This document shows, piece by piece, positions 1 to 64,000 of a stretch of 64,000 nt of DNA. The stretch comes from an uncultured Clostridia bacterium (lineage in GTDB: Bacteria > Bacillota > Clostridia > Oscillospirales > Acutalibacteraceae). A model generated the notes under the pieces. That model saw only the letters and a list, made by a program, of their open reading frames with translations. It ran no database searches and was not told the DNA's origin. How positions within the stretch are numbered: position 1 is the first letter of the stretch; the number at the start of each line of letters is the position of its first letter. Position numbers and translations under genes: made by a program. The stretch is taken from assembly GCA_945912145.1 (NCBI GenBank), contig CAMEBF010000001.1:434001-498000 (forward strand), read 5' to 3'.

Positions 1-715
1 TGACGTATTCCAGCGTCTGCTCGTCTACCTCAAAGATACCGTTCTTTGCGCCGGCTTCAATCGCCATATTCGCCATCGTAAAGCGGTCGTCCATTGTGAG
101 AGTGTGAAGACCTTCGCCGGCAAACTCCATGGAACGGTAAAGAGCACCGTCAACGCCGATCATGCCGATGATATAAAGGATCACATCCTTACCGGATACG
201 CCTTTGCGGAGCGAGCCTGTAAGATTGAATTTGATTGCAGACGGCACCTTGAACCATGCCTTGCCGGTCGCCATACCGGCCGCCATATCGGTACTGCCGA
301 TGCCGGTCGAGAACGCGCCGAGCGCGCCGTAAGTGCAGGTGTGGGAATCCGCGCCGATAACCAGATCGCCGGGAGCCGTCAGACCTTTTTCGGGGAGCAG
401 CGCGTGTTCGATGCCCATTTCGCCTACGTCATAATAATTGGTAATATTATAAGAATTTGCAAAGGTTCGGCATTGCTTGGTCTGCTGCGCCGCTTTGATG
501 TCCTTATTCGGGACGAAATGATCCATGACCATCGCGATCTTGGTATGATCAAAGACCTGAGAAAATCCGTTTTTGGTAAATTCGTTAATCGCAACAGGCG
601 ACGTGATGTCATTGCCCAGAACGAGATCGAGCTTCGCCATGATCAGCTGACCGGCTTCGACGGATTCAAGACCCGCGTGCGCCGCCAGAATTTTCTGCGA
701 CATTGTCATTCCCAT
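1..715 (-). CDS. leuC: 3-isopropylmalate dehydratase large subunit, 3' end cut by window
   Basis: Catalytic iron-sulfur subunit of isopropylmalate isomerase, second step of leucine synthesis (2- to 3-isopropylmalate), needing a small LeuD subunit. Only the first 238 residues are in the window; the gene runs off the left edge. The translation opens [15 protein letters not shown] and contains [21 protein letters not shown] and [13 protein letters not shown], typical of the aconitase superfamily. The short N-terminus fits the roughly 420-residue archaeal/clostridial type. ATG at 715 is chosen because AAGGAG lies about 12 nt upstream; an in-frame ATG at 709 is the alternative. It follows leuA by 16 bp and so should be under the same T-box. 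A homoaconitase-type paralogue is possible, but the leuA neighbour argues for LeuC. Confidence 0.93.
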
Positions 716-731
716 AAAAGTTTTCAGCTCC

Positions 732-2408
732 TTACTGATGATTTTTTTCATAACGGTTTACGGCGGAGAAAAGTGCATAAATGGAGGACACGATAATATC
801 GTCGTCCACGCCGACACCCCAGCTGACGGAACCGTCCGGCATTGTGATGGAAACATACGTGACCGCTTTCGAGGTCGAGCCGACGTTCAGCGCGTGCTCG
901 GTGTATTCGAGATTACTGTAGGCAATGCCGAGCGTATGCAGCGCGTTGCTGACGGCATCGAGACGGCCGTTACCGCCTGCCTTGCAATTCTTTGTCTCGC
1001 CGTTCAGCTCAATTGTAAGATCAACCGTAACATCGGGATTACGGACGAAATGATAATCCACAAACTTGACAGGACTGTCAATGATATTGACATAGTTCTG
1101 CTCGAAGATGTCGAACACTTCCTGCGGCTGCAGCTCCTTGTGCATTTTATCGGAGACATCCTTGACGCAGTAGCCGACATTCTCGCGCATCTTCATCGGC
1201 AGCTTATAGCCGAATTGCTTGTCAAGAAGATAGCCGATGCCGCCTTTACCGGACTGGGAGTTAATGCGGATGACGTCCGTCTTGTACTCGCGGCCGACGT
1301 CCTTCGGGTCGATGGGCAGATACGGAACCGTCCAAAATTCGCAATCGTTGTCCTCGCGGTATTTCATGCCTTTGGCAATCGCATCCTGATGCGATCCGGA
1401 AAACGCGGCGAATACCAGGCTGCCCGAATAGGGAGAACGCTCATAGACAGACATTCTCGTGACCTTTTCATAGGTCTGTGTGATCGACGGCATATCGGTG
1501 AAATCCAGATTCGGCTCGACACCCTGCGAATACATATTCATCGCGATGGTCACGATGTCGGCATTGCCGGTTCTTTCGCCGTTGCCGAAAAGCGTACCCT
1601 CGATACGGTCGGCACCGGCAAGCAGTCCCAGTTCGCAATCCGCGACAGCACAGCCGCGGTCATTATGCGGATGCAGGGAAACGACAACGTTTTCGCGGTA
1701 TTTCAGGTGATTGGACATATATTCAATCTGATTGGCGTAAACGTGCGGCATGGAGTTCTCGACCGTGACGGGAAGATTGATGACCGTCTTTCTGTCGGCG
1801 GTCGGCTGCCAGACGTCGAGAACGGCGTTGCAGACCTCCAAGGCATATTCTGGCTCCGTTCCCGTAAAAGATTCGGGAGAATACTCATAGCGGTATTTCA
1901 CGCCGTATTCTTTCGCAAGGGAATCGAACAGAACGGCACCGTCAACAGCGATCTGTTTAATCTCCTCTTTCGATTTATGGAACACCTGTTCGCGCTGGGC
2001 GACCGATGTGGAATTATAAAGATGAACGATGACGTGATTCTCATTCTTGATGCCCTTCAGGCTCTCGAACGTTTTTTTGATGATATGTTCTCTCGACTGG
2101 GTAAGCACCTGAATCGTCACGTCGTCGGGAATCAAGTCATTATCAATCAGCGTGCGCAGGAACTGATACTCCGTCTCGCTTGCGGCAGGGAAACCGACTT
2201 CAATCTCCTTAAAACCGATCTTGACAAGAAGCTTGAAAAACTCTACCTTTTCATCCAGATCCATCGGGATCATCAACGACTGATTGCCGTCGCGAAGATC
2301 GACCGAACACCATACCGGCGCTTTGTCAATATACGTTTTCTTCATCCAGTCCCCTTTGACTTCGGGCGGCATGAAGAACTGTCGCGTATACTTGCTTGTT
2401 TCTTTCAT
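732..2408 (-). CDS. leuA: 2-isopropylmalate synthase (long, type 2 form)
   Basis: Condenses acetyl-CoA with 2-oxoisovalerate, the committed step of leucine synthesis. At 558 residues it matches the longer LeuA type 2 family. Visible are the catalytic barrel start with [10 protein letters not shown] (the Arg-Asp metal/substrate motif), the metal-binding LHPHNDRG and [14 protein letters not shown] motifs, and a C-terminal regulatory domain ending near the stop. ATG at 2408 is chosen because GAGGTG sits exactly 6 nt upstream; a GTG at 2417 is in frame but would overlap that site. It is the first gene behind a T-box leader and is followed 16 bp later by leuC. Leucine feedback binding at the C-terminal domain is family knowledge and cannot be confirmed here. 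Confidence 0.95.
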
Positions 2409-2448
2409 CTTCTTCACCTCTTCTATGAATTATACAGATAGTTACAAT

Positions 2449-2483
2449 AAAAAAAGCCTCGTCTCTGACATTAGAGACGAAGC
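2449..2483 (-). terminator. T-box-controlled intrinsic terminator
   Basis: On the minus strand GCTTCGTCTCT pairs with AGAGACGAGGC around the loop AATGTC and is followed by seven T residues. Its 5' arm overlaps the 3' side of the T-box antiterminator, giving the mutually exclusive structures expected of this class. Confidence 0.93.
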
Positions 2484-2695
2484 ATAAGTCCGTGGTACCA
2501 CTCTACTTGGTGAAAAATCACCCACTCATTTCACATCTGCAAAAAGCAAATATGGTACTTCTTTAACGATGAAGCTCCGTTCTTCCTACACGACCGCCGA
2601 AAAGACGGTGTTCAGTCGACCGCTCGAAGGAGAGATACGATCACTCACGGCTACAGTCTCACACCAACCGACTGCTCTCTGAAAACACCGTACCG
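2449..2695 (-). promoter_or_regulatory. T-box riboswitch leader, probable leucine (CUC) specifier
   Basis: Minus-strand leader between the promoter and leuA. Stem I is closed by ACGGTGTT (near 2690) pairing with GAACACCGT (2605-2613). It carries the AGAGAGCAG and GGTTGGTGTGAGA elements. The specifier region reads CTC just before TCCTTCGAG, which suits tRNA-Leu. The T-box itself, AGAGTGGTACCACG (about 2490-2505), has the UGGU that would pair with an acceptor end carrying discriminator A, as in tRNA-Leu. It is followed by the terminator at 2449-2483. Uncharged tRNA-Leu should stabilise the antiterminator and turn on leuA-leuC. The base after the specifier is U rather than the usual purine, so codon assignment is inferred. 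Confidence 0.94.
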
Positions 2696-2739
2696 AATGA
2701 CCCTTTAGCCTTGTCATTGCGTTTATCTGTATTGCTGTC

Positions 2740-2768
2740 AGTATACCCCGAATTTGTCGAAAAGTCAA
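2740..2768 (-). promoter_or_regulatory. Sigma-A promoter of the leuA T-box transcript
   Basis: Minus-strand TTGACT (2763-2768), 17-bp spacer, TATACT (2740-2745). It lies about 45 nt upstream of stem I and drives the T-box leader and leuA-leuC. Confidence 0.85.
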
Positions 2769-2818
2769 GTAGCAAATCGTAAAATTCAAAAGAATTTTTG
2801 TTTTTATTTCTGTATGTC

Positions 2819-2847
2819 TTGCACGAATTGTAAAAAGAGAGTATACT
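2819..2847 (+). promoter_or_regulatory. Sigma-A promoter for the cysteine-cluster gene
   Basis: TTGCAC, 17-bp spacer, TATACT, ending 16 bp before the ATG at 2864. The leader is therefore very short. It is divergent from the leuA promoter. Confidence 0.75.
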
Positions 2848-2863
2848 ATTTTGCGGTGATTCT

Positions 2864-3361
2864 ATGAACAAACCAACAAGTTATTTCAAAAAAGCGTATG
2901 AGTTTCTCGAAAGAGTGACGCCGCTCAGGACAGACTGCGGACGGCTCTGCGCCGGACGATGCTGCAAGGGAGACGAGGAAACAGGAATGTTTCTGTTCCC
3001 GGGGGAAGAAGAGCTCATCGAAAAGACTGACGGTTTTCGCGTTCTAGACTGCGACGGGAACTTCGGCTATAAAATGGTCGTCTGCTCCGGTGAATGCAAC
3101 AGAAAAACAAGACCTCTCGCCTGCCGGATTTATCCCTATTTTCCGATGATTACCGAAGACGGCTTCGATGTGCGCGCCGATATTCGGGGCATCACAAGCT
3201 GCCCGCTGCTGTATGAAAACAGAAAAGTCAGCAAAAGCTTTCTCCGTCAGGTACGAAAAGTGGCTCGTCTTTTCTCGCAGAACGACGAGTTAAAACAATA
3301 TATCCTGAACGTCAATGCAATGCTTGACGATCTCGAAGATTTTGCGGAAAGGACTGTCTGA
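2864..3361 (+). CDS. YkgJ-like cysteine-cluster protein
   Basis: A 165-residue soluble protein with conserved cysteines in the pattern seen in YkgJ-type (CxxxCxxxxC) putative metal-binding proteins. There is a cluster CGRLCAGRCCKG near residues 25-37, VVCSGECNRKTRPLACRIYPYFP near 75-100, and a later Cys in ITSCPLLY. The family is annotated as zinc- or iron-chelating, but no reaction is established. The start is supported by GGTGAT about 6 nt upstream and the promoter at 2819. The following PHP gene begins on the next base after its stop, so the two are co-transcribed. Function unknown beyond probable metal binding. Confidence 0.8.
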   Translation: MNKPTSYFKKAYEFLERVTPLRTDCGRLCAGRCCKGDEETGMFLFPGEEELIEKTDGFRVLDCDGNFGYKMVVCSGECNRKTRPLACRIYPYFPMITEDGFDVRADIRGITSCPLLYENRKVSKSFLRQVRKVARLFSQNDELKQYILNVNAMLDDLEDFAERTV

Positions 3362-4198
3362 ATGAACCGCTTTATTGATCTGCACACGCATTCCACCTGT
3401 TCCGACGGCACGCTGACGCCTGACGAGCTTGTCAAAAAAGCCGCCGAGATCGGGCTTTCCGCCGTCGCGCTGACGGATCATGACACCATTGCCGGTCTGC
3501 CCGAAGCCATAGCCGCCGGAAAAAAATACGGAATTGAAGTGATAACTGGAATCGAGTTTTCCGTCACGTCCGACACCGAACTGCATATGCTCGGGCTGAA
3601 TTTTTCCTTGGACTGTCCCGCGATCAAAGCCGTGATCGACAAGGTCATGGTTGAAAACCGGACAGTACGCAACCGCACCGTTCTCCAAAAGCTTCATGAA
3701 ATCGGAATCGAAATCAGCGAAGAGGAAGTAAAACGCGAATCGACTTCACCGATTATCGGTCGCAGCCAGATTGCCCGTGCGATGGTCAAAAAAGGGGTTG
3801 TGACAAGCGTTCGCGAAGCCTTTGACCGCTATCTGGCATTCGGGAAGCCAGCATTCGTTCCGCGGAAATCCCTCACACCCGAAAAGGCAATTTCCGTCAT
3901 TCACGAAAGCGGAGGAAAAGCTTTTTTGGCACATCTGAACCAGACAAATAAAAACGACGAAGAACTCGATACGCTGTTGACAGAGCTGAAAGCGATGGGA
4001 CTTGACGGGATTGAAGGCTACTACACCGAATACGACGAGGATATGAGCCGTCGCTACCGCAAAATGGCGGCCGATCGCGGGTTATTGCTCTCCGGCGGCT
4101 CCGATTTTCACGGCGCGAACAAAGTCAATTACAATCTCGGAACGGGTCACGGCAATCTTCGGATTCCCTATTCGCTTCTCGAATCGTTAAAACGATAA
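3362..4198 (+). CDS. PHP-domain phosphoesterase (RNase AM/YciV-like)
   Basis: 278 residues; a stand-alone PHP domain with the expected metal ligands. FIDLHTHSTCSDGTLTP (residues 4-20) gives the HxH and Asp, LTDHDT (about 38-43) the next His-Asp, GIEFS the Glu, FLAHLNQ a His, and SGGSDFHG the C-terminal Asp-His. The closest characterised relatives are 3',5'-nucleotide phosphatases and the 5'-3' exonuclease RNase AM. Which substrate applies here cannot be told from sequence. It starts directly after the upstream stop codon and so is translationally coupled to the cysteine-cluster protein. Confidence 0.85.
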   Translation: MNRFIDLHTHSTCSDGTLTPDELVKKAAEIGLSAVALTDHDTIAGLPEAIAAGKKYGIEVITGIEFSVTSDTELHMLGLNFSLDCPAIKAVIDKVMVENRTVRNRTVLQKLHEIGIEISEEEVKRESTSPIIGRSQIARAMVKKGVVTSVREAFDRYLAFGKPAFVPRKSLTPEKAISVIHESGGKAFLAHLNQTNKNDEELDTLLTELKAMGLDGIEGYYTEYDEDMSRRYRKMAADRGLLLSGGSDFHGANKVNYNLGTGHGNLRIPYSLLESLKR

Positions 4199-4222
4199 CA
4201 AAAAACTTGTTTTCTTTTCAAT

Positions 4223-4256
4223 TGATATTGATTTTCAAAAGAAACTTTGGTATAAT
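4223..4256 (+). promoter_or_regulatory. Promoter of the flavoprotein operon with Fur-like box
   Basis: TTGATT (4228-4233), 17-bp spacer, TATAAT (4251-4256). Overlapping the -35 is TGATATTGATTTTCA (4223-4237), which matches the 7-1-7 Fur consensus TGATAATnATTATCA at 12 of 14 defined positions. An AGGAGA ribosome site precedes the ATG at 4294. The promoter is strong; Fur binding is inferred. Confidence 0.7.
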
Positions 4257-4293
4257 GCAACCGTATCAATTTTTATAAAAGGAGATCGAAACC

Positions 4294-5724
4294 ATGTACG
4301 ATATTGCGATCGTCGGTGCAGGCGTCACCGGAGCCATGACAGCTCGTGAGCTTTCCCAATACGACCTCAAAATTGCCTTGCTTGACAAGTGCAATGATGT
4401 CGCGATGGGTGCCACAAAAGCCAACAGCGGCATTGTCCATGCCGGCTTTGATGCTGCTGAAGGCAGCCTGATGGCAAAACTCAACGTCGAAGGCTGCGCT
4501 ATGATGGCGGAAACCTGCAAAAAACTCAATGTTCCCTACAAAAACAACGGTTCTCTCGTTGTCGCGTTTTCCGAAGAGGAAACGGAGCATCTGCAAAAGC
4601 TTTATGACAGAGGCGTCAAAAACGGAGTCCCCGATATGAAGATTCTCTCCAAAGAAGAGCTCCTCGCTATGGAACCCAACCTCAATCCCGACGCTTGCGG
4701 CGCACTGTATGCGCCTACCGCCGGTATCGTCTGCCCCTATGAGCTGACGATTGCCGCGACGGAATGCGCCGTGACCAACGGCGTGGAATTTATCCGCAAC
4801 TGTGAAGTCAAGGCCGTCGAAACAGATGATGAAAAAATTACACTGGACACGACGCAGGGCAAGATTGAAGCAAAATACGTCATCAACGCCGCCGGTGTTT
4901 TCGCAGACGACCTGGCTCGTATGGCAGGTGACGACACCATTCACATCACGGCAAGACGCGGCGAGTATTTCCTGCTCGACAAATCCGTCGGCAACACGGT
5001 CAACCACACGATTTTCCAGTGCCCGAGCAAAATGGGTAAGGGCATTCTCGTGGCGCAGACCGTTGACGGCAACCTGTTGATGGGTCCCACGGCGGAGGAC
5101 ATCGAAGACAAATCCGATGTCTCCACCTCCAACGCCGGTCTCAACAACGTCAAAAAGTTCGCCGCCAAGAGCGTGCCGACCATCAACGCCAGAAACGCGA
5201 TCACCTCCTTTACCGGTCTTCGCGCCCATGCCGACGCGCATGAATTCATCATCGGCGTCAGCGAAAAGAATCCGAGACTCATCAATGCCGCCGGCATCGA
5301 ATCTCCCGGACTTTCCTCCTCTCCCGCGATTGCAAAATATATTGACAATATCGTAAAATCTCTCTTTGGCGATCTAACCGTTAAAGCGGACTATGACGAT
5401 ACACGCGAAGCGCCTGTCCGCTTCCGCCATATGACCGACGAAGAGCGCGAAGAGCTCATCAAGAAAAACAGCGCATACGGACGCATTATCTGCCGCTGTG
5501 AAACGATCACAGAGGGCGAAATCCTCGACGCGATCCATGCTCCCGCAGGCGCGAGAGACGTTGACGGCGTCAAGAGAAGAACAAGAGCCGGTATGGGTCG
5601 GTGTCAGGGCGGTTTCTGCGGCTCAAAAGTCGTAGAAATTCTGGCGCGCGAGCTCGGCTGTGAGCTCAACGATATCACGAAATTCGGAGGGAATTCCAAC
5701 ATTCTCTTCGACAGAACAAAGTGA
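4294..5724 (+). CDS. FAD-dependent oxidoreductase, glycerol-3-phosphate dehydrogenase-like, with BFD [2Fe-2S] domain
   Basis: 476 residues. The N-terminal Rossmann motif AIVGAGVTGAMTARELS (residues 5-21) and following ATKANSGIVHAG are typical of the DAO/GlpA flavoenzyme family. The last 80 residues form a bacterioferritin-ferredoxin-like [2Fe-2S] domain: CRC near 399-401, then CQGGFC near 442-447. It starts an operon with a second FAD oxidoreductase and DUF1667. This is the recurrent clostridial three-gene arrangement annotated as an anaerobic glycerol-3-phosphate dehydrogenase-like complex. Oxidation of glycerol-3-phosphate or a related 2-hydroxyacid is inferred from family, not shown. A canonical iron-sulfur GlpC subunit is absent. 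Confidence 0.85.
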   Translation: MYDIAIVGAGVTGAMTARELSQYDLKIALLDKCNDVAMGATKANSGIVHAGFDAAEGSLMAKLNVEGCAMMAETCKKLNVPYKNNGSLVVAFSEEETEHLQKLYDRGVKNGVPDMKILSKEELLAMEPNLNPDACGALYAPTAGIVCPYELTIAATECAVTNGVEFIRNCEVKAVETDDEKITLDTTQGKIEAKYVINAAGVFADDLARMAGDDTIHITARRGEYFLLDKSVGNTVNHTIFQCPSKMGKGILVAQTVDGNLLMGPTAEDIEDKSDVSTSNAGLNNVKKFAAKSVPTINARNAITSFTGLRAHADAHEFIIGVSEKNPRLINAAGIESPGLSSSPAIAKYIDNIVKSLFGDLTVKADYDDTREAPVRFRHMTDEEREELIKKNSAYGRIICRCETITEGEILDAIHAPAGARDVDGVKRRTRAGMGRCQGGFCGSKVVEILARELGCELNDITKFGGNSNILFDRTK

Positions 5725-5734
5725 GGTGAGAATC

Positions 5735-6991
5735 ATGTTACAATACGACCTTGTAGTAGTAGGCGGCGGCCCTGCCGGTATGGCGGCTGCGCTGAAAGCG
5801 AAAGAATGCGGCGTCTCCAAAATCGTGATTCTGGAACGCGCAGAAACCCTCGGCGGTATTCTGGAGCAATGCATCCACACCGGATTCGGTCTTCATTACT
5901 TCGGCGAGGAGCTTTCCGGCCCCGAGTATGCCGCAAGATTTATCGAGCTTGTGAAGCAGACGGATATTGACGTGAAGGTCAACACCATGGTTCTTTCTGT
6001 CAGCGACGATAAAGTTGTCACCGCCGTCAACACGGCAGACGGTCTTCTGAAGATTCAGGCGAAAGCCGTCGTTCTCGCGATGGGCTGCCGAGAAAGACCC
6101 CGCGGCGCTCTGCAGATCGCAGGAACACGCGCTTCCGGCATCATGACCGCCGGTACCGCGCAGAAATATGTCAATATCGACGGTTATATGCCCGGCAAAA
6201 AAGTCGTCATTCTCGGCTCCGGCGATATCGGTCTGATCATGGCGAGACGCATGACGCTTGAGGGCGCGGAAGTCAAGGTAGTCTGTGAACTCATGCCGTT
6301 CTCCGGCGGTCTGACAAGAAATATCGTACAGTGCCTTGATGATTTCGGCATTCCGCTTCGTCTTTCCACGACCGTCATCGAAACGCACGGCAAGGAGCGT
6401 CTCGAAGGTGTTACCATCGCACAGGTTGACGATCATCTGCAGCCGATTCCCGGAACGGAAGAATACATCGAATGCGATACGCTGATGCTTTCCGTCGGTC
6501 TGATTCCTGAAAACGAGCTGACCAAGCAGGCAGGCATCGGTCTGGATCGCATCACGAACGGCGCAGTTGTCAATGAAATGAGAGAGACCGATCACAAAGG
6601 CATTTTCGCGTGCGGCAACGTACTGCAGGTTCATGATCTTGTTGACTATGTTACACTTGAATCCCAGATTGCCGGCGAAGGTGCAGCTCGCTACATTCTC
6701 GGTCAGGATTCCGATGAAAAAGTCTACATCAATACAAAACCCGAAAACGGCGTTCGGTATATTGTGCCGCAGAAGGTCAATATTAAATCCAAAGAGGACG
6801 TTAAGCTCTACTTCCGCGTCGGCGCGATCTACAAGAACAAGAAGCTGACGGTCGAGGCAGACGGCAACGTCATCTCGTCCAAGAAAAAAGTGAAACTCGC
6901 TCCCGGTGAGATGGAGAACGTTGTCATTCCGGCGGACGTTCTGGCGTCTCTGAACGAGAACAGCACAATTACAGTCAGAGTGGAGGATTAA
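5735..6991 (+). CDS. NAD(P)/FAD-dependent oxidoreductase (pyridine nucleotide-disulfide oxidoreductase fold)
   Basis: 418 residues. It has two dinucleotide-binding motifs: LVVVGGGPAGMAAALKA at the N-terminus for FAD and VVILGSGDIGLIMARRM near residue 155 for NAD(P)H. GCRERPRGALQIAGTRASG lies between them, and the C-terminal ACGN motif is the usual FAD ribityl site. ATG at 5735 is preceded by GAGGTGAGAATC and lies 10 bp after the upstream stop; an in-frame upstream ATG overlaps the previous gene and is unlikely. It probably passes electrons between NAD(H) and the GlpA-like partner. The Cys in GILEQCIHTGFG (about residue 46) resembles the related opine/hydroxyacid oxidase subunit rather than a disulfide reductase CxxxxC. 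Confidence 0.84.
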   Translation: MLQYDLVVVGGGPAGMAAALKAKECGVSKIVILERAETLGGILEQCIHTGFGLHYFGEELSGPEYAARFIELVKQTDIDVKVNTMVLSVSDDKVVTAVNTADGLLKIQAKAVVLAMGCRERPRGALQIAGTRASGIMTAGTAQKYVNIDGYMPGKKVVILGSGDIGLIMARRMTLEGAEVKVVCELMPFSGGLTRNIVQCLDDFGIPLRLSTTVIETHGKERLEGVTIAQVDDHLQPIPGTEEYIECDTLMLSVGLIPENELTKQAGIGLDRITNGAVVNEMRETDHKGIFACGNVLQVHDLVDYVTLESQIAGEGAARYILGQDSDEKVYINTKPENGVRYIVPQKVNIKSKEDVKLYFRVGAIYKNKKLTVEADGNVISSKKKVKLAPGEMENVVIPADVLASLNENSTITVRVED

Positions 6992-6996
6992 GCAAA

Positions 6997-7359
6997 ATGA
7001 AAAAAGTGATGAACTGCATTGCATGTCCTTTAGGTTGTCTGATTACCGTTGAGTACGACGGCAGCGAGGTTCTTTCCGTCACCGGCAACACCTGCAAACG
7101 CGGTGACGCCTACGCCAGAACGGAAATCACCAATCCCGTCCGTTCTATTCATTCCACCGTCAAGGTCAACGGCGGCGAGCATCCGGTAGTTCCCTGCAAG
7201 ACCTCGGGACCAATTCCGAAAGGCGCAATCTTCGATGTAATGAAAGAAATCAACAAGGTCACCGTTGACGCGCCTGTTTCCATCGGTCAGGTATTCATCA
7301 AAGACGTCTGCGGAACCGGCGTTGACATCGTAGCAACCAATAACGACTGCGGAAAATAA
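6997..7359 (+). CDS. DUF1667 protein, third subunit of the flavoprotein module
   Basis: 120 residues. It opens MKKVMNCIACPLGC, a CxxCxxxC cluster typical of DUF1667, with another Cys in GNTCKRG (about 30-36), giving four ligands that could hold an iron-sulfur cluster or metal. It starts five bases after the previous stop. The family almost always follows the two oxidoreductases seen here, so a structural or electron-transfer role in one complex is the natural inference. No catalytic function has been assigned. A terminator follows immediately. Confidence 0.85.
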   Translation: MKKVMNCIACPLGCLITVEYDGSEVLSVTGNTCKRGDAYARTEITNPVRSIHSTVKVNGGEHPVVPCKTSGPIPKGAIFDVMKEINKVTVDAPVSIGQVFIKDVCGTGVDIVATNNDCGK

Positions 7360-7374
7360 TTTACAAAACCATTC

Positions 7375-7406
7375 AGCCGCTGCTTTTACGACAGCGGCTG
7401 TTTTTT
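7375..7406 (+). terminator. Terminator of the flavoprotein operon
   Basis: AGCCGCTG pairs with CAGCGGCT around a nine-base loop, followed by GTTTTTT. It ends 11 bases before the ATG of the fucosidase, so that gene needs readthrough or its own initiation. Confidence 0.88.
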
Positions 7407-7417
7407 AGGAGACGACT

Positions 7418-8806
7418 ATGAAAGCATACGAGATTGCGGCGGAAATCAAGCCGACCGAACGACAGTTAAAATGGCAGGACATGGAGTTTTATGCCGCCGT
7501 TTTTTACGGTATGAACACCTTTACCGGGCGGGAAATCGGCGACGGATTCGCTGTTCCTGCGTCATTCTGTCCCGAAAACATTGATACTGACGAATGGGCA
7601 GAAACGATAAAAGAGGCAGGCATGAAAGGAATTGTCCTGACCGCCAAGCATTATGACGGTTTTTGCAACTGGCCTACCAAAACAACCGATTACTCCGTTG
7701 CCTCCTCAAACTGGCTCGACGGCAAAGGCGATCTGATTCGCATGACCGCAGAATCAGCACGCAAGTTCGGACTGAAATTCGGTCTGTATCTCCCGATCTG
7801 GGACAGGCATGAAAAATCTTTCCGCTCCCCCGACGGCTCGTTCAATGATTTCTTTTTATCGCAGCTCCGGGAGCTCCTGACCGGTTACGGCGATCTCTTC
7901 ACGCTCTGGCTTGACGACCGGTGTGACGAAGCAATGCCGTTTGACTTTAACTATAAAAGAGTTTATAAAACGGTTCGTGAATTACAGCCGGACTGCGCGA
8001 TCGTTTTCCGCGGACCGGATGGTCGCTGGGTCGGCAACGGACGCGGTGTGACACGGACGTCCGAATGGAGCGTCGTACCGGCTTCCTACACCTATGCAGA
8101 AGACGGCACAATCCCCCACTCCGTCAGACAGAAAAAAACAGGTCAGATGGAAAGCGATATCGGTTCGAGAAGTGCCATCCGCAAAGAGACCGAATTTGCC
8201 TGGGCGCCTTGCGAAGTCAGCATTCCGATGCGTCCGCACTGGTTCTACAAAAAAGACGACGATCTGCTCGGCAAGGCAAAGGACAAACTGCTCGATCTCT
8301 ATTACCGCACGGTGGGCAACAATGCGAATCTGATGTTGGGGCTTGCTCCGGACAGACAGGGACATTTACACGAAACAGATATTCAGATCCTAAAATCAAC
8401 CGGGCATGATTTAGCCGTGATTTTCGGTTATAATCTACTGAAAGACGGCTCCGTTTCTGCGTCCAGCACTTTGAGCGGCTTATACAAAGTCGAAAACGTT
8501 CTCGCCGATTCGGAAAGTTTCTGGAGTCCTGATGGCGGCGATAAAAAACCGGAAATTATCATTACTTTCCGGAAACCTGAAATGTTTGATAAAGTTCTCC
8601 TGAAAGAGCATATTCGCGGCGGTCAGCAAGTTGAAGAGTTTTTCATTTATGTTGATAAAAAAGGAAAATGGAAAAAATACGCAGAGGGCACAACAATCGG
8701 GCACAAAAAAATCTGCGCGGCAAAGCCCGTGGAAGCGCAGAAAATCAAAATCGTTTTTGAAAAGTTCAGGAAGAATATCGAAATTTCTTACATTCAAGTG
8801 AACTAA
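7418..8806 (+). CDS. Alpha-L-fucosidase, GH29
   Basis: 462 residues without a signal peptide, so probably cytoplasmic. The family hallmarks are TAKHYDGFCNWP (residues 75-86) and the strand TLWLDD (162-167), whose Asp166 is the expected retaining nucleophile. The C-terminal 120 residues (after GYNLLKDGSVSASST) look like a beta-sandwich binding domain of the F5/8 type often appended to GH29 enzymes. The acid/base residue is not conserved enough to call by eye. AGGAGA sits 5 nt before the ATG. Intracellular placement suggests hydrolysis of imported fucosylated oligosaccharides, consistent with a host-glycan lifestyle. Linkage specificity is not predictable. Confidence 0.9.
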   Translation: MKAYEIAAEIKPTERQLKWQDMEFYAAVFYGMNTFTGREIGDGFAVPASFCPENIDTDEWAETIKEAGMKGIVLTAKHYDGFCNWPTKTTDYSVASSNWLDGKGDLIRMTAESARKFGLKFGLYLPIWDRHEKSFRSPDGSFNDFFLSQLRELLTGYGDLFTLWLDDRCDEAMPFDFNYKRVYKTVRELQPDCAIVFRGPDGRWVGNGRGVTRTSEWSVVPASYTYAEDGTIPHSVRQKKTGQMESDIGSRSAIRKETEFAWAPCEVSIPMRPHWFYKKDDDLLGKAKDKLLDLYYRTVGNNANLMLGLAPDRQGHLHETDIQILKSTGHDLAVIFGYNLLKDGSVSASSTLSGLYKVENVLADSESFWSPDGGDKKPEIIITFRKPEMFDKVLLKEHIRGGQQVEEFFIYVDKKGKWKKYAEGTTIGHKKICAAKPVEAQKIKIVFEKFRKNIEISYIQVN

Positions 8807-8810
8807 AAAC

Positions 8811-8842
8811 AAGGGGTCGAAATGACCCCTTGCATTTTTTTT
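8811..8842 (+). terminator. Terminator between convergent fucosidase and epimerase genes
   Basis: AAGGGGTC pairs with GACCCCTT around GAAAT, followed by GCA and nine T residues on the plus strand. It ends eight bases before the convergent minus-strand gene. Confidence 0.9.
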
Positions 8843-8850
8843 TGTTCTTA

Positions 8851-9864
8851 TTATTCGCCTTTCATTTCGAGAAGCTGCTGTGTACCGTTGAAAGCATCAA
8901 CAGAAAGCTTAACGGAATCAAAGATTGCGGATTTGATATCGTCGGGTGTTACGCCGTAAGCTTCACAATACTTTTTATCAATGAATGTGCAGCGGCACAT
9001 GATTTCAGCAAGACCGACGGGATCGATACCACCCTCAACGCCTTTGTCTTTATACTGCTTTCTCATATAAAGACCGAATGCCTGGAAGGCGACCTTCGGA
9101 ATATTGATGATCTTTCTCTTGGGATCGTCCATAGCGGCGTGAACGATGCGAAGGAAATCGTTCCACGTCATGTTGTAATAACCAACAGGGATCGCATTGC
9201 CGCCGACGTTCTTTTCCGCCGCGCCACAGATGACTTCTGCGACCTGACGAACCGTAACCATCGTCGTGCCGCCCTTCGGATACATCGTGCAGGGCTTCAT
9301 GTTGGCAAGCTGCTCAATGAGGATAACCCAAACGGGCTTTCTGCCGGGCTGCGTACCAAAGATGTACGGAAGTTCAAGAACCGCAACATCCATCGTGCCG
9401 TCCTGTGCAAAGCTCAGAGCAACTTCTTCCTGCTCAATACGGCTTCTGATGTAGGGATGATGCTTGGTCAGCTCAAGCTCCGGCCACTCTTTTGCAAAGT
9501 AGGAGAAATAGGAGCCGAGAATGACGGAGTGCTTAACGCCGGATTTCTTGGCGATGGTCAGAAGACGGCGAACCGGTTCGATGTTATACTTCTTGTAAGC
9601 TTCGTAAACAGGAGCCGGGAACTCAACGCGCTCATCAACGCCGGCTGCGAACACAAAGGTATCGCAATCCGCCATCAGCTCAGCGATCTCATCATCGGTT
9701 TTCTCGAGATAGTTTGCAAAGATGATTTCCATCTCGGGAGGAATGGGCGCGCCTGCGGGAAGAGGAGGCAGAGCAAGCGTCTTGACAGAGTGACCTCTGT
9801 CGATGAACATCTGCGCTGCAGCAGAACCGAGCAAGCCGGTGCCGCCGATCATAAATACTTTCAT
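8851..9864 (-). CDS. NAD-dependent epimerase/dehydratase family protein (extended SDR)
   Basis: 337 residues. The N-terminus MKVFMIGGTGLLGSAAAQ carries the GxxGxxG NAD(P) motif of extended SDRs. The usual YxxxK is not clearly present; the segment after GSYFSYFAKEWPEL is where the active site would fall, so it may be an atypical SDR. The start at 9864 gives the canonical N-terminus; a GTG nine bases upstream is in frame. It is monocistronic, with its own promoter that contains a long inverted repeat (9908-9944) shared in part with the nitroreductase promoter at 27.3 kb. Substrate unknown. Confidence 0.8.
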   Translation of the reverse strand: MKVFMIGGTGLLGSAAAQMFIDRGHSVKTLALPPLPAGAPIPPEMEIIFANYLEKTDDEIAELMADCDTFVFAAGVDERVEFPAPVYEAYKKYNIEPVRRLLTIAKKSGVKHSVILGSYFSYFAKEWPELELTKHHPYIRSRIEQEEVALSFAQDGTMDVAVLELPYIFGTQPGRKPVWVILIEQLANMKPCTMYPKGGTTMVTVRQVAEVICGAAEKNVGGNAIPVGYYNMTWNDFLRIVHAAMDDPKRKIINIPKVAFQAFGLYMRKQYKDKGVEGGIDPVGLAEIMCRCTFIDKKYCEAYGVTPDDIKSAIFDSVKLSVDAFNGTQQLLEMKGE

Positions 9865-9897
9865 GAAACACACTTCTTTCTTAAAAATTCCAAACCT

Positions 9898-9944
9898 ATT
9901 ATAATACGAATGGTTTCGTTATTCAACAAAAAACGAAACCATTC
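9898..9944 (-). promoter_or_regulatory. Promoter with embedded 13-bp inverted repeat (putative operator)
   Basis: Minus-strand TTGAAT (9921-9926), 17-bp spacer, TATAAT (9898-9903). GAATGGTTTCGTT (9908-9920) and AACGAAACCATTC (9932-9944) form a perfect 13-bp inverted repeat with an 11-base loop containing the -35. One arm fills the promoter spacer, so a bound regulator would block RNA polymerase. No T-run follows, so it is a poor terminator. Confidence 0.75.
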
Positions 9945-9963
9945 ACATATTATTTACATTTTG

Positions 9964-11178
9964 TTACAGAGAAAGCGAACCCCAGTTCATATAATCCTGA
10001 AGCAGAAGACCGATTGCACGGATAATGCTGGCGATGTAATTGAGAAATTTGAGCAGGAAGCTCTGATTCTGCTGGGTATTCTCTTCATCATGATTATGAC
10101 CGATGTCCTGTGCTTTCTCTACAATCTCCCATGTAAAGGTGGCGATCGCAGCACTGTGGTCGGAAAGGCTACGACCAGAATCGTCCTTGATCTGCTTGTA
10201 AGCAAAGGTATCACAGGAAATCTTGATGCCGTTGCCGCTGGCATAGCAGAATCTCTCAACAGAGTCATAGTGTCCCCATGCCTGAGTATAGGTGAGATTC
10301 GTATGCTCGGCATAATAGTAATACGCATCATAGTTCTCAGGATTTTCTTCGATCGAATTGATGGTCTTTACTGCCCAGGCATCGTTCAGATGCGCCGCCT
10401 CCAGAAGATTCTTGACGATGGCATCGCCCTTTTCTTCTTCCTCCTTATAGATGTTGGCATTGAAATCACCGGTAACGAGTACGGCGTGATCGTAAGTGCC
10501 GGTCGTCTCATCATAGACGGAATGCTTCTTGATGTAATTGGCAAGCTGCGTGAACTGCGCCTGTCTTGCGGCTACGGATTCCTCACCGCTGTATGCGTCA
10601 ACATGAATGTTATAAACATCCAGATAATAGCCCTTCGCGAGCTCAATCGTCGTGACCTGAATGCCCTTATAGGTGAGCTGATCGGAACCATCCGTCAAAA
10701 TACCGGCAGACTGCTCCCATGTAACACGGTCACAGTTATACATATAATATCTCGAAAAAATATTCAGACCGTCGCCGAGGGGTACGCCGCCTGCATGGTC
10801 AGACTGATGACGGGCAATGATGTTATCATAATCATCTGTCTTATTGACATAATTCGTCATCTGGTCGCGCAGATAGAGGTCGTAGTTGAAATCCTCCTGA
10901 ATGGCAACGATGTCATAATTCATCGCATTCAGTTTCTGACCGATGATAAAGGAATCGGCAAAAGCGTCTTTCCCGTCAGCGGTTTCGGAAGGCGGAATGG
11001 GAAGACCATCTACATTGTAATTGATCGCATTAAACGTGCCGGTCGTACCGATACCCGGATCGGGATGGCAGATGTCGTGCTCGGGATGGTCATCATTTGC
11101 AAACGCAACGGTGCCCATACAGCCGCACAGCATCAGAACGGCGAGGAGCACGCACAGGATTTTCTTCAAATTTCGCAT
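9964..11178 (-). CDS. Secreted endonuclease/exonuclease/phosphatase-family protein
   Basis: 404 residues with an N-terminal signal sequence (MRNLKKILCVLLAVLMLCGC, cleavage near VAFA or at the Cys if lipidated). The DNase-I-like fold is indicated by NYNVDGLP, DIVAIQED (Glu ligand), VYNIHVDAYSGE, VTGDFNAN and LSDHSAA, so the metal and catalytic residues look intact. Bacterial relatives include sphingomyelinase-like and inositol-phosphate-type phosphodiesterases as well as nucleases; substrate cannot be assigned. The last 35 residues (from about SFLLKFLNYIASII) form an amphipathic helix similar to the tail of the giant glycosidase at 51 kb. The start at 11178 is set by AAGGTGA 5 nt upstream. Confidence 0.85.
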   Translation of the reverse strand: MRNLKKILCVLLAVLMLCGCMGTVAFANDDHPEHDICHPDPGIGTTGTFNAINYNVDGLPIPPSETADGKDAFADSFIIGQKLNAMNYDIVAIQEDFNYDLYLRDQMTNYVNKTDDYDNIIARHQSDHAGGVPLGDGLNIFSRYYMYNCDRVTWEQSAGILTDGSDQLTYKGIQVTTIELAKGYYLDVYNIHVDAYSGEESVAARQAQFTQLANYIKKHSVYDETTGTYDHAVLVTGDFNANIYKEEEEKGDAIVKNLLEAAHLNDAWAVKTINSIEENPENYDAYYYYAEHTNLTYTQAWGHYDSVERFCYASGNGIKISCDTFAYKQIKDDSGRSLSDHSAAIATFTWEIVEKAQDIGHNHDEENTQQNQSFLLKFLNYIASIIRAIGLLLQDYMNWGSLSL

Positions 11179-11209
11179 AAAATCACCTTCATACAAAGTT
11201 TATAAAAAC

Positions 11210-11238
11210 AGTATAGCATTAAACTCCAAATTTGTCAA
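11210..11238 (-). promoter_or_regulatory. Strong sigma-A promoter for the secreted phosphodiesterase
   Basis: TTGACA (11233-11238), 17-bp spacer, TATACT (11210-11215) on the minus strand. It lies just downstream of the mltG stop, separating this gene from the upstream block. Confidence 0.85.
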
Positions 11239-11244
11239 TATCAA

Positions 11245-12516
11245 TCATTGCGCCAACCCGTATGTTGCAATATTATTTTCCTGCTCGGAGAGGCTCTTCG
11301 CGACATGAATCACATTGTTTGTGTCATGAATGAAGTAATAATAGTCGGTATCGGGTGCGTTCAGTACCGCCTCGATGGCATCGATACCGGGGTTACATAT
11401 TGCGCCAACCGGAATACCGCTGCATACATAAGTATCATACAGGGCGTCATAAGCCTGCATTTCACTTTCTGTCAAGCCTGATTTATTCGCGGGAATATAA
11501 TTCTTCGTAGAATCACATTCCAGACGCATATCGGCGTCGAGACGGTTGAGAAGAATGGATCCGACGACCGGCATATCCGCTTCCGCAGCCTCCTTTTCTA
11601 TGATGGAGGCAAGTCTGATGACCTGATCAACGGAAAGCCGACGTTTCTGCGCAAGATCAGCATAATTATCCGACCACTTATTACCAAAGTTTGTCAGGAA
11701 TTTTTTCAGAACGCTGTCAGGTTCTTCGCCGAGATAAAACTCATAGGTATCCGGAAAGAGAAATCCCTCGAATTTCATATAGCGATTTTCCTCATTGGAA
11801 ATTGTCAACAGGAAATCAAAATCCTTTGTAAAATCAACGGTGTTCATCGCTTCGATCAGCTTGGCGCGGCTGCAGACCTGCGCTTCTTCCAGCATGGTGA
11901 ATATCTGATCCACGGTATAGCCTTCCGGGAAGGTCAGGGTAACCGTTTTGGCTGTTTTGGAAGAATTATTTTTAATCTCATTAAGCATATTCTCAAGACC
12001 CATTGAGCGGTTAAATTCATATGTCCGCGGAATATAGCCGTCGTCGGAATATCCGATAAATCTGGCTGCCAGCTTACAGAACCATCCGTTTTTAATGAGT
12101 CCTGCGTCGTCAAGCGCGTCAATCACATCATCCGTTGTCATCCCATCCTGAATCACAACCGAGGCGATTGTATTTTTCTTTTCGGGGATATGGATCACCA
12201 GAATATCATTCACGCACGATATCGCAATCGACGCAAGAAAAACAGAAATCGAACAGACGATCACCAGGATGATCAGCACGTTTCTCAAATTCTTACGAAT
12301 CATTTTATTGCGAGCCGCATGATGGATTTCGAGCCGTCTCAACTCGGGAGTCATGCCATCATTTTCCGTTGTAGGACGGCGAGGAGATGAATGATTGGTC
12401 TGCATACCGGACGGCGTCTGACGATTATACTGGGAAGAGGATGGACGATTCTCCCGGGACGCATAACGGTTTCCTGCACCGTTATTCTGAGTCGATGGTT
12501 TTCTTGGCTCCTGCAT
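11245..12516 (-). CDS. mltG: Endolytic murein transglycosylase MltG
   Basis: 423 residues. A long basic, Ser/Asn-rich cytoplasmic N-terminus (about 1-70) precedes one membrane span (about 80-105, NVLIILVIVCSISVFLASIA). Then come a LysM-like region (IPEKKNTIASVVIQDG) and the YceG catalytic domain, with LASIIEKEAAEADMP carrying the catalytic Glu, SILLNRLDADMRLECDST, and GAICNPGIDAIEAVLNAP near the end. It cleaves nascent glycan strands at the outer face of the membrane to set chain length. It sits in a minus-strand housekeeping series, 31 bp downstream of the DJ-1 gene. AAAGGA is about 12 nt before the ATG. Confidence 0.94.
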   Translation of the reverse strand: MQEPRKPSTQNNGAGNRYASRENRPSSSQYNRQTPSGMQTNHSSPRRPTTENDGMTPELRRLEIHHAARNKMIRKNLRNVLIILVIVCSISVFLASIAISCVNDILVIHIPEKKNTIASVVIQDGMTTDDVIDALDDAGLIKNGWFCKLAARFIGYSDDGYIPRTYEFNRSMGLENMLNEIKNNSSKTAKTVTLTFPEGYTVDQIFTMLEEAQVCSRAKLIEAMNTVDFTKDFDFLLTISNEENRYMKFEGFLFPDTYEFYLGEEPDSVLKKFLTNFGNKWSDNYADLAQKRRLSVDQVIRLASIIEKEAAEADMPVVGSILLNRLDADMRLECDSTKNYIPANKSGLTESEMQAYDALYDTYVCSGIPVGAICNPGIDAIEAVLNAPDTDYYYFIHDTNNVIHVAKSLSEQENNIATYGLAQ

Positions 12517-12547
12517 ATAGCTCAGTCCTTTCGTTTACTATGACCTG

Positions 12548-13093
12548 TTAATAGCAGGTCTGAACGGATTTCTTAATTTCTTCGGCTTTTTGCCTGCCAC
12601 AGAAATACGCAATCAAAGCAAAAGCAAATTCCGAAGCAGCTCCCGCACCTTTTGCTGTGATTACATTGCCGTCTGTCACAGCGAAATCCTCAGTCACAAT
12701 TGCCCCGGTCAGGTCTTTTTCAAATCCGGGGAAGCAGACAGCGCGTTTTCCGCGCAAAAGATTCTTATGACCCAAAATCGACGGCGCAGCGCAAATGGCA
12801 GAAAGCAAGAGGGCGTTCTTTGCGCAGAAATCAATTGTTTGCTGAACGATCGGTGAATTTTCAAGATTGATCGTTCCCGGCATACCGCCGGGCAGAATGA
12901 TTCCCTGAAGATCGCTGTCAAGACTGATTTCGTCCTGTACCACATCGCAGAGAACAGGGATGCCATGCGCACCCGTTACCGTTTTCCCGGTCACGCCCAC
13001 CGAGACAACATTTTGACCGGCACGGCGCAAATAATCAAGAGGCGTCAGGGCTTCGACTTCCTCAAAGCCGTCAGCTAAAAATAAACAGATCAT
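12548..13093 (-). CDS. DJ-1/PfpI family protein (YajL-like)
   Basis: 181 residues, the standard size for the DJ-1/ThiJ group. It begins MICLFLADGFEEVEALTP, with the conserved acidic Glu (about residue 11). The nucleophile elbow is LLSAICAAPSILG, in which the Cys is near residue 100. The C-terminal ITAKGAGAASEFAFALI is typical. Members act on glyoxal adducts or as redox-linked chaperones; the exact activity is debated and not predictable here. It lies 14 bp from the acetyltransferase gene, so co-transcription is likely. Confidence 0.88.
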   Translation of the reverse strand: MICLFLADGFEEVEALTPLDYLRRAGQNVVSVGVTGKTVTGAHGIPVLCDVVQDEISLDSDLQGIILPGGMPGTINLENSPIVQQTIDFCAKNALLLSAICAAPSILGHKNLLRGKRAVCFPGFEKDLTGAIVTEDFAVTDGNVITAKGAGAASEFAFALIAYFCGRQKAEEIKKSVQTCY

Positions 13094-13106
13094 TGTTTTT
13101 TCCTTT

Positions 13107-14849
13107 CTATCGACACGGCTGTCCTAAATAGAGATAGGTGTCGCCGTCATAATCTCTGAGCGGAAGTTGCATACCGAAATCCTTTACAACACAGGGAAAC
13201 GGCAGCGTTTCGATTTCAACAGGTGTATACAGACGGATTGATTCATACCCGGAATCTGCCAGAACCGCAAAAATGTGCTCATAATTTCCGTCAGATGAAA
13301 TCGCCTCATCGACCGTCAGTGACATATCGTCATCCGGATTGCCGAGAATGATCACACGATCTTCATCATCGAATATGACTTCCCTTCTAAACCCGTACTT
13401 TTCGGCACAATATGCGGAAAAATCAAGATAGCTCTCTGCAAAATCGGCATACGCTGCCGAAGGAATCAACTTACGCAATTCCGCATAAGAAAGTGACGTA
13501 TGAAAATACCGTTTTCCACGATAAGCTGTCAGATCACATTGCCGGATCTGATATTCCCTTTCTCGGAACGAACGGATAAATCCGATCGATTCATAGAAAT
13601 TGTAAAGTCCTTCGTTCGCCGGGAAGAGAAAAATATCGGCAATCCCTGCCTTTTTTTGAACATCCGCCGCATAGCGGATCAGCTTCTTCATATACCCGTT
13701 GCCGCGGTACTCGGGAAGAGTTGCTGCAGCGAAGAGATATTTTGCGGGACGCGTTTCACGATTAACCTGTAAGGAAGCATCAATAAGGTAAAACGCCGAT
13801 ACGATCTTGCCGTCAACACGGTAAGCGTATATGTCGGAAAACTGCGCCACACCGTCAAAAAACGAATCGATCACATCGTCCCCGTCGCCGAAAACCGTTT
13901 TCCAGAGCGATTTCAGTTCCGGAATATCCTCCGATGCCACTGCATAACGCCGCAAGGGATCGTTTTTCAGAACAGCAGTATACTTGTCCAGCAAAAACGC
14001 GGGATGGTACGATAATTTCGCCTTCCGAAGCCCCGGCGCGCCGGTGTCCTCTTCACGATCAACATAATCATAGCTCATCAGCATCAGCTTTGTAAAGCCG
14101 TTATTGATGACGGGAAAGGCATCTTTGTATTCCGGCACCGTTTTTTCAAAATGCGTGCAGAACATGTTATTTTTGAGCGACTCACCGATGGTAAAAGCGA
14201 CAGGCTGTCCGTCAGCATAGAGAATCGCACCGGAGAATCCAAGCTCGTTAAAATGCTTCAGTGCTAACTCGATCGCACGATGCTCCATCAGGAGTGACCC
14301 GTCCTCGTCCGTCTTTTCAGCGAGCCAACGGTTTTCAATTTCCATACAGATTGCGAGATTGTCTTCGGTGATCGGGTCGCAGGAAATATCCGTGTGATTT
14401 CGGAAAAACGCGTTTAGATGATTCTTCTTCGCATGATATTTTTTACCCGGCAGATCCGCCATATCGCTGACACGGTAGACATATTCACAGCTGTCACGGT
14501 CGTAGGTGAACTGAAATTTCCCGGGAAATAAGGCTTCAAGCTCCTCTTTATTTTCCGGAAGAATCTGCGTTAAACAGAAAAGAGATCCGTTATCCACAGC
14601 ATCCTGCATCATCGCTTCAAGAGCTGCCCGGACGTCACCGTCACCCGACGGATAAACATAATAGCGACCGTTTTCGTCACGGCCCCGGGCAAGAAGCATG
14701 CCACCATATTCAGCAATCTCAACTTTGTATGCCTCTCCCCAGGTAAAAATGGAACCGAAGCTGTAGGAGGTACCATTTGTATGGCCTACCTGTACACACG
14801 CCTGAACCCATTTTCGATCACTTAGCTGCGGTTTTTTAAAGGGTATCAT
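13107..14849 (-). CDS. DUF2156 (aminoacyl-transferase-like) fused to GNAT acetyltransferase
   Basis: 580 residues in two parts. Residues 1-295 match DUF2156, the fold shared with the C-terminal domain of phosphatidylglycerol lysyltransferases (KKPQLSDRKWVQ, AKKNHLNAFFRNH, LYADGQPVAFTIGE, KLSYHPAFLLDKYTA). Residues 298-450 are a GNAT domain with AATLPEYRGNGYMKKLI as the acetyl-CoA loop and NFYESIGF after it. A further 130 residues have no obvious domain. The fusion suggests acyl transfer from two donors or a regulatory pairing; the substrate is unknown. It has its own promoter upstream. The ribosome site is weak (AAGGA about 15 nt away). Confidence 0.82.
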   Translation of the reverse strand: MIPFKKPQLSDRKWVQACVQVGHTNGTSYSFGSIFTWGEAYKVEIAEYGGMLLARGRDENGRYYVYPSGDGDVRAALEAMMQDAVDNGSLFCLTQILPENKEELEALFPGKFQFTYDRDSCEYVYRVSDMADLPGKKYHAKKNHLNAFFRNHTDISCDPITEDNLAICMEIENRWLAEKTDEDGSLLMEHRAIELALKHFNELGFSGAILYADGQPVAFTIGESLKNNMFCTHFEKTVPEYKDAFPVINNGFTKLMLMSYDYVDREEDTGAPGLRKAKLSYHPAFLLDKYTAVLKNDPLRRYAVASEDIPELKSLWKTVFGDGDDVIDSFFDGVAQFSDIYAYRVDGKIVSAFYLIDASLQVNRETRPAKYLFAAATLPEYRGNGYMKKLIRYAADVQKKAGIADIFLFPANEGLYNFYESIGFIRSFREREYQIRQCDLTAYRGKRYFHTSLSYAELRKLIPSAAYADFAESYLDFSAYCAEKYGFRREVIFDDEDRVIILGNPDDDMSLTVDEAISSDGNYEHIFAVLADSGYESIRLYTPVEIETLPFPCVVKDFGMQLPLRDYDGDTYLYLGQPCR

Positions 14850-14868
14850 AAAATATTAACCAGTCCTT

Positions 14869-14897
14869 ATTATAGCACATCATGTAATCTCTTACAA
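14869..14897 (-). promoter_or_regulatory. Promoter for the DUF2156-GNAT gene
   Basis: TTGTAA (14892-14897), 17-bp spacer, TATAAT (14869-14874) on the minus strand, about 20 bp from the start codon. Confidence 0.75.
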
Positions 14898-14913
14898 GGA
14901 AATTACAGAATTG

Positions 14914-15555
14914 TTATTTTTCTTTTTTATATTTTCCCCATCCGAAACGCTCGGCACACTGACGATATGTGGCGGGAATATAGCTGGCGAAAGCGACGAA
15001 CGTCATAAGCACGGCAATCACGACAAGCACCATCATCGCGGTGTCGGGCAGCGTATAATAAGCGCGGAAGGCGCCGACTTCAGGGCCTATTGCCATAATC
15101 AAGAGCATCACGACATAAAATGCGACGGTAGCCGCCTTACCATAAATCTCGGCAGCGCCGGGACGCATTCCCTTCGCGAGCATAAACGCGCCGAAACCGA
15201 GCATAACGAGGTCTTTCAGGATAAAGAGCAGGAATACCCAGGAAAACAGATGCAGCGTGCGGTTATCCGCCGTATAAAACTTGATAAAGAGAATGATCGC
15301 GATGGTAAAAACCGTCAGTTTATCTGCGATCGGATCCAGCATCTTTCCGAGATTGCTCACCTGATTGAACTTTCTTGCGATCTTCCCGTCAAACAGATCG
15401 GACAGTCCCGATATACCGAGCACGATCACCGCCGCGATGGTATAGCCCTTATAAAACAGCACGGCAAAAACAGGGATCAGCAAAATACGACAAAATGACA
15501 TCAGATTCGGTATCGTCTTCCAGTTTTCAAATAAAAAAGCCAGTTTTTCTTTCAT
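14914..15555 (-). CDS. pgsA: CDP-alcohol phosphatidyltransferase (phosphatidylglycerophosphate synthase-like)
   Basis: 213-residue polytopic membrane protein. The family signature D-G-x2-A-R-x8-G-x3-D-x3-D is complete in FDGKIARKFNQVSNLGKMLD then PIAD (about residues 53-78). TIPNLMSFCRILLIPVF at the N-terminus is typical of PgsA, which joins CDP-diacylglycerol and glycerol-3-phosphate to start phosphatidylglycerol synthesis. Another CDP-alcohol acceptor is possible. Hydrophobic segments occur near 25-50, 85-105, 110-130, 140-160 and 175-195. GGAGGA lies about 11 nt upstream. Confidence 0.88.
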   Translation of the reverse strand: MKEKLAFLFENWKTIPNLMSFCRILLIPVFAVLFYKGYTIAAVIVLGISGLSDLFDGKIARKFNQVSNLGKMLDPIADKLTVFTIAIILFIKFYTADNRTLHLFSWVFLLFILKDLVMLGFGAFMLAKGMRPGAAEIYGKAATVAFYVVMLLIMAIGPEVGAFRAYYTLPDTAMMVLVVIAVLMTFVAFASYIPATYRQCAERFGWGKYKKEK

Positions 15556-15582
15556 AGTTCAATATCCTCCGTATAGAAAGTT

Positions 15583-16266
15583 TTAAGATATAGCCACCAG
15601 TCCGGTTACAAATGAACATACATGTGAATCAGAAACATAGGGGGTCAGCGTTTCCGAAGAACAAGCAATTACGTTGAATACGGACGCCAGAATAAAGACA
15701 TAGAGTCCGCCTTTTAACAAGCCGAACAGCGCACCGAGCCCCGTATCAAGCTTGTCGGCGATCCGTGATGTTTTCACCATTCGACTGATAAGGTGACCTA
15801 CAATTCCCAGAACGATCAGAAGAAGCAGCGCGATTACTGCAAAACAAGCCATATTCAGCAGCGCGTGCATGACCGGCGAGACGATTTCCGATTCTAACTC
15901 TCCGACCGTCGTAACACGGTTCATCAGATCGGATGAGAGCACCCGCGAGTCAAAATAGCCGGCGGAATCGGCGTATTCCAGAACACCTTCCGGAAGAAAG
16001 CCAAAAAATGACGAAAGATCGGAAAGAGCATCGGCAACGACATTTTCCATTCCATCGTATTTCTCCGTTAGAAATTGCATAACCCGCTCTTTTACATAAC
16101 CATCATAAAGATACGTGGCCGCATAGGGAGAAAAGAGCTTTGCCGCTAAAAACGCAATCAAGCCCGAAGCGAGATCAAACACCGTAAGAATAATGCCCCG
16201 CTTTGCAGAAATCAAAACGATCAGAACAAAAATCGCCGCAAATATGATATCCAATATATGTTCCAT
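15583..16266 (-). CDS. cvpA: CvpA family membrane protein
   Basis: 227 residues with four hydrophobic segments: 5-45, a re-entrant stretch, 130-160 and 180-215. The opening LDIIFAAIFVLIVLISAKRG and the late GLGALFGLLKGGLYVFILAS are characteristic of CvpA. The family is linked to colicin V export and cell-envelope homeostasis in proteobacteria; its molecular role in Clostridia is not established. It sits 9 bp after the DUF5711 gene in the same operon. GAGGTGACTGA precedes the ATG. Confidence 0.85.
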   Translation of the reverse strand: MEHILDIIFAAIFVLIVLISAKRGIILTVFDLASGLIAFLAAKLFSPYAATYLYDGYVKERVMQFLTEKYDGMENVVADALSDLSSFFGFLPEGVLEYADSAGYFDSRVLSSDLMNRVTTVGELESEIVSPVMHALLNMACFAVIALLLLIVLGIVGHLISRMVKTSRIADKLDTGLGALFGLLKGGLYVFILASVFNVIACSSETLTPYVSDSHVCSFVTGLVAIS

Positions 16267-16275
16267 TCAGTCACC

Positions 16276-17616
16276 TCACGCCGTTTCGTCTTCGTGATAA
16301 TCAGCAGAAAACTCGCCGTATGCCGGGAATTTCTTCACGGAATCAGAAGAGAGCACATATAAATAATTACCGTTTATAACAATATCCTCATAATGATGCA
16401 TATCCGAAACTCTGCCGACAAGCTTTCCACGCTTGGAGTACGTCTCGGTCTTATCGGTAAACAGAACGGCAATGCTTTTACCGGAAGCGGCAACACCTTC
16501 GACTTTTCCGGAAAGCGGTACGGAAAAACGCAATTTTCCGTTCTTACCAAAAACAGAAAGGACATAAGAATCGTCATGACTGTAATCGTCGGTAACCACG
16601 GCAGTAAAAGTCGATGAGGAAAGATCCGTATAGCAGATCTCCGACGAGTTATACTCCAAAACCGTCTCCTGTTCCGTTCCGGAGACAAGATACACTCTTT
16701 TGTCGGAAATGACCTGCAGCTTTTTACCGGACAGGAATTTCACGCCAAGCACCGTTTCATCGGGATACGTAAAAACAGCGTATTCCGAATCATAGGCAAA
16801 ATCAAGGATATAAACCCGCGAAGAAAGCACGGCGTTCTCGGAATCAAGAACCGTTACGGCCGCTTTCTTTCCGGAAGAATAAAGCGCCACATCGCTGATA
16901 TACCCATCCGGACAATTCCATTGATAAATGATTTTTCCCTTGGCGTCATAACCGTACAGAATGGATTTGGCGTTATCTTCCCGAACGGCAATCGCACAAT
17001 TATCACGGCTGCTGACGGCAGCATCAATAATGCTTTTATCGGAGGTCTGCTGTGAATACAGCGTTTTATTATTCTGAATGGAATAACCGGTGTTGCCACG
17101 GTCAAAGATCAGCGCCCGACTGCCGCTTAATGACATCGACGGCGAACTATATGTAAACTGCTGTTTTCCGGTCATCTTGCCGGAAGAACTGTAGTAGGCA
17201 ATGCCGTTTTCCGTCAGGAGAGTAAAACCGTTGTCATAAGCTTCAAAACGGTACACCGTATCGCCGTCAATCGCGACGGAAAATTTTTCGGTCGATCCGC
17301 GGGAGAACATCGAGACGAGCTTACCGTTTACCGTTGCAAGTGTACCGCCTGTCTGTACATCGGCAATGACAAATACCAGTATCAGGATCAAAATAACTAC
17401 AATCACGGCCGCCGGCGTCGAGATACGCCGCTTGCGTCCGTCAATGCTGCCGGATACTTTTTTGACAGCCCGGCCGATTTTGCGTTTTTCCTCGTCAATG
17501 CGTTTTTCGGCGGAATCATCGGGAATCACAGTAATTCCGGATTCTTCGTCCTTACGCTTGGAAGCTTCTTTCAACTCTACGATTTTATCTTCCTCTTGTT
17601 TTTTCAATATACTCAC
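16276..17616 (-). CDS. DUF5711 single-pass membrane protein with beta-propeller-like ectodomain
   Basis: 446 residues. A charged N-terminus of about 68 residues is followed by one membrane helix (PAAVIVVILILILVFVIA), placing the remaining 350 residues outside the cell. The ectodomain is made of repeated short strands (YDNGFTLLTENGIAYY, SSSGKMTGKQ, YDAKGKIIYQW, SVFGKNGKLRF) resembling propeller blades, as described for DUF5711 proteins of Clostridia. The GTG start at 17616 overlaps the truA stop in a GTGA arrangement, arguing for translational coupling. A TTG one codon upstream is an alternative. Function unknown. Confidence 0.75.
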   Translation of the reverse strand: MSILKKQEEDKIVELKEASKRKDEESGITVIPDDSAEKRIDEEKRKIGRAVKKVSGSIDGRKRRISTPAAVIVVILILILVFVIADVQTGGTLATVNGKLVSMFSRGSTEKFSVAIDGDTVYRFEAYDNGFTLLTENGIAYYSSSGKMTGKQQFTYSSPSMSLSGSRALIFDRGNTGYSIQNNKTLYSQQTSDKSIIDAAVSSRDNCAIAVREDNAKSILYGYDAKGKIIYQWNCPDGYISDVALYSSGKKAAVTVLDSENAVLSSRVYILDFAYDSEYAVFTYPDETVLGVKFLSGKKLQVISDKRVYLVSGTEQETVLEYNSSEICYTDLSSSTFTAVVTDDYSHDDSYVLSVFGKNGKLRFSVPLSGKVEGVAASGKSIAVLFTDKTETYSKRGKLVGRVSDMHHYEDIVINGNYLYVLSSDSVKKFPAYGEFSADYHEDETA

Positions 17617-18356
17617 CAACCTTCATAGTGAACGCGATGGAGAAACAGTCCCTGCGGCGGCGCCGTGATGCCTGCGTTCTCGCGTTCTCCCGAGAGAAGA
17701 ATGTGCGGAACAGCGTCCGCTTTGATTTTTCCCTCATTGACGCCAAGCAGCGTGCCGACCATAATGCGCACCATATTATATAGAAATCCGTCCGCTTCGA
17801 CCTTGAAAAGAATCGTATCACCTTTGCGTTCAACGGCGGCATTTTTCACGGTTCTGACCGTGCTTTCCACGCTGCTGCCCGACGCACAGAACGCCTTAAA
17901 ATCGTGCGTTCCGATATAGTCTTTCGCGGTTTTATCGAGAATTATTTCATCGAGCGGATAGCGATAATGATACATGGTATGAACAGAAAACGGATCACGC
18001 ACCGGAGCATTCCATATTCTGTAAACATATTCTTTGGAAGAACAGGAATAGCGCGAATGAAAATCAAGCGGCATCTCGCAGCAGTGAGTCACCGCGATAT
18101 CATAGGGCAGATTCGCGTTCATCGCCCTAACAACGGCGTCGCATGGAATTTCCTTTTCCGTCCGGAAATTGCAGAAAAACTCGTCGGCATGAACGCCGGC
18201 GTCAGTCCGGCTGCATCCGTAAACCGTATGATGATCGCCGAATATTTTGGATATGGCATTTTCAACCAGTCCCTGCACCGTGACGGCGTTGGACTGAATC
18301 TGCCAACCGTGATAAGCACTGCCGTTGAAGCACAACCGCAAACGTAAATTTCTCAT
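17613..18356 (-). CDS. truA: tRNA pseudouridine(38-40) synthase
   Basis: 247 residues. It converts uridines 38-40 in the tRNA anticodon stem-loop to pseudouridine. The catalytic Asp lies in GCSRTDAGVHA (about residues 48-58), and the start MRNLRLRLCFNGSAYHGWQ is characteristic. The first codon overlaps the ecfT stop (TGATG). Longer upstream reading would extend into ecfT and is rejected. The ecfA1-ecfA2-ecfT-truA order is conserved across Firmicutes. FYNMVRIMVGTLL near residue 200 is another family block. Confidence 0.95.
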   Translation of the reverse strand: MRNLRLRLCFNGSAYHGWQIQSNAVTVQGLVENAISKIFGDHHTVYGCSRTDAGVHADEFFCNFRTEKEIPCDAVVRAMNANLPYDIAVTHCCEMPLDFHSRYSCSSKEYVYRIWNAPVRDPFSVHTMYHYRYPLDEIILDKTAKDYIGTHDFKAFCASGSSVESTVRTVKNAAVERKGDTILFKVEADGFLYNMVRIMVGTLLGVNEGKIKADAVPHILLSGERENAGITAPPQGLFLHRVHYEGW

Positions 18357-19171
18357 CAGATGACCGCCCCGAAAAAGTGATTGAGCAAAATGATCGCTGC
18401 GAGCATCACGGCAACCCACAGGAACGCGACAAAATCGCGCCATGAAAATTTCATCGTCTTCATGCGGGTGCGATGATTGCTGCCGTTATAGCAGCGGCAT
18501 TCCATCGCGAACGCCAGCTCATACGCACGGCGGAAAGAATTGACAAAGAGCGGAATAAAAATCGGAATGAGCGCTTTGGCGCGTTTGAGGAGACTGCCGG
18601 TCTCAAGGTCGGCGCCTCTCGCCTTCTGCGCGTTCATGATCTTGTCGATTTCTTCAATGAGCGTCGGGATAAACCGCAGCGCGATCGTCATCATCATCGC
18701 AAGCGTATCGACCGGAACTTTCAGTTTTTTGAGCGGTGAAAGCAGTCTGTCGATGCCGTCGGTCAGAGCCGTCGGCGATGTCGTATACGTCAGAAGCGAA
18801 CTGATGAAAATCAGCGTGATAATGCGCACCGCCATAAAAATCGCCGTGTTCACACCGCCTGATGTGATTTTGATTTTCCACCACTCAAGCAAAACCTTGC
18901 CTTTTTCATTATAGAAAATCTGGAGAATCGACGTCAGGGCGATGAGCAGATAGATCATCTTGAGTCCTTTCAGGACGACCTTAAAAGAAATTTTCGAGAT
19001 CAGAATCGAAACAATCGAAAATATAAATATCAGCGCAAGCGAGAAGAAATTCTTACATACAAAAATCTCAATCAACGCGATAAATGTCACAATAAGCTTG
19101 GCGCGGGCATCGAGCTTATGAATAAAGGAATTTCCCGGGAAATACTGTCCGATCGTAATATCTTTAACCAT
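18356..19171 (-). CDS. ecfT: Energy-coupling factor transporter transmembrane protein EcfT
   Basis: 271 residues. Membrane scaffold joining the EcfA ATPases to interchangeable substrate-binding S components for vitamin and metal uptake (group II ECF). It has hydrophobic segments near 20-55, 60-80, 105-130 and 245-268. The two coupling-helix Ala-Arg-Gly motifs are expected in QKARGADLETG (about 195-205) and the neighbouring region. ATG at 19171 has GGAGGTG 6 nt upstream and overlaps the ecfA2 stop by 8 bases; the ATG three codons upstream lies inside the ribosome site. No S component is encoded nearby. Confidence 0.94.
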   Translation of the reverse strand: MVKDITIGQYFPGNSFIHKLDARAKLIVTFIALIEIFVCKNFFSLALIFIFSIVSILISKISFKVVLKGLKMIYLLIALTSILQIFYNEKGKVLLEWWKIKITSGGVNTAIFMAVRIITLIFISSLLTYTTSPTALTDGIDRLLSPLKKLKVPVDTLAMMMTIALRFIPTLIEEIDKIMNAQKARGADLETGSLLKRAKALIPIFIPLFVNSFRRAYELAFAMECRCYNGSNHRTRMKTMKFSWRDFVAFLWVAVMLAAIILLNHFFGAVI

Positions 19172-20033
19172 CGGCGGCACCTCCTTTATGAAGATACCGC
19201 AGAATCTCGGTTTTTGCCTGCTCTACCGTATAAGTCAGCGGATTAACGCCGTAACCAAGCTGATTGAGTCTTGTAAAAATACCCGTGAGTTGGGGAATAT
19301 TCAGCCCCATATTCTGTAATTCTTCCGCATGTGAAAACACTTCGTCTACCGTTCCCATGCGGGCAATCTTCCCGTGATTGAGAACAAGGATGCGTTCCGC
19401 AAGAGACGCGACGTCCTCCATGCTGTGCGAAACGATGATGACCGTGCTGCCCGTCTGACGCCGGTAATTCTCGATCATTTCGAGAATTTTACGACGGCCT
19501 CTCGGGTCGAGTCCGGCTGCCGGTTCGTCCATAATCAGCACTTCCGGCTCCATCGCCATTACGCCGGCGATCGCCACACGACGTTTTTCACCGCCGGAAA
19601 GGTCGAACGGTGATTTTTCGAGCATCGGCTCTGTCAGCCCCACAAAGGCGGCGGCACGGCGAACCCGGGCGTCGATTTCTTCTTTGCTCAGTCCCATATT
19701 GCCGGGACCGAACGCGATATCTTTATAAACCGTAGATTCAAATAACTGATATTCGGGATACTGAAAGCAAAGCCCGACTTTGAATCTCGCGTCGCGCGCC
19801 GTTTCCTTGGTTTCGTTGATGTCTTTTCCGTATAGAAGAATCTGACCGGAAGTCGGCTTGAGCAGCGCGTTAAAATGCTGAATGAGCGTCGATTTGCCCG
19901 AACCGGTATGGCCGATGATCGCGAGCAGCTCGCCTTTTTCAACGGAAAAACTGATATGCTCGAGCGCCGTAATCTGAAACGGCGTGCCGACAGAATATTG
20001 ATACGATACATCGCGTGCTTCGAGGACTGTCAC
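19164..20033 (-). CDS. ecfA2: Energy-coupling factor transporter ATPase EcfA2
   Basis: 289 residues. ABC ATPase with Walker A GHTGSGKST (about 41-49), Q-loop CFQYPEYQLF, signature LSGGEKRRVAIAG, Walker B VLIMDEPAAGLDP and switch His in VIIVSHSMEDVA. It uses a GTG start overlapping the ecfA1 stop (GTGA), with GGAGGTG 7 nt upstream. It pairs with EcfA1 to power the ECF transporter. Confidence 0.95.
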   Translation of the reverse strand: MTVLEARDVSYQYSVGTPFQITALEHISFSVEKGELLAIIGHTGSGKSTLIQHFNALLKPTSGQILLYGKDINETKETARDARFKVGLCFQYPEYQLFESTVYKDIAFGPGNMGLSKEEIDARVRRAAAFVGLTEPMLEKSPFDLSGGEKRRVAIAGVMAMEPEVLIMDEPAAGLDPRGRRKILEMIENYRRQTGSTVIIVSHSMEDVASLAERILVLNHGKIARMGTVDEVFSHAEELQNMGLNIPQLTGIFTRLNQLGYGVNPLTYTVEQAKTEILRYLHKGGAADG

Positions 20034-20896
20034 AGGACGCCACCTCCCGAAACACAGCGCTGAAACGCTTCTACAAATTCGTCGGGCGTCAGAATGTCCG
20101 ACGGCATATTCACGCCGCTTCGCTTTAAAGCGTGCGCGAGCTTGGCACAGTCGGGCAATTCCAGTCCTGCTTTTTCGATCGTTTCCTCTTCGGCAAAAAC
20201 CTGACGCGGCGTACCGTCTAAGACAATGCGACCGGAATCCATGACGATCACGCGATCCGCCTTGACGGCTTCGTCCATATAATGCGTAATGAGCACGATC
20301 GTCACACCAAGTTCCTTATTCAGCCTCTGCATGGCTTTCATGACTTCTTCACGGCCTTTCGGGTCGAGCATCGCCGTCGGCTCATCAAGAATGATACATT
20401 CGGTCTGCATCGCCATGATACCGGCGATCGCAACGCGCTGTTTCTGTCCGCCTGAAAGCTTATGCGGCTCGTGAAAACGGTATTCGTACATACCGACCGA
20501 TTTCAGCGCGTCGTCAACACGCCTGCGGATTTCTTTCGGCTCGATTCCGAGATTTTCGGGACCGAACGCCACATCCTCCTCAACGATCGTCGCAACGATC
20601 TGATTGTCGGGATTCTGAAAGACGACGCCGACGGTCTGCCGGATCTCATATTCGAGACTTTCGTCCGACGTGTCCATACCGTTGACAAAGATTTTGCCGG
20701 ATTCCGGCGCAAGAATCGCGTTCGCAAGCTTGGCAAGCGTCGATTTGCCTGATCCGTTATGCCCGAGCACCGCCACAAACTCTCCTTTTCTGATGTCGAG
20801 ATCAATATTTTTGATCGCCAGAGGGAGCGGCGTGTCGGTATCGGATTCATAGCGGTAGGAAACGTCGTTGAATTTTATGAGTGAATCATTTTCCAT
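20030..20896 (-). CDS. ecfA1: Energy-coupling factor transporter ATPase EcfA1
   Basis: 288 residues. Walker A GHNGSGKSTLAKL (about 43-55), Q-loop VFQNPDNQIVA, signature LSGGQKQRVAIAG, Walker B CIILDEPTAMLDP and switch VLITHYMDEAV. First of three tightly coupled ecf genes. The 18 bp before it and the methyltransferase upstream on the same strand suggest the operon may begin further up. Assignment as A1 rests on gene order. Confidence 0.95.
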   Translation of the reverse strand: MENDSLIKFNDVSYRYESDTDTPLPLAIKNIDLDIRKGEFVAVLGHNGSGKSTLAKLANAILAPESGKIFVNGMDTSDESLEYEIRQTVGVVFQNPDNQIVATIVEEDVAFGPENLGIEPKEIRRRVDDALKSVGMYEYRFHEPHKLSGGQKQRVAIAGIMAMQTECIILDEPTAMLDPKGREEVMKAMQRLNKELGVTIVLITHYMDEAVKADRVIVMDSGRIVLDGTPRQVFAEEETIEKAGLELPDCAKLAHALKRSGVNMPSDILTPDEFVEAFQRCVSGGGVL

Positions 20897-20914
20897 GAAT
20901 TTTTTCCTTAGAAA

Positions 20915-21778
20915 TTATTTTTGCCAGATTGCGGTGGAACCGCAGGGCAGACACAGTCCCGAGGACGAGACGGGAAGCCCAAGCTCGTCGGCCGAGACAC
21001 TGCCGCCGAAAGACGGCTTGATCAGCGCGCCTAAAATATATTGCATAACTGCCGGAGAAAGACCGGTCGTATAGGAATTGAGAAGGAACAACAGCGAATC
21101 TTCCGTCAGCAGCTCCCGACAGAGCGACACCAGATGATAGACTTCGTCTTCGAGCTTCCAGACTTCGCCTCCGGGGCCTCGTCCATATGAAGGCGGATCC
21201 ATGATGATAATATCATAATGATTACCGCGTCGGATCTCCCGTTCGACGAATTTGATGCAGTCGTCCACCAGCCAGCGGACGGGATTGCCCAGGACGCCGG
21301 AGGACTGCGCGTTCTCTTTCGCCCAGAGCACCATGCCTTTGGAAGCATCCACGTGCGTGACAGCTGCGCCGGCTTTGAGAGCCGAGACCGTCGCGCCGCC
21401 TGTGTAAGCAAAGAGATTCAGAACCTTGACTTTCCTGTTCTGCTTGCGGATCACATCGGCGACGAAATCCCAGTTGACCGCCTGCTCGGGGAAAAGTCCC
21501 GTGTGTTTAAAACCCATCGTTTTGATATGGAACGTCAGTTCGCCATAATCGATCGTCCATCGATCGGGAATCGGACGGTAGATTTCCCACTTGCCGCCGC
21601 CGGTTGCCGAACGGAAATAGCGGGCGTCCGCCGATTTCCAGAGAGGATTGCGCTTCGGCGTATTCCAGATCACCTGCGGATCGGGGCGGATCAGCGTCAC
21701 ATTTCCCCATTTCTCCAGACGTTCGCCGTCTGAGCAGTCGATCAGTTCATAATCATGCCATCGGTCGGAAATTCGCAT
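20915..21778 (-). CDS. Class I SAM-dependent methyltransferase (RlmI/RlmK-like C-terminal domain type)
   Basis: 287 residues. The SAM-binding motif is VLNLFAYTGGATVSALKAGA (about 119-138). The second acidic strand is THVDASKGMVLWAKENA, and the catalytic motif DIIIMDPPSYGRGPGG resembles the DPPxF/Y loop of rRNA cytosine methyltransferases RlmI/RlmK. No PUA domain is present. The start has AAAGG 13 nt away and the gene begins 3 bp after glmM. An rRNA base is the likely target but is not determined. Confidence 0.82.
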   Translation of the reverse strand: MRISDRWHDYELIDCSDGERLEKWGNVTLIRPDPQVIWNTPKRNPLWKSADARYFRSATGGGKWEIYRPIPDRWTIDYGELTFHIKTMGFKHTGLFPEQAVNWDFVADVIRKQNRKVKVLNLFAYTGGATVSALKAGAAVTHVDASKGMVLWAKENAQSSGVLGNPVRWLVDDCIKFVEREIRRGNHYDIIIMDPPSYGRGPGGEVWKLEDEVYHLVSLCRELLTEDSLLFLLNSYTTGLSPAVMQYILGALIKPSFGGSVSADELGLPVSSSGLCLPCGSTAIWQK

Positions 21779-21781
21779 CGT

Positions 21782-23131
21782 TTAAATAAGCCTTTCTGCC
21801 ACAATCTGGGCAATGGTATTGCCGAGACGTTCGATCTGTTCTTCGTCACGTCCCTCAAGCATCACGCGGACAAGCGGCTCCGTTCCGGAAGCACGGACGA
21901 GCACGCGGCCACTCTTACCGAGCTCCTTTTCGGCGGCTTCAATCGCCAGCTTAATGTCTTCATCTTCGGCAAGACGGTGTTTACCGAATGCCGAAACCTT
22001 GACATTTTTGAGCACCTGCGGAAAAATCTCGATCTCGGAAGCAAGTTCAGCAAGCGATTTTCCCGTATCGCGGATAATATTGAGAATCTGCACGGCGGAA
22101 AGCTGTCCGTCGCCGGTTGTCGCATAGTCAAGGAAAATAATATGTCCCGACTGTTCGCCGCCGATGTGGTAGCCCTTTTCAAGCATACGCTCCAAAACAT
22201 AGCGGTCGCCGACCTTTGTTTTTTCGCAGTTGATGCCGTTCTGATCGCAGAATTCAAACAGCCCCATATTGCTCATAACCGTCGCAACCAGCGTATTGCC
22301 GTTGAGTTTATTTTTCTTTTTGAGATATTTTGCAGCGATCGCCATCAGTTTATCGCCGTCTACCAAATCGCCGTTCTGATCGACGGCAAGTAAGCGGTCG
22401 GCGTCGCCGTCAAAGGCGAAGCCTAAATCAAAGCCGTGTTCTTTGACAAACGCCGAAAGGCTTTCGATATGCGTCGAACCGCAGTTGTCGTTGATATTGG
22501 TGCCGTCGGGATTCGCATGAATGACAACGCATTCCGCGCCGAGCTGCTTAAACAGCGTATTGGCGGTCACGCTTGCCGAACCGTTGGCACAGTCCAGTGC
22601 GATGCGCATTCCGTAAAACTGACGGTCTGCGGTCGAGGCGATATGATTGATATAATCGCGGACGGCGTTCTGCGCAAGTGTCACCTTACCCACTTCGCCG
22701 CCGATGACAACGGGAGGCACACGCACTTCGTCAAGAATGATCGCTTCAATCTCTTCCTCCATCGCGTCAGGCAGCTTGTAGCCCGTGGACTGGAAAATTT
22801 TAATGCCGTTATATTCGCAGGGGTTGTGCGACGCAGAGATCATAACGCCGGCATCATAGCCGTATTCCCGGACGAGAAACGCGACGGCCGGAGTCGGCAC
22901 CACACCGAGCATCAACACATCCGCGCCGACGGAGCAAAGTCCAGACGCTAAGGCATAGGACAGCATATCCGCCGATTTTCTCGTATCCGTACCGATCAGT
23001 ACCTTCGGTTTATACGCCGTGTTTTCGGCAAGCACCATAGCCGTCGCCCGACCGATCTTCATGGCAAGTTCACTTGTAATCTCCGTATTGGCAACACCGC
23101 GTGCGCCGTCTGTTCCGAACAGTCTTCCCAT
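21782..23131 (-). CDS. glmM: Phosphoglucosamine mutase
   Basis: 449 residues, standard length. It converts glucosamine-6-phosphate to glucosamine-1-phosphate for UDP-GlcNAc and peptidoglycan. The phosphoserine loop is MISASHNPCEYNGIKIF (about 98-114), the metal loop AFDGDADRLLAVD (about 238-250), the sugar loop GGEQSGHIIF, and the phosphate-binding VRASGTEPLVRVM near the end. ATG at 23131 with GGAGGGATTTT upstream gives the canonical MGRLFGTDGARG. Upstream in-frame codons overlap the ruvB end and are rejected. Confidence 0.97.
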   Translation of the reverse strand: MGRLFGTDGARGVANTEITSELAMKIGRATAMVLAENTAYKPKVLIGTDTRKSADMLSYALASGLCSVGADVLMLGVVPTPAVAFLVREYGYDAGVMISASHNPCEYNGIKIFQSTGYKLPDAMEEEIEAIILDEVRVPPVVIGGEVGKVTLAQNAVRDYINHIASTADRQFYGMRIALDCANGSASVTANTLFKQLGAECVVIHANPDGTNINDNCGSTHIESLSAFVKEHGFDLGFAFDGDADRLLAVDQNGDLVDGDKLMAIAAKYLKKKNKLNGNTLVATVMSNMGLFEFCDQNGINCEKTKVGDRYVLERMLEKGYHIGGEQSGHIIFLDYATTGDGQLSAVQILNIIRDTGKSLAELASEIEIFPQVLKNVKVSAFGKHRLAEDEDIKLAIEAAEKELGKSGRVLVRASGTEPLVRVMLEGRDEEQIERLGNTIAQIVAERLI

Positions 23132-23183
23132 AAAATCCCTCCGTAAAATTCTGTAATAGATATGGTATGATAATGATTTGAAC

Positions 23184-24209
23184 TCAATATAAATTCTGCT
23201 GACCTTTGCGCGCAATGCCGAGATGATCATACCCGGCGTTTGTCACAACGCGCCCTCTCGGCGTTCTGCCGAGGAAACCGATCTGCATCAGGTACGGCTC
23301 ATAGACGTCTTCAATCGTGACGGCCTCTTCACCGATCGCCGCAGCAATCGTCTCAAGCCCGACGGGGCCGCCGTTATAATTGTTGATCATCGTCGTCAAA
23401 AGCAGTCGGTCGATATTGTCAAGCCCCAATTCGTCGATTTCCATTCGCGCCAAAGCAAGACGCGCGTCCTGCTCCGTGATCGTGCCGCTGCCAACGACCT
23501 GCGCAAAATCACGGGTCCGCTTGAGCAGACGGTTGGCGATTCGCGGTGTTCCGCGGGAACGAGACGCGATCTCAAGCGCGCCATCCTCATCAATGGCAAT
23601 ACCGAGAATCCCGGCGTTGCGCTTGACGATCTGCGCGAGTTCATACGGCGTATACAACTCAAGACGCAGCACCACGCCGAAACGGTCACGCAAGGGCGCG
23701 GTCAACTGACCGGCACGTGTTGTCGCACCGACAAGCGTAAAACGCTTTAAGTCCAGCCGAATACTTCTTGCCGACGGACCTTTACCGATGATGATATCGA
23801 TCGCGCTATCCTCCATCGCAGGATAGAGAACTTCTTCGACGCTTCGGGAAAGACGATGAATTTCATCAATAAAGAGCACATCGCCGTCGTTGAGATTCGT
23901 CAGCAGAGCGGCAAGATCGCCGGGCTTTTCGATGGCGGGACCCGACGTGATGCGGATCTGCACGCCCATCTGATTGGCAATAATGCCTGCAAGCGTCGTT
24001 TTGCCGAGTCCGGGCGGACCGTAAAGCAGAACATGATCAAGCGGCTCGCTTCTGCCGATTGCGGCGTCCATATAGATTTTTAAATTTTCTTTGACTTTTT
24101 CCTGACCGATGTATTCATCAAGCGTTTTCGGACGAAGCGAAAGCTCCACATCGGAATCCGCCGCGGAAAAATCGGGAGACATCATCCGGTAATCCTGATT
24201 TTCAGCCAT
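23184..24209 (-). CDS. ruvB: Holliday junction branch migration DNA helicase RuvB
   Basis: 341 residues. AAA+ motor with Walker [13 protein letters not shown] (about 60-71), Walker [25 protein letters not shown], sensor 1 LVGATTRAG and the arginine finger in LRDRFG. The C-terminal winged-helix ends [10 protein letters not shown]. It works with RuvA tetramers and RuvC. Here the order is ruvC-ruvA-ruvB on the minus strand with short gaps (15 and 18 bp), so they form one operon. Confidence 0.97.
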
Positions 24210-24227
24210 GACGCGACCGTCCTTTCG

Positions 24228-24830
24228 TTAAAAATTCTTGGCAAGTAACGCCAGGGCTTTTTTGATCATATCCTCGACCGGCATCGCGGGATCGAATCCG
24301 CGGACGGCCTTAGCGGCTTCCGACTGCGTATAGCCCAAAAACTGCAACGCGCTGACCGCTTCGGCGACATTCGACGAAAACTCACCGGACACAGCATCAT
24401 CAGGCGAAAACGCTACATCGTCTGTTGATACGGTAAGCTTCCCCTTGAGCTCAAGGATCATACGCTGCGCGATCTTCGGACCGACACCCTGCGCACGGGT
24501 GACTGCCTTTACATCATTCGCGGAAACAGCCAATGCGAGCTGCTCCGGCGTCATTTCGGAGAGAACCGCCAATGCCGCTTTCGGACCGACGCCCGATATA
24601 GCGATCAGCAGCTTGAAGCATTCTAACTCCTGCTGATCATAAAAAGCGAAAAGTTCAAGCGCGTCTTCACGAACGGCAAGATGGGTATAAACCGTCACCT
24701 GACTGCCGACGGAGCCGACTTTTTTTAACGTATTCAATGATGCGCTGCACCGGAAGCCGACGCCGCCGCATTCGACGGCAAGACCGGTCGCGTCCGTCAT
24801 CAGTATTGTTCCCGTAAGAGAATAAAACAT
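24228..24830 (-). CDS. ruvA: Holliday junction branch migration protein RuvA
   Basis: 200 residues, family length. Domain I (OB fold) starts MFYSLTGTILMTDATGLAVECGGVG. The two helix-hairpin-helix motifs are in LLIAISGVGPKAALAVLS (about 71-88) and RAQGVGPKIAQRMILELKGKL (about 107-127). The last 50 residues (EAVSALQFLGYTQSEAAKAV) form domain III that contacts RuvB. AAAGGA lies 7 nt before the ATG. Confidence 0.96.
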   Translation of the reverse strand: MFYSLTGTILMTDATGLAVECGGVGFRCSASLNTLKKVGSVGSQVTVYTHLAVREDALELFAFYDQQELECFKLLIAISGVGPKAALAVLSEMTPEQLALAVSANDVKAVTRAQGVGPKIAQRMILELKGKLTVSTDDVAFSPDDAVSGEFSSNVAEAVSALQFLGYTQSEAAKAVRGFDPAMPVEDMIKKALALLAKNF

Positions 24831-24845
24831 AAGAGAATCCTTTCT

Positions 24846-25340
24846 TTAAAAACGCAGCGCGCCGAGTGCGGAACCGCTTGCATGAGCATGACAGATCGCC
24901 ATCGCCAGCGCGTCCGCCGTATCGTCGGGCTTCGGGACTTTTTCGAGATTCAGGAGAATCCGTGTCATCTCCTGCACCTGCTTTTTCTCAGCACGTCCGT
25001 AACCGACGACGCTCTGCTTGACCTGAAGCGGTGTATACTCAAAAATCGGGACGTTCTGTTGACGCGCCGACAGCAAAATCACACCTCTTGCCTGTGCGAC
25101 ATCGATCGCCGTTTTGGCGTTCGTATTGAAAAACAGCTTTTCTATCGCCATTGCGTCGGGCTTATGCGCCGCGATCAGATCGGACAACTGCGTGTAGATT
25201 TGCAGCAGTCTGTCGTTAAAATCGGTATGCGCTTCGGTCGTTACTGCGCCGTAGTCTATCACGCTGAAATGATTGCCGCGATAGTCAATCACACCGTAGC
25301 CGACAATGGCATACCCGGGATCAATCCCCAAAATTACCAA
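24846..25340 (-). CDS. ruvC: Crossover junction endodeoxyribonuclease RuvC
   Basis: 164 residues from the TTG at 25340, giving MVILGIDPGYAIVGYG with the first catalytic Asp. Further acidic residues are in AIEKLFF (Glu, about 65) and the C-terminal KPDDTADALAMAICH. A promoter with its -10 at 25374-25379 lies just upstream, so longer readings that begin before it cannot be correct. A GTG at 25352 is the alternative start. It resolves Holliday junctions handled by RuvAB. Confidence 0.92.
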   Translation of the reverse strand: MVILGIDPGYAIVGYGVIDYRGNHFSVIDYGAVTTEAHTDFNDRLLQIYTQLSDLIAAHKPDAMAIEKLFFNTNAKTAIDVAQARGVILLSARQQNVPIFEYTPLQVKQSVVGYGRAEKKQVQEMTRILLNLEKVPKPDDTADALAMAICHAHASGSALGALRF

Positions 25341-25373
25341 GGCAAACTTCACCAACTTATCATAATTCAATTT

Positions 25374-25402
25374 AGTATAGCACAAAACATAAGAATTGGC
25401 AA
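25374..25402 (-). promoter_or_regulatory. Promoter of the ruvCAB operon
   Basis: TTGCCA (25397-25402), 17-bp spacer, TATACT (25374-25379) on the minus strand. The expected start is about 25 nt before the ruvC codon. I see no clear LexA/DinR box overlapping it. Confidence 0.8.
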
Positions 25403-25455
25403 GGTTCATTCCCATTATTTTATAAGTTTTTTGCGAATAAATTTTCAGAAACTAT

Positions 25456-25484
25456 TTGCTATTTGTTTTCTTTTATGTTATGAT
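25456..25484 (+). promoter_or_regulatory. Promoter for the Eis-like acetyltransferase
   Basis: TTGCTA, 17-bp spacer, TATGAT (25479-25484), 30 bp before the ATG. Divergent from the ruv promoter. Confidence 0.7.
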
Positions 25485-25514
25485 AAAGAAAAATAAACGC
25501 AAAGGAAGTTTTTC

Positions 25515-26678
25515 ATGTCGGAATATATCCATATTAACCACGGCGACAACGCCAGACGTGACGAGCTGATGGAAATGCTCGACCTCACGTTCGGCTTTGA
25601 AAAAAAAGAAGAGCAATTCGAGAATCTGCTCCCGAAGCTCTATAAAGAAGAATATAAACCTGCCGAAAACAACGTCGTCCTCGACGTCAACGGCGAGATG
25701 CGCGCCGCCATCGGGCTTTATTACAACACGCTGACCGTCTGCGGCGAAACGCTCAAAGCGGGAGGCATCGGCAATGTTGCCTGTCACCCCGATCATCGCG
25801 AAAAGGGTTATATGCGGTTCTGCATGGCGTACGCGCTTGACGAGATGAAACAGAACATGACGGACATTTCCTATCTGTGCGGAGCACGTCAGCGGTATGA
25901 GCGCTACTCCTATGAGCCGGCAGGAGAACGCTACGAATTCTCCTACAACCAAAGCAATGTCAGACGTCGCCTCGGCGCGGATAAAAAATCGAAATTCAGG
26001 GGTGTCCGCATTCAGCGCACTGATAAGGAGCTTCTCAAGGCGATTGCCGATATTTACAATAACCGCGATTTCAAGGCGGAACGTCCGCTTGAAAGTATGT
26101 ATGACATTCTTCTCACTTGGCGGTGCGAACCGTATGCCGCTCTGGACGGCAACGATTTCAAAGGCTGGTTTGTACTCAATCTTGACCATACCGCTGTCAG
26201 CGAGATCGGTTACGCCGACGCCGGTGACATTGAGGAAATCGCCATCTGTGCGCTCGAGACTTCGGGCAGCTCCGGGGTGAAAATCTCGGCTCCGGCGTTC
26301 GATGCACCGCTTGTCAATTATCTGTCGGTCGCCTGCGAATACTACAGCCGGAGTCATCCCGATCAGTACACCGTTTTCTGCTACGAAAATGTCATCCGCG
26401 CTTTTCTGAAGCTCAAAAGCACCTATCAGCCGCTGACAGACGGCGAATGTGTCTTACTGATTGAGGGCGTCAAACTGCCGGAACAGATCAAAATTACGGT
26501 CCAAGATAATCAGGTCAGCGTCGAGGAAACCGACGAAAAGCCCGATCTTGCGCTGACGCACACCGAAGCGATGCGGCTGATCGGAAGTCTGCATTCCGAA
26601 AAACGCAAGGAACTCAAGCCCGAATGCGCCGCATGGTTCCCGTTGCCGCTCTACACGTATTCGCAGGATAACGTATAA
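25515..26678 (+). CDS. GNAT acetyltransferase of the Eis-like type with SCP2-like C-terminus
   Basis: 387 residues. The N-terminal GNAT half has AGGIGNVACHPDHREKGYMRFCMAYAL (about 77-103), the acetyl-CoA P-loop in the degenerate form used by Eis-type enzymes. A second, divergent GNAT-like middle domain follows (about 160-285). The last 100 residues (LKSTYQPLTDGECVLLIEGV to the end) resemble a sterol-carrier-protein-2-like fold. Eis relatives acetylate amines, including aminoglycosides, but substrates vary widely. Monocistronic, between its own promoter and terminator. AAGGAAG lies 7 nt upstream of ATG. Confidence 0.83.
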   Translation: MSEYIHINHGDNARRDELMEMLDLTFGFEKKEEQFENLLPKLYKEEYKPAENNVVLDVNGEMRAAIGLYYNTLTVCGETLKAGGIGNVACHPDHREKGYMRFCMAYALDEMKQNMTDISYLCGARQRYERYSYEPAGERYEFSYNQSNVRRRLGADKKSKFRGVRIQRTDKELLKAIADIYNNRDFKAERPLESMYDILLTWRCEPYAALDGNDFKGWFVLNLDHTAVSEIGYADAGDIEEIAICALETSGSSGVKISAPAFDAPLVNYLSVACEYYSRSHPDQYTVFCYENVIRAFLKLKSTYQPLTDGECVLLIEGVKLPEQIKITVQDNQVSVEETDEKPDLALTHTEAMRLIGSLHSEKRKELKPECAAWFPLPLYTYSQDNV

Positions 26679-26694
26679 CCCTTATCATACAGCA

Positions 26695-26728
26695 AACCGC
26701 CGGACGCTCATATCCGGCGGTTCTTTTT
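26695..26728 (+). terminator. Terminator of the Eis-like gene
   Basis: AACCGCCGGA pairs with TCCGGCGGTT around CGCTCATA, followed by CTTTTT. It abuts the stop of the convergent nitroreductase. Confidence 0.9.
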
Positions 26729-27249
26729 CAGGGAACGTAATTGATTTTGCCTTTATTCACACGGTCAGTCGGAATGTCGCCGTCAGCGTACCCGAACGCA
26801 CCGCAGCCGTAACAGACGTGATCTTCGGGAATGCCGAATGAAGTCAGAATGCTTCTGACCTCCGGGTCGTTGCAGCAGTCTTTCAACTGGTTAATCCAGA
26901 CAGAACCTACATTTTCTGCGTGTGCCGCTAAAAACATATTTTCCAGAACGCAGGCGGTATCGGCAATTCCGTGACGATAATCCGCGGGAACGGTCACGAT
27001 AACCAGAACAGGCGCGCCGTAAAACTTATGATAATCCGGACGGTCAAGGGCTTTCGCGATCGCTTTGCGAAGCGATTCCAATTTTTCGGGATGACGCACG
27101 ACGGTCAGAAGCCACGGCTGTGTATTCATCGCGCTGGGCGCATACAGACCGGCTGTCAAAATTTCCTCGAGAATATCATCTGGTACAGGGCTGTCCGCAA
27201 ATTTTCTGACGCTCCGCCTCGTTATAATATTGTAAAATACTTCATTCAT
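26728..27249 (-). CDS. Nitroreductase family protein
   Basis: 173 residues. FMN-binding nitroreductase fold: ITRRSVRKFADSPVPDD (about 9-25) carries the Arg-Arg-Ser phosphate contacts, and LYAPSAMNTQPWLLTVV (about 35-51) the flavin site. GSVWINQLKDCC and GYADGDIPTDR complete it. AAGGAGG is about 7 nt before the ATG. Members reduce nitro, quinone or flavin substrates with NAD(P)H. Its promoter spacer holds an element nearly identical to that of the epimerase gene at 8.9 kb, hinting at a shared redox-linked regulator. Confidence 0.88.
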   Translation of the reverse strand: MNEVFYNIITRRSVRKFADSPVPDDILEEILTAGLYAPSAMNTQPWLLTVVRHPEKLESLRKAIAKALDRPDYHKFYGAPVLVIVTVPADYRHGIADTACVLENMFLAAHAENVGSVWINQLKDCCNDPEVRSILTSFGIPEDHVCYGCGAFGYADGDIPTDRVNKGKINYVP

Positions 27250-27272
27250 ATGATTTGCCTCCTTGTTTGTTT

Positions 27273-27316
27273 ATTTTACCATGAATGGTTCGGTTTTTCA
27301 ATAGAATCCTATTGAA
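27273..27316 (-). promoter_or_regulatory. Nitroreductase promoter with putative operator
   Basis: TTGAAA (27296-27301), 17-bp spacer, TAAAAT (27273-27278) on the minus strand. The stretch 27283-27301 (plus strand GAATGGTTCGGTTTTTCAA) matches 9908-9926 at 16 of 19 positions in the same place relative to the promoter. Just upstream, TTCAATAG/CTATTGAA forms an 8-bp inverted repeat (27297-27316). Confidence 0.72.
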
Positions 27317-27392
27317 TGGTGCGAAGTTGTTATTTTAACAAAAAATTCATATAAATGCAACATGGATATACAAAGACAGATGTATGTAAACC

Positions 27393-27421
27393 TTGAAAAT
27401 TACATTCAGATATGTTAAAAT
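27393..27421 (+). promoter_or_regulatory. Promoter for the alpha/beta hydrolase
   Basis: TTGAAA (27393-27398), 17-bp spacer, TAAAAT (27416-27421), 34 bp before the ATG, with GGGGAG as ribosome site. Divergent from the nitroreductase promoter. Confidence 0.65.
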
Positions 27422-27455
27422 GACACTATAATTCTTTATTGGGGAGTCAAGTTTT

Positions 27456-28415
27456 ATGAACAAATCACAGTTTTTGTTTAAAATGGTGGATATTGTCTGT
27501 GAAAAATCTCAGAATCCGTTTGATTACGACAATATCTACTGTGTGAAAGATATTCCGTTCAGCGACGCAGACGAAAAATACACCTGCGGCGATTTTTACT
27601 TTGACCCGATGATCCTCAAGGATGGCAAAAAACACCCCGTGATCCTGAATATCCACGGCGGCGGCTTCGTCATGGGAGACAAGCAATACCGCAAAAGCCT
27701 TTGCGAATACTACGCCAGCAAGGGTTACTATGTTTACAACGTGAATTACCGGATGCCGCCTGCCGTCGATATTTTCGGCTGCATCAGGGATTCCATCGAC
27801 GCCACCAATTTTCTCGCAAAACTTGCGGAAGAATACAGCATCGATCTTGATAAAATCGTCGTAACCGGCGATTCCTCCGGTGCATTTCTTGCAGCCTATG
27901 TCGCCGCCGTCCGGTTCGATCCGTCGCTTTGCGAGAAGACAAAGCTGCCGTCAGTAGACGTTGATGTTGCATCGTTGATTCTGCACAGCGGCCCGTATGA
28001 TATGGATAAAATGATGGCTGAAAATATCCCCCTCGGCATTGTGCCGGAGCTTGCGTCGATGCTCGTCGGCTATCAGCTCAAGGACGATCTGAGCGACCTG
28101 AAAGATTATCAGTATTACGATTATATTTCCCCGATCAATCTGGTCAACGACAACTGGTGTCCGGCGTTCATCTCCTGGTCAGATTCGGATTTCATTTGCG
28201 AAGCGCAGGGACGTCCCATGGCGGAAAAGCTCATGAAGCATTGCCCGAAGGTTTCCACATTCTATGCCAAAGGCATCACGAACGGGCACTGCTTCCATTT
28301 GACCATGAAAAAAGGCATCTCCATGCAGTGCATCGAGAACAGCATCAAGTTCACGGACGGCATTATGGAGGACATTGACGAGAAAAAAAAAGCTGACGAA
28401 CCAAAAGTTTCCTGA
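27456..28415 (+). CDS. Alpha/beta hydrolase (HSL-like esterase)
   Basis: 319 residues. The oxyanion motif is LNIHGGGFVMGD (about 66-77), typical of the hormone-sensitive-lipase/esterase group. The nucleophile elbow is VVTGDSSGAFLAAYVA (about 132-147). SWSDSDFICEAQG holds the likely catalytic Asp and TNGHCFHLTMK the His. No signal peptide, so it is cytoplasmic. It probably cleaves short acyl esters, for example acetyl groups on imported sugars, but the substrate is inferred. The last 15 residues are charged and disordered-looking. Confidence 0.85.
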   Translation: MNKSQFLFKMVDIVCEKSQNPFDYDNIYCVKDIPFSDADEKYTCGDFYFDPMILKDGKKHPVILNIHGGGFVMGDKQYRKSLCEYYASKGYYVYNVNYRMPPAVDIFGCIRDSIDATNFLAKLAEEYSIDLDKIVVTGDSSGAFLAAYVAAVRFDPSLCEKTKLPSVDVDVASLILHSGPYDMDKMMAENIPLGIVPELASMLVGYQLKDDLSDLKDYQYYDYISPINLVNDNWCPAFISWSDSDFICEAQGRPMAEKLMKHCPKVSTFYAKGITNGHCFHLTMKKGISMQCIENSIKFTDGIMEDIDEKKKADEPKVS

Positions 28416-28428
28416 AACGTACAAAATA

Positions 28429-28458
28429 AACCGTCGGAGAAATCCGGCGGTTATTTTT
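28429..28458 (+). terminator. Terminator of the hydrolase gene
   Basis: AACCGTCGGA pairs with TCCGGCGGTT (one G-T pair) around GAAA, followed by ATTTTT. It ends just before the convergent clpX stop. Confidence 0.88.
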
Positions 28459-28461
28459 CAT

Positions 28462-29763
28462 TTATACCACTCCTGCAACCGGAGGTTGCGCTTTTGCTTC
28501 GGCTTCCCGTGTAACATCGTACTCGATCACGGGGTTTTCTCCGTCTGTGATGCAGCGTTTTGTCACGGTAACGCGGCAGATTGTCGGATCGGACGGCACT
28601 TCGTACATGATGCGCAGAAGTGCTTTTTCCATAATTGCACGCAAACCTCTGGCGCCTGTCTGCTTCTCAAGCGCGAGATCCGCGACAGCTTCTAACGCGT
28701 CATCAGTAAAGACCAACTCGGCATTATCCATCGCAAAAAGCTGCGTATACTGCTTGACAAGAGAGTTTTTCGGCTCAAGCAGGATTCTGACGAGAGATTC
28801 CTTATCGAGATTTTGCAACGAAGCAATTACAGGCACACGACCGACGAGTTCGGGGATCAAGCCAAATTTGACAAGATCCTGTGGAATCGCCTGCGCCATA
28901 ATGGAATCATAATCGATTTCGGATTTCGCTTTGATAACGGACTCAAAACCCAAGACAGAATTGCCGAGACGTTTTTCGATAATCTTTTCAATACCGTCAA
29001 AGGCGCCGCCGCAGATGAACAGGATATTCGTCGTGTCGATCTGAATGAACTCCTGTTGGGGGTGCTTGCGTCCGCCCTGCGGCGGTACATTGGCGACCGT
29101 TCCTTCTAATATTTTCAAAAGTGCCTGCTGAACGCCCTCACCGCTGACATCACGTGTGATGGACGGATTCTCAGAACGACGGGCTATCTTATCGATCTCA
29201 TCAACATAGATAATACCGCGTTCGGCACGTTCAATATCGTAATCGGCAGCCTGAATCAGACGCAGCAGAATATTTTCGACATCTTCGCCAACATAGCCGG
29301 CTTCGGTCAGCGTCGTCGCGTCCGCGATGGCGAAAGGCACATCAAGAATGCGGGCCAGCGTCTGCGCGAGCATCGTTTTGCCGACACCGGTGGGGCCGAG
29401 CATCAGCACGTTGCTCTTCTGGATATCCACGTCGGAATTTCCACCGTAATATACGCGTTTATAGTGATTATATACTGCAACAGACAGCGATGTTTTTGCG
29501 TCATCCTGACCGATGACATATTCGTCGAGCATCGCCTTGATCTCAGCAGGCTTCGGAAGCTTCTTTTTGGAGGCACCGCCGTTTTTCTTTTTCGGCGTGT
29601 CATAAAAATCCTCTTCCTCGATGATTGAACAGCAAAGTGCCGTGCATTCGTCGCAGATATATACGTTTCCGGGGCCCGCAATCAACTTGCGGACTTTATC
29701 CTGTGTTTTGCCGCAAAAGGAACAGCGTACCTCTTTTTCTCTTGAATCGTCATTTTTTGCCAA
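28462..29763 (-). CDS. clpX: ATP-dependent Clp protease ATP-binding subunit ClpX
   Basis: 433 residues. The N-terminal zinc-binding domain has [11 protein letters not shown] and ICDECTALC (four Cys, about 14-42). AAA+ motifs are Walker [16 protein letters not shown] (about 119-133), Walker [15 protein letters not shown], pore loop [12 protein letters not shown]-type loop and sensor 2 [14 protein letters not shown]. The ClpP-binding loop is VLGFESVIK (LGF) near 280. The start codon is TTG with AGGAG 11 nt upstream. It follows clpP by 75 bp, separated by an inverted repeat. Confidence 0.97.
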
Positions 29764-29791
29764 TGATAATTCAACTCCTAACTACAGATTA

Positions 29792-29824
29792 CAATCGGGT
29801 AAATCGAGACGATCTACCCGATTG
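29792..29824 (-). repeat. Inverted repeat between clpP and clpX
   Basis: CAATCGGGTA-A-ATCG and CGAT-C-TACCCGATTG form a 14-bp stem with one internal mismatch and a three-base loop. There is no T-run on the minus strand, so it is more likely an RNA processing or stability element than a full terminator. Confidence 0.7.
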
Positions 29825-29838
29825 CACAAATGTCGGTT

Positions 29839-30420
29839 TTAACGATGTGTGATGACCTTATCCACGATTCCGTACTCGAGAGCTTCTTTTGCGGACATAT
29901 AGTTGTCGCGCTCGGTATCTCTGTAGATTTCCTCGATGGATTTGCCGGTGTTTTCGGCTAGGATTCTGTTCAGGTTCTCCTTGGTTTTGAGAATCTGCTT
30001 AGCAACGATCTCGATTTCCGTTGCCTGTCCCTGCGCGCCGCCGGCAGGCTGATGAATCATAATCAGGCTGTTCGGAAGCGCATAGCGTTTGCCTTTCGCA
30101 CCGGAGGACAGCAGGAACGCGCCCATGGAAGCCGCCATACCCATGCAGATCGTCGATACGTCGCACTTAATATACTGCATCGTATCGTAAATCGCAAGAC
30201 CTGCCGAAACAGAGCCGCCGGGGCTGTTGATATAAAGACTGATGTCCTTATCGGGATCCTGGCCTTCCAGGAAAAGAAGCTGAGCCACAACGAGACTTGC
30301 TGTTGCGTCGTTTACTTCATCGGAAAGAACAATAATTCTGTCGTTGAGCAAACGGGAAAAAATATCGTATGCGCGCTCTCCCCTGTTTGTCTGTTCAATG
30401 ACGGTAGGTACCAATGCCAT
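29839..30420 (-). CDS. clpP: ATP-dependent Clp protease proteolytic subunit
   Basis: 193 residues. The serine protease triad is visible: Ser98 in [16 protein letters not shown], His123 in [14 protein letters not shown], and Asp near 172 in [11 protein letters not shown]. The N-terminus [20 protein letters not shown] is typical and the propeptide short. GGAGG lies about 10 nt before the ATG. It is placed between tig and clpX, the common Firmicutes order tig-clpP-clpX. Confidence 0.97.
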
Positions 30421-30480
30421 GATAAAACAACCTCCTCATACCGTTTTGATTATGACACATTTTGAAACAGAATATACAAC

Positions 30481-31866
30481 TTATTCGGCGTCTTCTGCGG
30501 GAGCTTCTTCTTTTTCTTCTTCGGTAGCTTCCTCTTTCTTTTCCGCCGCTTTCTTGGTGGTCTTCTTCGCAGCCGTCTTTCTGGGCTTCGTCGCCTTTGC
30601 ATTCTCAACAATCAAGTCGATCGCTTTCTTCGAGGTGATATCGCCCGTAACGGTCTTCTCGGAAACCATACCCTTGATGTCTTCGACCTTCATGCCGTAA
30701 GCATCGGCGAATTTCTGATAGTGCTCTTCGATCTCTTCCGCCGTAGCTTCGAGATTCTCAAGCGCAACAATCTTTTCGATCGCGAGCATGAGCTTTACGT
30801 CTTTCTCCGCCTGCTCTCTGTAAGTGTCGCGGACGCTCTTCTCGTCCATACCGATATACTTCAGATATGTCTTGAAATCAAGACCCTGCATACGCAGTCT
30901 GTAATCCATATCATTAATCATATTGTCGATGGCTTTTTCGATCATGCAATCGGGAATCTCACCCTTGACGGACTCCGTGACCATATCGAGCAGCTTGGAC
31001 TCAAATGCCTTATCGGCAGCTTTCTGTCTTTCTTCCGTCAGGTTCTTCTCGATGTCGGCTTTCAGCTCGTCGAGGGTCTCAAACTCACTGACATCTTTAG
31101 CGAATTCATCATCAAGAGCGGGAAGCTCCTTGACTTTGATGCCGTTGACCTTGATTTTGAAAACAACAGCCTGACCGGCGAGATCTTCCGCGCCGTACTC
31201 TTCGGGGAACGTAACATTGATATCGAACTCTTCACCGATAGCGTGACCGATGATCTGCTCTTCAAAACCGGGGATAAACTGACCGGAACCGATGGTCAGG
31301 TCGTAGTCCTCCGCTTTGCCGCCTTCAAAAGGAACGCCATCCTTGAAGCCTTCGTAATTGATTGTGGCAATGTCACCGTCTGCAACGGCTCTGTCGTCAA
31401 CGTCAACGATTCTGGCGTTATCCTCCTGTTTTTTCTTAAGCTCATTTTCAACATCTTCAGCCGTCACGGTAACGGCTTCTTTTTCGGCTTTAAGGCCTTT
31501 ATATTCGCCGATTTCGACTTCGGGCTTCACCGTAACCTTACAGGTCAGCTCAACGCCGTCCTTGCCGATAGATTCGATATCGAAATCAAAGGGATTGTCA
31601 ACCGTGTCAAGACCGGCTTCCTCGATCGCCGCTTCATAGACATCGGGGAACGCGATTTCAAGGGCGTCATCATAAAAAACGCCTTCGCCGTAATATTTTT
31701 CAATAAAAGCCTTGGGGGCTTTGCCTTTTCTGAAACCGGGAACGGCAATGTTTTTCTTCACTTTGTTGTAAGCTTTGACCGTCGCGTCCGCAAAGGTCTG
31801 CGCGTCGATGGAAAGCTTAACGGTAACTTCATTGGTGCCTGTTTTTTCAGCTGATTTTAAACTCAT
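30481..31866 (-). CDS. tig: Trigger factor, with long charged C-terminal extension
   Basis: 461 residues. Ribosome-associated chaperone and peptidyl-prolyl isomerase. The N-terminal ribosome-binding motif is in VPGFRKGKAPKAFIEKYYG (about 38-56). The FKBP-type domain is about 160-245 (IGSGQFIPGFEEQIIGHAIGEE) and the helical C-terminal domain about 250-420. The final 40 residues are a Lys/Ala- then Glu-rich tail ending EEAPAEDAE, longer than most trigger factors, and probably disordered. GGAGGAAAA precedes the ATG. It has its own promoter, so tig-clpP-clpX form one unit. Confidence 0.96.
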   Translation of the reverse strand: MSLKSAEKTGTNEVTVKLSIDAQTFADATVKAYNKVKKNIAVPGFRKGKAPKAFIEKYYGEGVFYDDALEIAFPDVYEAAIEEAGLDTVDNPFDFDIESIGKDGVELTCKVTVKPEVEIGEYKGLKAEKEAVTVTAEDVENELKKKQEDNARIVDVDDRAVADGDIATINYEGFKDGVPFEGGKAEDYDLTIGSGQFIPGFEEQIIGHAIGEEFDINVTFPEEYGAEDLAGQAVVFKIKVNGIKVKELPALDDEFAKDVSEFETLDELKADIEKNLTEERQKAADKAFESKLLDMVTESVKGEIPDCMIEKAIDNMINDMDYRLRMQGLDFKTYLKYIGMDEKSVRDTYREQAEKDVKLMLAIEKIVALENLEATAEEIEEHYQKFADAYGMKVEDIKGMVSEKTVTGDITSKKAIDLIVENAKATKPRKTAAKKTTKKAAEKKEEATEEEKEEAPAEDAE

Positions 31867-31916
31867 GTAAATTTTCCTCCGTTCTCATTTTGAAGATGAG
31901 AGATTTCAACTTATGT

Positions 31917-31945
31917 ATTATAGCAAATAATTTCCCGGATTTCCA
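31917..31945 (-). promoter_or_regulatory. Extended -10 promoter of tig-clpP-clpX
   Basis: TATAAT at 31917-31922 preceded by TGC (extended -10) on the minus strand. The -35 (TGGAAA, 31940-31945) is weak. I see no clear CtsR or CIRCE operator. Confidence 0.65.
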
Positions 31946-31984
31946 GTCTTATTGAAAAAAAACTGAAAAAAATATGCTCTTAAT

Positions 31985-32674
31985 TTAGAATTTTTCTATC
32001 AATTTTGGACAAAATTGCAGGCGGTCGGCAGAAATTAAGCCAAAATGAATGCCGTCGCGTTCAAAGGAATCATACTGTCCTGTCATTTCTCCGTGAATAT
32101 GCCCGAAGTAACAGCGCTTAATCTGATATTCCGTCAGGACAGAATAGATTTCTTCACAGACATTTCCGTCGTAAACCGGCGGATAATGCAGAAAAACAAT
32201 CGGCTCTTTTCCTGCTTCTTTTGCGGATTCAATCGAACGGATCAGACGCTGACGTTCGCGCAGGACCACCTTGTTGTCGCTCTCCGGCGCGTCGTAAAAC
32301 CAACCGCGTGTTCCACATACAGCATAATCCCCGAAGCTGAAAGAATTATTGAAAAGAATGGAAATCGAATCAAAATGATTGTTTTGCAAAAACTGATTCA
32401 TTTTGTTCATCGTCGTCCACCAGTAGTCGTGGTTGCCTTTAATGATGATTTTTCGTCCCGGCAGGCTATGAAGAAACGCGAAGTCTTCATAACATTCCTC
32501 GAGCTTCATCGCCCAGGAAATATCACCGTTCAGCACAACGGTATCGTTTTCGGTCACGACGGCGCGCCAACGCTTTTCGAGACGCTCTACATAATGATCC
32601 CATCCCTTAAAAATATCCATCGGTTTGTCTTTCCCGAGGGATAAATGCGGATCGCCAATGGCAAACAGATTCAC
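31985..32674 (-). CDS. Calcineurin-like metallophosphoesterase
   Basis: 229 residues. The metal-binding motifs of the family are present in order: FAIGDPHLS (DxH, residues 5-13), VLNGDISWAM (GDxxW), IIIKGNHDYWW (GNHD), VFLHYPP and CYFGHIHGEM (GHxH). No signal peptide or membrane segment. The start is a GTG with GGAGGGTGC just upstream. The substrate is not predictable; relatives in Clostridia are annotated only as phosphohydrolases. Confidence 0.88.
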   Translation of the reverse strand: MNLFAIGDPHLSLGKDKPMDIFKGWDHYVERLEKRWRAVVTENDTVVLNGDISWAMKLEECYEDFAFLHSLPGRKIIIKGNHDYWWTTMNKMNQFLQNNHFDSISILFNNSFSFGDYAVCGTRGWFYDAPESDNKVVLRERQRLIRSIESAKEAGKEPIVFLHYPPVYDGNVCEEIYSVLTEYQIKRCYFGHIHGEMTGQYDSFERDGIHFGLISADRLQFCPKLIEKF

Positions 32675-32792
32675 GGCGCACCCTCCTTTTTTGAAAAATT
32701 TTCCGCCGATAAAATTGCGTTATTTTCGCACACTAACGACGAGAGATATCTCTTTACAATACACGGCGAAAGCCGAAAAAAGGTGATTGAAT

Positions 32793-32963
32793 ATGAACGA
32801 AAACGGAAACAAAATCAAATGTGACGCCAAAAATTGCGTTTACCATGAGGGCAAAGAGACCTGCACCGCCAGCTGCATTAAAGTCGGAACCTGCGACGCG
32901 TGCGACTGCGGCGAGACAATCTGCGCGACCTTTGAACTGAACGAAAACGCGGTTCAGTTCTGA
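32793..32963 (+). CDS. DUF1540 cysteine-rich mini-protein
   Basis: 56 residues, MNENGNKIKCDAKNCVYHEG onward, with eight cysteines in the DUF1540 pattern: CDAKNC, CTASC, CDACDCGETIC. AGGTGA lies 6 nt before the ATG, and a clean terminator follows 13 bp after the stop. DUF1540 proteins are short, probably metal-binding, common in spore-forming Clostridia and Bacilli, and of unknown function. Monocistronic, divergent from the metallophosphoesterase gene. Confidence 0.88.
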   Translation: MNENGNKIKCDAKNCVYHEGKETCTASCIKVGTCDACDCGETICATFELNENAVQF

Positions 32964-32976
32964 TTCAATCAACAAA

Positions 32977-33008
32977 GAGGACGGTGCGAACGCCGTCCTC
33001 GCTTTTTT
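32977..33008 (+). terminator. Terminator of the DUF1540 gene
   Basis: GAGGACGG pairs with CCGTCCTC around TGCGAACG, followed by GCTTTTTT. It also lies 10 bp beyond the convergent thrC stop. Confidence 0.9.
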
Positions 33009-33017
33009 CGTTTTGCT

Positions 33018-34520
33018 TTACTGAATGCCGAGCATATCGAAAACGACCTGTCTCATGCTGTCGGTATCTTTTTCACACAGATTGTTGAAACGGACTTCCT
33101 TGTCTTTCAGGCCTTTGAGCTGTTTCGGCGCTTCGACGCCGGTCATCTCTTCGAGCTGCGTGACCATGGAAAATTCGTCACCCTGCGCTTTGCCGCCGGT
33201 CAGCGCGGAAAGGACGCTTGCGCTGAATTTGTAGGGGCTTGCGGTCGATGCGATCACGGTCGGCGTCTGATCGCCGGTTTTGGCGCGGTAATCCGCACAT
33301 ACCTTGACAGCGACCGCCGTATGCGTATCGCAGAGATAGTGATACTTCTCATACATATCGTGAATCGTCTGCTTCGTTTCGTCATCGTTGCAGCAGCCCG
33401 CGGCATAGACATTTTTGATCTGCTCGAGCACTTCGGAAGAGACGGAAAAGCTGCCGGACTCTTTCAGTGATGCGTAAAGGCTTCTGACCGCCGCGTCGTC
33501 TTCACCGTGCAGGGCGAACATCAGACGCTCCAGATTGCTGGAAATCAGAATATCCATCGACGGAGAAATGGTCGTATAGAAATCACGGTTTTTATTATAT
33601 TTACCCGTTTCAATAAAATCGGTCAGAACGTTATTTGCGTTGGACGCGCAAATCAGACGCGCAATAGGAAGACCCATACGCATGGCGTAATTCGCCGCCA
33701 GAATGTTACCGAAATTGCCGGTAGGAACGACGACGTTGATCTTATCGCCAAGTGTGATCTTACCCTGTTTGAGCAGATCGGCGTAAGCAGAAAAATAATA
33801 GACGATCTGCGGCACGAGGCGCCCCCAGTTGATCGAGTTCGCAGACGAGAAAACAAGGTTGTTCTTCTCAAAAACCTTTTTGATTTCGGGATCGGTGAAG
33901 ATCGCTTTCACGCCGGTCTGGGCATCGTCGAAATTGCCGTTGATGGCGCAAACGCCGACGTTATCGCCTTCCTGCGTGCACATCTGACGTTTCTGCATGG
34001 GGCTGACGCCGTCTTCGGGATAGAAAACAAGAATTTTCGTCGAATCGACATTGCAGAAGCCCTCAAGCGCTGCTTTGCCTGTATCACCGGAGGTTGCGAC
34101 GAGAATGACGATTTCTTTATCCTTGAGCGTCTTTTTGGAAGAGCCGATGAGGAGATGCGGCAACAGCTGAAGCGCCATATCCTTAAAAGCGCAGGTCGGA
34201 CCGTGCCAGAGCTCAAGCACATTCACATTATCATGAAGCGACACAACGGGAGCGATCTCATCGGAAGAGAATTTGCCGCCGCCGTACGCTCCCTCGACAA
34301 ACGCGGAGATTTCTTCGGCGGAAAAATCCGTCAGATACAGAGAGAGCACCTTTTTGGCTCTTTCCTGATATGACAGATTCTGAAGCGACGCGATAAAGTC
34401 AAGCGACACCGACGGAATCTCACACGGAACAAACAGACCGCCGTCCTCCGAAATTCCTTTTGTGATCGCTTCGGCGGAAGAAACACGGAGCGATTTGTCT
34501 CTCGTTGACGTATATACCAT
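33018..34520 (-). CDS. thrC: Threonine synthase
   Basis: 500 residues, the long form. It makes threonine from O-phosphohomoserine using PLP; the lysine is in GPTCAFKDMALQLLP (about 108-122). Other blocks are ILVATSGDTGKAALEGF, SINWGRLVPQIVYYF and PTGNFGNILAANYA (phosphate-binding). ATG at 34520 begins MVYTSTRDKSLRVSS, the usual N-terminus; an upstream in-frame ATG adds only six residues. Its promoter lies inside the 3' end of the upstream dipeptidase gene. Confidence 0.96.
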   Translation of the reverse strand: MVYTSTRDKSLRVSSAEAITKGISEDGGLFVPCEIPSVSLDFIASLQNLSYQERAKKVLSLYLTDFSAEEISAFVEGAYGGGKFSSDEIAPVVSLHDNVNVLELWHGPTCAFKDMALQLLPHLLIGSSKKTLKDKEIVILVATSGDTGKAALEGFCNVDSTKILVFYPEDGVSPMQKRQMCTQEGDNVGVCAINGNFDDAQTGVKAIFTDPEIKKVFEKNNLVFSSANSINWGRLVPQIVYYFSAYADLLKQGKITLGDKINVVVPTGNFGNILAANYAMRMGLPIARLICASNANNVLTDFIETGKYNKNRDFYTTISPSMDILISSNLERLMFALHGEDDAAVRSLYASLKESGSFSVSSEVLEQIKNVYAAGCCNDDETKQTIHDMYEKYHYLCDTHTAVAVKVCADYRAKTGDQTPTVIASTASPYKFSASVLSALTGGKAQGDEFSMVTQLEEMTGVEAPKQLKGLKDKEVRFNNLCEKDTDSMRQVVFDMLGIQ

Positions 34521-34564
34521 TACAGACAGTCCTTTCACATCTTACATTTCAAAAATTATGATCT

Positions 34565-34593
34565 ATTATACCAAACCGAAATCAGTTTGTAAA
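34565..34593 (-). promoter_or_regulatory. Promoter of thrC
   Basis: TTTACA (34588-34593), 17-bp spacer, TATAAT (34565-34570) on the minus strand. The -35 overlaps the last codons of the dipeptidase gene. No T-box-like element fits in the 45-nt leader. Confidence 0.75.
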
Positions 34594-35505
34594 GAGCAAG
34601 CGGCGAAAAAAGCGGTCGGCATTCGCAAAAAATATATCGTCAAGCAGTTTTTCGGAGAATCCGTGTCTGCCAAGATAGTCGTAAAGCCCCGGCAAGTACT
34701 GAATGCCGTTCATATCCGGGTGAATATCGCAGCCGTCAAAATCCGTTCCCATCGCGACGAAACCTTCGCCGCCGAGCTCGATCATATGCGACATATGCCG
34801 CAGAACCGCATCATATGAATTATCATCGCCGTTTCCGAGCAGCATTTTCCACAGATTCACGCCGATGATGCCGCCGTGCTGCGCGATGATCCTGATCTGA
34901 TCGTCCGTCAGGTTACGGTGACGAGCCTTGAAATTATCGACTATATCACAGCAGGAATGAGACGCAAGAAACGGCTTCTGCGCCGTATCGGCAAGGTCAT
35001 AAAAGCCTTTTTTGGAAAGATGGGAAACATCGGGGACAATGTGCAGCTTCTCCATTTCAGCAACGGCTATTTTGCCGAAATCGGTCAGACCGATGTCCTC
35101 TTCATCAAAGCAGCCGCTGGCCAGCTCGTTCCGGCCGTTCCATGTCAGCGTGATCAGCCGCACGCCGCAGTCCGCTAAATGATGCAGACCCTCAATCGTA
35201 CCGCCCATGCCGGCGCCGCCTTCTACAGAGAGAACTGCCTGAAATTTTGTATCCTGTCCGTCGCCGTATTCCGACAGATCGGGATTTTCCGCGAGCTGAC
35301 CGCGATAATAAGCATAGACCTTATCAAAATAATCCACCGCCGCTTGACCGCGGTATTCATCGGGAATAAAGACCGCGTAATCCTGAACATATTGTGTCAA
35401 ATAACCGGCTCTGTCCAGGGAAATGTCGCCGTCGTTATGGCGAAGAGAGCCGCCCTCACGGCAGAGCTCCGTAATCGTATCGCAATGCAAATCAAACAAA
35501 CGCAT
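34582..35505 (-). CDS. Membrane dipeptidase family (M19) protein
   Basis: 307 residues. Zinc peptidase of the renal-dipeptidase family: MRLFDLHCDTITELC gives the HxD ligands. VLSVEGGAGM carries the bridging Glu, PDVSHLSKKGFYDL and LASHSCCDI the further His ligands, and MGTDFDGCDI the Asp. No signal peptide. ATG at 35505 has GAGGTG 6 nt upstream. Members cleave dipeptides, including D-containing ones, but specificity is not clear. Confidence 0.92.
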   Translation of the reverse strand: MRLFDLHCDTITELCREGGSLRHNDGDISLDRAGYLTQYVQDYAVFIPDEYRGQAAVDYFDKVYAYYRGQLAENPDLSEYGDGQDTKFQAVLSVEGGAGMGGTIEGLHHLADCGVRLITLTWNGRNELASGCFDEEDIGLTDFGKIAVAEMEKLHIVPDVSHLSKKGFYDLADTAQKPFLASHSCCDIVDNFKARHRNLTDDQIRIIAQHGGIIGVNLWKMLLGNGDDNSYDAVLRHMSHMIELGGEGFVAMGTDFDGCDIHPDMNGIQYLPGLYDYLGRHGFSEKLLDDIFFANADRFFRRLLFTN

Positions 35506-35520
35506 TCCTAACACCTCAAC

Positions 35521-35874
35521 TTAAAAAGCATTTTCAATATGGCGAATTTTATATTGGGTTTCGCCGAGCACCACTTCGATAATATCAAACCGGAACGGCA
35601 TATTCAGCTTTGTTGACGCCAGAAACGCCGCCGCCGTACTTTTGACATTTTCCTCTTTTTGTCTGTCAACAGCTTCCGCAGGAGTAAAATAAGCGCTCTC
35701 CCGCCTCGTCTTGACTTCGACGAAGCACAGCACGCCGTCCTTTTCGGCAATCAGATCGATTTCTCCGCTTTTACTCCGGTAATTCGCGGAATAGATTTCG
35801 TAACCTTTGGCTCGCAGATAGCGGGATGCGCGGATCTCGCCGATCAGTCCTGTTTTTCTCGGTTCGGCAATCAT
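35521..35874 (-). CDS. yraN: YraN family nuclease-fold protein
   Basis: 117 residues. The restriction-endonuclease-like core is intact in GEIDLIAEKDGVLCFVEVKTR (about 37-57), that is, E-x-D then E-V-K. Function is unresolved, though the family is linked to DNA repair or uptake by association. It follows rnhB by 1 bp, the usual rbgA-rnhB-yraN order in Clostridia. Confidence 0.92.
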   Translation of the reverse strand: MIAEPRKTGLIGEIRASRYLRAKGYEIYSANYRSKSGEIDLIAEKDGVLCFVEVKTRRESAYFTPAEAVDRQKEENVKSTAAAFLASTKLNMPFRFDIIEVVLGETQYKIRHIENAF

Positions 35875-35875
35875 C

Positions 35876-36475
35876 TTACTTTTCGAGAATCTTCTTCAGA
35901 AAGGATCGGCGGTGATCGGGCAGAATGCCGTATTGCTCGATCATCTCATAATGGAGCTTTGTCGGATAGCCTTTGTGCTGCTCGAATTTATATGCGGGAT
36001 ATTTCTGCGCGAGGTCTTTCATGTAGCGGTCACGGCTGACCTTCGCGAGAATCGACGCCGCCGCAATGGAGATAGATTTCGCATCGCCCTTGACGATTGT
36101 GATTTCCTCATACCCGGTTCCGGGCTTGCGGTTGCCGTCCACCAACACAAGGTCAGGCTCCAATCCCATTGCTTCGATGGCGCGCTTCATGGCGAGAAAA
36201 GCCGCGTTCAGAATATTGATCTCGTCGATTTCTTTCTCCGACGCCGATCCGATTCCGTAAGCGACCGCCTTTTCACAAATCACATCAAAAAGCTGTTCTC
36301 GCTTTTTTTCGGAAAGCTTTTTGGAATCGTTGATGCCGAGGTCTTCGAGTCCGTCGGGCAAAATCACAGCCGCTGCATAAACGGGACCTGCCAACGGACC
36401 GCGTCCTGCTTCGTCTACGCCGCAGACAAGACGGTAGCCGTCCTCATGCGCCTGATTTTCATATTCGTACGTCAT
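35876..36475 (-). CDS. rnhB: Ribonuclease HII
   Basis: 199 residues. Cleaves the RNA strand of RNA-DNA hybrids and single embedded ribonucleotides. The active site [15 protein letters not shown] (about 20-34) gives the Asp-Glu, LVDGNRKPG the third acidic residue, and KVSRDRYM the fourth Asp. ATG at 36475 overlaps the rbgA stop (ATGA) and has GGAGTG upstream. Confidence 0.96.
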
Positions 36476-37338
36476 GTTACCCACTCCAATGTCATGCGGC
36501 CGAGCTTACCGCCGCGGTATTCATCGAGAACGGCGATCGAGGCGCGCATAGTGTCGATTTCACCGCCCCGGATCAGCATACCGCGCTTTCTTCCGATCAT
36601 CTCCAGAATTTCATACGGTTCTTTATCGGCAAAATCGGTAATCTTATAGCGTTCTGTCAGCATTTCGGGATAATTATCGCGCATGACGGTCAGAAAGCGG
36701 ACGGCAAGCGTTTCAATATCCAAAATCTGATCCTTGACGCCGCCGGTAAAGGCAAGCTTATCGCCGACCTCGGGGTCTTCAAATTTCGGCCAGAGAACAC
36801 CGGGCGTATCGAGCATCTCAATGCCGCCGCCGATGACGAACCACTGATTGTTACGGGTCACACCGGCGCGGTCTTCGACCTTCGCTTTCCCGCCGGCACC
36901 CATGCGATTGATAAACGAGGATTTCCCTGTGTTGGGAATTCCCACAACCATGATACGCAGCGTTTTGCCGGGCATTCCTTTTTCTTCATTGCGGCGGATT
37001 GTATCGCGCAGAACTTCACGGACAAGCGGTCGGAATTGATTCAGCCCTTTTCCGGAACGACAATCCACAGCCAGAGCCGCCGCGCCATGAGTTTCATAAT
37101 AGTCGATCCATTGCTTCGTTGCTCTCGGGTCAGCGAGATCGGCCTTATTCAGTAAAATAATTTTCGGTTTTCCCTCTGTCAGGGAATCGATTTCAGGATT
37201 CTTACTGCTTTCGGGGATTCTGGCGTCGAGCAGCATCACCACGGCATCCACCTGTTTCAGGCTTTCCTTAATAAGACGGCGTGTTTTGGCCATATGACCG
37301 GGAAACCATTGAACGGTCTGTTTGATAGCGTCTGCCAT
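36472..37338 (-). CDS. rbgA: Ribosome biogenesis GTPase RbgA (YlqF)
   Basis: 288 residues. Circularly permuted GTPase needed for late 50S assembly. The order of motifs is G4 LLNKADLAD (about 56-64), G1 [14 protein letters not shown] (about 125-138), then G3 DTPGVLWP (about 170-177). N-terminal [12 protein letters not shown] is a hallmark. The second of two adjacent ATG codons (37338) has the better spacing from AGGTG. First gene of rbgA-rnhB-yraN. Confidence 0.95.
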
Positions 37339-37391
37339 CATTTTTCACCTACCTATGAAAGAAAGAGGGCTGACCCGCAGCCCCCATGATA

Positions 37392-37976
37392 TCATTCACT
37401 GTAAATTTTGAATTTGGAAGTATCAAAGCCGCTGTCGCCGGAGATGACACGGCAAAGTGCTTTGCCGAGTACATAACGTTCATCGATAAAGCCGACCATA
37501 CTCGAACGGCTGTCCGTCGAATTGTTGCGGTTATCACCCATGACGAACAAACAGCCATCCGGCACCTGGATGGGATATTCATTCTTGTCGGTAAAATGAC
37601 GAACTGTTGCCGGTTCCGCGATATAATTCTCCGTCAGAGGCAGCATGGTGTCTTTTGTGTCACCGACGCTGACAACGCCGTTTTCGTAATCAACATCAAC
37701 CCATTGACCGCCCGTTGCAATCACGCGCTTGACCAGCGGTTCATTGAGCGCGCCGGGCTGTACAACAATAACAATGTCCTTATACTCATACGATTGCTTA
37801 GCCGTTGTTGTAATCAGCCAATCTTTGTTGGAAAGAGTCGGCACCATTGAATTTCCGTCAACGCCGACCAATCGGAACAAAAAGGTAAAAATGATCACAA
37901 TCGTGATGATCGATGTAATCACCACCGATGCGATCTCATAAAGATTTTCCGATAACTTCTGATAAAAATTTTTCAT
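37392..37976 (-). CDS. lepB: Signal peptidase I (copy 1 of tandem three)
   Basis: 194 residues. One N-terminal membrane span (about 13-37), then GNSMVPTL with the catalytic Ser near 43, EPLVKRVIATGGQWVDVDY with the catalytic Lys, and FVMGDNRNNSTDSRSSMVGF. It cleaves signal peptides on the outer face. It is much closer to copy 2 than to copy 3 (shared VKRVIATGGQWVDV and KNEYPIQVP). ATG at 37976 is preceded by GGTGA 5 nt away. It lies 11 bp from copy 2. Confidence 0.93.
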   Translation of the reverse strand: MKNFYQKLSENLYEIASVVITSIITIVIIFTFLFRLVGVDGNSMVPTLSNKDWLITTTAKQSYEYKDIVIVVQPGALNEPLVKRVIATGGQWVDVDYENGVVSVGDTKDTMLPLTENYIAEPATVRHFTDKNEYPIQVPDGCLFVMGDNRNNSTDSRSSMVGFIDERYVLGKALCRVISGDSGFDTSKFKIYSE

Positions 37977-37987
37977 AACGCTCACCG

Positions 37988-38542
37988 TCAATCATAAATC
38001 GAAAAATTTCCAAATGGCACAAGACGGATCAGCGCCTTGCCTAAGATATAATTCTCATCAATAAAACCGACCCGGAAAGACCTGCTGTCCGTTGAGTGAT
38101 TGCGATTGTCGCCCATCACGAAATAATCTCCCTCCGGAACCTGAATCGGGTACTCATTTTTATCTTCAAGCGGCAAATGATCCGTCAATGAAGCGGTATA
38201 CGGCTCATCGAGCGCGTGCATATCGTCAGGAGAATCGCCGACGTAGACCAAGCCTTCATCGTACCGCACATCGACCCATTGTCCGCCTGTCGCAATGACA
38301 CGTTTTACCAAAGGTTCATTCAGATCATTCGGTTCAACAACAATAACAATATCGCGATAATCATAACCGATGCAGGCGCAGGCGACAAGAAGCTTTTCGC
38401 CGTTTTTCAGCGTAGGCTCCATAGATTGACCGCTCACCGCCGACATTTTAAAACAAAATGTAAAAATCAGCGACACAACGGTAATCGCGCCGACAATCAC
38501 AGATGCAATCTCAAACGCCGCCGATGCAATTTTTTTATACAT
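37988..38542 (-). CDS. lepB: Signal peptidase I (copy 2 of tandem three)
   Basis: 184 residues. Membrane span about 12-35, catalytic Ser in SGQSMEPTL, Lys in EPLVKRVIATGGQWVDVRY, and the box FVMGDNRNHSTDSRSFRVGFIDENYILGK. Clearly a recent duplicate of copy 1. GGTGAT precedes the ATG. The C-terminus is short, without a second membrane span. Confidence 0.93.
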   Translation of the reverse strand: MYKKIASAAFEIASVIVGAITVVSLIFTFCFKMSAVSGQSMEPTLKNGEKLLVACACIGYDYRDIVIVVEPNDLNEPLVKRVIATGGQWVDVRYDEGLVYVGDSPDDMHALDEPYTASLTDHLPLEDKNEYPIQVPEGDYFVMGDNRNHSTDSRSFRVGFIDENYILGKALIRLVPFGNFSIYD

Positions 38543-38558
38543 AGCAAATCACCGGGAT

Positions 38559-39155
38559 CTATTCATTCGTATCGATGCCGGAAAAAGGATAAAGTCTGAA
38601 AACGACCTTCCCGACAATGCGTCGTTCGTCAATGCCGCCGATGCCGCTGTTGCGGCTGTCGATGGATTCGGAACGATTATCACCCATTACAAAGACGCAA
38701 TTTTCGGGAACGGTATAGGGATACGCGATCTCATTGAGCGCTTTCTGCGTGGTGTCTGTGGCATATGTCTCATCGAGAATTTCACCGTCAACCGTTACGC
38801 GTCCCGTATCGTAATCAATATCCACGACCTGGCCTTCCGTCGCGATCACGCGCTTGACAAGCAACCCTTCGGTTTCTGTATTATTCTGCAGCACGACAAT
38901 ATCGCCCTGCTGCGGCTCATAACGGAACGTCAGGACAAAAAGCTTATCGTTATCCTGAAGCGTCGGCTGCATGGAAGCACCGTCTACAGAAACGACGTGA
39001 AAGAACAGCATCCAGCCGATGAAAAACACAAAGAGAACCGCCACAATGCCGGTCAGCCAGCGAAAGACGGAACGCCATGCTGTTTCGGCGATGACTTCCC
39101 TGTCGCTTTTTTTTCGGGGTTCGTAATATATATAGCCGTTTTTACGCTCTTTCAT
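38559..39155 (-). CDS. lepB: Signal peptidase I (copy 3 of tandem three)
   Basis: 198 residues from the ATG at 39155 (MKERKNGYIYYEPRKKSDRE). It has a longer basic cytoplasmic N-terminus than the other copies, a membrane span about 35-58, Ser in DGASMQPTL, Lys in GLLVKRVIATEGQVVDIDY, and MGDNRSESIDSRNSGIGG. Together with rplS it is the typical first-in-line lepB of Clostridia (rplS-lepB-rbgA-rnhB), so it is probably the ancestral copy. A terminator lies between rplS and this gene. Confidence 0.93.
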   Translation of the reverse strand: MKERKNGYIYYEPRKKSDREVIAETAWRSVFRWLTGIVAVLFVFFIGWMLFFHVVSVDGASMQPTLQDNDKLFVLTFRYEPQQGDIVVLQNNTETEGLLVKRVIATEGQVVDIDYDTGRVTVDGEILDETYATDTTQKALNEIAYPYTVPENCVFVMGDNRSESIDSRNSGIGGIDERRIVGKVVFRLYPFSGIDTNE

Positions 39156-39177
39156 AAAAACACCGCAATCGTTAAAC

Positions 39178-39204
39178 AAAAAAGGGACATGACTGCCCCT
39201 TTTG
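39178..39204 (-). terminator. Terminator after rplS
   Basis: On the minus strand AAAAGGG pairs with CCCTTTT across GCAGTCATGT, ending in six T residues. The stem is short, so partial readthrough into the lepB-rbgA genes is plausible. Confidence 0.7.
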
Positions 39205-39219
39205 CTCAAGAAAAGACTC

Positions 39220-39564
39220 TTACTTGATCTGTTCTTTAACCTTAGCCGCCTTACCGACTCTGTTACGCAGGTAATACAGTTTCGCTCTGCGAACCTTACC
39301 GGTACGAACAATGTCAACCTTGGCAACGTTGGGAGAATGAACGGGGAAAACACGCTCAACGCCTACGCCGTACGCAACACGTCTGACCGTAAACGTCTCG
39401 GCAACGCCGCTGCCTTTACGGGCAATGACGGTTCCCTCGAAAACCTGAATTCTTTCCTTTTCGCCCTCACGGATCTTGACGTGAACCTTAACGGTGTCAC
39501 CGACTTTGAACTGAGGAGCGTCAGCCTTTAAGCTGTCCTGAGCAATGAGTTTTAATGCGTCCAT
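39220..39564 (-). CDS. rplS: 50S ribosomal protein L19
   Basis: 114 residues, family length. [60 protein letters not shown] and [20 protein letters not shown] are all canonical. It sits at the 30S-50S interface. GGAGG is 6 nt before the ATG. A structured leader lies upstream. Confidence 0.98.
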
Positions 39565-39598
39565 AGTAACCTCCTGAAATTTTCAGCCGTTCTTACCT

Positions 39599-39646
39599 AA
39601 AAAAAGCAGAGGACCGACCGCTTTAATGTACGCTGCGTGCATTAAA
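39599..39646 (-). promoter_or_regulatory. Candidate L19-type autoregulatory leader/attenuator
   Basis: On the minus strand TTTAATGCACG pairs with CGTACATTAAA around CAG (39622-39646, one G-T pair). This is followed by GCGGTCGG and TCCTCTGC and then seven T residues (39599-39605), all upstream of the rplS ribosome site. Firmicutes rplS often carries an L19-binding leader; whether this is that family needs a covariance search. Confidence 0.5.
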
Positions 39647-39695
39647 CGCCGATTGGAAACCTAACGGAAATCCAAACGCAAACGAACGCTAATAT

Positions 39696-39724
39696 AGAAT
39701 AGCACAAGATGCAAAATAATGCAA
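39696..39724 (-). promoter_or_regulatory. Promoter of rplS
   Basis: TTGCAT (39719-39724), 17-bp spacer, TATTCT (39696-39701) on the minus strand, giving a leader of about 125 nt. Confidence 0.75.
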
Positions 39725-39752
39725 GCGTTTTTTTGCATTTTTTTGCGGAAGT

Positions 39753-40655
39753 TTATTTTTCGGCTTTCCTGCTTCGGATTCCGGTCAGAATGATATCAAT
39801 CAAAAGCAATACGATAACCGCAACAACAAGAATCCCGACCATTACAGGTAATTCCACTTGTCTGTCAAAGAAATACAGATTGCAGTCGATGGAATCCTTG
39901 ATTCCCTCCACAACTTCCGACGGGAAGCCGATCCGGATCATTTCGTCATAAACACCCCGAAGCGCGTGATTGCGCAACAGAGATGTGCCGTACGTTCCGG
40001 GCAGGAATGAGAGTACGCGCTGTAAGCCGACGGAGAACTGCGAAATCGGCATATACGCGCCGCAGACAAAGCCGTAGCCCGCGCTGATTACCGTTCCGAC
40101 CGCCGAAATCTGTCCCTGCGTTTTCAGAAAAATATTGATGATCGACGAAAGCGCCGTGCCGAACATGACGAGCAGAAAGACATCGCCGAACAGGCAGACG
40201 ACATCGAATGTCGAAAGATACCATCCCTGCTTCGCAAGATACAGCAGGCACAATCCCAACGCCGTAAAACAGATGATAAGCGTTGAGAGAAACGAAGCGA
40301 TATAGTAGCTCAGAGACAGAACGGAAGAGCGGACAGGCGAAACCGTCAGGTCGCGAAGCGTACCGTTTACTTTATCCTGCACAGAAAGCATATTCGAGCA
40401 GAACGCGACGGTCACGCAGCTTACCGCCAGAATCGAAGAGACGAGCTGTCCGCCGACACAGCCGTTAATCAGCGAATCGGGCACCGAAAACTGCGCCGGC
40501 AAGGCGGATTCAAAAATATCACGATAGACATTCGCAAGGAACGTGGCATACAATACAAGCAGAATGACCGGTGTGATAAGAGATGTAAAAAACATTCCCT
40601 TATCCTTAAAAAAGAGAGAAACATTGCGCCTTATTAACGCACCGAGCTCTTTCAT
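39753..40655 (-). CDS. ABC-2 type transporter permease
   Basis: 300 residues with about six hydrophobic segments (22-45, 70-95, 110-135, 145-165, 180-205 and 270-295). The N-terminus KELGALIRRNVSLFFKDKGM and the LPGTYGTSLLRNHALRG segment are typical of ABC-2 (DrrB/NodJ-like) export permeases. Its ATG overlaps the stop of the partner ATPase (ATGA). Probably exports a lipid-like or drug-like molecule; the substrate is unknown. Last gene of the TetR-led operon. Confidence 0.85.
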   Translation of the reverse strand: MKELGALIRRNVSLFFKDKGMFFTSLITPVILLVLYATFLANVYRDIFESALPAQFSVPDSLINGCVGGQLVSSILAVSCVTVAFCSNMLSVQDKVNGTLRDLTVSPVRSSVLSLSYYIASFLSTLIICFTALGLCLLYLAKQGWYLSTFDVVCLFGDVFLLVMFGTALSSIINIFLKTQGQISAVGTVISAGYGFVCGAYMPISQFSVGLQRVLSFLPGTYGTSLLRNHALRGVYDEMIRIGFPSEVVEGIKDSIDCNLYFFDRQVELPVMVGILVVAVIVLLLIDIILTGIRSRKAEK

Positions 40656-41566
40656 TTCTCTGCACCTCCCGTCAGGTTTTTGCCTGTCACGGCAAGAAAT
40701 ACATCGTCCATGCGTCCCTTGACGATTTCATAATCACGGAAGACATCGGGATTCCGAAGAATCAACTCCGTCGCTGCGGCAGTATCCGGAACGGCAATGC
40801 GATAGCCGCCGTTTCTGTATTCAAAAGACTCCTTCAATGTTTTGACTTCTTCTTCGCTGATGCCGTAAAGCGTGATAAAATCGCCGGAATAACGGTTCTT
40901 CAGTTCAAGCGGCGTTCCCTCGGCAACGATCTTTCCGCCGTCGAGAATGACGACGGTGTCGGCGTCTGCCGCCTCTTCCATGTAATGTGTCGTCAGGAAA
41001 ACGGTCAGGTTTTCCCTCCTGCGTAAATCTCCGATGACATTCCACAAGAGACTTCTTGTCTGCGGATCAAGTCCGGTCGTCGGCTCGTCGAGCACCAGAA
41101 TTTTAGGCTTGTGCAGAAGAGCCCGCGCAATATCGATTCGCCGACGCTGACCGCCTGATAGCTTACCGAGCGTCCTACCGAGAAGATTCTCAAAATCAAG
41201 CAATCGGGCAAGCTCACGCAATCTCTCCTCAAATGCTTTTCCCGTGATGCCGTAGAGTGCCGCGCGGCTCCTGAGGTTTTCCCGAACTGTCAGAGGCTGA
41301 TCGAGTGCAGAATTCTGGAACACGACTCCGAGGTCTCTTTTGGCAGCATTCCGGTTTTTATCAAGGTCTGCACCGTCGATCATGACGGTGCCGCTGTCCT
41401 TCCGAAGCTGACCGCACAGGATGTTGATGGTGGTGGACTTCCCTGCGCCGTTTACGCCGAGAAAAGCGAATAATTCGCCTTCCCGGACGCTGAAGCTCAG
41501 ATCCTGTACGGCTTTGATTTCGCCGAAGCTTTTATTCAGATGACTGATCTCAATGATCTGTTTCAT
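40652..41566 (-). CDS. ABC transporter ATP-binding protein (DrrA-like)
   Basis: 304 residues. Walker A GVNGAGKSTTINIL (about 37-50), Q-loop VFQNSALDQPLTVREN, signature LSGGQRRRIDIARAL, Walker B ILVLDEPTTGLDPQTR and switch VFLTTHYMEEA. The C-terminal 80 residues are the DrrA-type extension. Paired with the permease downstream by overlap. GGGGGGAAAG precedes the ATG. Confidence 0.9.
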   Translation of the reverse strand: MKQIIEISHLNKSFGEIKAVQDLSFSVREGELFAFLGVNGAGKSTTINILCGQLRKDSGTVMIDGADLDKNRNAAKRDLGVVFQNSALDQPLTVRENLRSRAALYGITGKAFEERLRELARLLDFENLLGRTLGKLSGGQRRRIDIARALLHKPKILVLDEPTTGLDPQTRSLLWNVIGDLRRRENLTVFLTTHYMEEAADADTVVILDGGKIVAEGTPLELKNRYSGDFITLYGISEEEVKTLKESFEYRNGGYRIAVPDTAAATELILRNPDVFRDYEIVKGRMDDVFLAVTGKNLTGGAEK

Positions 41567-41590
41567 ATCTTTCCCCCCGTCAGTCAGTCT

Positions 41591-43186
41591 TTACAGCGAT
41601 TCAAAAACAGCGGCGCCCTTTGTCATGACACGGCGCAGAAGCACAAGCGCAACCACCCACAAAAGAACGGAAACAACCAGAAGATAGAGCGTAGGGCTCA
41701 GGAAACTGCGGCACAGGAAATAGAGGCCGCCGAGCGCCAGAACGATGATCCAGCCGCCGAAAAGCGCGATCGTCACCGCCATGCTCTGTTTCACGGGAAC
41801 GGTTTCGTTCGCCCATTTGAGATTCGGCATTTTCAGATTCGCAAGCAACCCCAAGCAGGCGCCCATGAGGATGAACGCCAAAACGGCGACCGGGATCAGG
41901 ATGCCGAGCACGACAGACGGTTTCAGTACGATTTCCACACACAGCGTCAAAATGGCTGCCGGAACAATCGTCAGAATAAGATGCAGTTTCAGCTTTGCCG
42001 TCAACGCCTGACGCGCCGTAACGGGAAGTGATTGCACGATCCACAGATTTTTGCCCTCAAGCGAGACGGACGGTGCCGTTAAGTCGTTCATCGACGCGAT
42101 GATACAGATGGCAGCTGCAGCAAGCAGCGGAATGACGTTTTCCAATCCCTCAAACATCCCCGAAAGCATTTCAAGCAGATCGTTCCCTTTGATGAGCAGC
42201 GCAATCGCGGCAATGGGCATCAGAATGATACCGAGTCCGCAATTGAGCATATAGATCGGGCTCGAGAGAAAACGGCGAAGCTCCTTATGCAGCAGCGCGC
42301 CGGAAACACTTTTAGACTTAACTGCCTTTTCTTTATATTTCGTTTTTGCGGTGCCGCGGTTTTCCGTTGCAATACGCAGGAAGCTCTTAGAGAGCACCAA
42401 ATAGACAATACAGAACAGCGCGCCGATGATCGCCGTAAAGATCAGCATGGAAAGCGCGTTGCCGCCGGCGGCAAGTCCCATATGATAGAAAGGATAGAAA
42501 ATGCTTCTGACGCTCTCGGCAATGCCGTCGGGATTCGCCAAAATTTTCCCGATCACGGCGTACGCCTGACTGTAAAGGTAATAATAGCCGGCAAGAAAGA
42601 CCAAAGACAGAATAACGGTAATGATATTCTTATTCTTCAATCTGGTACTGACAATCGCCACGACCCAGCCGAGAATACACGAAAGCGTCAGGACAAAGAC
42701 AGACAGAACCAACGGGATCAGCAGCGTAAACAAGATGCCGAGGATGCCGACGCGGACATGAATAAAATAAACGATCAGCGCCGGAATCATCACGATCAGC
42801 TCATAGAGGAGTCCGATGGCGTACACACCGGAAAGACGCGCCGCCAAAATTTTTGCCGGAGGAATAGGCATTGAGAGCAGCAGATCATTATCTTTCGCAA
42901 GATACAGAGATGCGAACGTGTTAAAGACGCCGCCGAAAACGCCGAGTGCAACGGCAAGCAACCCCATCAGCGCAAAATACAGCCACGCGAAACCGGCTTC
43001 TGCCAAAGGCTCGCAAAGCATTGTCGCAAAAGAAAAGAAGATGACACCGAGAAAAGCAAAGAGTGCCAGATATAGGATAACATAGCCGATGATGCCTTTT
43101 TTGGAACGTGTTTTTCCCGCTTTTCTGTCATAGAAGATCCACGAAAAAACCTCCATCATCTGCTTTTTGAAAAGAGCCCTGATCAT
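41591..43186 (-). CDS. Large ABC exporter membrane subunit
   Basis: 531 residues with around a dozen hydrophobic segments spread over the whole length, in the pattern of the putative ABC exporter family found in Firmicutes. Landmarks are ASLYLAKDNDLLLSMPIPP near 100 and APSVSLEGKNLWIVQSLPV near 380. Its ATG overlaps the stop of its ATPase. Together they form the first of two exporters in the operon. Confidence 0.83.
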   Translation of the reverse strand: MIRALFKKQMMEVFSWIFYDRKAGKTRSKKGIIGYVILYLALFAFLGVIFFSFATMLCEPLAEAGFAWLYFALMGLLAVALGVFGGVFNTFASLYLAKDNDLLLSMPIPPAKILAARLSGVYAIGLLYELIVMIPALIVYFIHVRVGILGILFTLLIPLVLSVFVLTLSCILGWVVAIVSTRLKNKNIITVILSLVFLAGYYYLYSQAYAVIGKILANPDGIAESVRSIFYPFYHMGLAAGGNALSMLIFTAIIGALFCIVYLVLSKSFLRIATENRGTAKTKYKEKAVKSKSVSGALLHKELRRFLSSPIYMLNCGLGIILMPIAAIALLIKGNDLLEMLSGMFEGLENVIPLLAAAAICIIASMNDLTAPSVSLEGKNLWIVQSLPVTARQALTAKLKLHLILTIVPAAILTLCVEIVLKPSVVLGILIPVAVLAFILMGACLGLLANLKMPNLKWANETVPVKQSMAVTIALFGGWIIVLALGGLYFLCRSFLSPTLYLLVVSVLLWVVALVLLRRVMTKGAAVFESL

Positions 43187-43893
43187 TGCGCATCCTCCAG
43201 TTCCAGGAATACGTTCTCGAGAGAGGTATCGCCCTTGACATCTTCCATTGTTCCGGATTTTATCAGCCGTCCGTTCTTGATGATCGCGACCTTATCACAG
43301 AGCTTTTCGGCAACCTCGAGAACATGGGTCGAGAAGAAGATCGCCGCACCCTCATCGCATTTTTCACGCATCAGCCCTTTCAGCAGATGCGACGCTTTCG
43401 GGTCAAGACCGACGAACGGCTCATCCATGATGATGAGCTTCGGGTCGTGAATCAGGGCGGCAATAACGGCGAGCTTCTGCTTCATGCCATGCGAATACGC
43501 CGAAATCGGCTGCGCAAGATCGGCAGTCAGCTCAAATTCCGCCGCATATTTACGGATTTTCTCCTGACGCTTTTCCGCGCTCACGCCGAAAATGTCGCCG
43601 ACGAAATTCAGATATCCGATCCCCGTCATAAATTCATACAGGTCGGGATTATCCGGAATATAGGCGATGGCGGACTTGCATGCAAGCGGATTCTCTTTCA
43701 TGGAGATGCCGTTTACGGTGATCTCACCGCTGTCGTAGCGAAGAATGCCGCAGACCGCCTTGATGGTTGTAGTCTTTCCGGCACCGTTGTGGCCGATAAA
43801 GCCGTAAATCTCGCCGGGCTGAATGTGCAGGGACAGATCGTCCACCGCTTTCTTTTCTCCGTACGTTTTTGTCAAGTGTTCAATTTTTAACAT
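43183..43893 (-). CDS. ABC transporter ATP-binding protein
   Basis: 236 residues. Walker A GHNGAGKTTTIKAVCG (about 35-50), signature YSHGMKQKLAVIAAL (a YSHGMKQ variant usual in exporters), Walker B LIIMDEPFVGLDP and switch FFSTHVLEVAE. It overlaps the tetR stop by 14 bases, so it is translated together with the regulator. Energises the large membrane subunit downstream. Confidence 0.9.
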   Translation of the reverse strand: MLKIEHLTKTYGEKKAVDDLSLHIQPGEIYGFIGHNGAGKTTTIKAVCGILRYDSGEITVNGISMKENPLACKSAIAYIPDNPDLYEFMTGIGYLNFVGDIFGVSAEKRQEKIRKYAAEFELTADLAQPISAYSHGMKQKLAVIAALIHDPKLIIMDEPFVGLDPKASHLLKGLMREKCDEGAAIFFSTHVLEVAEKLCDKVAIIKNGRLIKSGTMEDVKGDTSLENVFLELEDAQ

Positions 43894-44482
43894 AGGTTTC
43901 CCCTCCCATTAAATTCTCCGTTGTAAACTTATTTTTGGTAAATGCATTGAACGCATCCGTCAGCATTTCGCTGATTTCCTCAGGTGTAAAGCAACAGACC
44001 TTTCGCATCGAGAGAATCGCCAGACCGTAGACATAAATCGACATCTGATTATAGAGTTTTCCCGCCTCATCTTCGGGAAGTCCGTATTGGTGAATCAGCA
44101 CATCAAAGACCAACGGTGCATTCTCGTCCGTATCGGGCAGAAAATGATGCAGATCCGCCATATCCACCTCGGACATATACAAAAGCTGAAACAGCTGCGG
44201 CTCCTCTTCGGCAAAACGGATAAACTGCAAGCCGTAGCCCTTGAACGGCGGATCATAGCGCAAACCCTCCGTAATATAGTCCTTATAGAGAGCTTTTGCC
44301 GCTCGAATCACTTCGGTCTGCACCTCATCGATCGTTTTGAACGCCGTGAAAATCGGCGCCGTTGAAGTCCCCAGACGTTTCGCGAGAGACCGTGCGCTCA
44401 GAGCGTTCATTCCCTCTTCGCGGACAAGCGAAAACGCCGCTTCGACGATCTCTTCCCTTGTAAATTTAGCTTTCGGCGGCAT
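43880..44482 (-). CDS. TetR family transcriptional regulator
   Basis: 200 residues. The HTH is in the first 50: FTREEIVEAAFSLVREEGMN then ALSARSLAKRLGTSTAPIF. The C-terminal ligand-binding domain begins near 75 and includes a TetR-C-type segment (FAEEEPQLFQLLYMSE). ATG at 44482 is chosen from the GGGTGA 5 nt upstream. It is first in the exporter operon and lies directly below two tandem palindromes, so it most likely represses its own operon and is released by the exported compound. Confidence 0.92.
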   Translation of the reverse strand: MPPKAKFTREEIVEAAFSLVREEGMNALSARSLAKRLGTSTAPIFTAFKTIDEVQTEVIRAAKALYKDYITEGLRYDPPFKGYGLQFIRFAEEEPQLFQLLYMSEVDMADLHHFLPDTDENAPLVFDVLIHQYGLPEDEAGKLYNQMSIYVYGLAILSMRKVCCFTPEEISEMLTDAFNAFTKNKFTTENLMGGETYVKN

Positions 44483-44498
44483 TCGCATCACCCTTTTT

Positions 44499-44555
44499 AT
44501 AACATTTGTTTTATAACACCTGTTTTATTATAGAATATTGTTAATGTTTTGTCAA
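44499..44555 (-). promoter_or_regulatory. Consensus promoter with tandem TetR operators
   Basis: Minus-strand TTGACA (44550-44555), 17-bp spacer, TATAAT (44527-44532). Immediately downstream are two 14-bp direct repeats AAAACARRTGTTAT (44513-44526 and 44499-44512), each centred on AACA-NN-TGTT. Both lie between the -10 and the tetR ribosome site, an arrangement typical of repression by road-block or polymerase exclusion. Confidence 0.85.
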
Positions 44556-44630
44556 TAGTTATTTTCAAATTTTTTTGAAAGAGTCGGATTCGGCGGTAGT
44601 TGTAAAAATTCAGTTTTTCCCGAATTTCGA

Positions 44631-44659
44631 TTGCAATTATCCGTCAATCATAGTATAAT
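44631..44659 (+). promoter_or_regulatory. Promoter for the radical-SAM pair
   Basis: TTGCAA (44631-44636), 17-bp spacer, TATAAT (44654-44659), 27 bp before the ATG. Confidence 0.8.
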
Positions 44660-44686
44660 AAGACGATAAAAGTTAGGAGTGTTCCG

Positions 44687-46543
44687 ATGAAAAGAGAAGT
44701 TGAAAAAATCCTCGGCCTTGTTCAGAAGCCGGCGCGCTATACCGGCGGCGAACTGAACGAAGTCATCAAAAATAAAGACGAAGTGGATATCCGCTATGCG
44801 TTCTGCTTCCCCGATCTGTATGAGATCGGCATGTCGAACCTCGGCATGAAGATTCTCTATTCCGTCATCAATTCGCGAGACGACGCCTGGTGCGAACGTG
44901 TTTTTGCGCCGGATAACGATATGGAAGCGATCATGCGTGAGAAAGGCATTCCGCTGTTTGCGCTCGAAAGCGGCGACTATATCCGCGATTTTGACGCGAT
45001 CGGCTTTTCGCTTTCGTATGAATTAAGCTATTCCAATATGATCAACATGATCGACCTGGCAGGGCTTCCCGTTCTTTCAAAAGACAGATCGGCTCTGACA
45101 CCGATCATCATGGCCGGCGGTGCCTGCGCCTGCAATCCCGAGCCGGTTGCCGATTTTGTTGATCTTTTTCAGCTCGGCGACGGCGAAGAGATGATGCAGG
45201 ACGTGCTCGACCTGCTCAAAGAATGCAAGAAAAACGGTAAGAGCAAACAGGAATTTCTGAAAAAAGCGGCGCAGATTCAGGGCATTTATGTGCCGTCGCT
45301 CTATGATGTAGCCTATAATGAGGACGGCACGATCCGGAGCGTGACGCCTGTAGACGGTGTGCCGGCGAAAGTCACCAAGCGGCTTGTCAGCAACATGGAT
45401 ACGGTGCTCTACCCGGACAAATTTGTCGTACCGTTTATTGACGTGGTGCATGATCGCGTTGTCACGGAGATTTTTCGCGGCTGTATTCGCGGCTGCCGCT
45501 TCTGTCAGGCGTGTTTTCTCAACCGTCCGATTCGTGAGAAGTCGCCCGAAGTCATCAATGAGGACTGCAAGCGGCTGTGCGAATCAAGCGGCTACGACGA
45601 AATCTCTCTGTGCTCCCTTTCCACAAGCGACTATTCCCATCTGACCGACCTGCTCAATCAGCTTCTGAGTTGGACGACGGACGATAAAATCAACATTGCG
45701 CTGCCGTCTCTGCGCGTCGATAACTTCCCCGAAGAGCTGCTCGAAAAGCTCAATGAAGTGCGCCGCAGCGGTCTGACCTTTGCGCCCGAAGCGGGCACGC
45801 AGCGTCTGCGTGATGTCATCAATAAAAATGTCACCGAAGAAGAAGTCATTGAGACCTCAAAAAAAGCCTTTTCCGGCGGTTGGACGGCGGTCAAGCTCTA
45901 TTTTATGATTGGTCTGCCGACGGAAACGATGGAAGACGTCGAGGGGATCGCGAAGCTCGCGCAGGAGGTTGTCGACACCTACTACCGCAATCCGGACAAG
46001 CCCAAGGGAAAGAGCGTCGCCGTCAGCGTCAGCGCGTCGTCGTTCGTGCCGAAGCCGTTTACGCCGTTCCAATGGGAGGCGCAGGACACGCCGGAGATGC
46101 TCGCCGCCAAGCAGGAGCATCTGAAAGAGAGCGTCAGAACGAAAAAAGTCTCGCTGCATTTTCACGATATTCGCATCAGCTTCTTTGAGGGCATTCTCGC
46201 CAGAGGCGACAGAAAGCTGAACCAGGTGATGCTCAAGGCGTGGCAGAAGGGTTGCAAGTTCGACAGCTGGGACGATCAGTTCCGCTTTGACGACTGGATG
46301 GAGGCATTCCGCGAATGCGGCATTGACCCGGCCTTCTATACATCCCGCAAACGAGAGTTTACGGAGATTCTGCCGTGGGATCACCTCGATTACGGCATCC
46401 GCCGCGAATTTCTGGAAAATGAAAATAAAAAGGCTCACGAAGCGATTACGACGCCCCATTGCCGCGAAAAATGCTCGGCGTGCGGCGCCGCGAAACTGAA
46501 CGGAGGAAAATGCGATGCAATGTGTAAGAATATGGTTCCGTAA
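44687..46543 (+). CDS. TIGR03960 family B12-binding-domain radical SAM protein
   Basis: 618 residues. An N-terminal B12-binding-like domain (about 1-190, with FCFPDLYEIGMSNLGMK) is followed by a radical SAM core. The cluster motif is FRGCIRGCRFCQACF (CxxxCxxC, about 265-279), then FAPEAGTQRLRDVINK. A C-terminal cysteine group CREKCSACGAAKLNGGKC is likely to bind a second metal site. The next gene overlaps by 29 bases. The TIGR03960-TIGR03936 pair is widespread in Clostridia beside translation-linked genes; the reaction is not established. Confidence 0.9.
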   Translation: MKREVEKILGLVQKPARYTGGELNEVIKNKDEVDIRYAFCFPDLYEIGMSNLGMKILYSVINSRDDAWCERVFAPDNDMEAIMREKGIPLFALESGDYIRDFDAIGFSLSYELSYSNMINMIDLAGLPVLSKDRSALTPIIMAGGACACNPEPVADFVDLFQLGDGEEMMQDVLDLLKECKKNGKSKQEFLKKAAQIQGIYVPSLYDVAYNEDGTIRSVTPVDGVPAKVTKRLVSNMDTVLYPDKFVVPFIDVVHDRVVTEIFRGCIRGCRFCQACFLNRPIREKSPEVINEDCKRLCESSGYDEISLCSLSTSDYSHLTDLLNQLLSWTTDDKINIALPSLRVDNFPEELLEKLNEVRRSGLTFAPEAGTQRLRDVINKNVTEEEVIETSKKAFSGGWTAVKLYFMIGLPTETMEDVEGIAKLAQEVVDTYYRNPDKPKGKSVAVSVSASSFVPKPFTPFQWEAQDTPEMLAAKQEHLKESVRTKKVSLHFHDIRISFFEGILARGDRKLNQVMLKAWQKGCKFDSWDDQFRFDDWMEAFRECGIDPAFYTSRKREFTEILPWDHLDYGIRREFLENENKKAHEAITTPHCREKCSACGAAKLNGGKCDAMCKNMVP

Positions 46544-47174
46544 AACAGGTCGGGTCAAATATGTGTCGCACCTTGACATCATGCGCTGCATGACAAGAGC
46601 CGTGCGCCGCGCAAAAATCCCGCTCTGGTATACCGAGGGCTTCAATCCTCACCCGTATCTCAACTTTTTACAGCCGATGCCCTTAGGAATCGAAGGCATG
46701 GAAGAGCCGCTCGATATCCGCATTGAGGGCGAAATCACAAAGGAACAGATCCGGGACAATCTGAACGCCGTTCTGCCGGAAGGACTTTCGATTGTCCGTG
46801 TGTCGGAACCTTACATGAAGCCGACCGACATCGCCTTCGCGTCGTATGAAATCATTTTTCAGTATGAAGAAAAGCTCACTAAGAAGCTGACTGACGCGAT
46901 GAACTCCGGCGCGCTTATCTGCGAAAAAATGGGCAAAGTCAACGGACGCAAACGGATCAAGCAGGTCAATGTCTCGGAAAACATAAAAAGCTATGAATTG
47001 ACTGAACGCGACACTCAGATTGTTTTAAGGGTCATTTTCCCCTGTGGCAATACGAAAAATGTCAATCCGCTGAATCTGATGACGGCGATCAACTCCTGTC
47101 TCAATACCGATCTTGTGCCGCTCAACATCGTGCGTCTCGGCTTGCTTGACGAAAACCTGCTGCGTTTTGAATAA
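46515..47174 (+). CDS. TIGR03936 family radical SAM-associated protein (DUF2344)
   Basis: 219 residues. The start at 46515 has GGAGG 8 nt upstream, inside the 3' end of the radical SAM gene, so the 29-bp overlap is genuine. The N-terminus RKTGRVKYVSHLDIMRCMTRA and the following GFNPHPYLNFLQPMPLG are the signature of the family, which in other genomes can be fused to the radical SAM protein. This supports one functional complex. Confidence 0.9.
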   Translation: MQCVRIWFRKTGRVKYVSHLDIMRCMTRAVRRAKIPLWYTEGFNPHPYLNFLQPMPLGIEGMEEPLDIRIEGEITKEQIRDNLNAVLPEGLSIVRVSEPYMKPTDIAFASYEIIFQYEEKLTKKLTDAMNSGALICEKMGKVNGRKRIKQVNVSENIKSYELTERDTQIVLRVIFPCGNTKNVNPLNLMTAINSCLNTDLVPLNIVRLGLLDENLLRFE

Positions 47175-47203
47175 AAAAAGCATCTTCCCCAAAAGGCAGA
47201 TGC
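47173..47203 (-). terminator. Terminator of the AAC(6')-like gene
   Basis: On the minus strand GCATCT pairs with AGATGC across a twelve-base loop, followed by seven T residues. It ends beside the convergent radical-SAM-pair stop. Confidence 0.8.
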
Positions 47204-47213
47204 AAAAAACGGA

Positions 47214-47651
47214 TCATTTCAATTTCTTCAAAAAACATATGATTCTGTTAGTTTCCCGAAAGTCTGCGTTCAAATGGAAACGCAGGCTTTCTTTGTTGTC
47301 CAGCTCACAGTCCGACGCAAATTCATGACAGCCGCTTTCACGATCCCAGTCTTCGCAGGACTGTAACAGCTCACGAGCAATTCCGCGTCCACGGTATTCT
47401 GCTTTAACATAGATTCCCTCAAGATAACCGACCGGGTTGCTCTCGCATCCTTCGACGTAATCATGCCGCAATCCCGTCTGCGCAAAACCAACCGGCGCAT
47501 TCTTTTCAAACGCGAGAAAGACCGCGACGTCGTCCGAATTGGCAAGACGCTCGAATTCGTCAGCAAGTTCGTTTTGTTCGACGTCGGGCCACAGCAAATG
47601 CGCCAGCTCTGCCGTAACGTTTTTGTCATTCTTTTCAGCTTTCCGGATCAT
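47214..47651 (-). CDS. GNAT acetyltransferase resembling aminoglycoside 6'-N-acetyltransferase
   Basis: 145 residues, size and architecture of AAC(6')-I proteins. LLWPD near residue 20, RHDYVEGCESNPVGYLEGIY, the acetyl-CoA loop VKAEYRGRGIARELLQ (about 84-99), EFASDCELDN and the end FRETNRIICFLKKLK follow the chromosomal AAC(6') pattern closely. ATG at 47651 has GAGGA about 10 nt upstream. Monocistronic with its own terminator and no mobile element nearby, so it looks chromosomal. Amine acetylation is expected; activity on aminoglycosides is inferred. Confidence 0.82.
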   Translation of the reverse strand: MIRKAEKNDKNVTAELAHLLWPDVEQNELADEFERLANSDDVAVFLAFEKNAPVGFAQTGLRHDYVEGCESNPVGYLEGIYVKAEYRGRGIARELLQSCEDWDRESGCHEFASDCELDNKESLRFHLNADFRETNRIICFLKKLK

Positions 47652-47701
47652 GATTTTTTTTCCTCTTTCCATTCTTTCCTTTCAACAATACGCGCCAATG
47701 C

Positions 47702-48334
47702 TTACCGACATATCCTTTGTTTCTTAGCATATTTCCCGGGGAAAATCAGTCGTGACACGATCATGACGACAAGTCCGCCGACGAAAAGTACAAACGATGT
47801 GTTGACAAAATCAAAAATCAGCGACAACAGCAAAACTGCTATCAGGAGAATGACAATCACCGTTTGCGACACCTCGAGCACCTTTTCCGCTTTTTCCGGA
47901 GATGACTTCATCAGAAGCAGCATCCGGAGTATTCGGCCGCCGTCAAGCGGTTCAACCGGCAGCATATTGATCACGAACAATCCCAAATTCAGCGCAAGCG
48001 GCAGAGAAAACGCAGACGAAAAGCGTTTGCCGATCAGGCAGACTGCCATACAGATAAGATTCAGCAATGGGCCGCATATCGCAACAACGCACTCTTTGCC
48101 GTATGACAGCGGCAAGTCCTTTTGATCAATTCGGATACCGACCGTGCCGATTGTGATGCTCTCTACCGGACAATGAAAGACTCTGAGCGCACCCATATGC
48201 CCGCACTCATGGAGCGATGAAAACAAGACCGCCCATAAATAATTCTTCCACAAAACCGACGATAAAAAATATGCCGCCGCCGCAAAAAAGAAGAATCCGG
48301 CGCTGACGCTGACTTTTCCGATCCGGAAACGCAT
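47702..48334 (-). CDS. spoIVFB: M50 site-2 protease, SpoIVFB-like
   Basis: 210 residues, polytopic. The zinc motif is SSLHECGHMGAL (HExxH type, about 40-51), and the third ligand is in PVEPLDGGRILRMLL (about 125-139). Hydrophobic segments are at 8-38, 78-100, 108-125 and 160-200. Its first codon overlaps the stop of the M23-like gene (TGATG). In Bacillus SpoIVFB cleaves pro-sigma-K in the mother cell and is held inactive by SpoIVFA; the gene order here matches that pair. Confidence 0.85.
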   Translation of the reverse strand: MRFRIGKVSVSAGFFFFAAAAYFLSSVLWKNYLWAVLFSSLHECGHMGALRVFHCPVESITIGTVGIRIDQKDLPLSYGKECVVAICGPLLNLICMAVCLIGKRFSSAFSLPLALNLGLFVINMLPVEPLDGGRILRMLLLMKSSPEKAEKVLEVSQTVIVILLIAVLLLSLIFDFVNTSFVLFVGGLVVMIVSRLIFPGKYAKKQRICR

Positions 48335-49134
48335 CAGCCGAAAAGCGCATACTGCGGATCGATACGGATATTCCCTTTTCGCATTTCAAAATGCAGATGA
48401 TTGCCCGTTGAGGAGCCGGTCGAACCGACTTCGGCGATTTTATCACCCTGTTCGACTTCGTCGCCCTCTTCGACGCATAAACGCGAACAATGGGCATAAA
48501 TCGTTACGACGTTATCTTCATGTTGAATCTTCACATAATTGCCGTAGCTCGAGTCATATGCGGCGTCAAGCACCGTGCCGTCCGCTGCAGCGTAAATCGA
48601 CGTACCGTAATCCGCCGCCATGTCGAGCCCGGTATGAATGCCCGTTTCTCCCGTAATCGGGCTGACGCGATAGCCGAAACCGGAGGTCAGCTCATACGCA
48701 TCAAGCGGTTCTTTTATATTGACGTCAACATCAATTCTCTCAAAGCAAATTCCCTCGAGCGCATCAAGACCGGTAAATTCGAGATCGACACCGCCACCGA
48801 CGATTGATGCAGATTCCGTCTCACTGTCAGTTTTCTGCGAGACGGAAGATGTTGTATTTTCATAGTAAGCAGAATCCTGATTCGCAGATGATTTACCGAT
48901 TGCGAACGCCGCAACATATTCTTTCACGCATTGAAAGGCTTCCGAAAAGCTGTCCGGCGCGAAATCCTGCTGCATCAGCTTCGCGTAATCTTCGCCGAAT
49001 TGCTTTCCCCATGCGCCGCCGAAGCGGACACTCAGAAACAAAGCCGCTAACGCGACCGCGCAGATCACACATTGACAGATCATGATCTTCATAAACCAAT
49101 CTGTCTTCGTTTTCGCACTTTCTTTTCCGACCAT
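48334..49134 (-). CDS. spoIVFA: M23-domain membrane protein, SpoIVFA-like
   Basis: 266 residues. One N-terminal membrane span (about 15-38), a low-complexity Ser/Thr linker (about 85-115) and a LytM/M23 domain from about 145. The domain keeps a full set of zinc ligands: GIHTGLDMAADYG (H, D), IYAHCSRL and NHLHFEMRKG (HxH). Bacillus SpoIVFA has a degenerate version, so this protein could be an active endopeptidase or only structural. GAGGTGAATCATC precedes the ATG. Translationally coupled to the SpoIVFB-like gene. Confidence 0.82.
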   Translation of the reverse strand: MVGKESAKTKTDWFMKIMICQCVICAVALAALFLSVRFGGAWGKQFGEDYAKLMQQDFAPDSFSEAFQCVKEYVAAFAIGKSSANQDSAYYENTTSSVSQKTDSETESASIVGGGVDLEFTGLDALEGICFERIDVDVNIKEPLDAYELTSGFGYRVSPITGETGIHTGLDMAADYGTSIYAAADGTVLDAAYDSSYGNYVKIQHEDNVVTIYAHCSRLCVEEGDEVEQGDKIAEVGSTGSSTGNHLHFEMRKGNIRIDPQYALFG

Positions 49135-49202
49135 GATGATTCACCTCTTCAGAGAAATCATATGCAGAAAAATAAGTTTTTAGAATTTTTTTCATGGAGC
49201 AC

Positions 49203-49231
49203 TTGACAAATGCTGCAAAGTGCTTTATAAT
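49203..49231 (+). promoter_or_regulatory. Perfect consensus promoter with no downstream gene
   Basis: TTGACA (49203-49208), 17-bp spacer, TATAAT (49226-49231). No coding region follows on this strand before the terminator at 49311-49346. Confidence 0.88.
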
Positions 49232-49237
49232 GTGTCT

Positions 49238-49346
49238 GTAAATAGCGAAAAACACAAGATGTTGTAATATTACTGCTTATCCTCTTATCATATAAAACAA
49301 TCCTTGAGAAAACAACAGGCGGAAGAAATTCCGTCTGTTGTTTTTT
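49238..49346 (+). ncRNA. Candidate orphan small RNA, about 109 nt
   Basis: Transcript predicted from the perfect promoter at 49203-49231 to the intrinsic terminator at 49311-49346. It has no open frame longer than a few codons. The body is AU-rich with a 10-base palindrome GTAATATTAC (about 49264-49273). TGTTGT just before that palindrome can pair with ACAACA in the 5' arm of the terminator, so two alternative folds are possible. Neighbouring genes are both on the other strand, so it is not a leader for them. Identity unknown; I do not recognise it as 6S, SRP or tmRNA. Confidence 0.65.
49311..49346. terminator. Bidirectional terminator between the small RNA and comM
   Basis: AACAACAGGCGGAA pairs with TTCCGTCTGTTGTT around GAAA, followed by a T-run on the plus strand. 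On the minus strand the same stem is followed by GTTGTTTTC, which would end comM transcription. Confidence 0.85.
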
Positions 49347-49356
49347 GTCCCGCCGA

Positions 49357-50898
49357 TTATTCCACAGAACCGGTATTCCAGAATTTACGGTCAAGACTAC
49401 GGTATTGAATCGCCTCGGAAATATGCCTGACATCAATTTTTTCGACACCCTCCAGGTCGGCGACGGTTCGCGCTACGCGGAGGATTTTATCATAAGCTCT
49501 TGCCGAGAGTCCTAATCGGTCAAAAGAATCCTTCATCATGGCCGCGGCTCCCTCGGTCAATACACAGTATTTCCGCGTCATTTCCGGCGTCATATGCGCA
49601 TTGGAGGTGATTCCGGATCCGGAAAAACGCTGCTGCTGAATGCGACGCGCTGTATTCACTCTGGCCTTGATCGCTGCGGAGCTCTCCCCTTTTTCCGCAT
49701 CGGTCAGTTCTTCAAACTTCACCTGCGGAACTTCAATATGAATATCCAATCGATCAAGAAGCGGTCCTGAAACTTTGGCAAGGTAGCGAGCCGGTGCTCC
49801 CGGCGGACAGGTACATTTTCTTGTCGGGTGTCCGTAGTAACCGCAGGGACAGGGATTCATCGCGCAGACAAGCATCACCGAACACGGATAGGTTAAGGTT
49901 CCTGCGACGCGGGAAATAGAAACCACGCCGTCCTCAATCGGCTGCCGCATGGATTCCATGGCCGCTCTCGAAAACTCCGGCAATTCATCCAAAAACAATA
50001 CGCCGTTGTGTGCCAGAGAGATTTCGCCGGGCTTCGGCACGGAACCGCCGCCGGACAAACCCGGAGCAGATACCGTATGGTGCGGCGAACGGAACGGTCT
50101 GCGACGAATCAGCGAAACATTTTTCGGCAATTTCCCCGCAACAGAAAAGATTTTAGTTGTTTCGAGTGACTCTTCAAAGGTCATATCCGGCAGAATCGAC
50201 GGAATCCGCTTGGCGAGCATACTTTTTCCCGAACCGGGAGGACCGATCAGCAAGATATTATGTCCGCCCGCAGCGGCGACTTCCAATGCGCGTTTTGCCT
50301 GATACTGTCCCTTTACATCAGAAAAATCAGCATCGTAGAATGCCGTACTATCCTCCTCAAAACCGGCAAAAACGGCAGGCTCAATCATCTCTTCGTCGTT
50401 GAGATGGGCAATGAGCTGACGAACCGTCTGAACGGGATAGATTTCAATACCATCGACAACAGAGGCTTCAGCTTCATTTTCGGCCGGAATGAAGATGCGC
50501 TTGATTCCACAGTTGCGCGCTTCGATCACCATCGGCAGAACGCCGTTGACGTGCCGGACTTCCCCACCGAGCGATAATTCACCAATAAAAGCAGAACCTG
50601 ATAAATCGCAGACGAGCTGCTTCGACGCCATCATCATCGCGATCAGAATCGGGAGGTCATAAATCGGGCCTTCTTTTTTGATATCAGCCGGAGCGAGATT
50701 GACCGTGATATGCAGATTCGGGAAATCAAAGCCGCTGTTTTTCATCGCGGCGCGTACTCGCTCTCTCGATTCCGTAACCGCCGTATCGGGTAGGCCGACA
50801 ACATCAAATTTTGCCTTTCCCATGGAGATATCCGCTTCAATCTGAACCATATAGGTGTGCATACCGAAAACGCCGACACTCATTACCGTACCAAACAT
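49357..50898 (-). CDS. comM: YifB/ComM family Mg-chelatase-like AAA ATPase
   Basis: 513 residues. The N-terminal ChlI-fold domain (about 1-190) starts MFGTVMSVGVFGMHTYMVQI. The AAA+ core has Walker A LIGPPGSGKSMLAKRI (about 215-230) and GVLFLDELPEFSR as Walker B. A four-Cys element NPCPCGYYGHPTRKCTCPPG is near 350. ComM in naturally transformable bacteria is a branch-migration helicase acting on recombination intermediates; that role is by family. ATG at 50898 has GAGG 8 nt upstream; a TTG six codons earlier is in frame. Confidence 0.92.
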   Translation of the reverse strand: MFGTVMSVGVFGMHTYMVQIEADISMGKAKFDVVGLPDTAVTESRERVRAAMKNSGFDFPNLHITVNLAPADIKKEGPIYDLPILIAMMMASKQLVCDLSGSAFIGELSLGGEVRHVNGVLPMVIEARNCGIKRIFIPAENEAEASVVDGIEIYPVQTVRQLIAHLNDEEMIEPAVFAGFEEDSTAFYDADFSDVKGQYQAKRALEVAAAGGHNILLIGPPGSGKSMLAKRIPSILPDMTFEESLETTKIFSVAGKLPKNVSLIRRRPFRSPHHTVSAPGLSGGGSVPKPGEISLAHNGVLFLDELPEFSRAAMESMRQPIEDGVVSISRVAGTLTYPCSVMLVCAMNPCPCGYYGHPTRKCTCPPGAPARYLAKVSGPLLDRLDIHIEVPQVKFEELTDAEKGESSAAIKARVNTARRIQQQRFSGSGITSNAHMTPEMTRKYCVLTEGAAAMMKDSFDRLGLSARAYDKILRVARTVADLEGVEKIDVRHISEAIQYRSLDRKFWNTGSVE

Positions 50899-50962
50899 AT
50901 CCTTAGCCTCACTCAAGTATTTGTTTGCTATATTCTACTATAAAATATCATAACAGTCAAGC

Positions 50963-50997
50963 AAAAAACAGAACCTGCCGATGAAGACAGGTTCTGC
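50963..50997 (-). terminator. Terminator after the four-cysteine protein
   Basis: On the minus strand CAGAACCTG pairs with CAGGTTCTG around TCTTCATCGG, followed by six T residues. It closes the giant-glycosidase/peptide transcription unit. Confidence 0.9.
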
Positions 50998-51012
50998 TGT
51001 TATCAAGCAATC

Positions 51013-51255
51013 TTAGGAAGTGTACACGCTGACGTCGGCCGTCGGAACGTCGTAGCAAACGGAATCGTTTCCTCCGGGAGGCGTTGAGGTACAATTCACC
51101 ATATCCGAGAAAAGAATCAGATTCATTTCCTCATCCTTAACACCGCAAATGTAGGGTGCCACGTTCGTTGATATATAGGCGCACCCCGCAGCAATACTTG
51201 TTGCCAATTCAAAGCTATCAAACATGATATTCGGTTTTGTATAAGATTTTTTCAT
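51013..51255 (-). CDS. Small four-cysteine protein downstream of the GH2 enzyme
   Basis: 80 residues, MKKSYTKPNIMFDSFELATS then IAAGC. ATG at 51255 has GAGGTG 6-7 nt upstream and lies 30 bp below the giant gene's stop, so both are on one transcript ending in the terminator at 50963. The first 24 residues (KPxIMFDSFELAT-SIAAG) have the look of a conserved leader seen on short clostridial proteins of unknown role. The rest holds Cys25, 37, 55 and 67, spaced 12, 18 and 12. There is no hydrophobic signal peptide and no maturation enzyme nearby. It could be a modified or exported peptide, or a small metal-binding partner. Function not known. Confidence 0.72.
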   Translation of the reverse strand: MKKSYTKPNIMFDSFELATSIAAGCAYISTNVAPYICGVKDEEMNLILFSDMVNCTSTPPGGNDSVCYDVPTADVSVYTS

Positions 51256-51284
51256 AACTTCCACCTCTTTCATATTATTCAGCA

Positions 51285-54200
51285 TTAAACCGTACCGCCG
51301 GATACGAGCGTGACAAGCTTTTTGAAGAAGTCAACGAGCCTCTCGAAGAATCCAATTAACTTCTCAAGGAATGTCAGTTCCGGCTCTTCCGGAGGCGCCT
51401 CAACAGTTACTGTAATCACAACAGGTTCATCGCCTGCTGTATAACCGTTCTCATAAGCACCGGTAATTGAGTAGGTATAGGTGCCGGACTCGGTTTCCGA
51501 AAGCGTGACCGTCCACTGCTTAACCTCGGCATCGTCAATCGTTTCGACATAGCTCTCAATTGCTTCCGGCGTGATGACCTTACCGTTGGCATCGCGGATA
51601 ATCAGCGAGTCCACATCGGTCGAGGTCGAAACCTTGACGACGATCTCATCACCTGCCGTAACGGTATCGCTTGCAACCGTAACATCATCCGGCTCTATTG
51701 CAAGATCCGCTTCCGAAGTCAGTACTGCAGCACGAGCAAGCGAGAAGGTCGAGCGCGTTGACATCAGCATAAACGGACTTGCTTCTTCAGCCACAGGACC
51801 ATCGCTCTGTGTCGTCTGAGCCTGCTGCTTGTAGTAACCGTAGCCGGCAGTCGGGAATGTCCATTTGATGTTCGTCACCGAAAGGATCGTATCTGTTGTC
51901 GAGTTATTGCGAATAACGATTGTTCCGGTTGTGAAATACGTATTTCCGTTTTCATCCGTATAAACAGTGCCATCTTCGTTCGTAACTCTCGTCCAAGTCA
52001 GATTCAGACTATCAATGATGGAATAATACATATCGGAAGACGATGCAATCTGCAGATCAAGGGAATTCAGTATTGCCTGATCGGAAAGATTGGCTATTGT
52101 CATTGTTGCCTGAGCGTTTCCGACAGCTTTAGCCCCAATCTGAACATCGTGCGGAATCTGGTTTGCCCAGATTTCAAAAGCTACCGCCTGATCCTTTGTG
52201 AGATAGAGCTCATTGTTGGGACCGGCTGCAAGATAATCGGAAATGTTTTCCGTCCTGGGAATACCGTCAATAAATACGACACCTTCAACAATCTGAGCGG
52301 AGATGCCGGTGTTTGTAAACTCGTCGGCACCGATCAACATATTACGAAGCTCGAGATAATCGGGGTTCGATTCTTTGTCCGTCGTGTAATCGGACGAAAT
52401 GGTGGACGGCAGGGAGGAGCCTGCGACGCCTGCGGGATCGTAAATGCGAATCGCATCAATATAGAGATCATATTCGCCCGTCTTGGAAATATCCATCTTG
52501 GAGGAATACATCGGCGTAATCGTAACCGTATAAGTACCGTACGCCAACCCTTCGACCTTGATGACAGGAATCTGATACAAGGCGTTATTATCCGTCAGAG
52601 ACTTATCAACAATCCAACCGAAGGCAAAGGCCTCTTCGAGATTACCGCTGTTCTCCGTTACGACATTCATATTCGCGTCGTAATAGGTCGGTGTTCTGGT
52701 GTAATCCGTCTTATCCGCATTGAAGTAAAGCGGCGTTTCGGTAACCGTCAAAGTCGGATTGCCGGAGGCATCCGCATAGAGCTGACCGTATGAGTAGCCA
52801 TAGTAGGTATTAACCGTATGGTTCCGGACTTGATTACCGTCTGCGTCTTTCACAACGACATTGAGCGTACCGGTATCTTTGGACGTAACGCTGATGAGAT
52901 CAAAACCAGTACCGGCGAACGTGAACTCCGCCTTCGGCCAAGCGGAACCGGCGCCTCCGCTGAATTTAGAATTCGGATTGTTCTTCGCGCTGACAGTCAC
53001 ATAATGCGCCGAAGAGTTGCTGTACTGCGCCATCGAAGCATAGGTATCATCATGACCGTAAACATTCGCGCTCACATCGCCGACAAGATCGGCTGCCTGA
53101 TAGGAATCCGGTTTTGCAGAAAGTCCGTCATCCAAGTCCTCCTGCCAGATACCGTAATTTGCGGAGTTTGTCTCACCAGTCGGGATCGAACCGTCCGTGT
53201 AGGTAACACCGCCGTTGAAATCGTCTTCAAAATAAACGGTCGTTGCGGGGATAACGGTGACTTTCTCATAAACATAATACACCGTTCCCTCTTCGTAGGT
53301 GGTATCACCTGTAACCTCAGCACACAGATAGAAGCTGTCCTCATTGGTAAACGACATGGTTTTAGGTTGATACGTCACGGTACCGTCACGATTGATTGTG
53401 AAATCTCCGTACTGACCTGCATAGGTAAGCGTACCGCTCTCCGGGAATTCCGTCAGGCTGGTGGGTTTCTTAAACTGTACCTGATTCTCTGTGCTGCCGA
53501 GAGCCGACGTCATACCGATATAGTTGTAGGTAAGATCAGCCGGTTTTGTATCTTTTTCCGTATTGTTGGATTTTACGTTGTATGTGAGCGGAAGACCGTA
53601 ATCCGCAACCAGCGTCTGTTCTTCAAACGAAACGTAGTCGGAAATTTTCTGAATGTTGAAGGAGATATAGCAGTTCGATTCGTTTGAACCACGTTCCAGA
53701 TAATAGAACGAGAACGTATGCGTCTTGCCATCCGTTGCAACAGCGTGAAGTTTTTCAAGAGCCGCTCTGTTCTGGGCACCGAAAGCAGTGCTGTTAATCA
53801 ATGTCAGATTATCATCAGTATTCATCGTGTCATAACTGAAAGTAATGCCCTCGGTGGAATTAACTACAGAGTTGTGCGCAGTATCGGCTACATACTGATA
53901 GGTAACAGACTGCTGTGAGAAGTTGATGGAGGCTGAACGCGCACCGTGAATACCGCCGTTGTCCAGAACCAGCACATTATCGATGTAAACGAGAACGTCG
54001 TCATCACCGGAGAAATCGAAGACAATGTCATTGCCGTCACCATAGTGACCGGATTCCGGGATATAGAATTCTGTCGTGAAGCTCATACCGAAATGATAAA
54101 TACCATTTTCCGCGTTTGCCGTTTCAGCCGTCGATGCCAAATCAACCGAGCTGGTGCCGTCTGCATTCAACTGATAGTTAAAGGGGAAGAAACCTTTACC

Positions 54201-57200
54201 GTAAGAGTTTGCGTTTGTCTTTTTGACCTGCCAATCGGCCGTTACGTTGGTAAGCGTCGCATTCGCGGTGTGGTTGGCATCGTCGTAATAGGCCTGGAAA
54301 ACATAATCGGAGGAATTCGAGTCGTAGACATACGAAGACACGCCGTATTCATTGGTTGTCTGGCGGAACGGGAACTGAACGGTCCAATGATACTTATCGT
54401 ACTGGGTAGACGCTGCGCCGCTGATGGATGAGCCCAGATCATTTGCAGAGAACAAATCACCCACATAAACGCTGATATTCTGAAGCGGCTGAAGCGTGAC
54501 GCCGCTGACGGTCACCAGATCTGTTGAACCATACCAGGCGCCATCATCCGGTTTGGTTGTTGAGGTGTTGATATACGGCAGCGCGTCGGAATAAGCTTCA
54601 TGATAGGTCGGCAGACCGACCTCATTTCGCGTTGTGCTGAACAATCCATGAACAGATGCGCCTTCATTCTGAGTCTCGCCTGCTCCCTGTGTATTGGGTT
54701 TCCACCAGTTGTTCCAGAACGAGGAATACGCCGTTCCGTACGGATTGTTGATATCAACGGTCTGATCCGAAATCGGCTTACCGATAAAGCGAAGCGTGTA
54801 AAGCTTTGCATAGGCTTCCACGATCGCGTCACGGTTGTCGTCCGTAACACCGGTAAGCGCATTAATCTGATTCATCAGATCGGTATTGCCCGTAATCAGA
54901 TTTTTCATATCGTTGATCATACGCAGGGTCATACCGGCGCCGCCGGACGTTGTGTTGGTGGAATCAATGGAGTATTTCGTCTGTGCGGTCGTACCGGCTG
55001 TGTTGTAACCGTACTTGAAGAGTGTTGCGCCGAATGTCGCCAGCTTGTATGCAAGCGCTTCGACAGCATCCAGAATCGCATCGGCTGCTGCCTGATAAGC
55101 AGCCGAATTTGAAGAGGCGTCATTGTAAACCGCAATTCCCTCTTCGATGGCAGCAAGCAGATTGTTGTACGAAGCGGAGGTATAGTCATCCGGGAGAATC
55201 TCAATTGCCGATTTCAGCGCATCATACAAAGCCTGCTTGCCGGGATCCGTACCGCCGACCGGCGCATAGAGCGTAATCTTTTTGTTCGCTTCCGTTGCAC
55301 TGCCGCTCCATGTACTAAATACAGCTGGATTTTCTCCGCTAAAATGGTCAATATAAGTACTGCCATTTCTTATCGCAACCGTACCGTCAGAGTTTGTTGT
55401 AAGGGTAAGAGCCTGAGCGGTGGAAGAAACTCGAAGACTATTATTTGTTCCACTTGTAATATTCAAATACTGTCCGTCAGCATTCTGTACATAGTAGGTG
55501 TTAGCTGAAGCATCAACAACAGTAAATGTCAATTCCGAAGCAACGCCATCTGTAGGCGTAAGCGTTGTTCCAGAAACAGAAGCAGATTCACGCTCAAGAC
55601 CGGTATAACGCCCTGAATATACAATATCGGTCATGGCATACCCCTGATTGTAAAGGACATAGTTGCCGTTTTCGACTGTAGGTGTCTTAGCAGTCCAATG
55701 AGTGACATTTCCGTTATTCACCTGATAGAGGCTCAAAGCAGTACCGTCTTGCCAAATAGAAATCTGATTATTACCCGAACCGTAATAGTTCACTTTTGCG
55801 CCATTGGGTCCAGCGATGGTAATCGTGTTCGCCGAAGTATTCAAGGTAACAGTCAATCCCTGTGCAGTTGTGCTGACAGAAAGAGAACCGCTGCCGTTTG
55901 CTCCGGTACCGCTGAGATTGATATATTGCTTCACATTGGAAGAATCAATATAATAGATGTAATATGTACCGTCGGACTGTCTTTCAAAAGTCCATTTATC
56001 TGCGCTTGCTGATGGCAACGAAGAAGAAGAATAAGTGCCTCCATCAGCAGACAAACCACCCCTTGAATTGACAGAATGAGTCATAATGCCTTTTACTGCG
56101 CTGTTAGTGGCCGAACCGGTAATGATATACTCACCATCCGGCAGATAAGACAATGTTGTCTGGGTCAGAGGTGTATATAACTCATATGTTTTCGTCGAAT
56201 TTCCCGGCACCTCAAGCGCATCGACAGCTGCCATCAATTCATCACGCTTTGAAGAAGTTGCCGGAAGATCCGTCAGATTGCTCTGGTCAACCACTTCTTC
56301 AAATTCGTCCGTCAGTTCATCGTTGACCTCTGCCTGAGAAGTCAGGGAGACAGATTTTGCCGACAAAGCCGTATTCTGAGGTGTAACGGTAACATCAACA
56401 GTACCTGTTTCTTCCGTAGATTTCACAATGACAAGCGCTTTGCCGTTGAACATCTGAATCGTTGCTGTCGTATCCGATGTGAGCGCAGATTTCTGCTGGA
56501 ATTTCTGGGTTGTCGCGGCATTGCCGTTATCCACACCGACAATTTCACCGACGCCGGTCAGATCAATATTCAGCGTACCGTTATAATCATTCACAAAGTT
56601 GCCGTCGGCGTCTTTCGCCGTAATTTCAAGATAGCGATAGCTGTCTGCATCCGCCGTCATCGTCTTATCGCCGTTCCAGACCGATACAGCAATCTGCGAA
56701 GCGGAAGTATTTTTCTTAACACTCGTTGTACCGACGGTATTGGTGATTTCCGTTGTGCCGTCAGCCTGGAAAGCCTTTACATTCAGATTGCTTACGGAAT
56801 CATACTTGACCTGGAACTTGGCATACAGGTTTCTATCGTTCGTAGCGGTCAGGGAGGTGCCGGTTTTACACAAAGTTGAATTGTTGGATGCGTTATCGTA
56901 TGAGTAATAGCAATATTGATCAGAAATATCACTATAAGTCTGCCACTTTGTGCCAGTTGCCGTACCGATCAGTGTATCACCGCTGTAAAGCTTGACAACA
57001 GGCGCATTGCTGTAAACCACAACATTCACATAACCGTTGCTGTCGATACTCAGATTGGAGCTTTCCCATGTGCCGGGCACAAGATGCAGTGTAGTCTGCG
57101 CATCATCGAAATTCCAGATGCTGCGGTACAGATAATAAGAATCCTTTGCAAATCCCGCTGTATCAATAATGCCGAAGTAAGAGGAGTTCGGAGAGGGATT

Positions 57201-59114
57201 CGGGTTCGCAGCCTGCGTTCCGACATTTGTCCACCAGGGAGTCGGCTCACCGATATAATCGAAGCCCGTCCAGACAAACTGACCGGAATACCAGGTATTA
57301 TTCAGCACATACCAGAGAGACTCTGCCGCGCTGTTACCCCAGTTGACATAAGAAGCATCGTAGGCATTGATCTGGTGAGTATTCGTATTCGCATAATGCG
57401 TAGATGAATAGGATGCGTCCTGCGAAGGCGAAGACGGAGAATCGGAATATGAATTGCTATAAACGCCGCGACTGCCTACAGAAGAAACTGTTTCGGTTCC
57501 GATAAAAGGCTTGTCGAGACGTTTTGATGTTGTCGTCCATGCAGAGGGATAATAGTTGCCGCCGACAACATCAGTAATCCTATCGATCGCTGTAACGATA
57601 GAATCATTACCCTGTTTATTATCACCATGCGTTGTGGGACGGGAATCAAGCGCCTTAATCCAGTTCTGCATGTTCTGAGCCGTAGTCTGATAGGCAGAAG
57701 ACTGGCTGCTGGAAGGATTCAATTCGTTACCAAGCGACCAGATGACAATAGAGGGGTTATTTCTGTCTCTCTTTACGGTCTGCGTCACAACGAATTGAGC
57801 CCATGTCTCAGAGTCGGAAAGCTTACCTTCAAGATTGTTTGAACTGCCGACAGCTACATTAAAATATTCACTGAAGTCATGAACATTATTTTCACCTTTT
57901 GTTTCAAACCATCCGTCAAACAATTCTTCCATCACGAGCATTCCCAGTTCATTACAAACTTTGAGAAGCGTGCTTGAGCAGACGTTATGACTGGTACGGA
58001 TCGCGTTACAGCCCATTTCTTTCAGAATGGAAACCTGACGATAAATCGCATCATACTCCTGATTGGCGCCAAGCGCACCCTGATCATGATGCATAGAAAC
58101 ACCGTTCAGCTTCATTTTCTGACCGTTCAGCGAAAAACCATTCGTCGCATCCCAGTTAATATAACGGTAACCGAATTCGGTATCATACTGATCGAGAACC
58201 GTCGTGCCCTCTTTCAGAACAACACGCAGCGTATAGAGCGTAGGACTATTAACACTCCATAAGGTAGGATTCGTAACCGAGATAGATAATGTTGACGCTG
58301 CAGACGAATTTGCACCTATCGATAAAGAGCCGGAGCTCGAACCGACAGAGGTTCCGCTGCTGTTTAAAACAGAGACCTCAACCGTGATAGATTTTGTTGT
58401 AGCGTTATTATTCTGAACCGTTACGACAGCGCTCGTCGTGCCGTTCGAACCGTTCGAGGTAGCAAGATTCGGTGTCGTAACCTGTGTACCGTAAAGGGAA
58501 ACATGAACTTTATCAACAATCGTCATCGAGACATCGCTGATAAGTCCGCTGCCCGAATACCAACGGCTCGAGGGAATGTCATTGACCACTTTTACGGCGA
58601 TCGTATTGGCCGTGGTACCATCGCAAATCAGTTCGGAAGAAATATCAACAGAAAACGAATTATAGCCGTAGTGATTCTCTGCAACCAGTTTTCCGTTAAC
58701 ATATACATAAGTATTGTTATAGGACTGATCAAAATTAATCAGCACCGACTTGCCGGAATATTCCGACGACATTGCAAACTTTTTGCGATACCAGCCGGTT
58801 CCGCCGGGCAAAAAGCCGCTTTCCGTCTCAGTACCGGAAACAGTAAACGCCTGAATGATACTGAAATCATACGGCAGATCGACCGTTGTCCAGGAGCTGT
58901 CGTCAAATGACGAACGATGCGCACCGGCCACGTCGCCGAGATGGAATTTCCAGTTCTTGTTGAAATTCAGTTCCAGTCTGGGACTGTTATCCACTGTGCT
59001 TGTCCCTGCCGCCGATACCGGCAACATGGTTATGGGAACTGATGTGAAAACCATCAGCAGGCACAGAAAAACTGAAATCACTCTGTTGCGGATTGTTGCT
59101 TTTCTCGTTTTCAT
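51285..59114 (-). CDS. Giant secreted multidomain GH2 glycosidase with fibro-slime domain
   Basis: 2609 residues. Sec signal peptide 1-36 (cleavage near VSAAG), GH2 sugar-binding domain (about 45-200), Ig-like domain (about 205-320) and catalytic barrel (about 325-690). The acid/base is Glu464 in WSLGNEL and the likely nucleophile Glu541 in FIGTETV. A DUF4982-like module follows (about 690-760). Then come an Ig-type stretch, two ricin-like/CBM-like repeats (about 975-1290), a FIVAR-like helical region (about 1293-1361), and a fibro-slime/PA14 domain (about 1540-1820, with FDFSGDDDVLVYIDNVLVLD). Last are a beta-rich module (about 1960-2225), a bacterial Ig-like domain and a C-terminal amphipathic helix (FLEKLIGFFERLVDFF). 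No LPxTG, S-layer or cohesin/dockerin repeat is seen. AGGTGG lies 8 nt before ATG. Beta-galactosidase or a related exo-activity on host glycans is likely. Confidence 0.88.
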   Translation of the reverse strand: MKTRKATIRNRVISVFLCLLMVFTSVPITMLPVSAAGTSTVDNSPRLELNFNKNWKFHLGDVAGAHRSSFDDSSWTTVDLPYDFSIIQAFTVSGTETESGFLPGGTGWYRKKFAMSSEYSGKSVLINFDQSYNNTYVYVNGKLVAENHYGYNSFSVDISSELICDGTTANTIAVKVVNDIPSSRWYSGSGLISDVSMTIVDKVHVSLYGTQVTTPNLATSNGSNGTTSAVVTVQNNNATTKSITVEVSVLNSSGTSVGSSSGSLSIGANSSAASTLSISVTNPTLWSVNSPTLYTLRVVLKEGTTVLDQYDTEFGYRYINWDATNGFSLNGQKMKLNGVSMHHDQGALGANQEYDAIYRQVSILKEMGCNAIRTSHNVCSSTLLKVCNELGMLVMEELFDGWFETKGENNVHDFSEYFNVAVGSSNNLEGKLSDSETWAQFVVTQTVKRDRNNPSIVIWSLGNELNPSSSQSSAYQTTAQNMQNWIKALDSRPTTHGDNKQGNDSIVTAIDRITDVVGGNYYPSAWTTTSKRLDKPFIGTETVSSVGSRGVYSNSYSDSPSSPSQDASYSSTHYANTNTHQINAYDASYVNWGNSAAESLWYVLNNTWYSGQFVWTGFDYIGEPTPWWTNVGTQAANPNPSPNSSYFGIIDTAGFAKDSYYLYRSIWNFDDAQTTLHLVPGTWESSNLSIDSNGYVNVVVYSNAPVVKLYSGDTLIGTATGTKWQTYSDISDQYCYYSYDNASNNSTLCKTGTSLTATNDRNLYAKFQVKYDSVSNLNVKAFQADGTTEITNTVGTTSVKKNTSASQIAVSVWNGDKTMTADADSYRYLEITAKDADGNFVNDYNGTLNIDLTGVGEIVGVDNGNAATTQKFQQKSALTSDTTATIQMFNGKALVIVKSTEETGTVDVTVTPQNTALSAKSVSLTSQAEVNDELTDEFEEVVDQSNLTDLPATSSKRDELMAAVDALEVPGNSTKTYELYTPLTQTTLSYLPDGEYIITGSATNSAVKGIMTHSVNSRGGLSADGGTYSSSSLPSASADKWTFERQSDGTYYIYYIDSSNVKQYINLSGTGANGSGSLSVSTTAQGLTVTLNTSANTITIAGPNGAKVNYYGSGNNQISIWQDGTALSLYQVNNGNVTHWTAKTPTVENGNYVLYNQGYAMTDIVYSGRYTGLERESASVSGTTLTPTDGVASELTFTVVDASANTYYVQNADGQYLNITSGTNNSLRVSSTAQALTLTTNSDGTVAIRNGSTYIDHFSGENPAVFSTWSGSATEANKKITLYAPVGGTDPGKQALYDALKSAIEILPDDYTSASYNNLLAAIEEGIAVYNDASSNSAAYQAAADAILDAVEALAYKLATFGATLFKYGYNTAGTTAQTKYSIDSTNTTSGGAGMTLRMINDMKNLITGNTDLMNQINALTGVTDDNRDAIVEAYAKLYTLRFIGKPISDQTVDINNPYGTAYSSFWNNWWKPNTQGAGETQNEGASVHGLFSTTRNEVGLPTYHEAYSDALPYINTSTTKPDDGAWYGSTDLVTVSGVTLQPLQNISVYVGDLFSANDLGSSISGAASTQYDKYHWTVQFPFRQTTNEYGVSSYVYDSNSSDYVFQAYYDDANHTANATLTNVTADWQVKKTNANSYGKGFFPFNYQLNADGTSSVDLASTAETANAENGIYHFGMSFTTEFYIPESGHYGDGNDIVFDFSGDDDVLVYIDNVLVLDNGGIHGARSASINFSQQSVTYQYVADTAHNSVVNSTEGITFSYDTMNTDDNLTLINSTAFGAQNRAALEKLHAVATDGKTHTFSFYYLERGSNESNCYISFNIQKISDYVSFEEQTLVADYGLPLTYNVKSNNTEKDTKPADLTYNYIGMTSALGSTENQVQFKKPTSLTEFPESGTLTYAGQYGDFTINRDGTVTYQPKTMSFTNEDSFYLCAEVTGDTTYEEGTVYYVYEKVTVIPATTVYFEDDFNGGVTYTDGSIPTGETNSANYGIWQEDLDDGLSAKPDSYQAADLVGDVSANVYGHDDTYASMAQYSNSSAHYVTVSAKNNPNSKFSGGAGSAWPKAEFTFAGTGFDLISVTSKDTGTLNVVVKDADGNQVRNHTVNTYYGYSYGQLYADASGNPTLTVTETPLYFNADKTDYTRTPTYYDANMNVVTENSGNLEEAFAFGWIVDKSLTDNNALYQIPVIKVEGLAYGTYTVTITPMYSSKMDISKTGEYDLYIDAIRIYDPAGVAGSSLPSTISSDYTTDKESNPDYLELRNMLIGADEFTNTGISAQIVEGVVFIDGIPRTENISDYLAAGPNNELYLTKDQAVAFEIWANQIPHDVQIGAKAVGNAQATMTIANLSDQAILNSLDLQIASSSDMYYSIIDSLNLTWTRVTNEDGTVYTDENGNTYFTTGTIVIRNNSTTDTILSVTNIKWTFPTAGYGYYKQQAQTTQSDGPVAEEASPFMLMSTRSTFSLARAAVLTSEADLAIEPDDVTVASDTVTAGDEIVVKVSTSTDVDSLIIRDANGKVITPEAIESYVETIDDAEVKQWTVTLSETESGTYTYSITGAYENGYTAGDEPVVITVTVEAPPEEPELTFLEKLIGFFERLVDFFKKLVTLVSGGTV

Positions 59115-59180
59115 GTGTAACCCACCTCATACAAAAGAGAGTTCGATTCGGAAAAATCAGAATATTTTCCAATCATATTT

Positions 59181-59210
59181 ATTATACATATTAAAATATG
59201 AAAAAGTCAA
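59181..59210 (-). promoter_or_regulatory. Promoter of the giant glycosidase
   Basis: TTGACT (59205-59210), 18-bp spacer, TATAAT (59181-59186) on the minus strand. The spacer contains CATATT-AA-AATATG, an inverted repeat that could be an operator. The leader is about 60 nt. Confidence 0.75.
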
Positions 59211-59464
59211 GCACTTTTGGCAATTCTTTTTCGTCGAATTTTACGAAATATGATGACTGCCATTTGTAACATTTTTATAAACATTAGTTAAATAATTTGA
59301 CAATTATTGCAATTATTTCATTTAAGAATAATATTTCCAATCATTTTTCGACAAAATAAAGTCAAACACTTGACTATAAAGACAATTATTTCCAAACTGA
59401 ATTTTCCGGGGTATTTCTATACAGTCATATCAAAAAAAATATAAAAACAAATAGAAAAAACGGA

Positions 59465-59493
59465 TTGCAATTCTTATAAATGTTGTATATAAT
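59465..59493 (+). promoter_or_regulatory. Promoter of pgcA
   Basis: TTGCAA (59465-59470), 17-bp spacer, TATAAT (59488-59493). AAAGGGATGAG precedes the ATG at 59527. Confidence 0.8.
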
Positions 59494-59526
59494 AAGAATA
59501 TATTTTTTGATTAAAGGGATGAGTTT

Positions 59527-61251
59527 ATGCCGAATTACACTTTCTTATATGAGTACTGGCTCAAGAACGCCGTGAAAGACCCCGATCTGACGGCGGAATT
59601 GCAGTCGATCAAAGGTCAGGAAGAGGAAATCCTCGACCGCTTTTACAAATCGCTGGAGTTCGGAACCGGCGGTCTGCGCGGTGTTATCGGCGCCGGCACG
59701 AACCGCATGAATGTCTACACCGTCGCGCAGGCAACACAGGGACTGGCAAACTATCTGAACGACAAATGCGAGGAACCGTCCGTTGCCATCGCCTATGATT
59801 CCCGCATCAAGTCGAAGCTCTTCGCCGAAACGGCAGCCGGCGTGCTCGCCGCAAACGGCATTCGCGTTTATATCTATCCGGAGCTGATGCCGACTCCGAT
59901 GCTCTCTTACGCTGTTCGCCGTCTTCACTGCGATTCCGGCATCGTCATCACCGCGAGCCACAATCCCTCAAAATACAACGGCTACAAATGTTATGACGCA
60001 AAAGGCTATCAGATGACTGACGAGGAAGCAAAGCGCACCTATGACTATATCAGCAAGGTCGATATGTTCAGCGATGTCAAGTGCATGGATTTTGAGGATG
60101 CGCTTGCCGAGGATATGGTGGACTTTATCGAGGACTGGCTCATCGACGATTTCTATGAGGACGTCCTTTCCCGTCAGATCGAAAAAGGCGTCTGCAAAAA
60201 AGCGGGACTGAAAGTCATCTATTCTCCGTTGAACGGTACGGGCAACAAGCCGGTCAAAACCATTCTGAAAAAAATCGGCGTGAAAGACCTGAAAATCGTT
60301 CTGTCACAGGAAAAGCCCGACGGTACCTTCCCGACCTGTCCGTTCCCGAATCCCGAGATCAAGCAGGTTTTTGAAGAGGGCATGAAGATCGCCAAGACCT
60401 TCCCGGCGGACATTCTTCTTGCAACTGATCCCGACTGTGACCGCGTCGGCATTGCGGTGCGTCACGGCGGCGAATATAAGTTGATGACGGGCAACGAAGT
60501 CGGCTGTATGCTGACGGATTATATTCTTTCGCGCAAAAAAGCGCGTGGCGAACTGCCCGAGAATCCCGTCGTCGTCAAGACGATCGTCACCTCCGAGCTG
60601 ATCCGCGCGATTGCCAATGATTACAACGGCGACGTTTACGATCTGCTGACCGGATTCAAATACATCGGAGAGCTGATCGAACAGCTCAAGGAAAAAGGCG
60701 AAGAAGACCGCTTTGAGATCGGTCTCGAGGAGAGCTATGGCTATCTGACCGGCACGCACGTCCGTGAGAAAGACGCCGTTAACGCCTCGATGATGATCAT
60801 CGAAATGGCCGCCTACTACAAAACGCAGGGCAAAACGCTTGTGGACGTGATGAACGCGCTGTACGAAAAATACGGTATGTATCTCAACACGCTGCTGAAT
60901 TTCGGCTTTGAGGGCGCGGACGGCATGAAAAAAATGTCTGACATGATGACGACGCTTCGTCAGAAACCGCCGAAGAGCATCGGCGGTATGGAGGTTGTCA
61001 GAATCGCCGATTATTGGGAAAGCAAAGCGACAGATCTGAAAACCGGCAAAAGCGAAGAGATCACGCTGCCGAAATCAAATGTTCTTTCCTATTCCCTGCC
61101 TGACGACAACAAGGTCATCATCCGTCCCTCGGGAACGGAGCCGAAGATCAAGATCTATATCACGGCGCACGCTGCAACACGCGACGAAGCTGATAAGCTC
61201 ACCGATGTCCTTGCGGACAGCATTGAAACCATTACGGGCATCAAGAATTGA
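59527..61251 (+). CDS. pgcA: Phospho-sugar mutase (phosphoglucomutase/phosphomannomutase)
   Basis: 574 residues, the long PgcA form. It interconverts glucose-1- and glucose-6-phosphate (or mannose equivalents). The phosphoserine loop is VITASHNPSKYNGYKCY (about 138-154), the metal loop LLATDPDCDRVGIAVR (about 298-313), the sugar loop GLEESYGYLTG, and the phosphate site IIRPSGTEPKIKIY near the C-terminus. It heads a three-gene unit with a 33-residue membrane peptide and a U32 peptidase. Confidence 0.94.
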   Translation: MPNYTFLYEYWLKNAVKDPDLTAELQSIKGQEEEILDRFYKSLEFGTGGLRGVIGAGTNRMNVYTVAQATQGLANYLNDKCEEPSVAIAYDSRIKSKLFAETAAGVLAANGIRVYIYPELMPTPMLSYAVRRLHCDSGIVITASHNPSKYNGYKCYDAKGYQMTDEEAKRTYDYISKVDMFSDVKCMDFEDALAEDMVDFIEDWLIDDFYEDVLSRQIEKGVCKKAGLKVIYSPLNGTGNKPVKTILKKIGVKDLKIVLSQEKPDGTFPTCPFPNPEIKQVFEEGMKIAKTFPADILLATDPDCDRVGIAVRHGGEYKLMTGNEVGCMLTDYILSRKKARGELPENPVVVKTIVTSELIRAIANDYNGDVYDLLTGFKYIGELIEQLKEKGEEDRFEIGLEESYGYLTGTHVREKDAVNASMMIIEMAAYYKTQGKTLVDVMNALYEKYGMYLNTLLNFGFEGADGMKKMSDMMTTLRQKPPKSIGGMEVVRIADYWESKATDLKTGKSEEITLPKSNVLSYSLPDDNKVIIRPSGTEPKIKIYITAHAATRDEADKLTDVLADSIETITGIKN

Positions 61252-61260
61252 GAGGTTATT

Positions 61261-61362
61261 ATGAATAAAAAATTTGTTAAAGTCGTCGCGATACTGCTTG
61301 CCATTCTGATGGTACTCAGCGTTGTTACCATCATGATCTATTCGTTCGCAGCCGGCATATGA
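61261..61362 (+). CDS. 33-residue single-span membrane peptide
   Basis: Sequence starts MNKKFVKVVAILLAILMVLS and ends in FAAGI. GAGAGG lies 5 nt upstream, it begins 9 bp after the pgcA stop, and its stop overlaps the next start (ATGA). The basic N-terminus followed by about 25 hydrophobic residues predicts one membrane span with the N-terminus inside. The tight coupling at both ends argues that it is translated. It resembles the very short DUF4044-like membrane proteins only in general form. Function unknown. Confidence 0.72.
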   Translation: MNKKFVKVVAILLAILMVLSVVTIMIYSFAAGI

Positions 61363-62567
61363 GCGAAGCGGTTTTTCACGGCTGTGAGCTTCTGTGTCCT
61401 GCCGGCAGTTTTGAAAGTCTCCGGACGGCTCTGCACTTTGGCGCGGACGCGGTCTATATCGGCGGTCCATTTATGCAGCTCCGTGCAGAAAACGCCGGTT
61501 TTTCAGCGGACGATCTGCGCAAAGCGGTTCGGCTCGTTCACGAAAAGGGCAAAAAGATTTATATCACCGTCAACTGCTTTGCCAGAAACGACGAGATCGA
61601 ACGGCTGGGTGATTACGCTAAGTTTCTCTATGAAGCCGGCGCAGACGGCGCGATCGTCTCGGATCTGGGTGCGATCGTCACCATGAAGCAAGCCGCTCCC
61701 GATCTGCCGATCCACATCAGCACGCAGGCCAATATTCAGAATTATAAAACCGCGGAAACTTACTATAATATGGGCGCGAGCCGTGTTGTACTCGGACGCG
61801 AAATGACGCTTGACGAGATTGCCGATCTTCGTCAGAAAACGCCGAAATCGATTGAAATTGAGACTTTTGTTCACGGCGCGATGTGCATGGCGTATTCAGG
61901 GCGCTGTCTGATCAGCTCCTATCTTACAGGCAAAAGCGGCAACCGCGGCGACTGTACACAGCCCTGCCGATGGATGTACCGTCTCGTCGAAGAAAAGCGT
62001 CCCGATCAGCATTTTACGCTTATTGAGGAGAACGGAACGTCGGCGATTCTCAGCTCACATGATTTGTGCTGTATTGATTTTCTTGACGAAATCGCAAAAG
62101 CCGGCGTGAAGTCTTTCAAAATTGAGGGTCGCATGAAATCACCGTATTATGTGGCGACGGTTGTCAACGCCTACCGTCAGCGAATGGACGGCTCGGCAAG
62201 CCTCGATACGCTGAAAAATGAGCTGGAATGCGCCAGTCACCGACCGTATTCATCGGGATTCTATTACGGCACGCTGCGCTATGATCCCAATAACGACGGG
62301 CTCTACCGCCAGAGCTGCCAGTTCATCGGCATCGTGAAGGAAGAAGATACCGACGGACGCTGGTTCGTGGAAATGCGGAACCGCTTCTCCGTCGGCGATA
62401 CGCTGGAGATTCTCTCCCCTTACTCTTCGGGCAAATCCTTTACCGTCGAAAGCATCATCGATAAGGACGGCAATGAACGCGAAACCGCGCACCTGCCGCA
62501 GGAGATTCTCAGCGTCGCCTGTCCCGAAACACTCTATGTAGGCGATATTCTTCGCAAGAGATTATAA
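61359..62567 (+). CDS. Peptidase U32 family protein
   Basis: 402 residues. The U32 signature is complete in ETFVHGAMCMAYSGRCLIS (about 167-185). Further cysteines in GDCTQPCRWMY and the later LSSHDLCCIDF fit an iron-sulfur site. Characterised members hydroxylate RNA (for example TrhP on tRNA U34, RlhA on 23S rRNA); a true protease role is doubtful. The start overlaps the membrane-peptide stop (ATGA). Confidence 0.92.
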   Translation: MSEAVFHGCELLCPAGSFESLRTALHFGADAVYIGGPFMQLRAENAGFSADDLRKAVRLVHEKGKKIYITVNCFARNDEIERLGDYAKFLYEAGADGAIVSDLGAIVTMKQAAPDLPIHISTQANIQNYKTAETYYNMGASRVVLGREMTLDEIADLRQKTPKSIEIETFVHGAMCMAYSGRCLISSYLTGKSGNRGDCTQPCRWMYRLVEEKRPDQHFTLIEENGTSAILSSHDLCCIDFLDEIAKAGVKSFKIEGRMKSPYYVATVVNAYRQRMDGSASLDTLKNELECASHRPYSSGFYYGTLRYDPNNDGLYRQSCQFIGIVKEEDTDGRWFVEMRNRFSVGDTLEILSPYSSGKSFTVESIIDKDGNERETAHLPQEILSVACPETLYVGDILRKRL

Positions 62568-62580
62568 ACTACATAATATT

Positions 62581-62622
62581 AAGACTGCATCAGACTGGAA
62601 AAAGTTCTGACGCAGTCTTTCT
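62581..62622 (+). terminator. Terminator of the pgcA-U32 unit
   Basis: AAGACTGCATCAGA pairs with TCTGACGCAGTCTT (one mismatch) around CTGGAAAAAGT, then TTCTT. Confidence 0.85.
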
Positions 62623-62712
62623 TATATGTTAAAAACCTGGATATTGAGCCCTGTTAAACTCGCAAGATCTCATGAGATACCGGATTATGATATATTTTCG
62701 TATCAAAAAAAA

Positions 62713-62740
62713 CTCCGATTGGCATCGGAGCATTTTTTTT
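62713..62740. terminator. Bidirectional terminator
   Basis: CTCCGAT pairs with ATCGGAG around TGGC, with eight A residues on the left and eight T on the right, so it works on both strands. It ends the minus-strand secreted gene. Confidence 0.88.
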
Positions 62741-63185
62741 AATCTTGATTGATAAGATAGTTCAAATAGATTTGTTGTAAGTCCTCTTTTGTTTTAGATG
62801 ATGACCATGATTCGCCATATAATGCACCAACACGATAACGAATTTCATCCCAACTATCCATAGCTATAAAAGAATGCTCGGAAACATAGTAGCAATCTTC
62901 ACGAAGAAGTGCTGCACTTGTAAATTGACTTGTCTTCCCAACATATCTTGCAATAAAGACTGTATTTCCATTATATTCCCCGAACTCAACACTATTGCAA
63001 TCAAGATCGTCAAAACCAGAACTGACCTTTTGCCATGTTGATTTATGCTCCCAGATCGTGTCGATCATATTTTCTTCTTTCGCTGTTAATTCTCTTGTAT
63101 TCTGATCCGCATAACAGTCGGAAAGAGTCCCGAAAACTCCCATAATAAGAAGGATCATAACGATTTTGCGGGATACTGATTTCAT
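62739..63185 (-). CDS. Secreted protein of unknown function
   Basis: 148 residues. Signal peptide about 1-26 (KIVMILLIMGVFGTLSDCYA), cleavage after YADQ or lipidation at the Cys. The mature part is acidic and beta-rich with three cysteines (DLDCNSVEFG, LREDCYYVS). I do not recognise a domain. Its codon use and base composition are more AT-rich than the neighbours. With the divergent XRE gene it may be a small accessory insertion. Confidence 0.65.
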   Translation of the reverse strand: MKSVSRKIVMILLIMGVFGTLSDCYADQNTRELTAKEENMIDTIWEHKSTWQKVSSGFDDLDCNSVEFGEYNGNTVFIARYVGKTSQFTSAALLREDCYYVSEHSFIAMDSWDEIRYRVGALYGESWSSSKTKEDLQQIYLNYLINQD

Positions 63186-63220
63186 ACGGTATTCTCCTTG
63201 TCAATATCAAAGATGATGTG

Positions 63221-63502
63221 ATGCAATTGAGGATAAAAGAACTTCGGAAAGAGAGAAAATTGACGCAGTTACAGATGCAAATGCAAACAGGGATCGATCA
63301 GGCGTTGATTTCAAAATTTGAAAGCGGAGAACGTGTTCCGCCTACGGAAACGCTGATACCTCTTGCGGATTTTTTTGATACCAGTATGATTATATCATGG
63401 GACGGACAGATGAGAAAAAAGCCTATCCAAAATCGAAAACATGACAAAAACAGACGGCAAAAGCAAAGGCTCTGCCGTCTGATTCATTTTAAGAATTATT
63501 GA
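63221..63502 (+). pseudogene. XRE family helix-turn-helix regulator, 1-base frameshift near the C-terminus
   Basis: The HTH is clear in residues 2-60: LRIKELRKERKLTQLQMQMQ then TGIDQALISKFESGERVPP, followed by LADFFDTSM. At 63386-63390 the sequence reads ATGAT where the family expects ATGGAT. Adding one G restores DTSMDYIMGRTDEKKAYPKS and a stop at 63442-63444, the usual end of small Cro-like regulators. As it stands the frame runs 20 residues further into terminator sequence. The DNA-binding part is intact. Either a real mutation or an assembly error. Confidence 0.75.
63452..63490 (+). terminator. Hairpin after the XRE gene
   Basis: AGACGGCA pairs with TGCCGTCT around a 13-base loop, followed by GATTCATTTT. 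The tail is weak. It lies after the stop restored by correcting the frameshift, which supports that reading. Confidence 0.6.
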
Positions 63503-64000
63503 ATTTCCGAAAGCTTGACAGGTCTGTGCTCCGCGACGGATTTTTTCGCTGCAAGGCCAATCTTGACAGACTGCATACCGGCGTGAATGCCGACCGGCAC
63601 GTCCTTATCGTTCTCAATCGCGTCTACAAACTGGCAGACTTCCTCCGTGAAAGACTGCATATAACGCTCAAGGAAGAAGAACAGCGGTTTCTCTCCCGTT
63701 ACGCCGTTTTCGTCGGCGATGATCGCGGTGGAAAGTGTGTCGTTTGATGTCGCAACCATACCCTTCGAGCCGAAGACCTCCGCTCTCTGGTCATAACCGT
63801 AAGCGGCTCTTCTCGAGTTGTCGATGACGCAGAGCGCGCCGTTCGTCATCTTCATGGTGATGATCGCGGTATCAACATCGCCCTGTTCGCCGATCGCAGG
63901 ATCAACCAGAACGGCGGACTGGACATACACTTCCTCGACGTCGCTGTCAACGAGGAATGTCGCCATGTCGAAATCGTGGATCGTCATATCCAGGAACATA
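63496..64000 (-). CDS. iolG: Gfo/Idh/MocA family oxidoreductase, 5' end cut by window
   Basis: C-terminal 168 residues of an inositol-2-dehydrogenase-like protein, running off the right edge. MFLDMTIHDFDMATFLVDSD contains the conserved His-Asp active-site region of IolG (D-x2-IHD). The following beta-sheet domain (DTAIITMKMTNGALCVIDNS, YGYDQRAEVFGSKGM) and AAKKSVAEHRPVKLSE at the end match that group. It oxidises myo-inositol or a related polyol with NAD+; the exact substrate cannot be set from a partial sequence. Confidence 0.85.
   Translation of the reverse strand, partial: MFLDMTIHDFDMATFLVDSDVEEVYVQSAVLVDPAIGEQGDVDTAIITMKMTNGALCVIDNSRRAAYGYDQRAEVFGSKGMVATSNDTLSTAIIADENGVTGEKPLFFFLERYMQSFTEEVCQFVDAIENDKDVPVGIHAGMQSVKIGLAAKKSVAEHRPVKLSEIQ

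Follow-up and report, generated by a model that had tools for sequence, protein, structure and literature searches.

A Genus-Specific Small RNA of Gut Clostridia Predicted to Belong to the NrdR Regulon

Regulon small RNAs placed under one metabolite- or stress-sensing transcription factor are exemplified by RyhB under Fur and FnrS under FNR. NrdR is, to our knowledge, a repressor present in nearly all bacteria, and its clear targets are the operons for ribonucleotide reductase. The locus analyzed here, in a 64-kb stretch of DNA that we call the window, brings these two themes together. It resembles RyhB and FnrS in being a stand-alone short RNA with a predicted operator over a strong promoter, an intrinsic terminator and a conserved unpaired core, whereas it differs from them in its predicted regulator, NrdR (dATP/ATP), and in its restriction, as far as found, to one genus; any sequence relation to them was compared via Rfam alone. 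With the NrdR regulon it shares two 16-bp boxes over a promoter with spacers of 15–16 or 26 bp, in a motif also carried by the genus's nrdD promoters, but the gene predicted to be controlled is a small RNA rather than a ribonucleotide reductase, and the second box falls within the transcribed part.

Regulon small RNAs governed by a transcription factor are a known architecture; this particular regulator and this RNA family appear to be new. A survey of the open-access literature on NrdR with small RNAs yielded no NrdR-controlled small RNA, and a keyword check of papers naming both NrdR and small RNA found none described. Taken together, the sequence comparisons below lead us to regard the locus as a probable genus-specific, stand-alone small RNA of ~109 nt that would be a member of the NrdR regulon, derepressed at low dATP and probably base-pairing with mRNAs.

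A stand-alone transcription unit conserved within one genus

The unit begins with a sigma-70-type promoter, TTGACA-17-TATAAT, at 49203..49231 on the + strand (TTGACA 49203-49208, TATAAT 49226-49231, spacer 17 bp), which matches the consensus at 12/12 positions and was rightly called perfect in the preliminary description. The window holds two perfect promoters in total, this one among them, while chance gives a mean of 0.017 per shuffled 64-kb window and shuffling of the small-RNA intergenic region produced a perfect promoter in 0.02% of trials. The second promoter of the form TTGACA-(16-18)-TATAAT lies at 44555 on the - strand.

Taking the start site as 7 nt past the -10, the predicted small RNA occupies 49238..49346 (+), and its prediction draws on the fold z-score, a covariance model of eight species and the lack of an Rfam match. 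About 75 nt of non-coding RNA separate the promoter from an intrinsic terminator, a stem-loop with T-run at 49307..49346 (+), whose arms (49307-49324 and 49329-49346) enclose a GAAA loop. The terminator stem measures 14 bp, or 18 pairs when A/U pairs are counted, with 98.6% of cells paired over the eight species and one pair varying among them as AU, GU, GC and UG. The fold energy of the 109-nt transcript is -27.7 kcal/mol (z = -5.1); the earlier reading of a unit of about 109 nt closed by an intrinsic terminator is borne out. Its view that nothing codes between promoter and terminator also holds, as no small ORF common to the conserved loci was found inside the unit.

Both flanking genes lie on the - strand, as had been described: an M23 peptidase gene (SpoIVFA-like, PF01551; 48334..49134, -) is the divergent neighbor upstream, and comM (49357-50916, -) flanks the small RNA on its 3' side. 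Read on the - strand, the terminator may serve comM transcripts as well. A 90-aa protein, MLNNMKEVEVMKKSYTKPNIMFDSFELATSIAAGC..., is encoded at 51013-51285 (-), just 3' of a 2609-aa secreted glycoside-hydrolase-like protein, and could be a short precursor peptide. The downstream genes differ among the eight species, and most lie on the opposite strand and point toward the RNA; G003 is an exception. Because it has its own promoter and terminator, no ORF and no fixed 3' gene, which is the pattern of a trans-acting sRNA, the site is a stand-alone RNA gene and not a leader, in agreement with the preliminary description, and it is almost certainly a genuine RNA gene.

Clear relatives of a 201-base query were found within the genus only. 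Promoter, body (with its core) and terminator, on whose conservation in relatives the preliminary description had staked its proposal, are kept together in 8/11 genus genomes, the window's genome (G000) counted; the small RNA was not found in G005 (95% complete), G010 (86%) or G002 (70%), of which G002 and G010 are incomplete genomes. Turned to one orientation, the loci of the eight species can be aligned over the whole unit, -35 through T-run, including the hexamers, a 5' palindrome, the core and the terminator arms; the -35 is TTGACA and the -10 is conserved in 8/8. The core, ATATAAAACAATCCTTGAGA at 49290..49309 (+), is a candidate pairing region with an anti-Shine-Dalgarno-like UCCUU and is nearly invariant in all eight species over its 20 nt (AUAUAAAACAAUCCUUGAGA, equivalent to CATATAAAACAATCCTTGAGAAAACAACAG). 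The ~20 nt between the 5' palindrome and the core align poorly across the same species, and the core would thus seem to be constrained independently.

A covariance model of the RNA, built from the eight species and searched over 398 genomes of the family, returned no convincing homologue beyond the genus; its weak matches include L061 and L066, which are nrdD promoters of other genera with strong box pairs. Scanning 84,980 genomes for the core motif gave ten contigs, seven of them from genus members, and the other three (Oceanirhabdus, a Heimdallarchaeote and Bacteriovoracia) carry no NrdR pairs and were taken as chance. The earlier statement that no known RNA family is recognizable agrees with Rfam 15, which gave no match at the gathering threshold for this locus or the seven related loci. 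Permissive thresholds gave only weak matches, mostly terminator-driven, the best being STnc240 (RF02074) at 22.2 bits, where the cut-off is 55; STnc240 resembles the small RNA in its terminator-like 3' hairpin with T-run, and the likeness is essentially that of the terminator alone. The sole Rfam match of the window at the gathering threshold is a T-box leader at 2470-2726 (-).

A predicted NrdR operator over the promoter

The published NrdR box consensus is acaCwAtATaTwGtg (PMC4009431), and NrdR proteins bind box pairs with spacers of 14-17 and 24-27 bp, which sets the box centers three or four helix turns apart (PMC12051234). Boxes were scored with a symmetric matrix trained on 26 examples from nrdD promoters, both of the genus and of its relatives, and on none from an RNA promoter; these training boxes had been chosen by hand for their agreement with the published consensus. 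Predicted box 1, GTGCTTTATAATGTGT at 49220..49235 (+), overlaps the -10 and scores 6.9 bits with this nrdD-only matrix (11/16 to the published consensus). Predicted box 2, ACACAAGATGTTGTAA at 49252..49267 (+), covers approximately +15 to +30 of the transcribed region, scores 16.9 bits and is the best single box in the window. The two boxes are separated by 16 bp in the window's genome.

As a pair, they place the small-RNA promoter first in the window, at 23.8 bits vs 8.9 for the next pair at 14-17 bp spacers and vs 17.3 when any spacer from 10 to 31 bp is accepted, and 40 Mb of simulated DNA contained no box pair of at least 20 bits. The published consensus alone also ranks this promoter first, less sharply, at 23/32 vs 21 for the best other site. 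A genome scan with the published consensus at three mismatches was uninformative, its matches being no commoner than those of a reversed control; one of them sits just upstream of nrdD.

Box 2 was found in 8/8 species at 10.9-21.0 bits, and the 5' palindrome that it occupies (in G001, ACACAATATATTGTAT) is similar to the NrdR box consensus. In G004 it reads ACTATATGTAGT, a paired A-T to T-A swap, and variation of this kind in the palindrome agrees with the w positions of an NrdR box. Box 1 scores below box 2, and where it lies over the -10 its conservation is partly promoter conservation. With spacers from 10 to 31 bp scanned, the best spacer is 16 bp in G000, G001, G004 and G008, 15 bp in G006 and 26 bp in G003 and G009, while the best pair of G007 scores 20.5 bits at 28 bp (19.5 bits at 26 bp). 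Box pairs at spacings that NrdR accepts occur in 7/8 species, and the 28 bp of G007 falls just outside the published range. The boxes overlap the promoter in these species, with box 1 either on the -10 or between the -35 and the -10, the latter being needed for the best pairing in G003, G009 and G007.

The regulator and its familiar target are both encoded in the genus: nrdR is present in 10/11 genomes (TIGR00244 above the cut-off in G000 and nine others), as is the class III (anaerobic) reductase gene nrdD in 10/11, and no PF02867 reductase was found in the genus genomes. The nrdD promoter of G000 carries the box pair CCACTCCATAATGTGT and TCACTATATCTTGTAT with the same 16-bp spacer as at the small RNA, and the nrdD promoters of several genus genomes, G000 among them, have box pairs 32 bp apart. 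Two nrdD types occur in the genus, beginning MRIIKRNGSEE... and MYKVIKRDGK... (loci L087 in G000 and L088 and L099 in G004), and G004 has both; each type has an NrdR box pair of its own. Motif, spacing and promoter overlap in the compared genomes make it very probable that the small RNA is under NrdR control.

Alternative readings of the palindrome and the neighborhood

The same sequence features could be read in a different manner, in which the small RNA is real and free of NrdR control, ACAA-NNNN-TTGT forms a short hairpin near the 5' end of the RNA, and the box match is coincidental. The palindrome does lie inside the transcript, and its four pairs are kept in 8/8 species with one double change; however, a 4-bp hairpin made mostly of A-U pairs is weak, and neither the minimum-energy nor the centroid fold contains it. 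The motif agrees with the genus's own nrdD boxes and in nearly all species has a partner box at a spacing typical of NrdR. We consider this reading improbable.

A further possibility, to which we give an equally small chance, is an NrdR operator without a functional RNA, in which the boxes would serve as a decoy or regulate the divergent M23/M50 genes, the transcript being a by-product. The M23 peptidase belongs to a SpoIVFA/B-like M23/M50 pair that adjoins the small RNA in 8/8 species, and the boxes lie between this constant upstream neighbor and the RNA body. However, after the promoter, conservation is strongest in the RNA core and terminator, 3' of the boxes, and the boxes straddle the RNA start at a distance of at least 85 bp from the M23 start codon. 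These observations were further strengthened by G005, which keeps the M23 gene (56% identity) and has neither the small RNA nor a box pair upstream of it, so that the boxes track the RNA and not the peptidase gene, and the operator-only interpretation is weakened. The M23/M50 pair itself is preceded by a conserved AAAAAATTCTAAAA block (window 49140-49195, - strand reading) and in some species by a GCATA-like sequence in the same region (- strand); the two are possibly a sporulation-sigma promoter for the pair, apart from the small RNA.

The preliminary description had also entertained a role in sporulation or competence, which the neighborhood does not favor: comM is the immediate neighbor in G000 and G004 only, the peptidase gene of G005 stands without RNA or boxes, and no sporulation or competence link of the small RNA emerged from the neighbor genes of the genus loci.

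An antiterminator switch in a leader or attenuator has hardly any probability, for although TGTTGT is able to pair with the 5' arm of the terminator in this genome, as the preliminary description proposed, the six-pair helix is complete here alone among the species, shows no compensatory change (column 30 pairs in 2/8), and is followed by unconserved genes that in most species lie on the opposite strand and run toward the RNA. A riboswitch, T-box or attenuator leader was likewise rejected, there being no conserved same-strand downstream gene and no conserved alternative fold. The palindrome holding TGTTGT would instead be part of box 2, half of the predicted NrdR operator, which had gone unnoticed in the preliminary description.

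Proposed regulation, targets and significance

Under the preferred reading of an NrdR-controlled small RNA, plentiful dATP would place NrdR with ATP and dATP on both boxes, and transcription would be blocked. The first box covers the -10, or in three species probably falls between the -35 and the -10, and the second lies just past the start. As dATP falls, NrdR would be released and the consensus promoter would make the RNA alongside nrdD mRNA. This sequence of events follows NrdR biochemistry (PMC12051234), which predicts an RNA repressed at high dATP and made at low dATP. The RNA would then most likely pair with one or more mRNAs through AAAACAAUCCUUGAGA, in which the anti-Shine-Dalgarno-like UCCUU lies, and the terminator hairpin would both end and protect it.

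Action by base-pairing is, in our judgment, somewhat favored over other modes. In the consensus fold, the core segment AAAACAAUCCUUGAGA (ATATAAAACAATCCTTGAG) stays unpaired; it is nearly invariant, and its UCCUU could cover Shine-Dalgarno sequences. Target searches in the eight genomes, with TCAAGGAT-ATG, an 18-mer at three mismatches and TCAAGGRTTG-ATG, found no common target gene; most pattern matches fell inside other coding frames, and the few at plausible gene starts were unrelated. Duplex energies against the genes of the window and the nrdD and nrdR regions placed nrdD low, by a method that ignores intra-RNA folding and does not discriminate.

One caution from this site is that an RNA switch can be mimicked by an operator palindrome within the transcribed sequence. 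Overall, the sequence evidence suggests that the small RNA is probably part of the cell's response to dNTP supply, a function for which our literature survey gave no small-RNA precedent. We lean slightly toward a broader reading in which the NrdR regulon of these gut Clostridia has a post-transcriptional arm, a dNTP-responsive sRNA that would reprogram the translation of non-reductase mRNAs at dATP shortage, for example those of replication, cell-division or nucleotide-consuming genes. If true, a conserved NrdR-controlled small RNA would link dNTP supply to post-transcriptional control.
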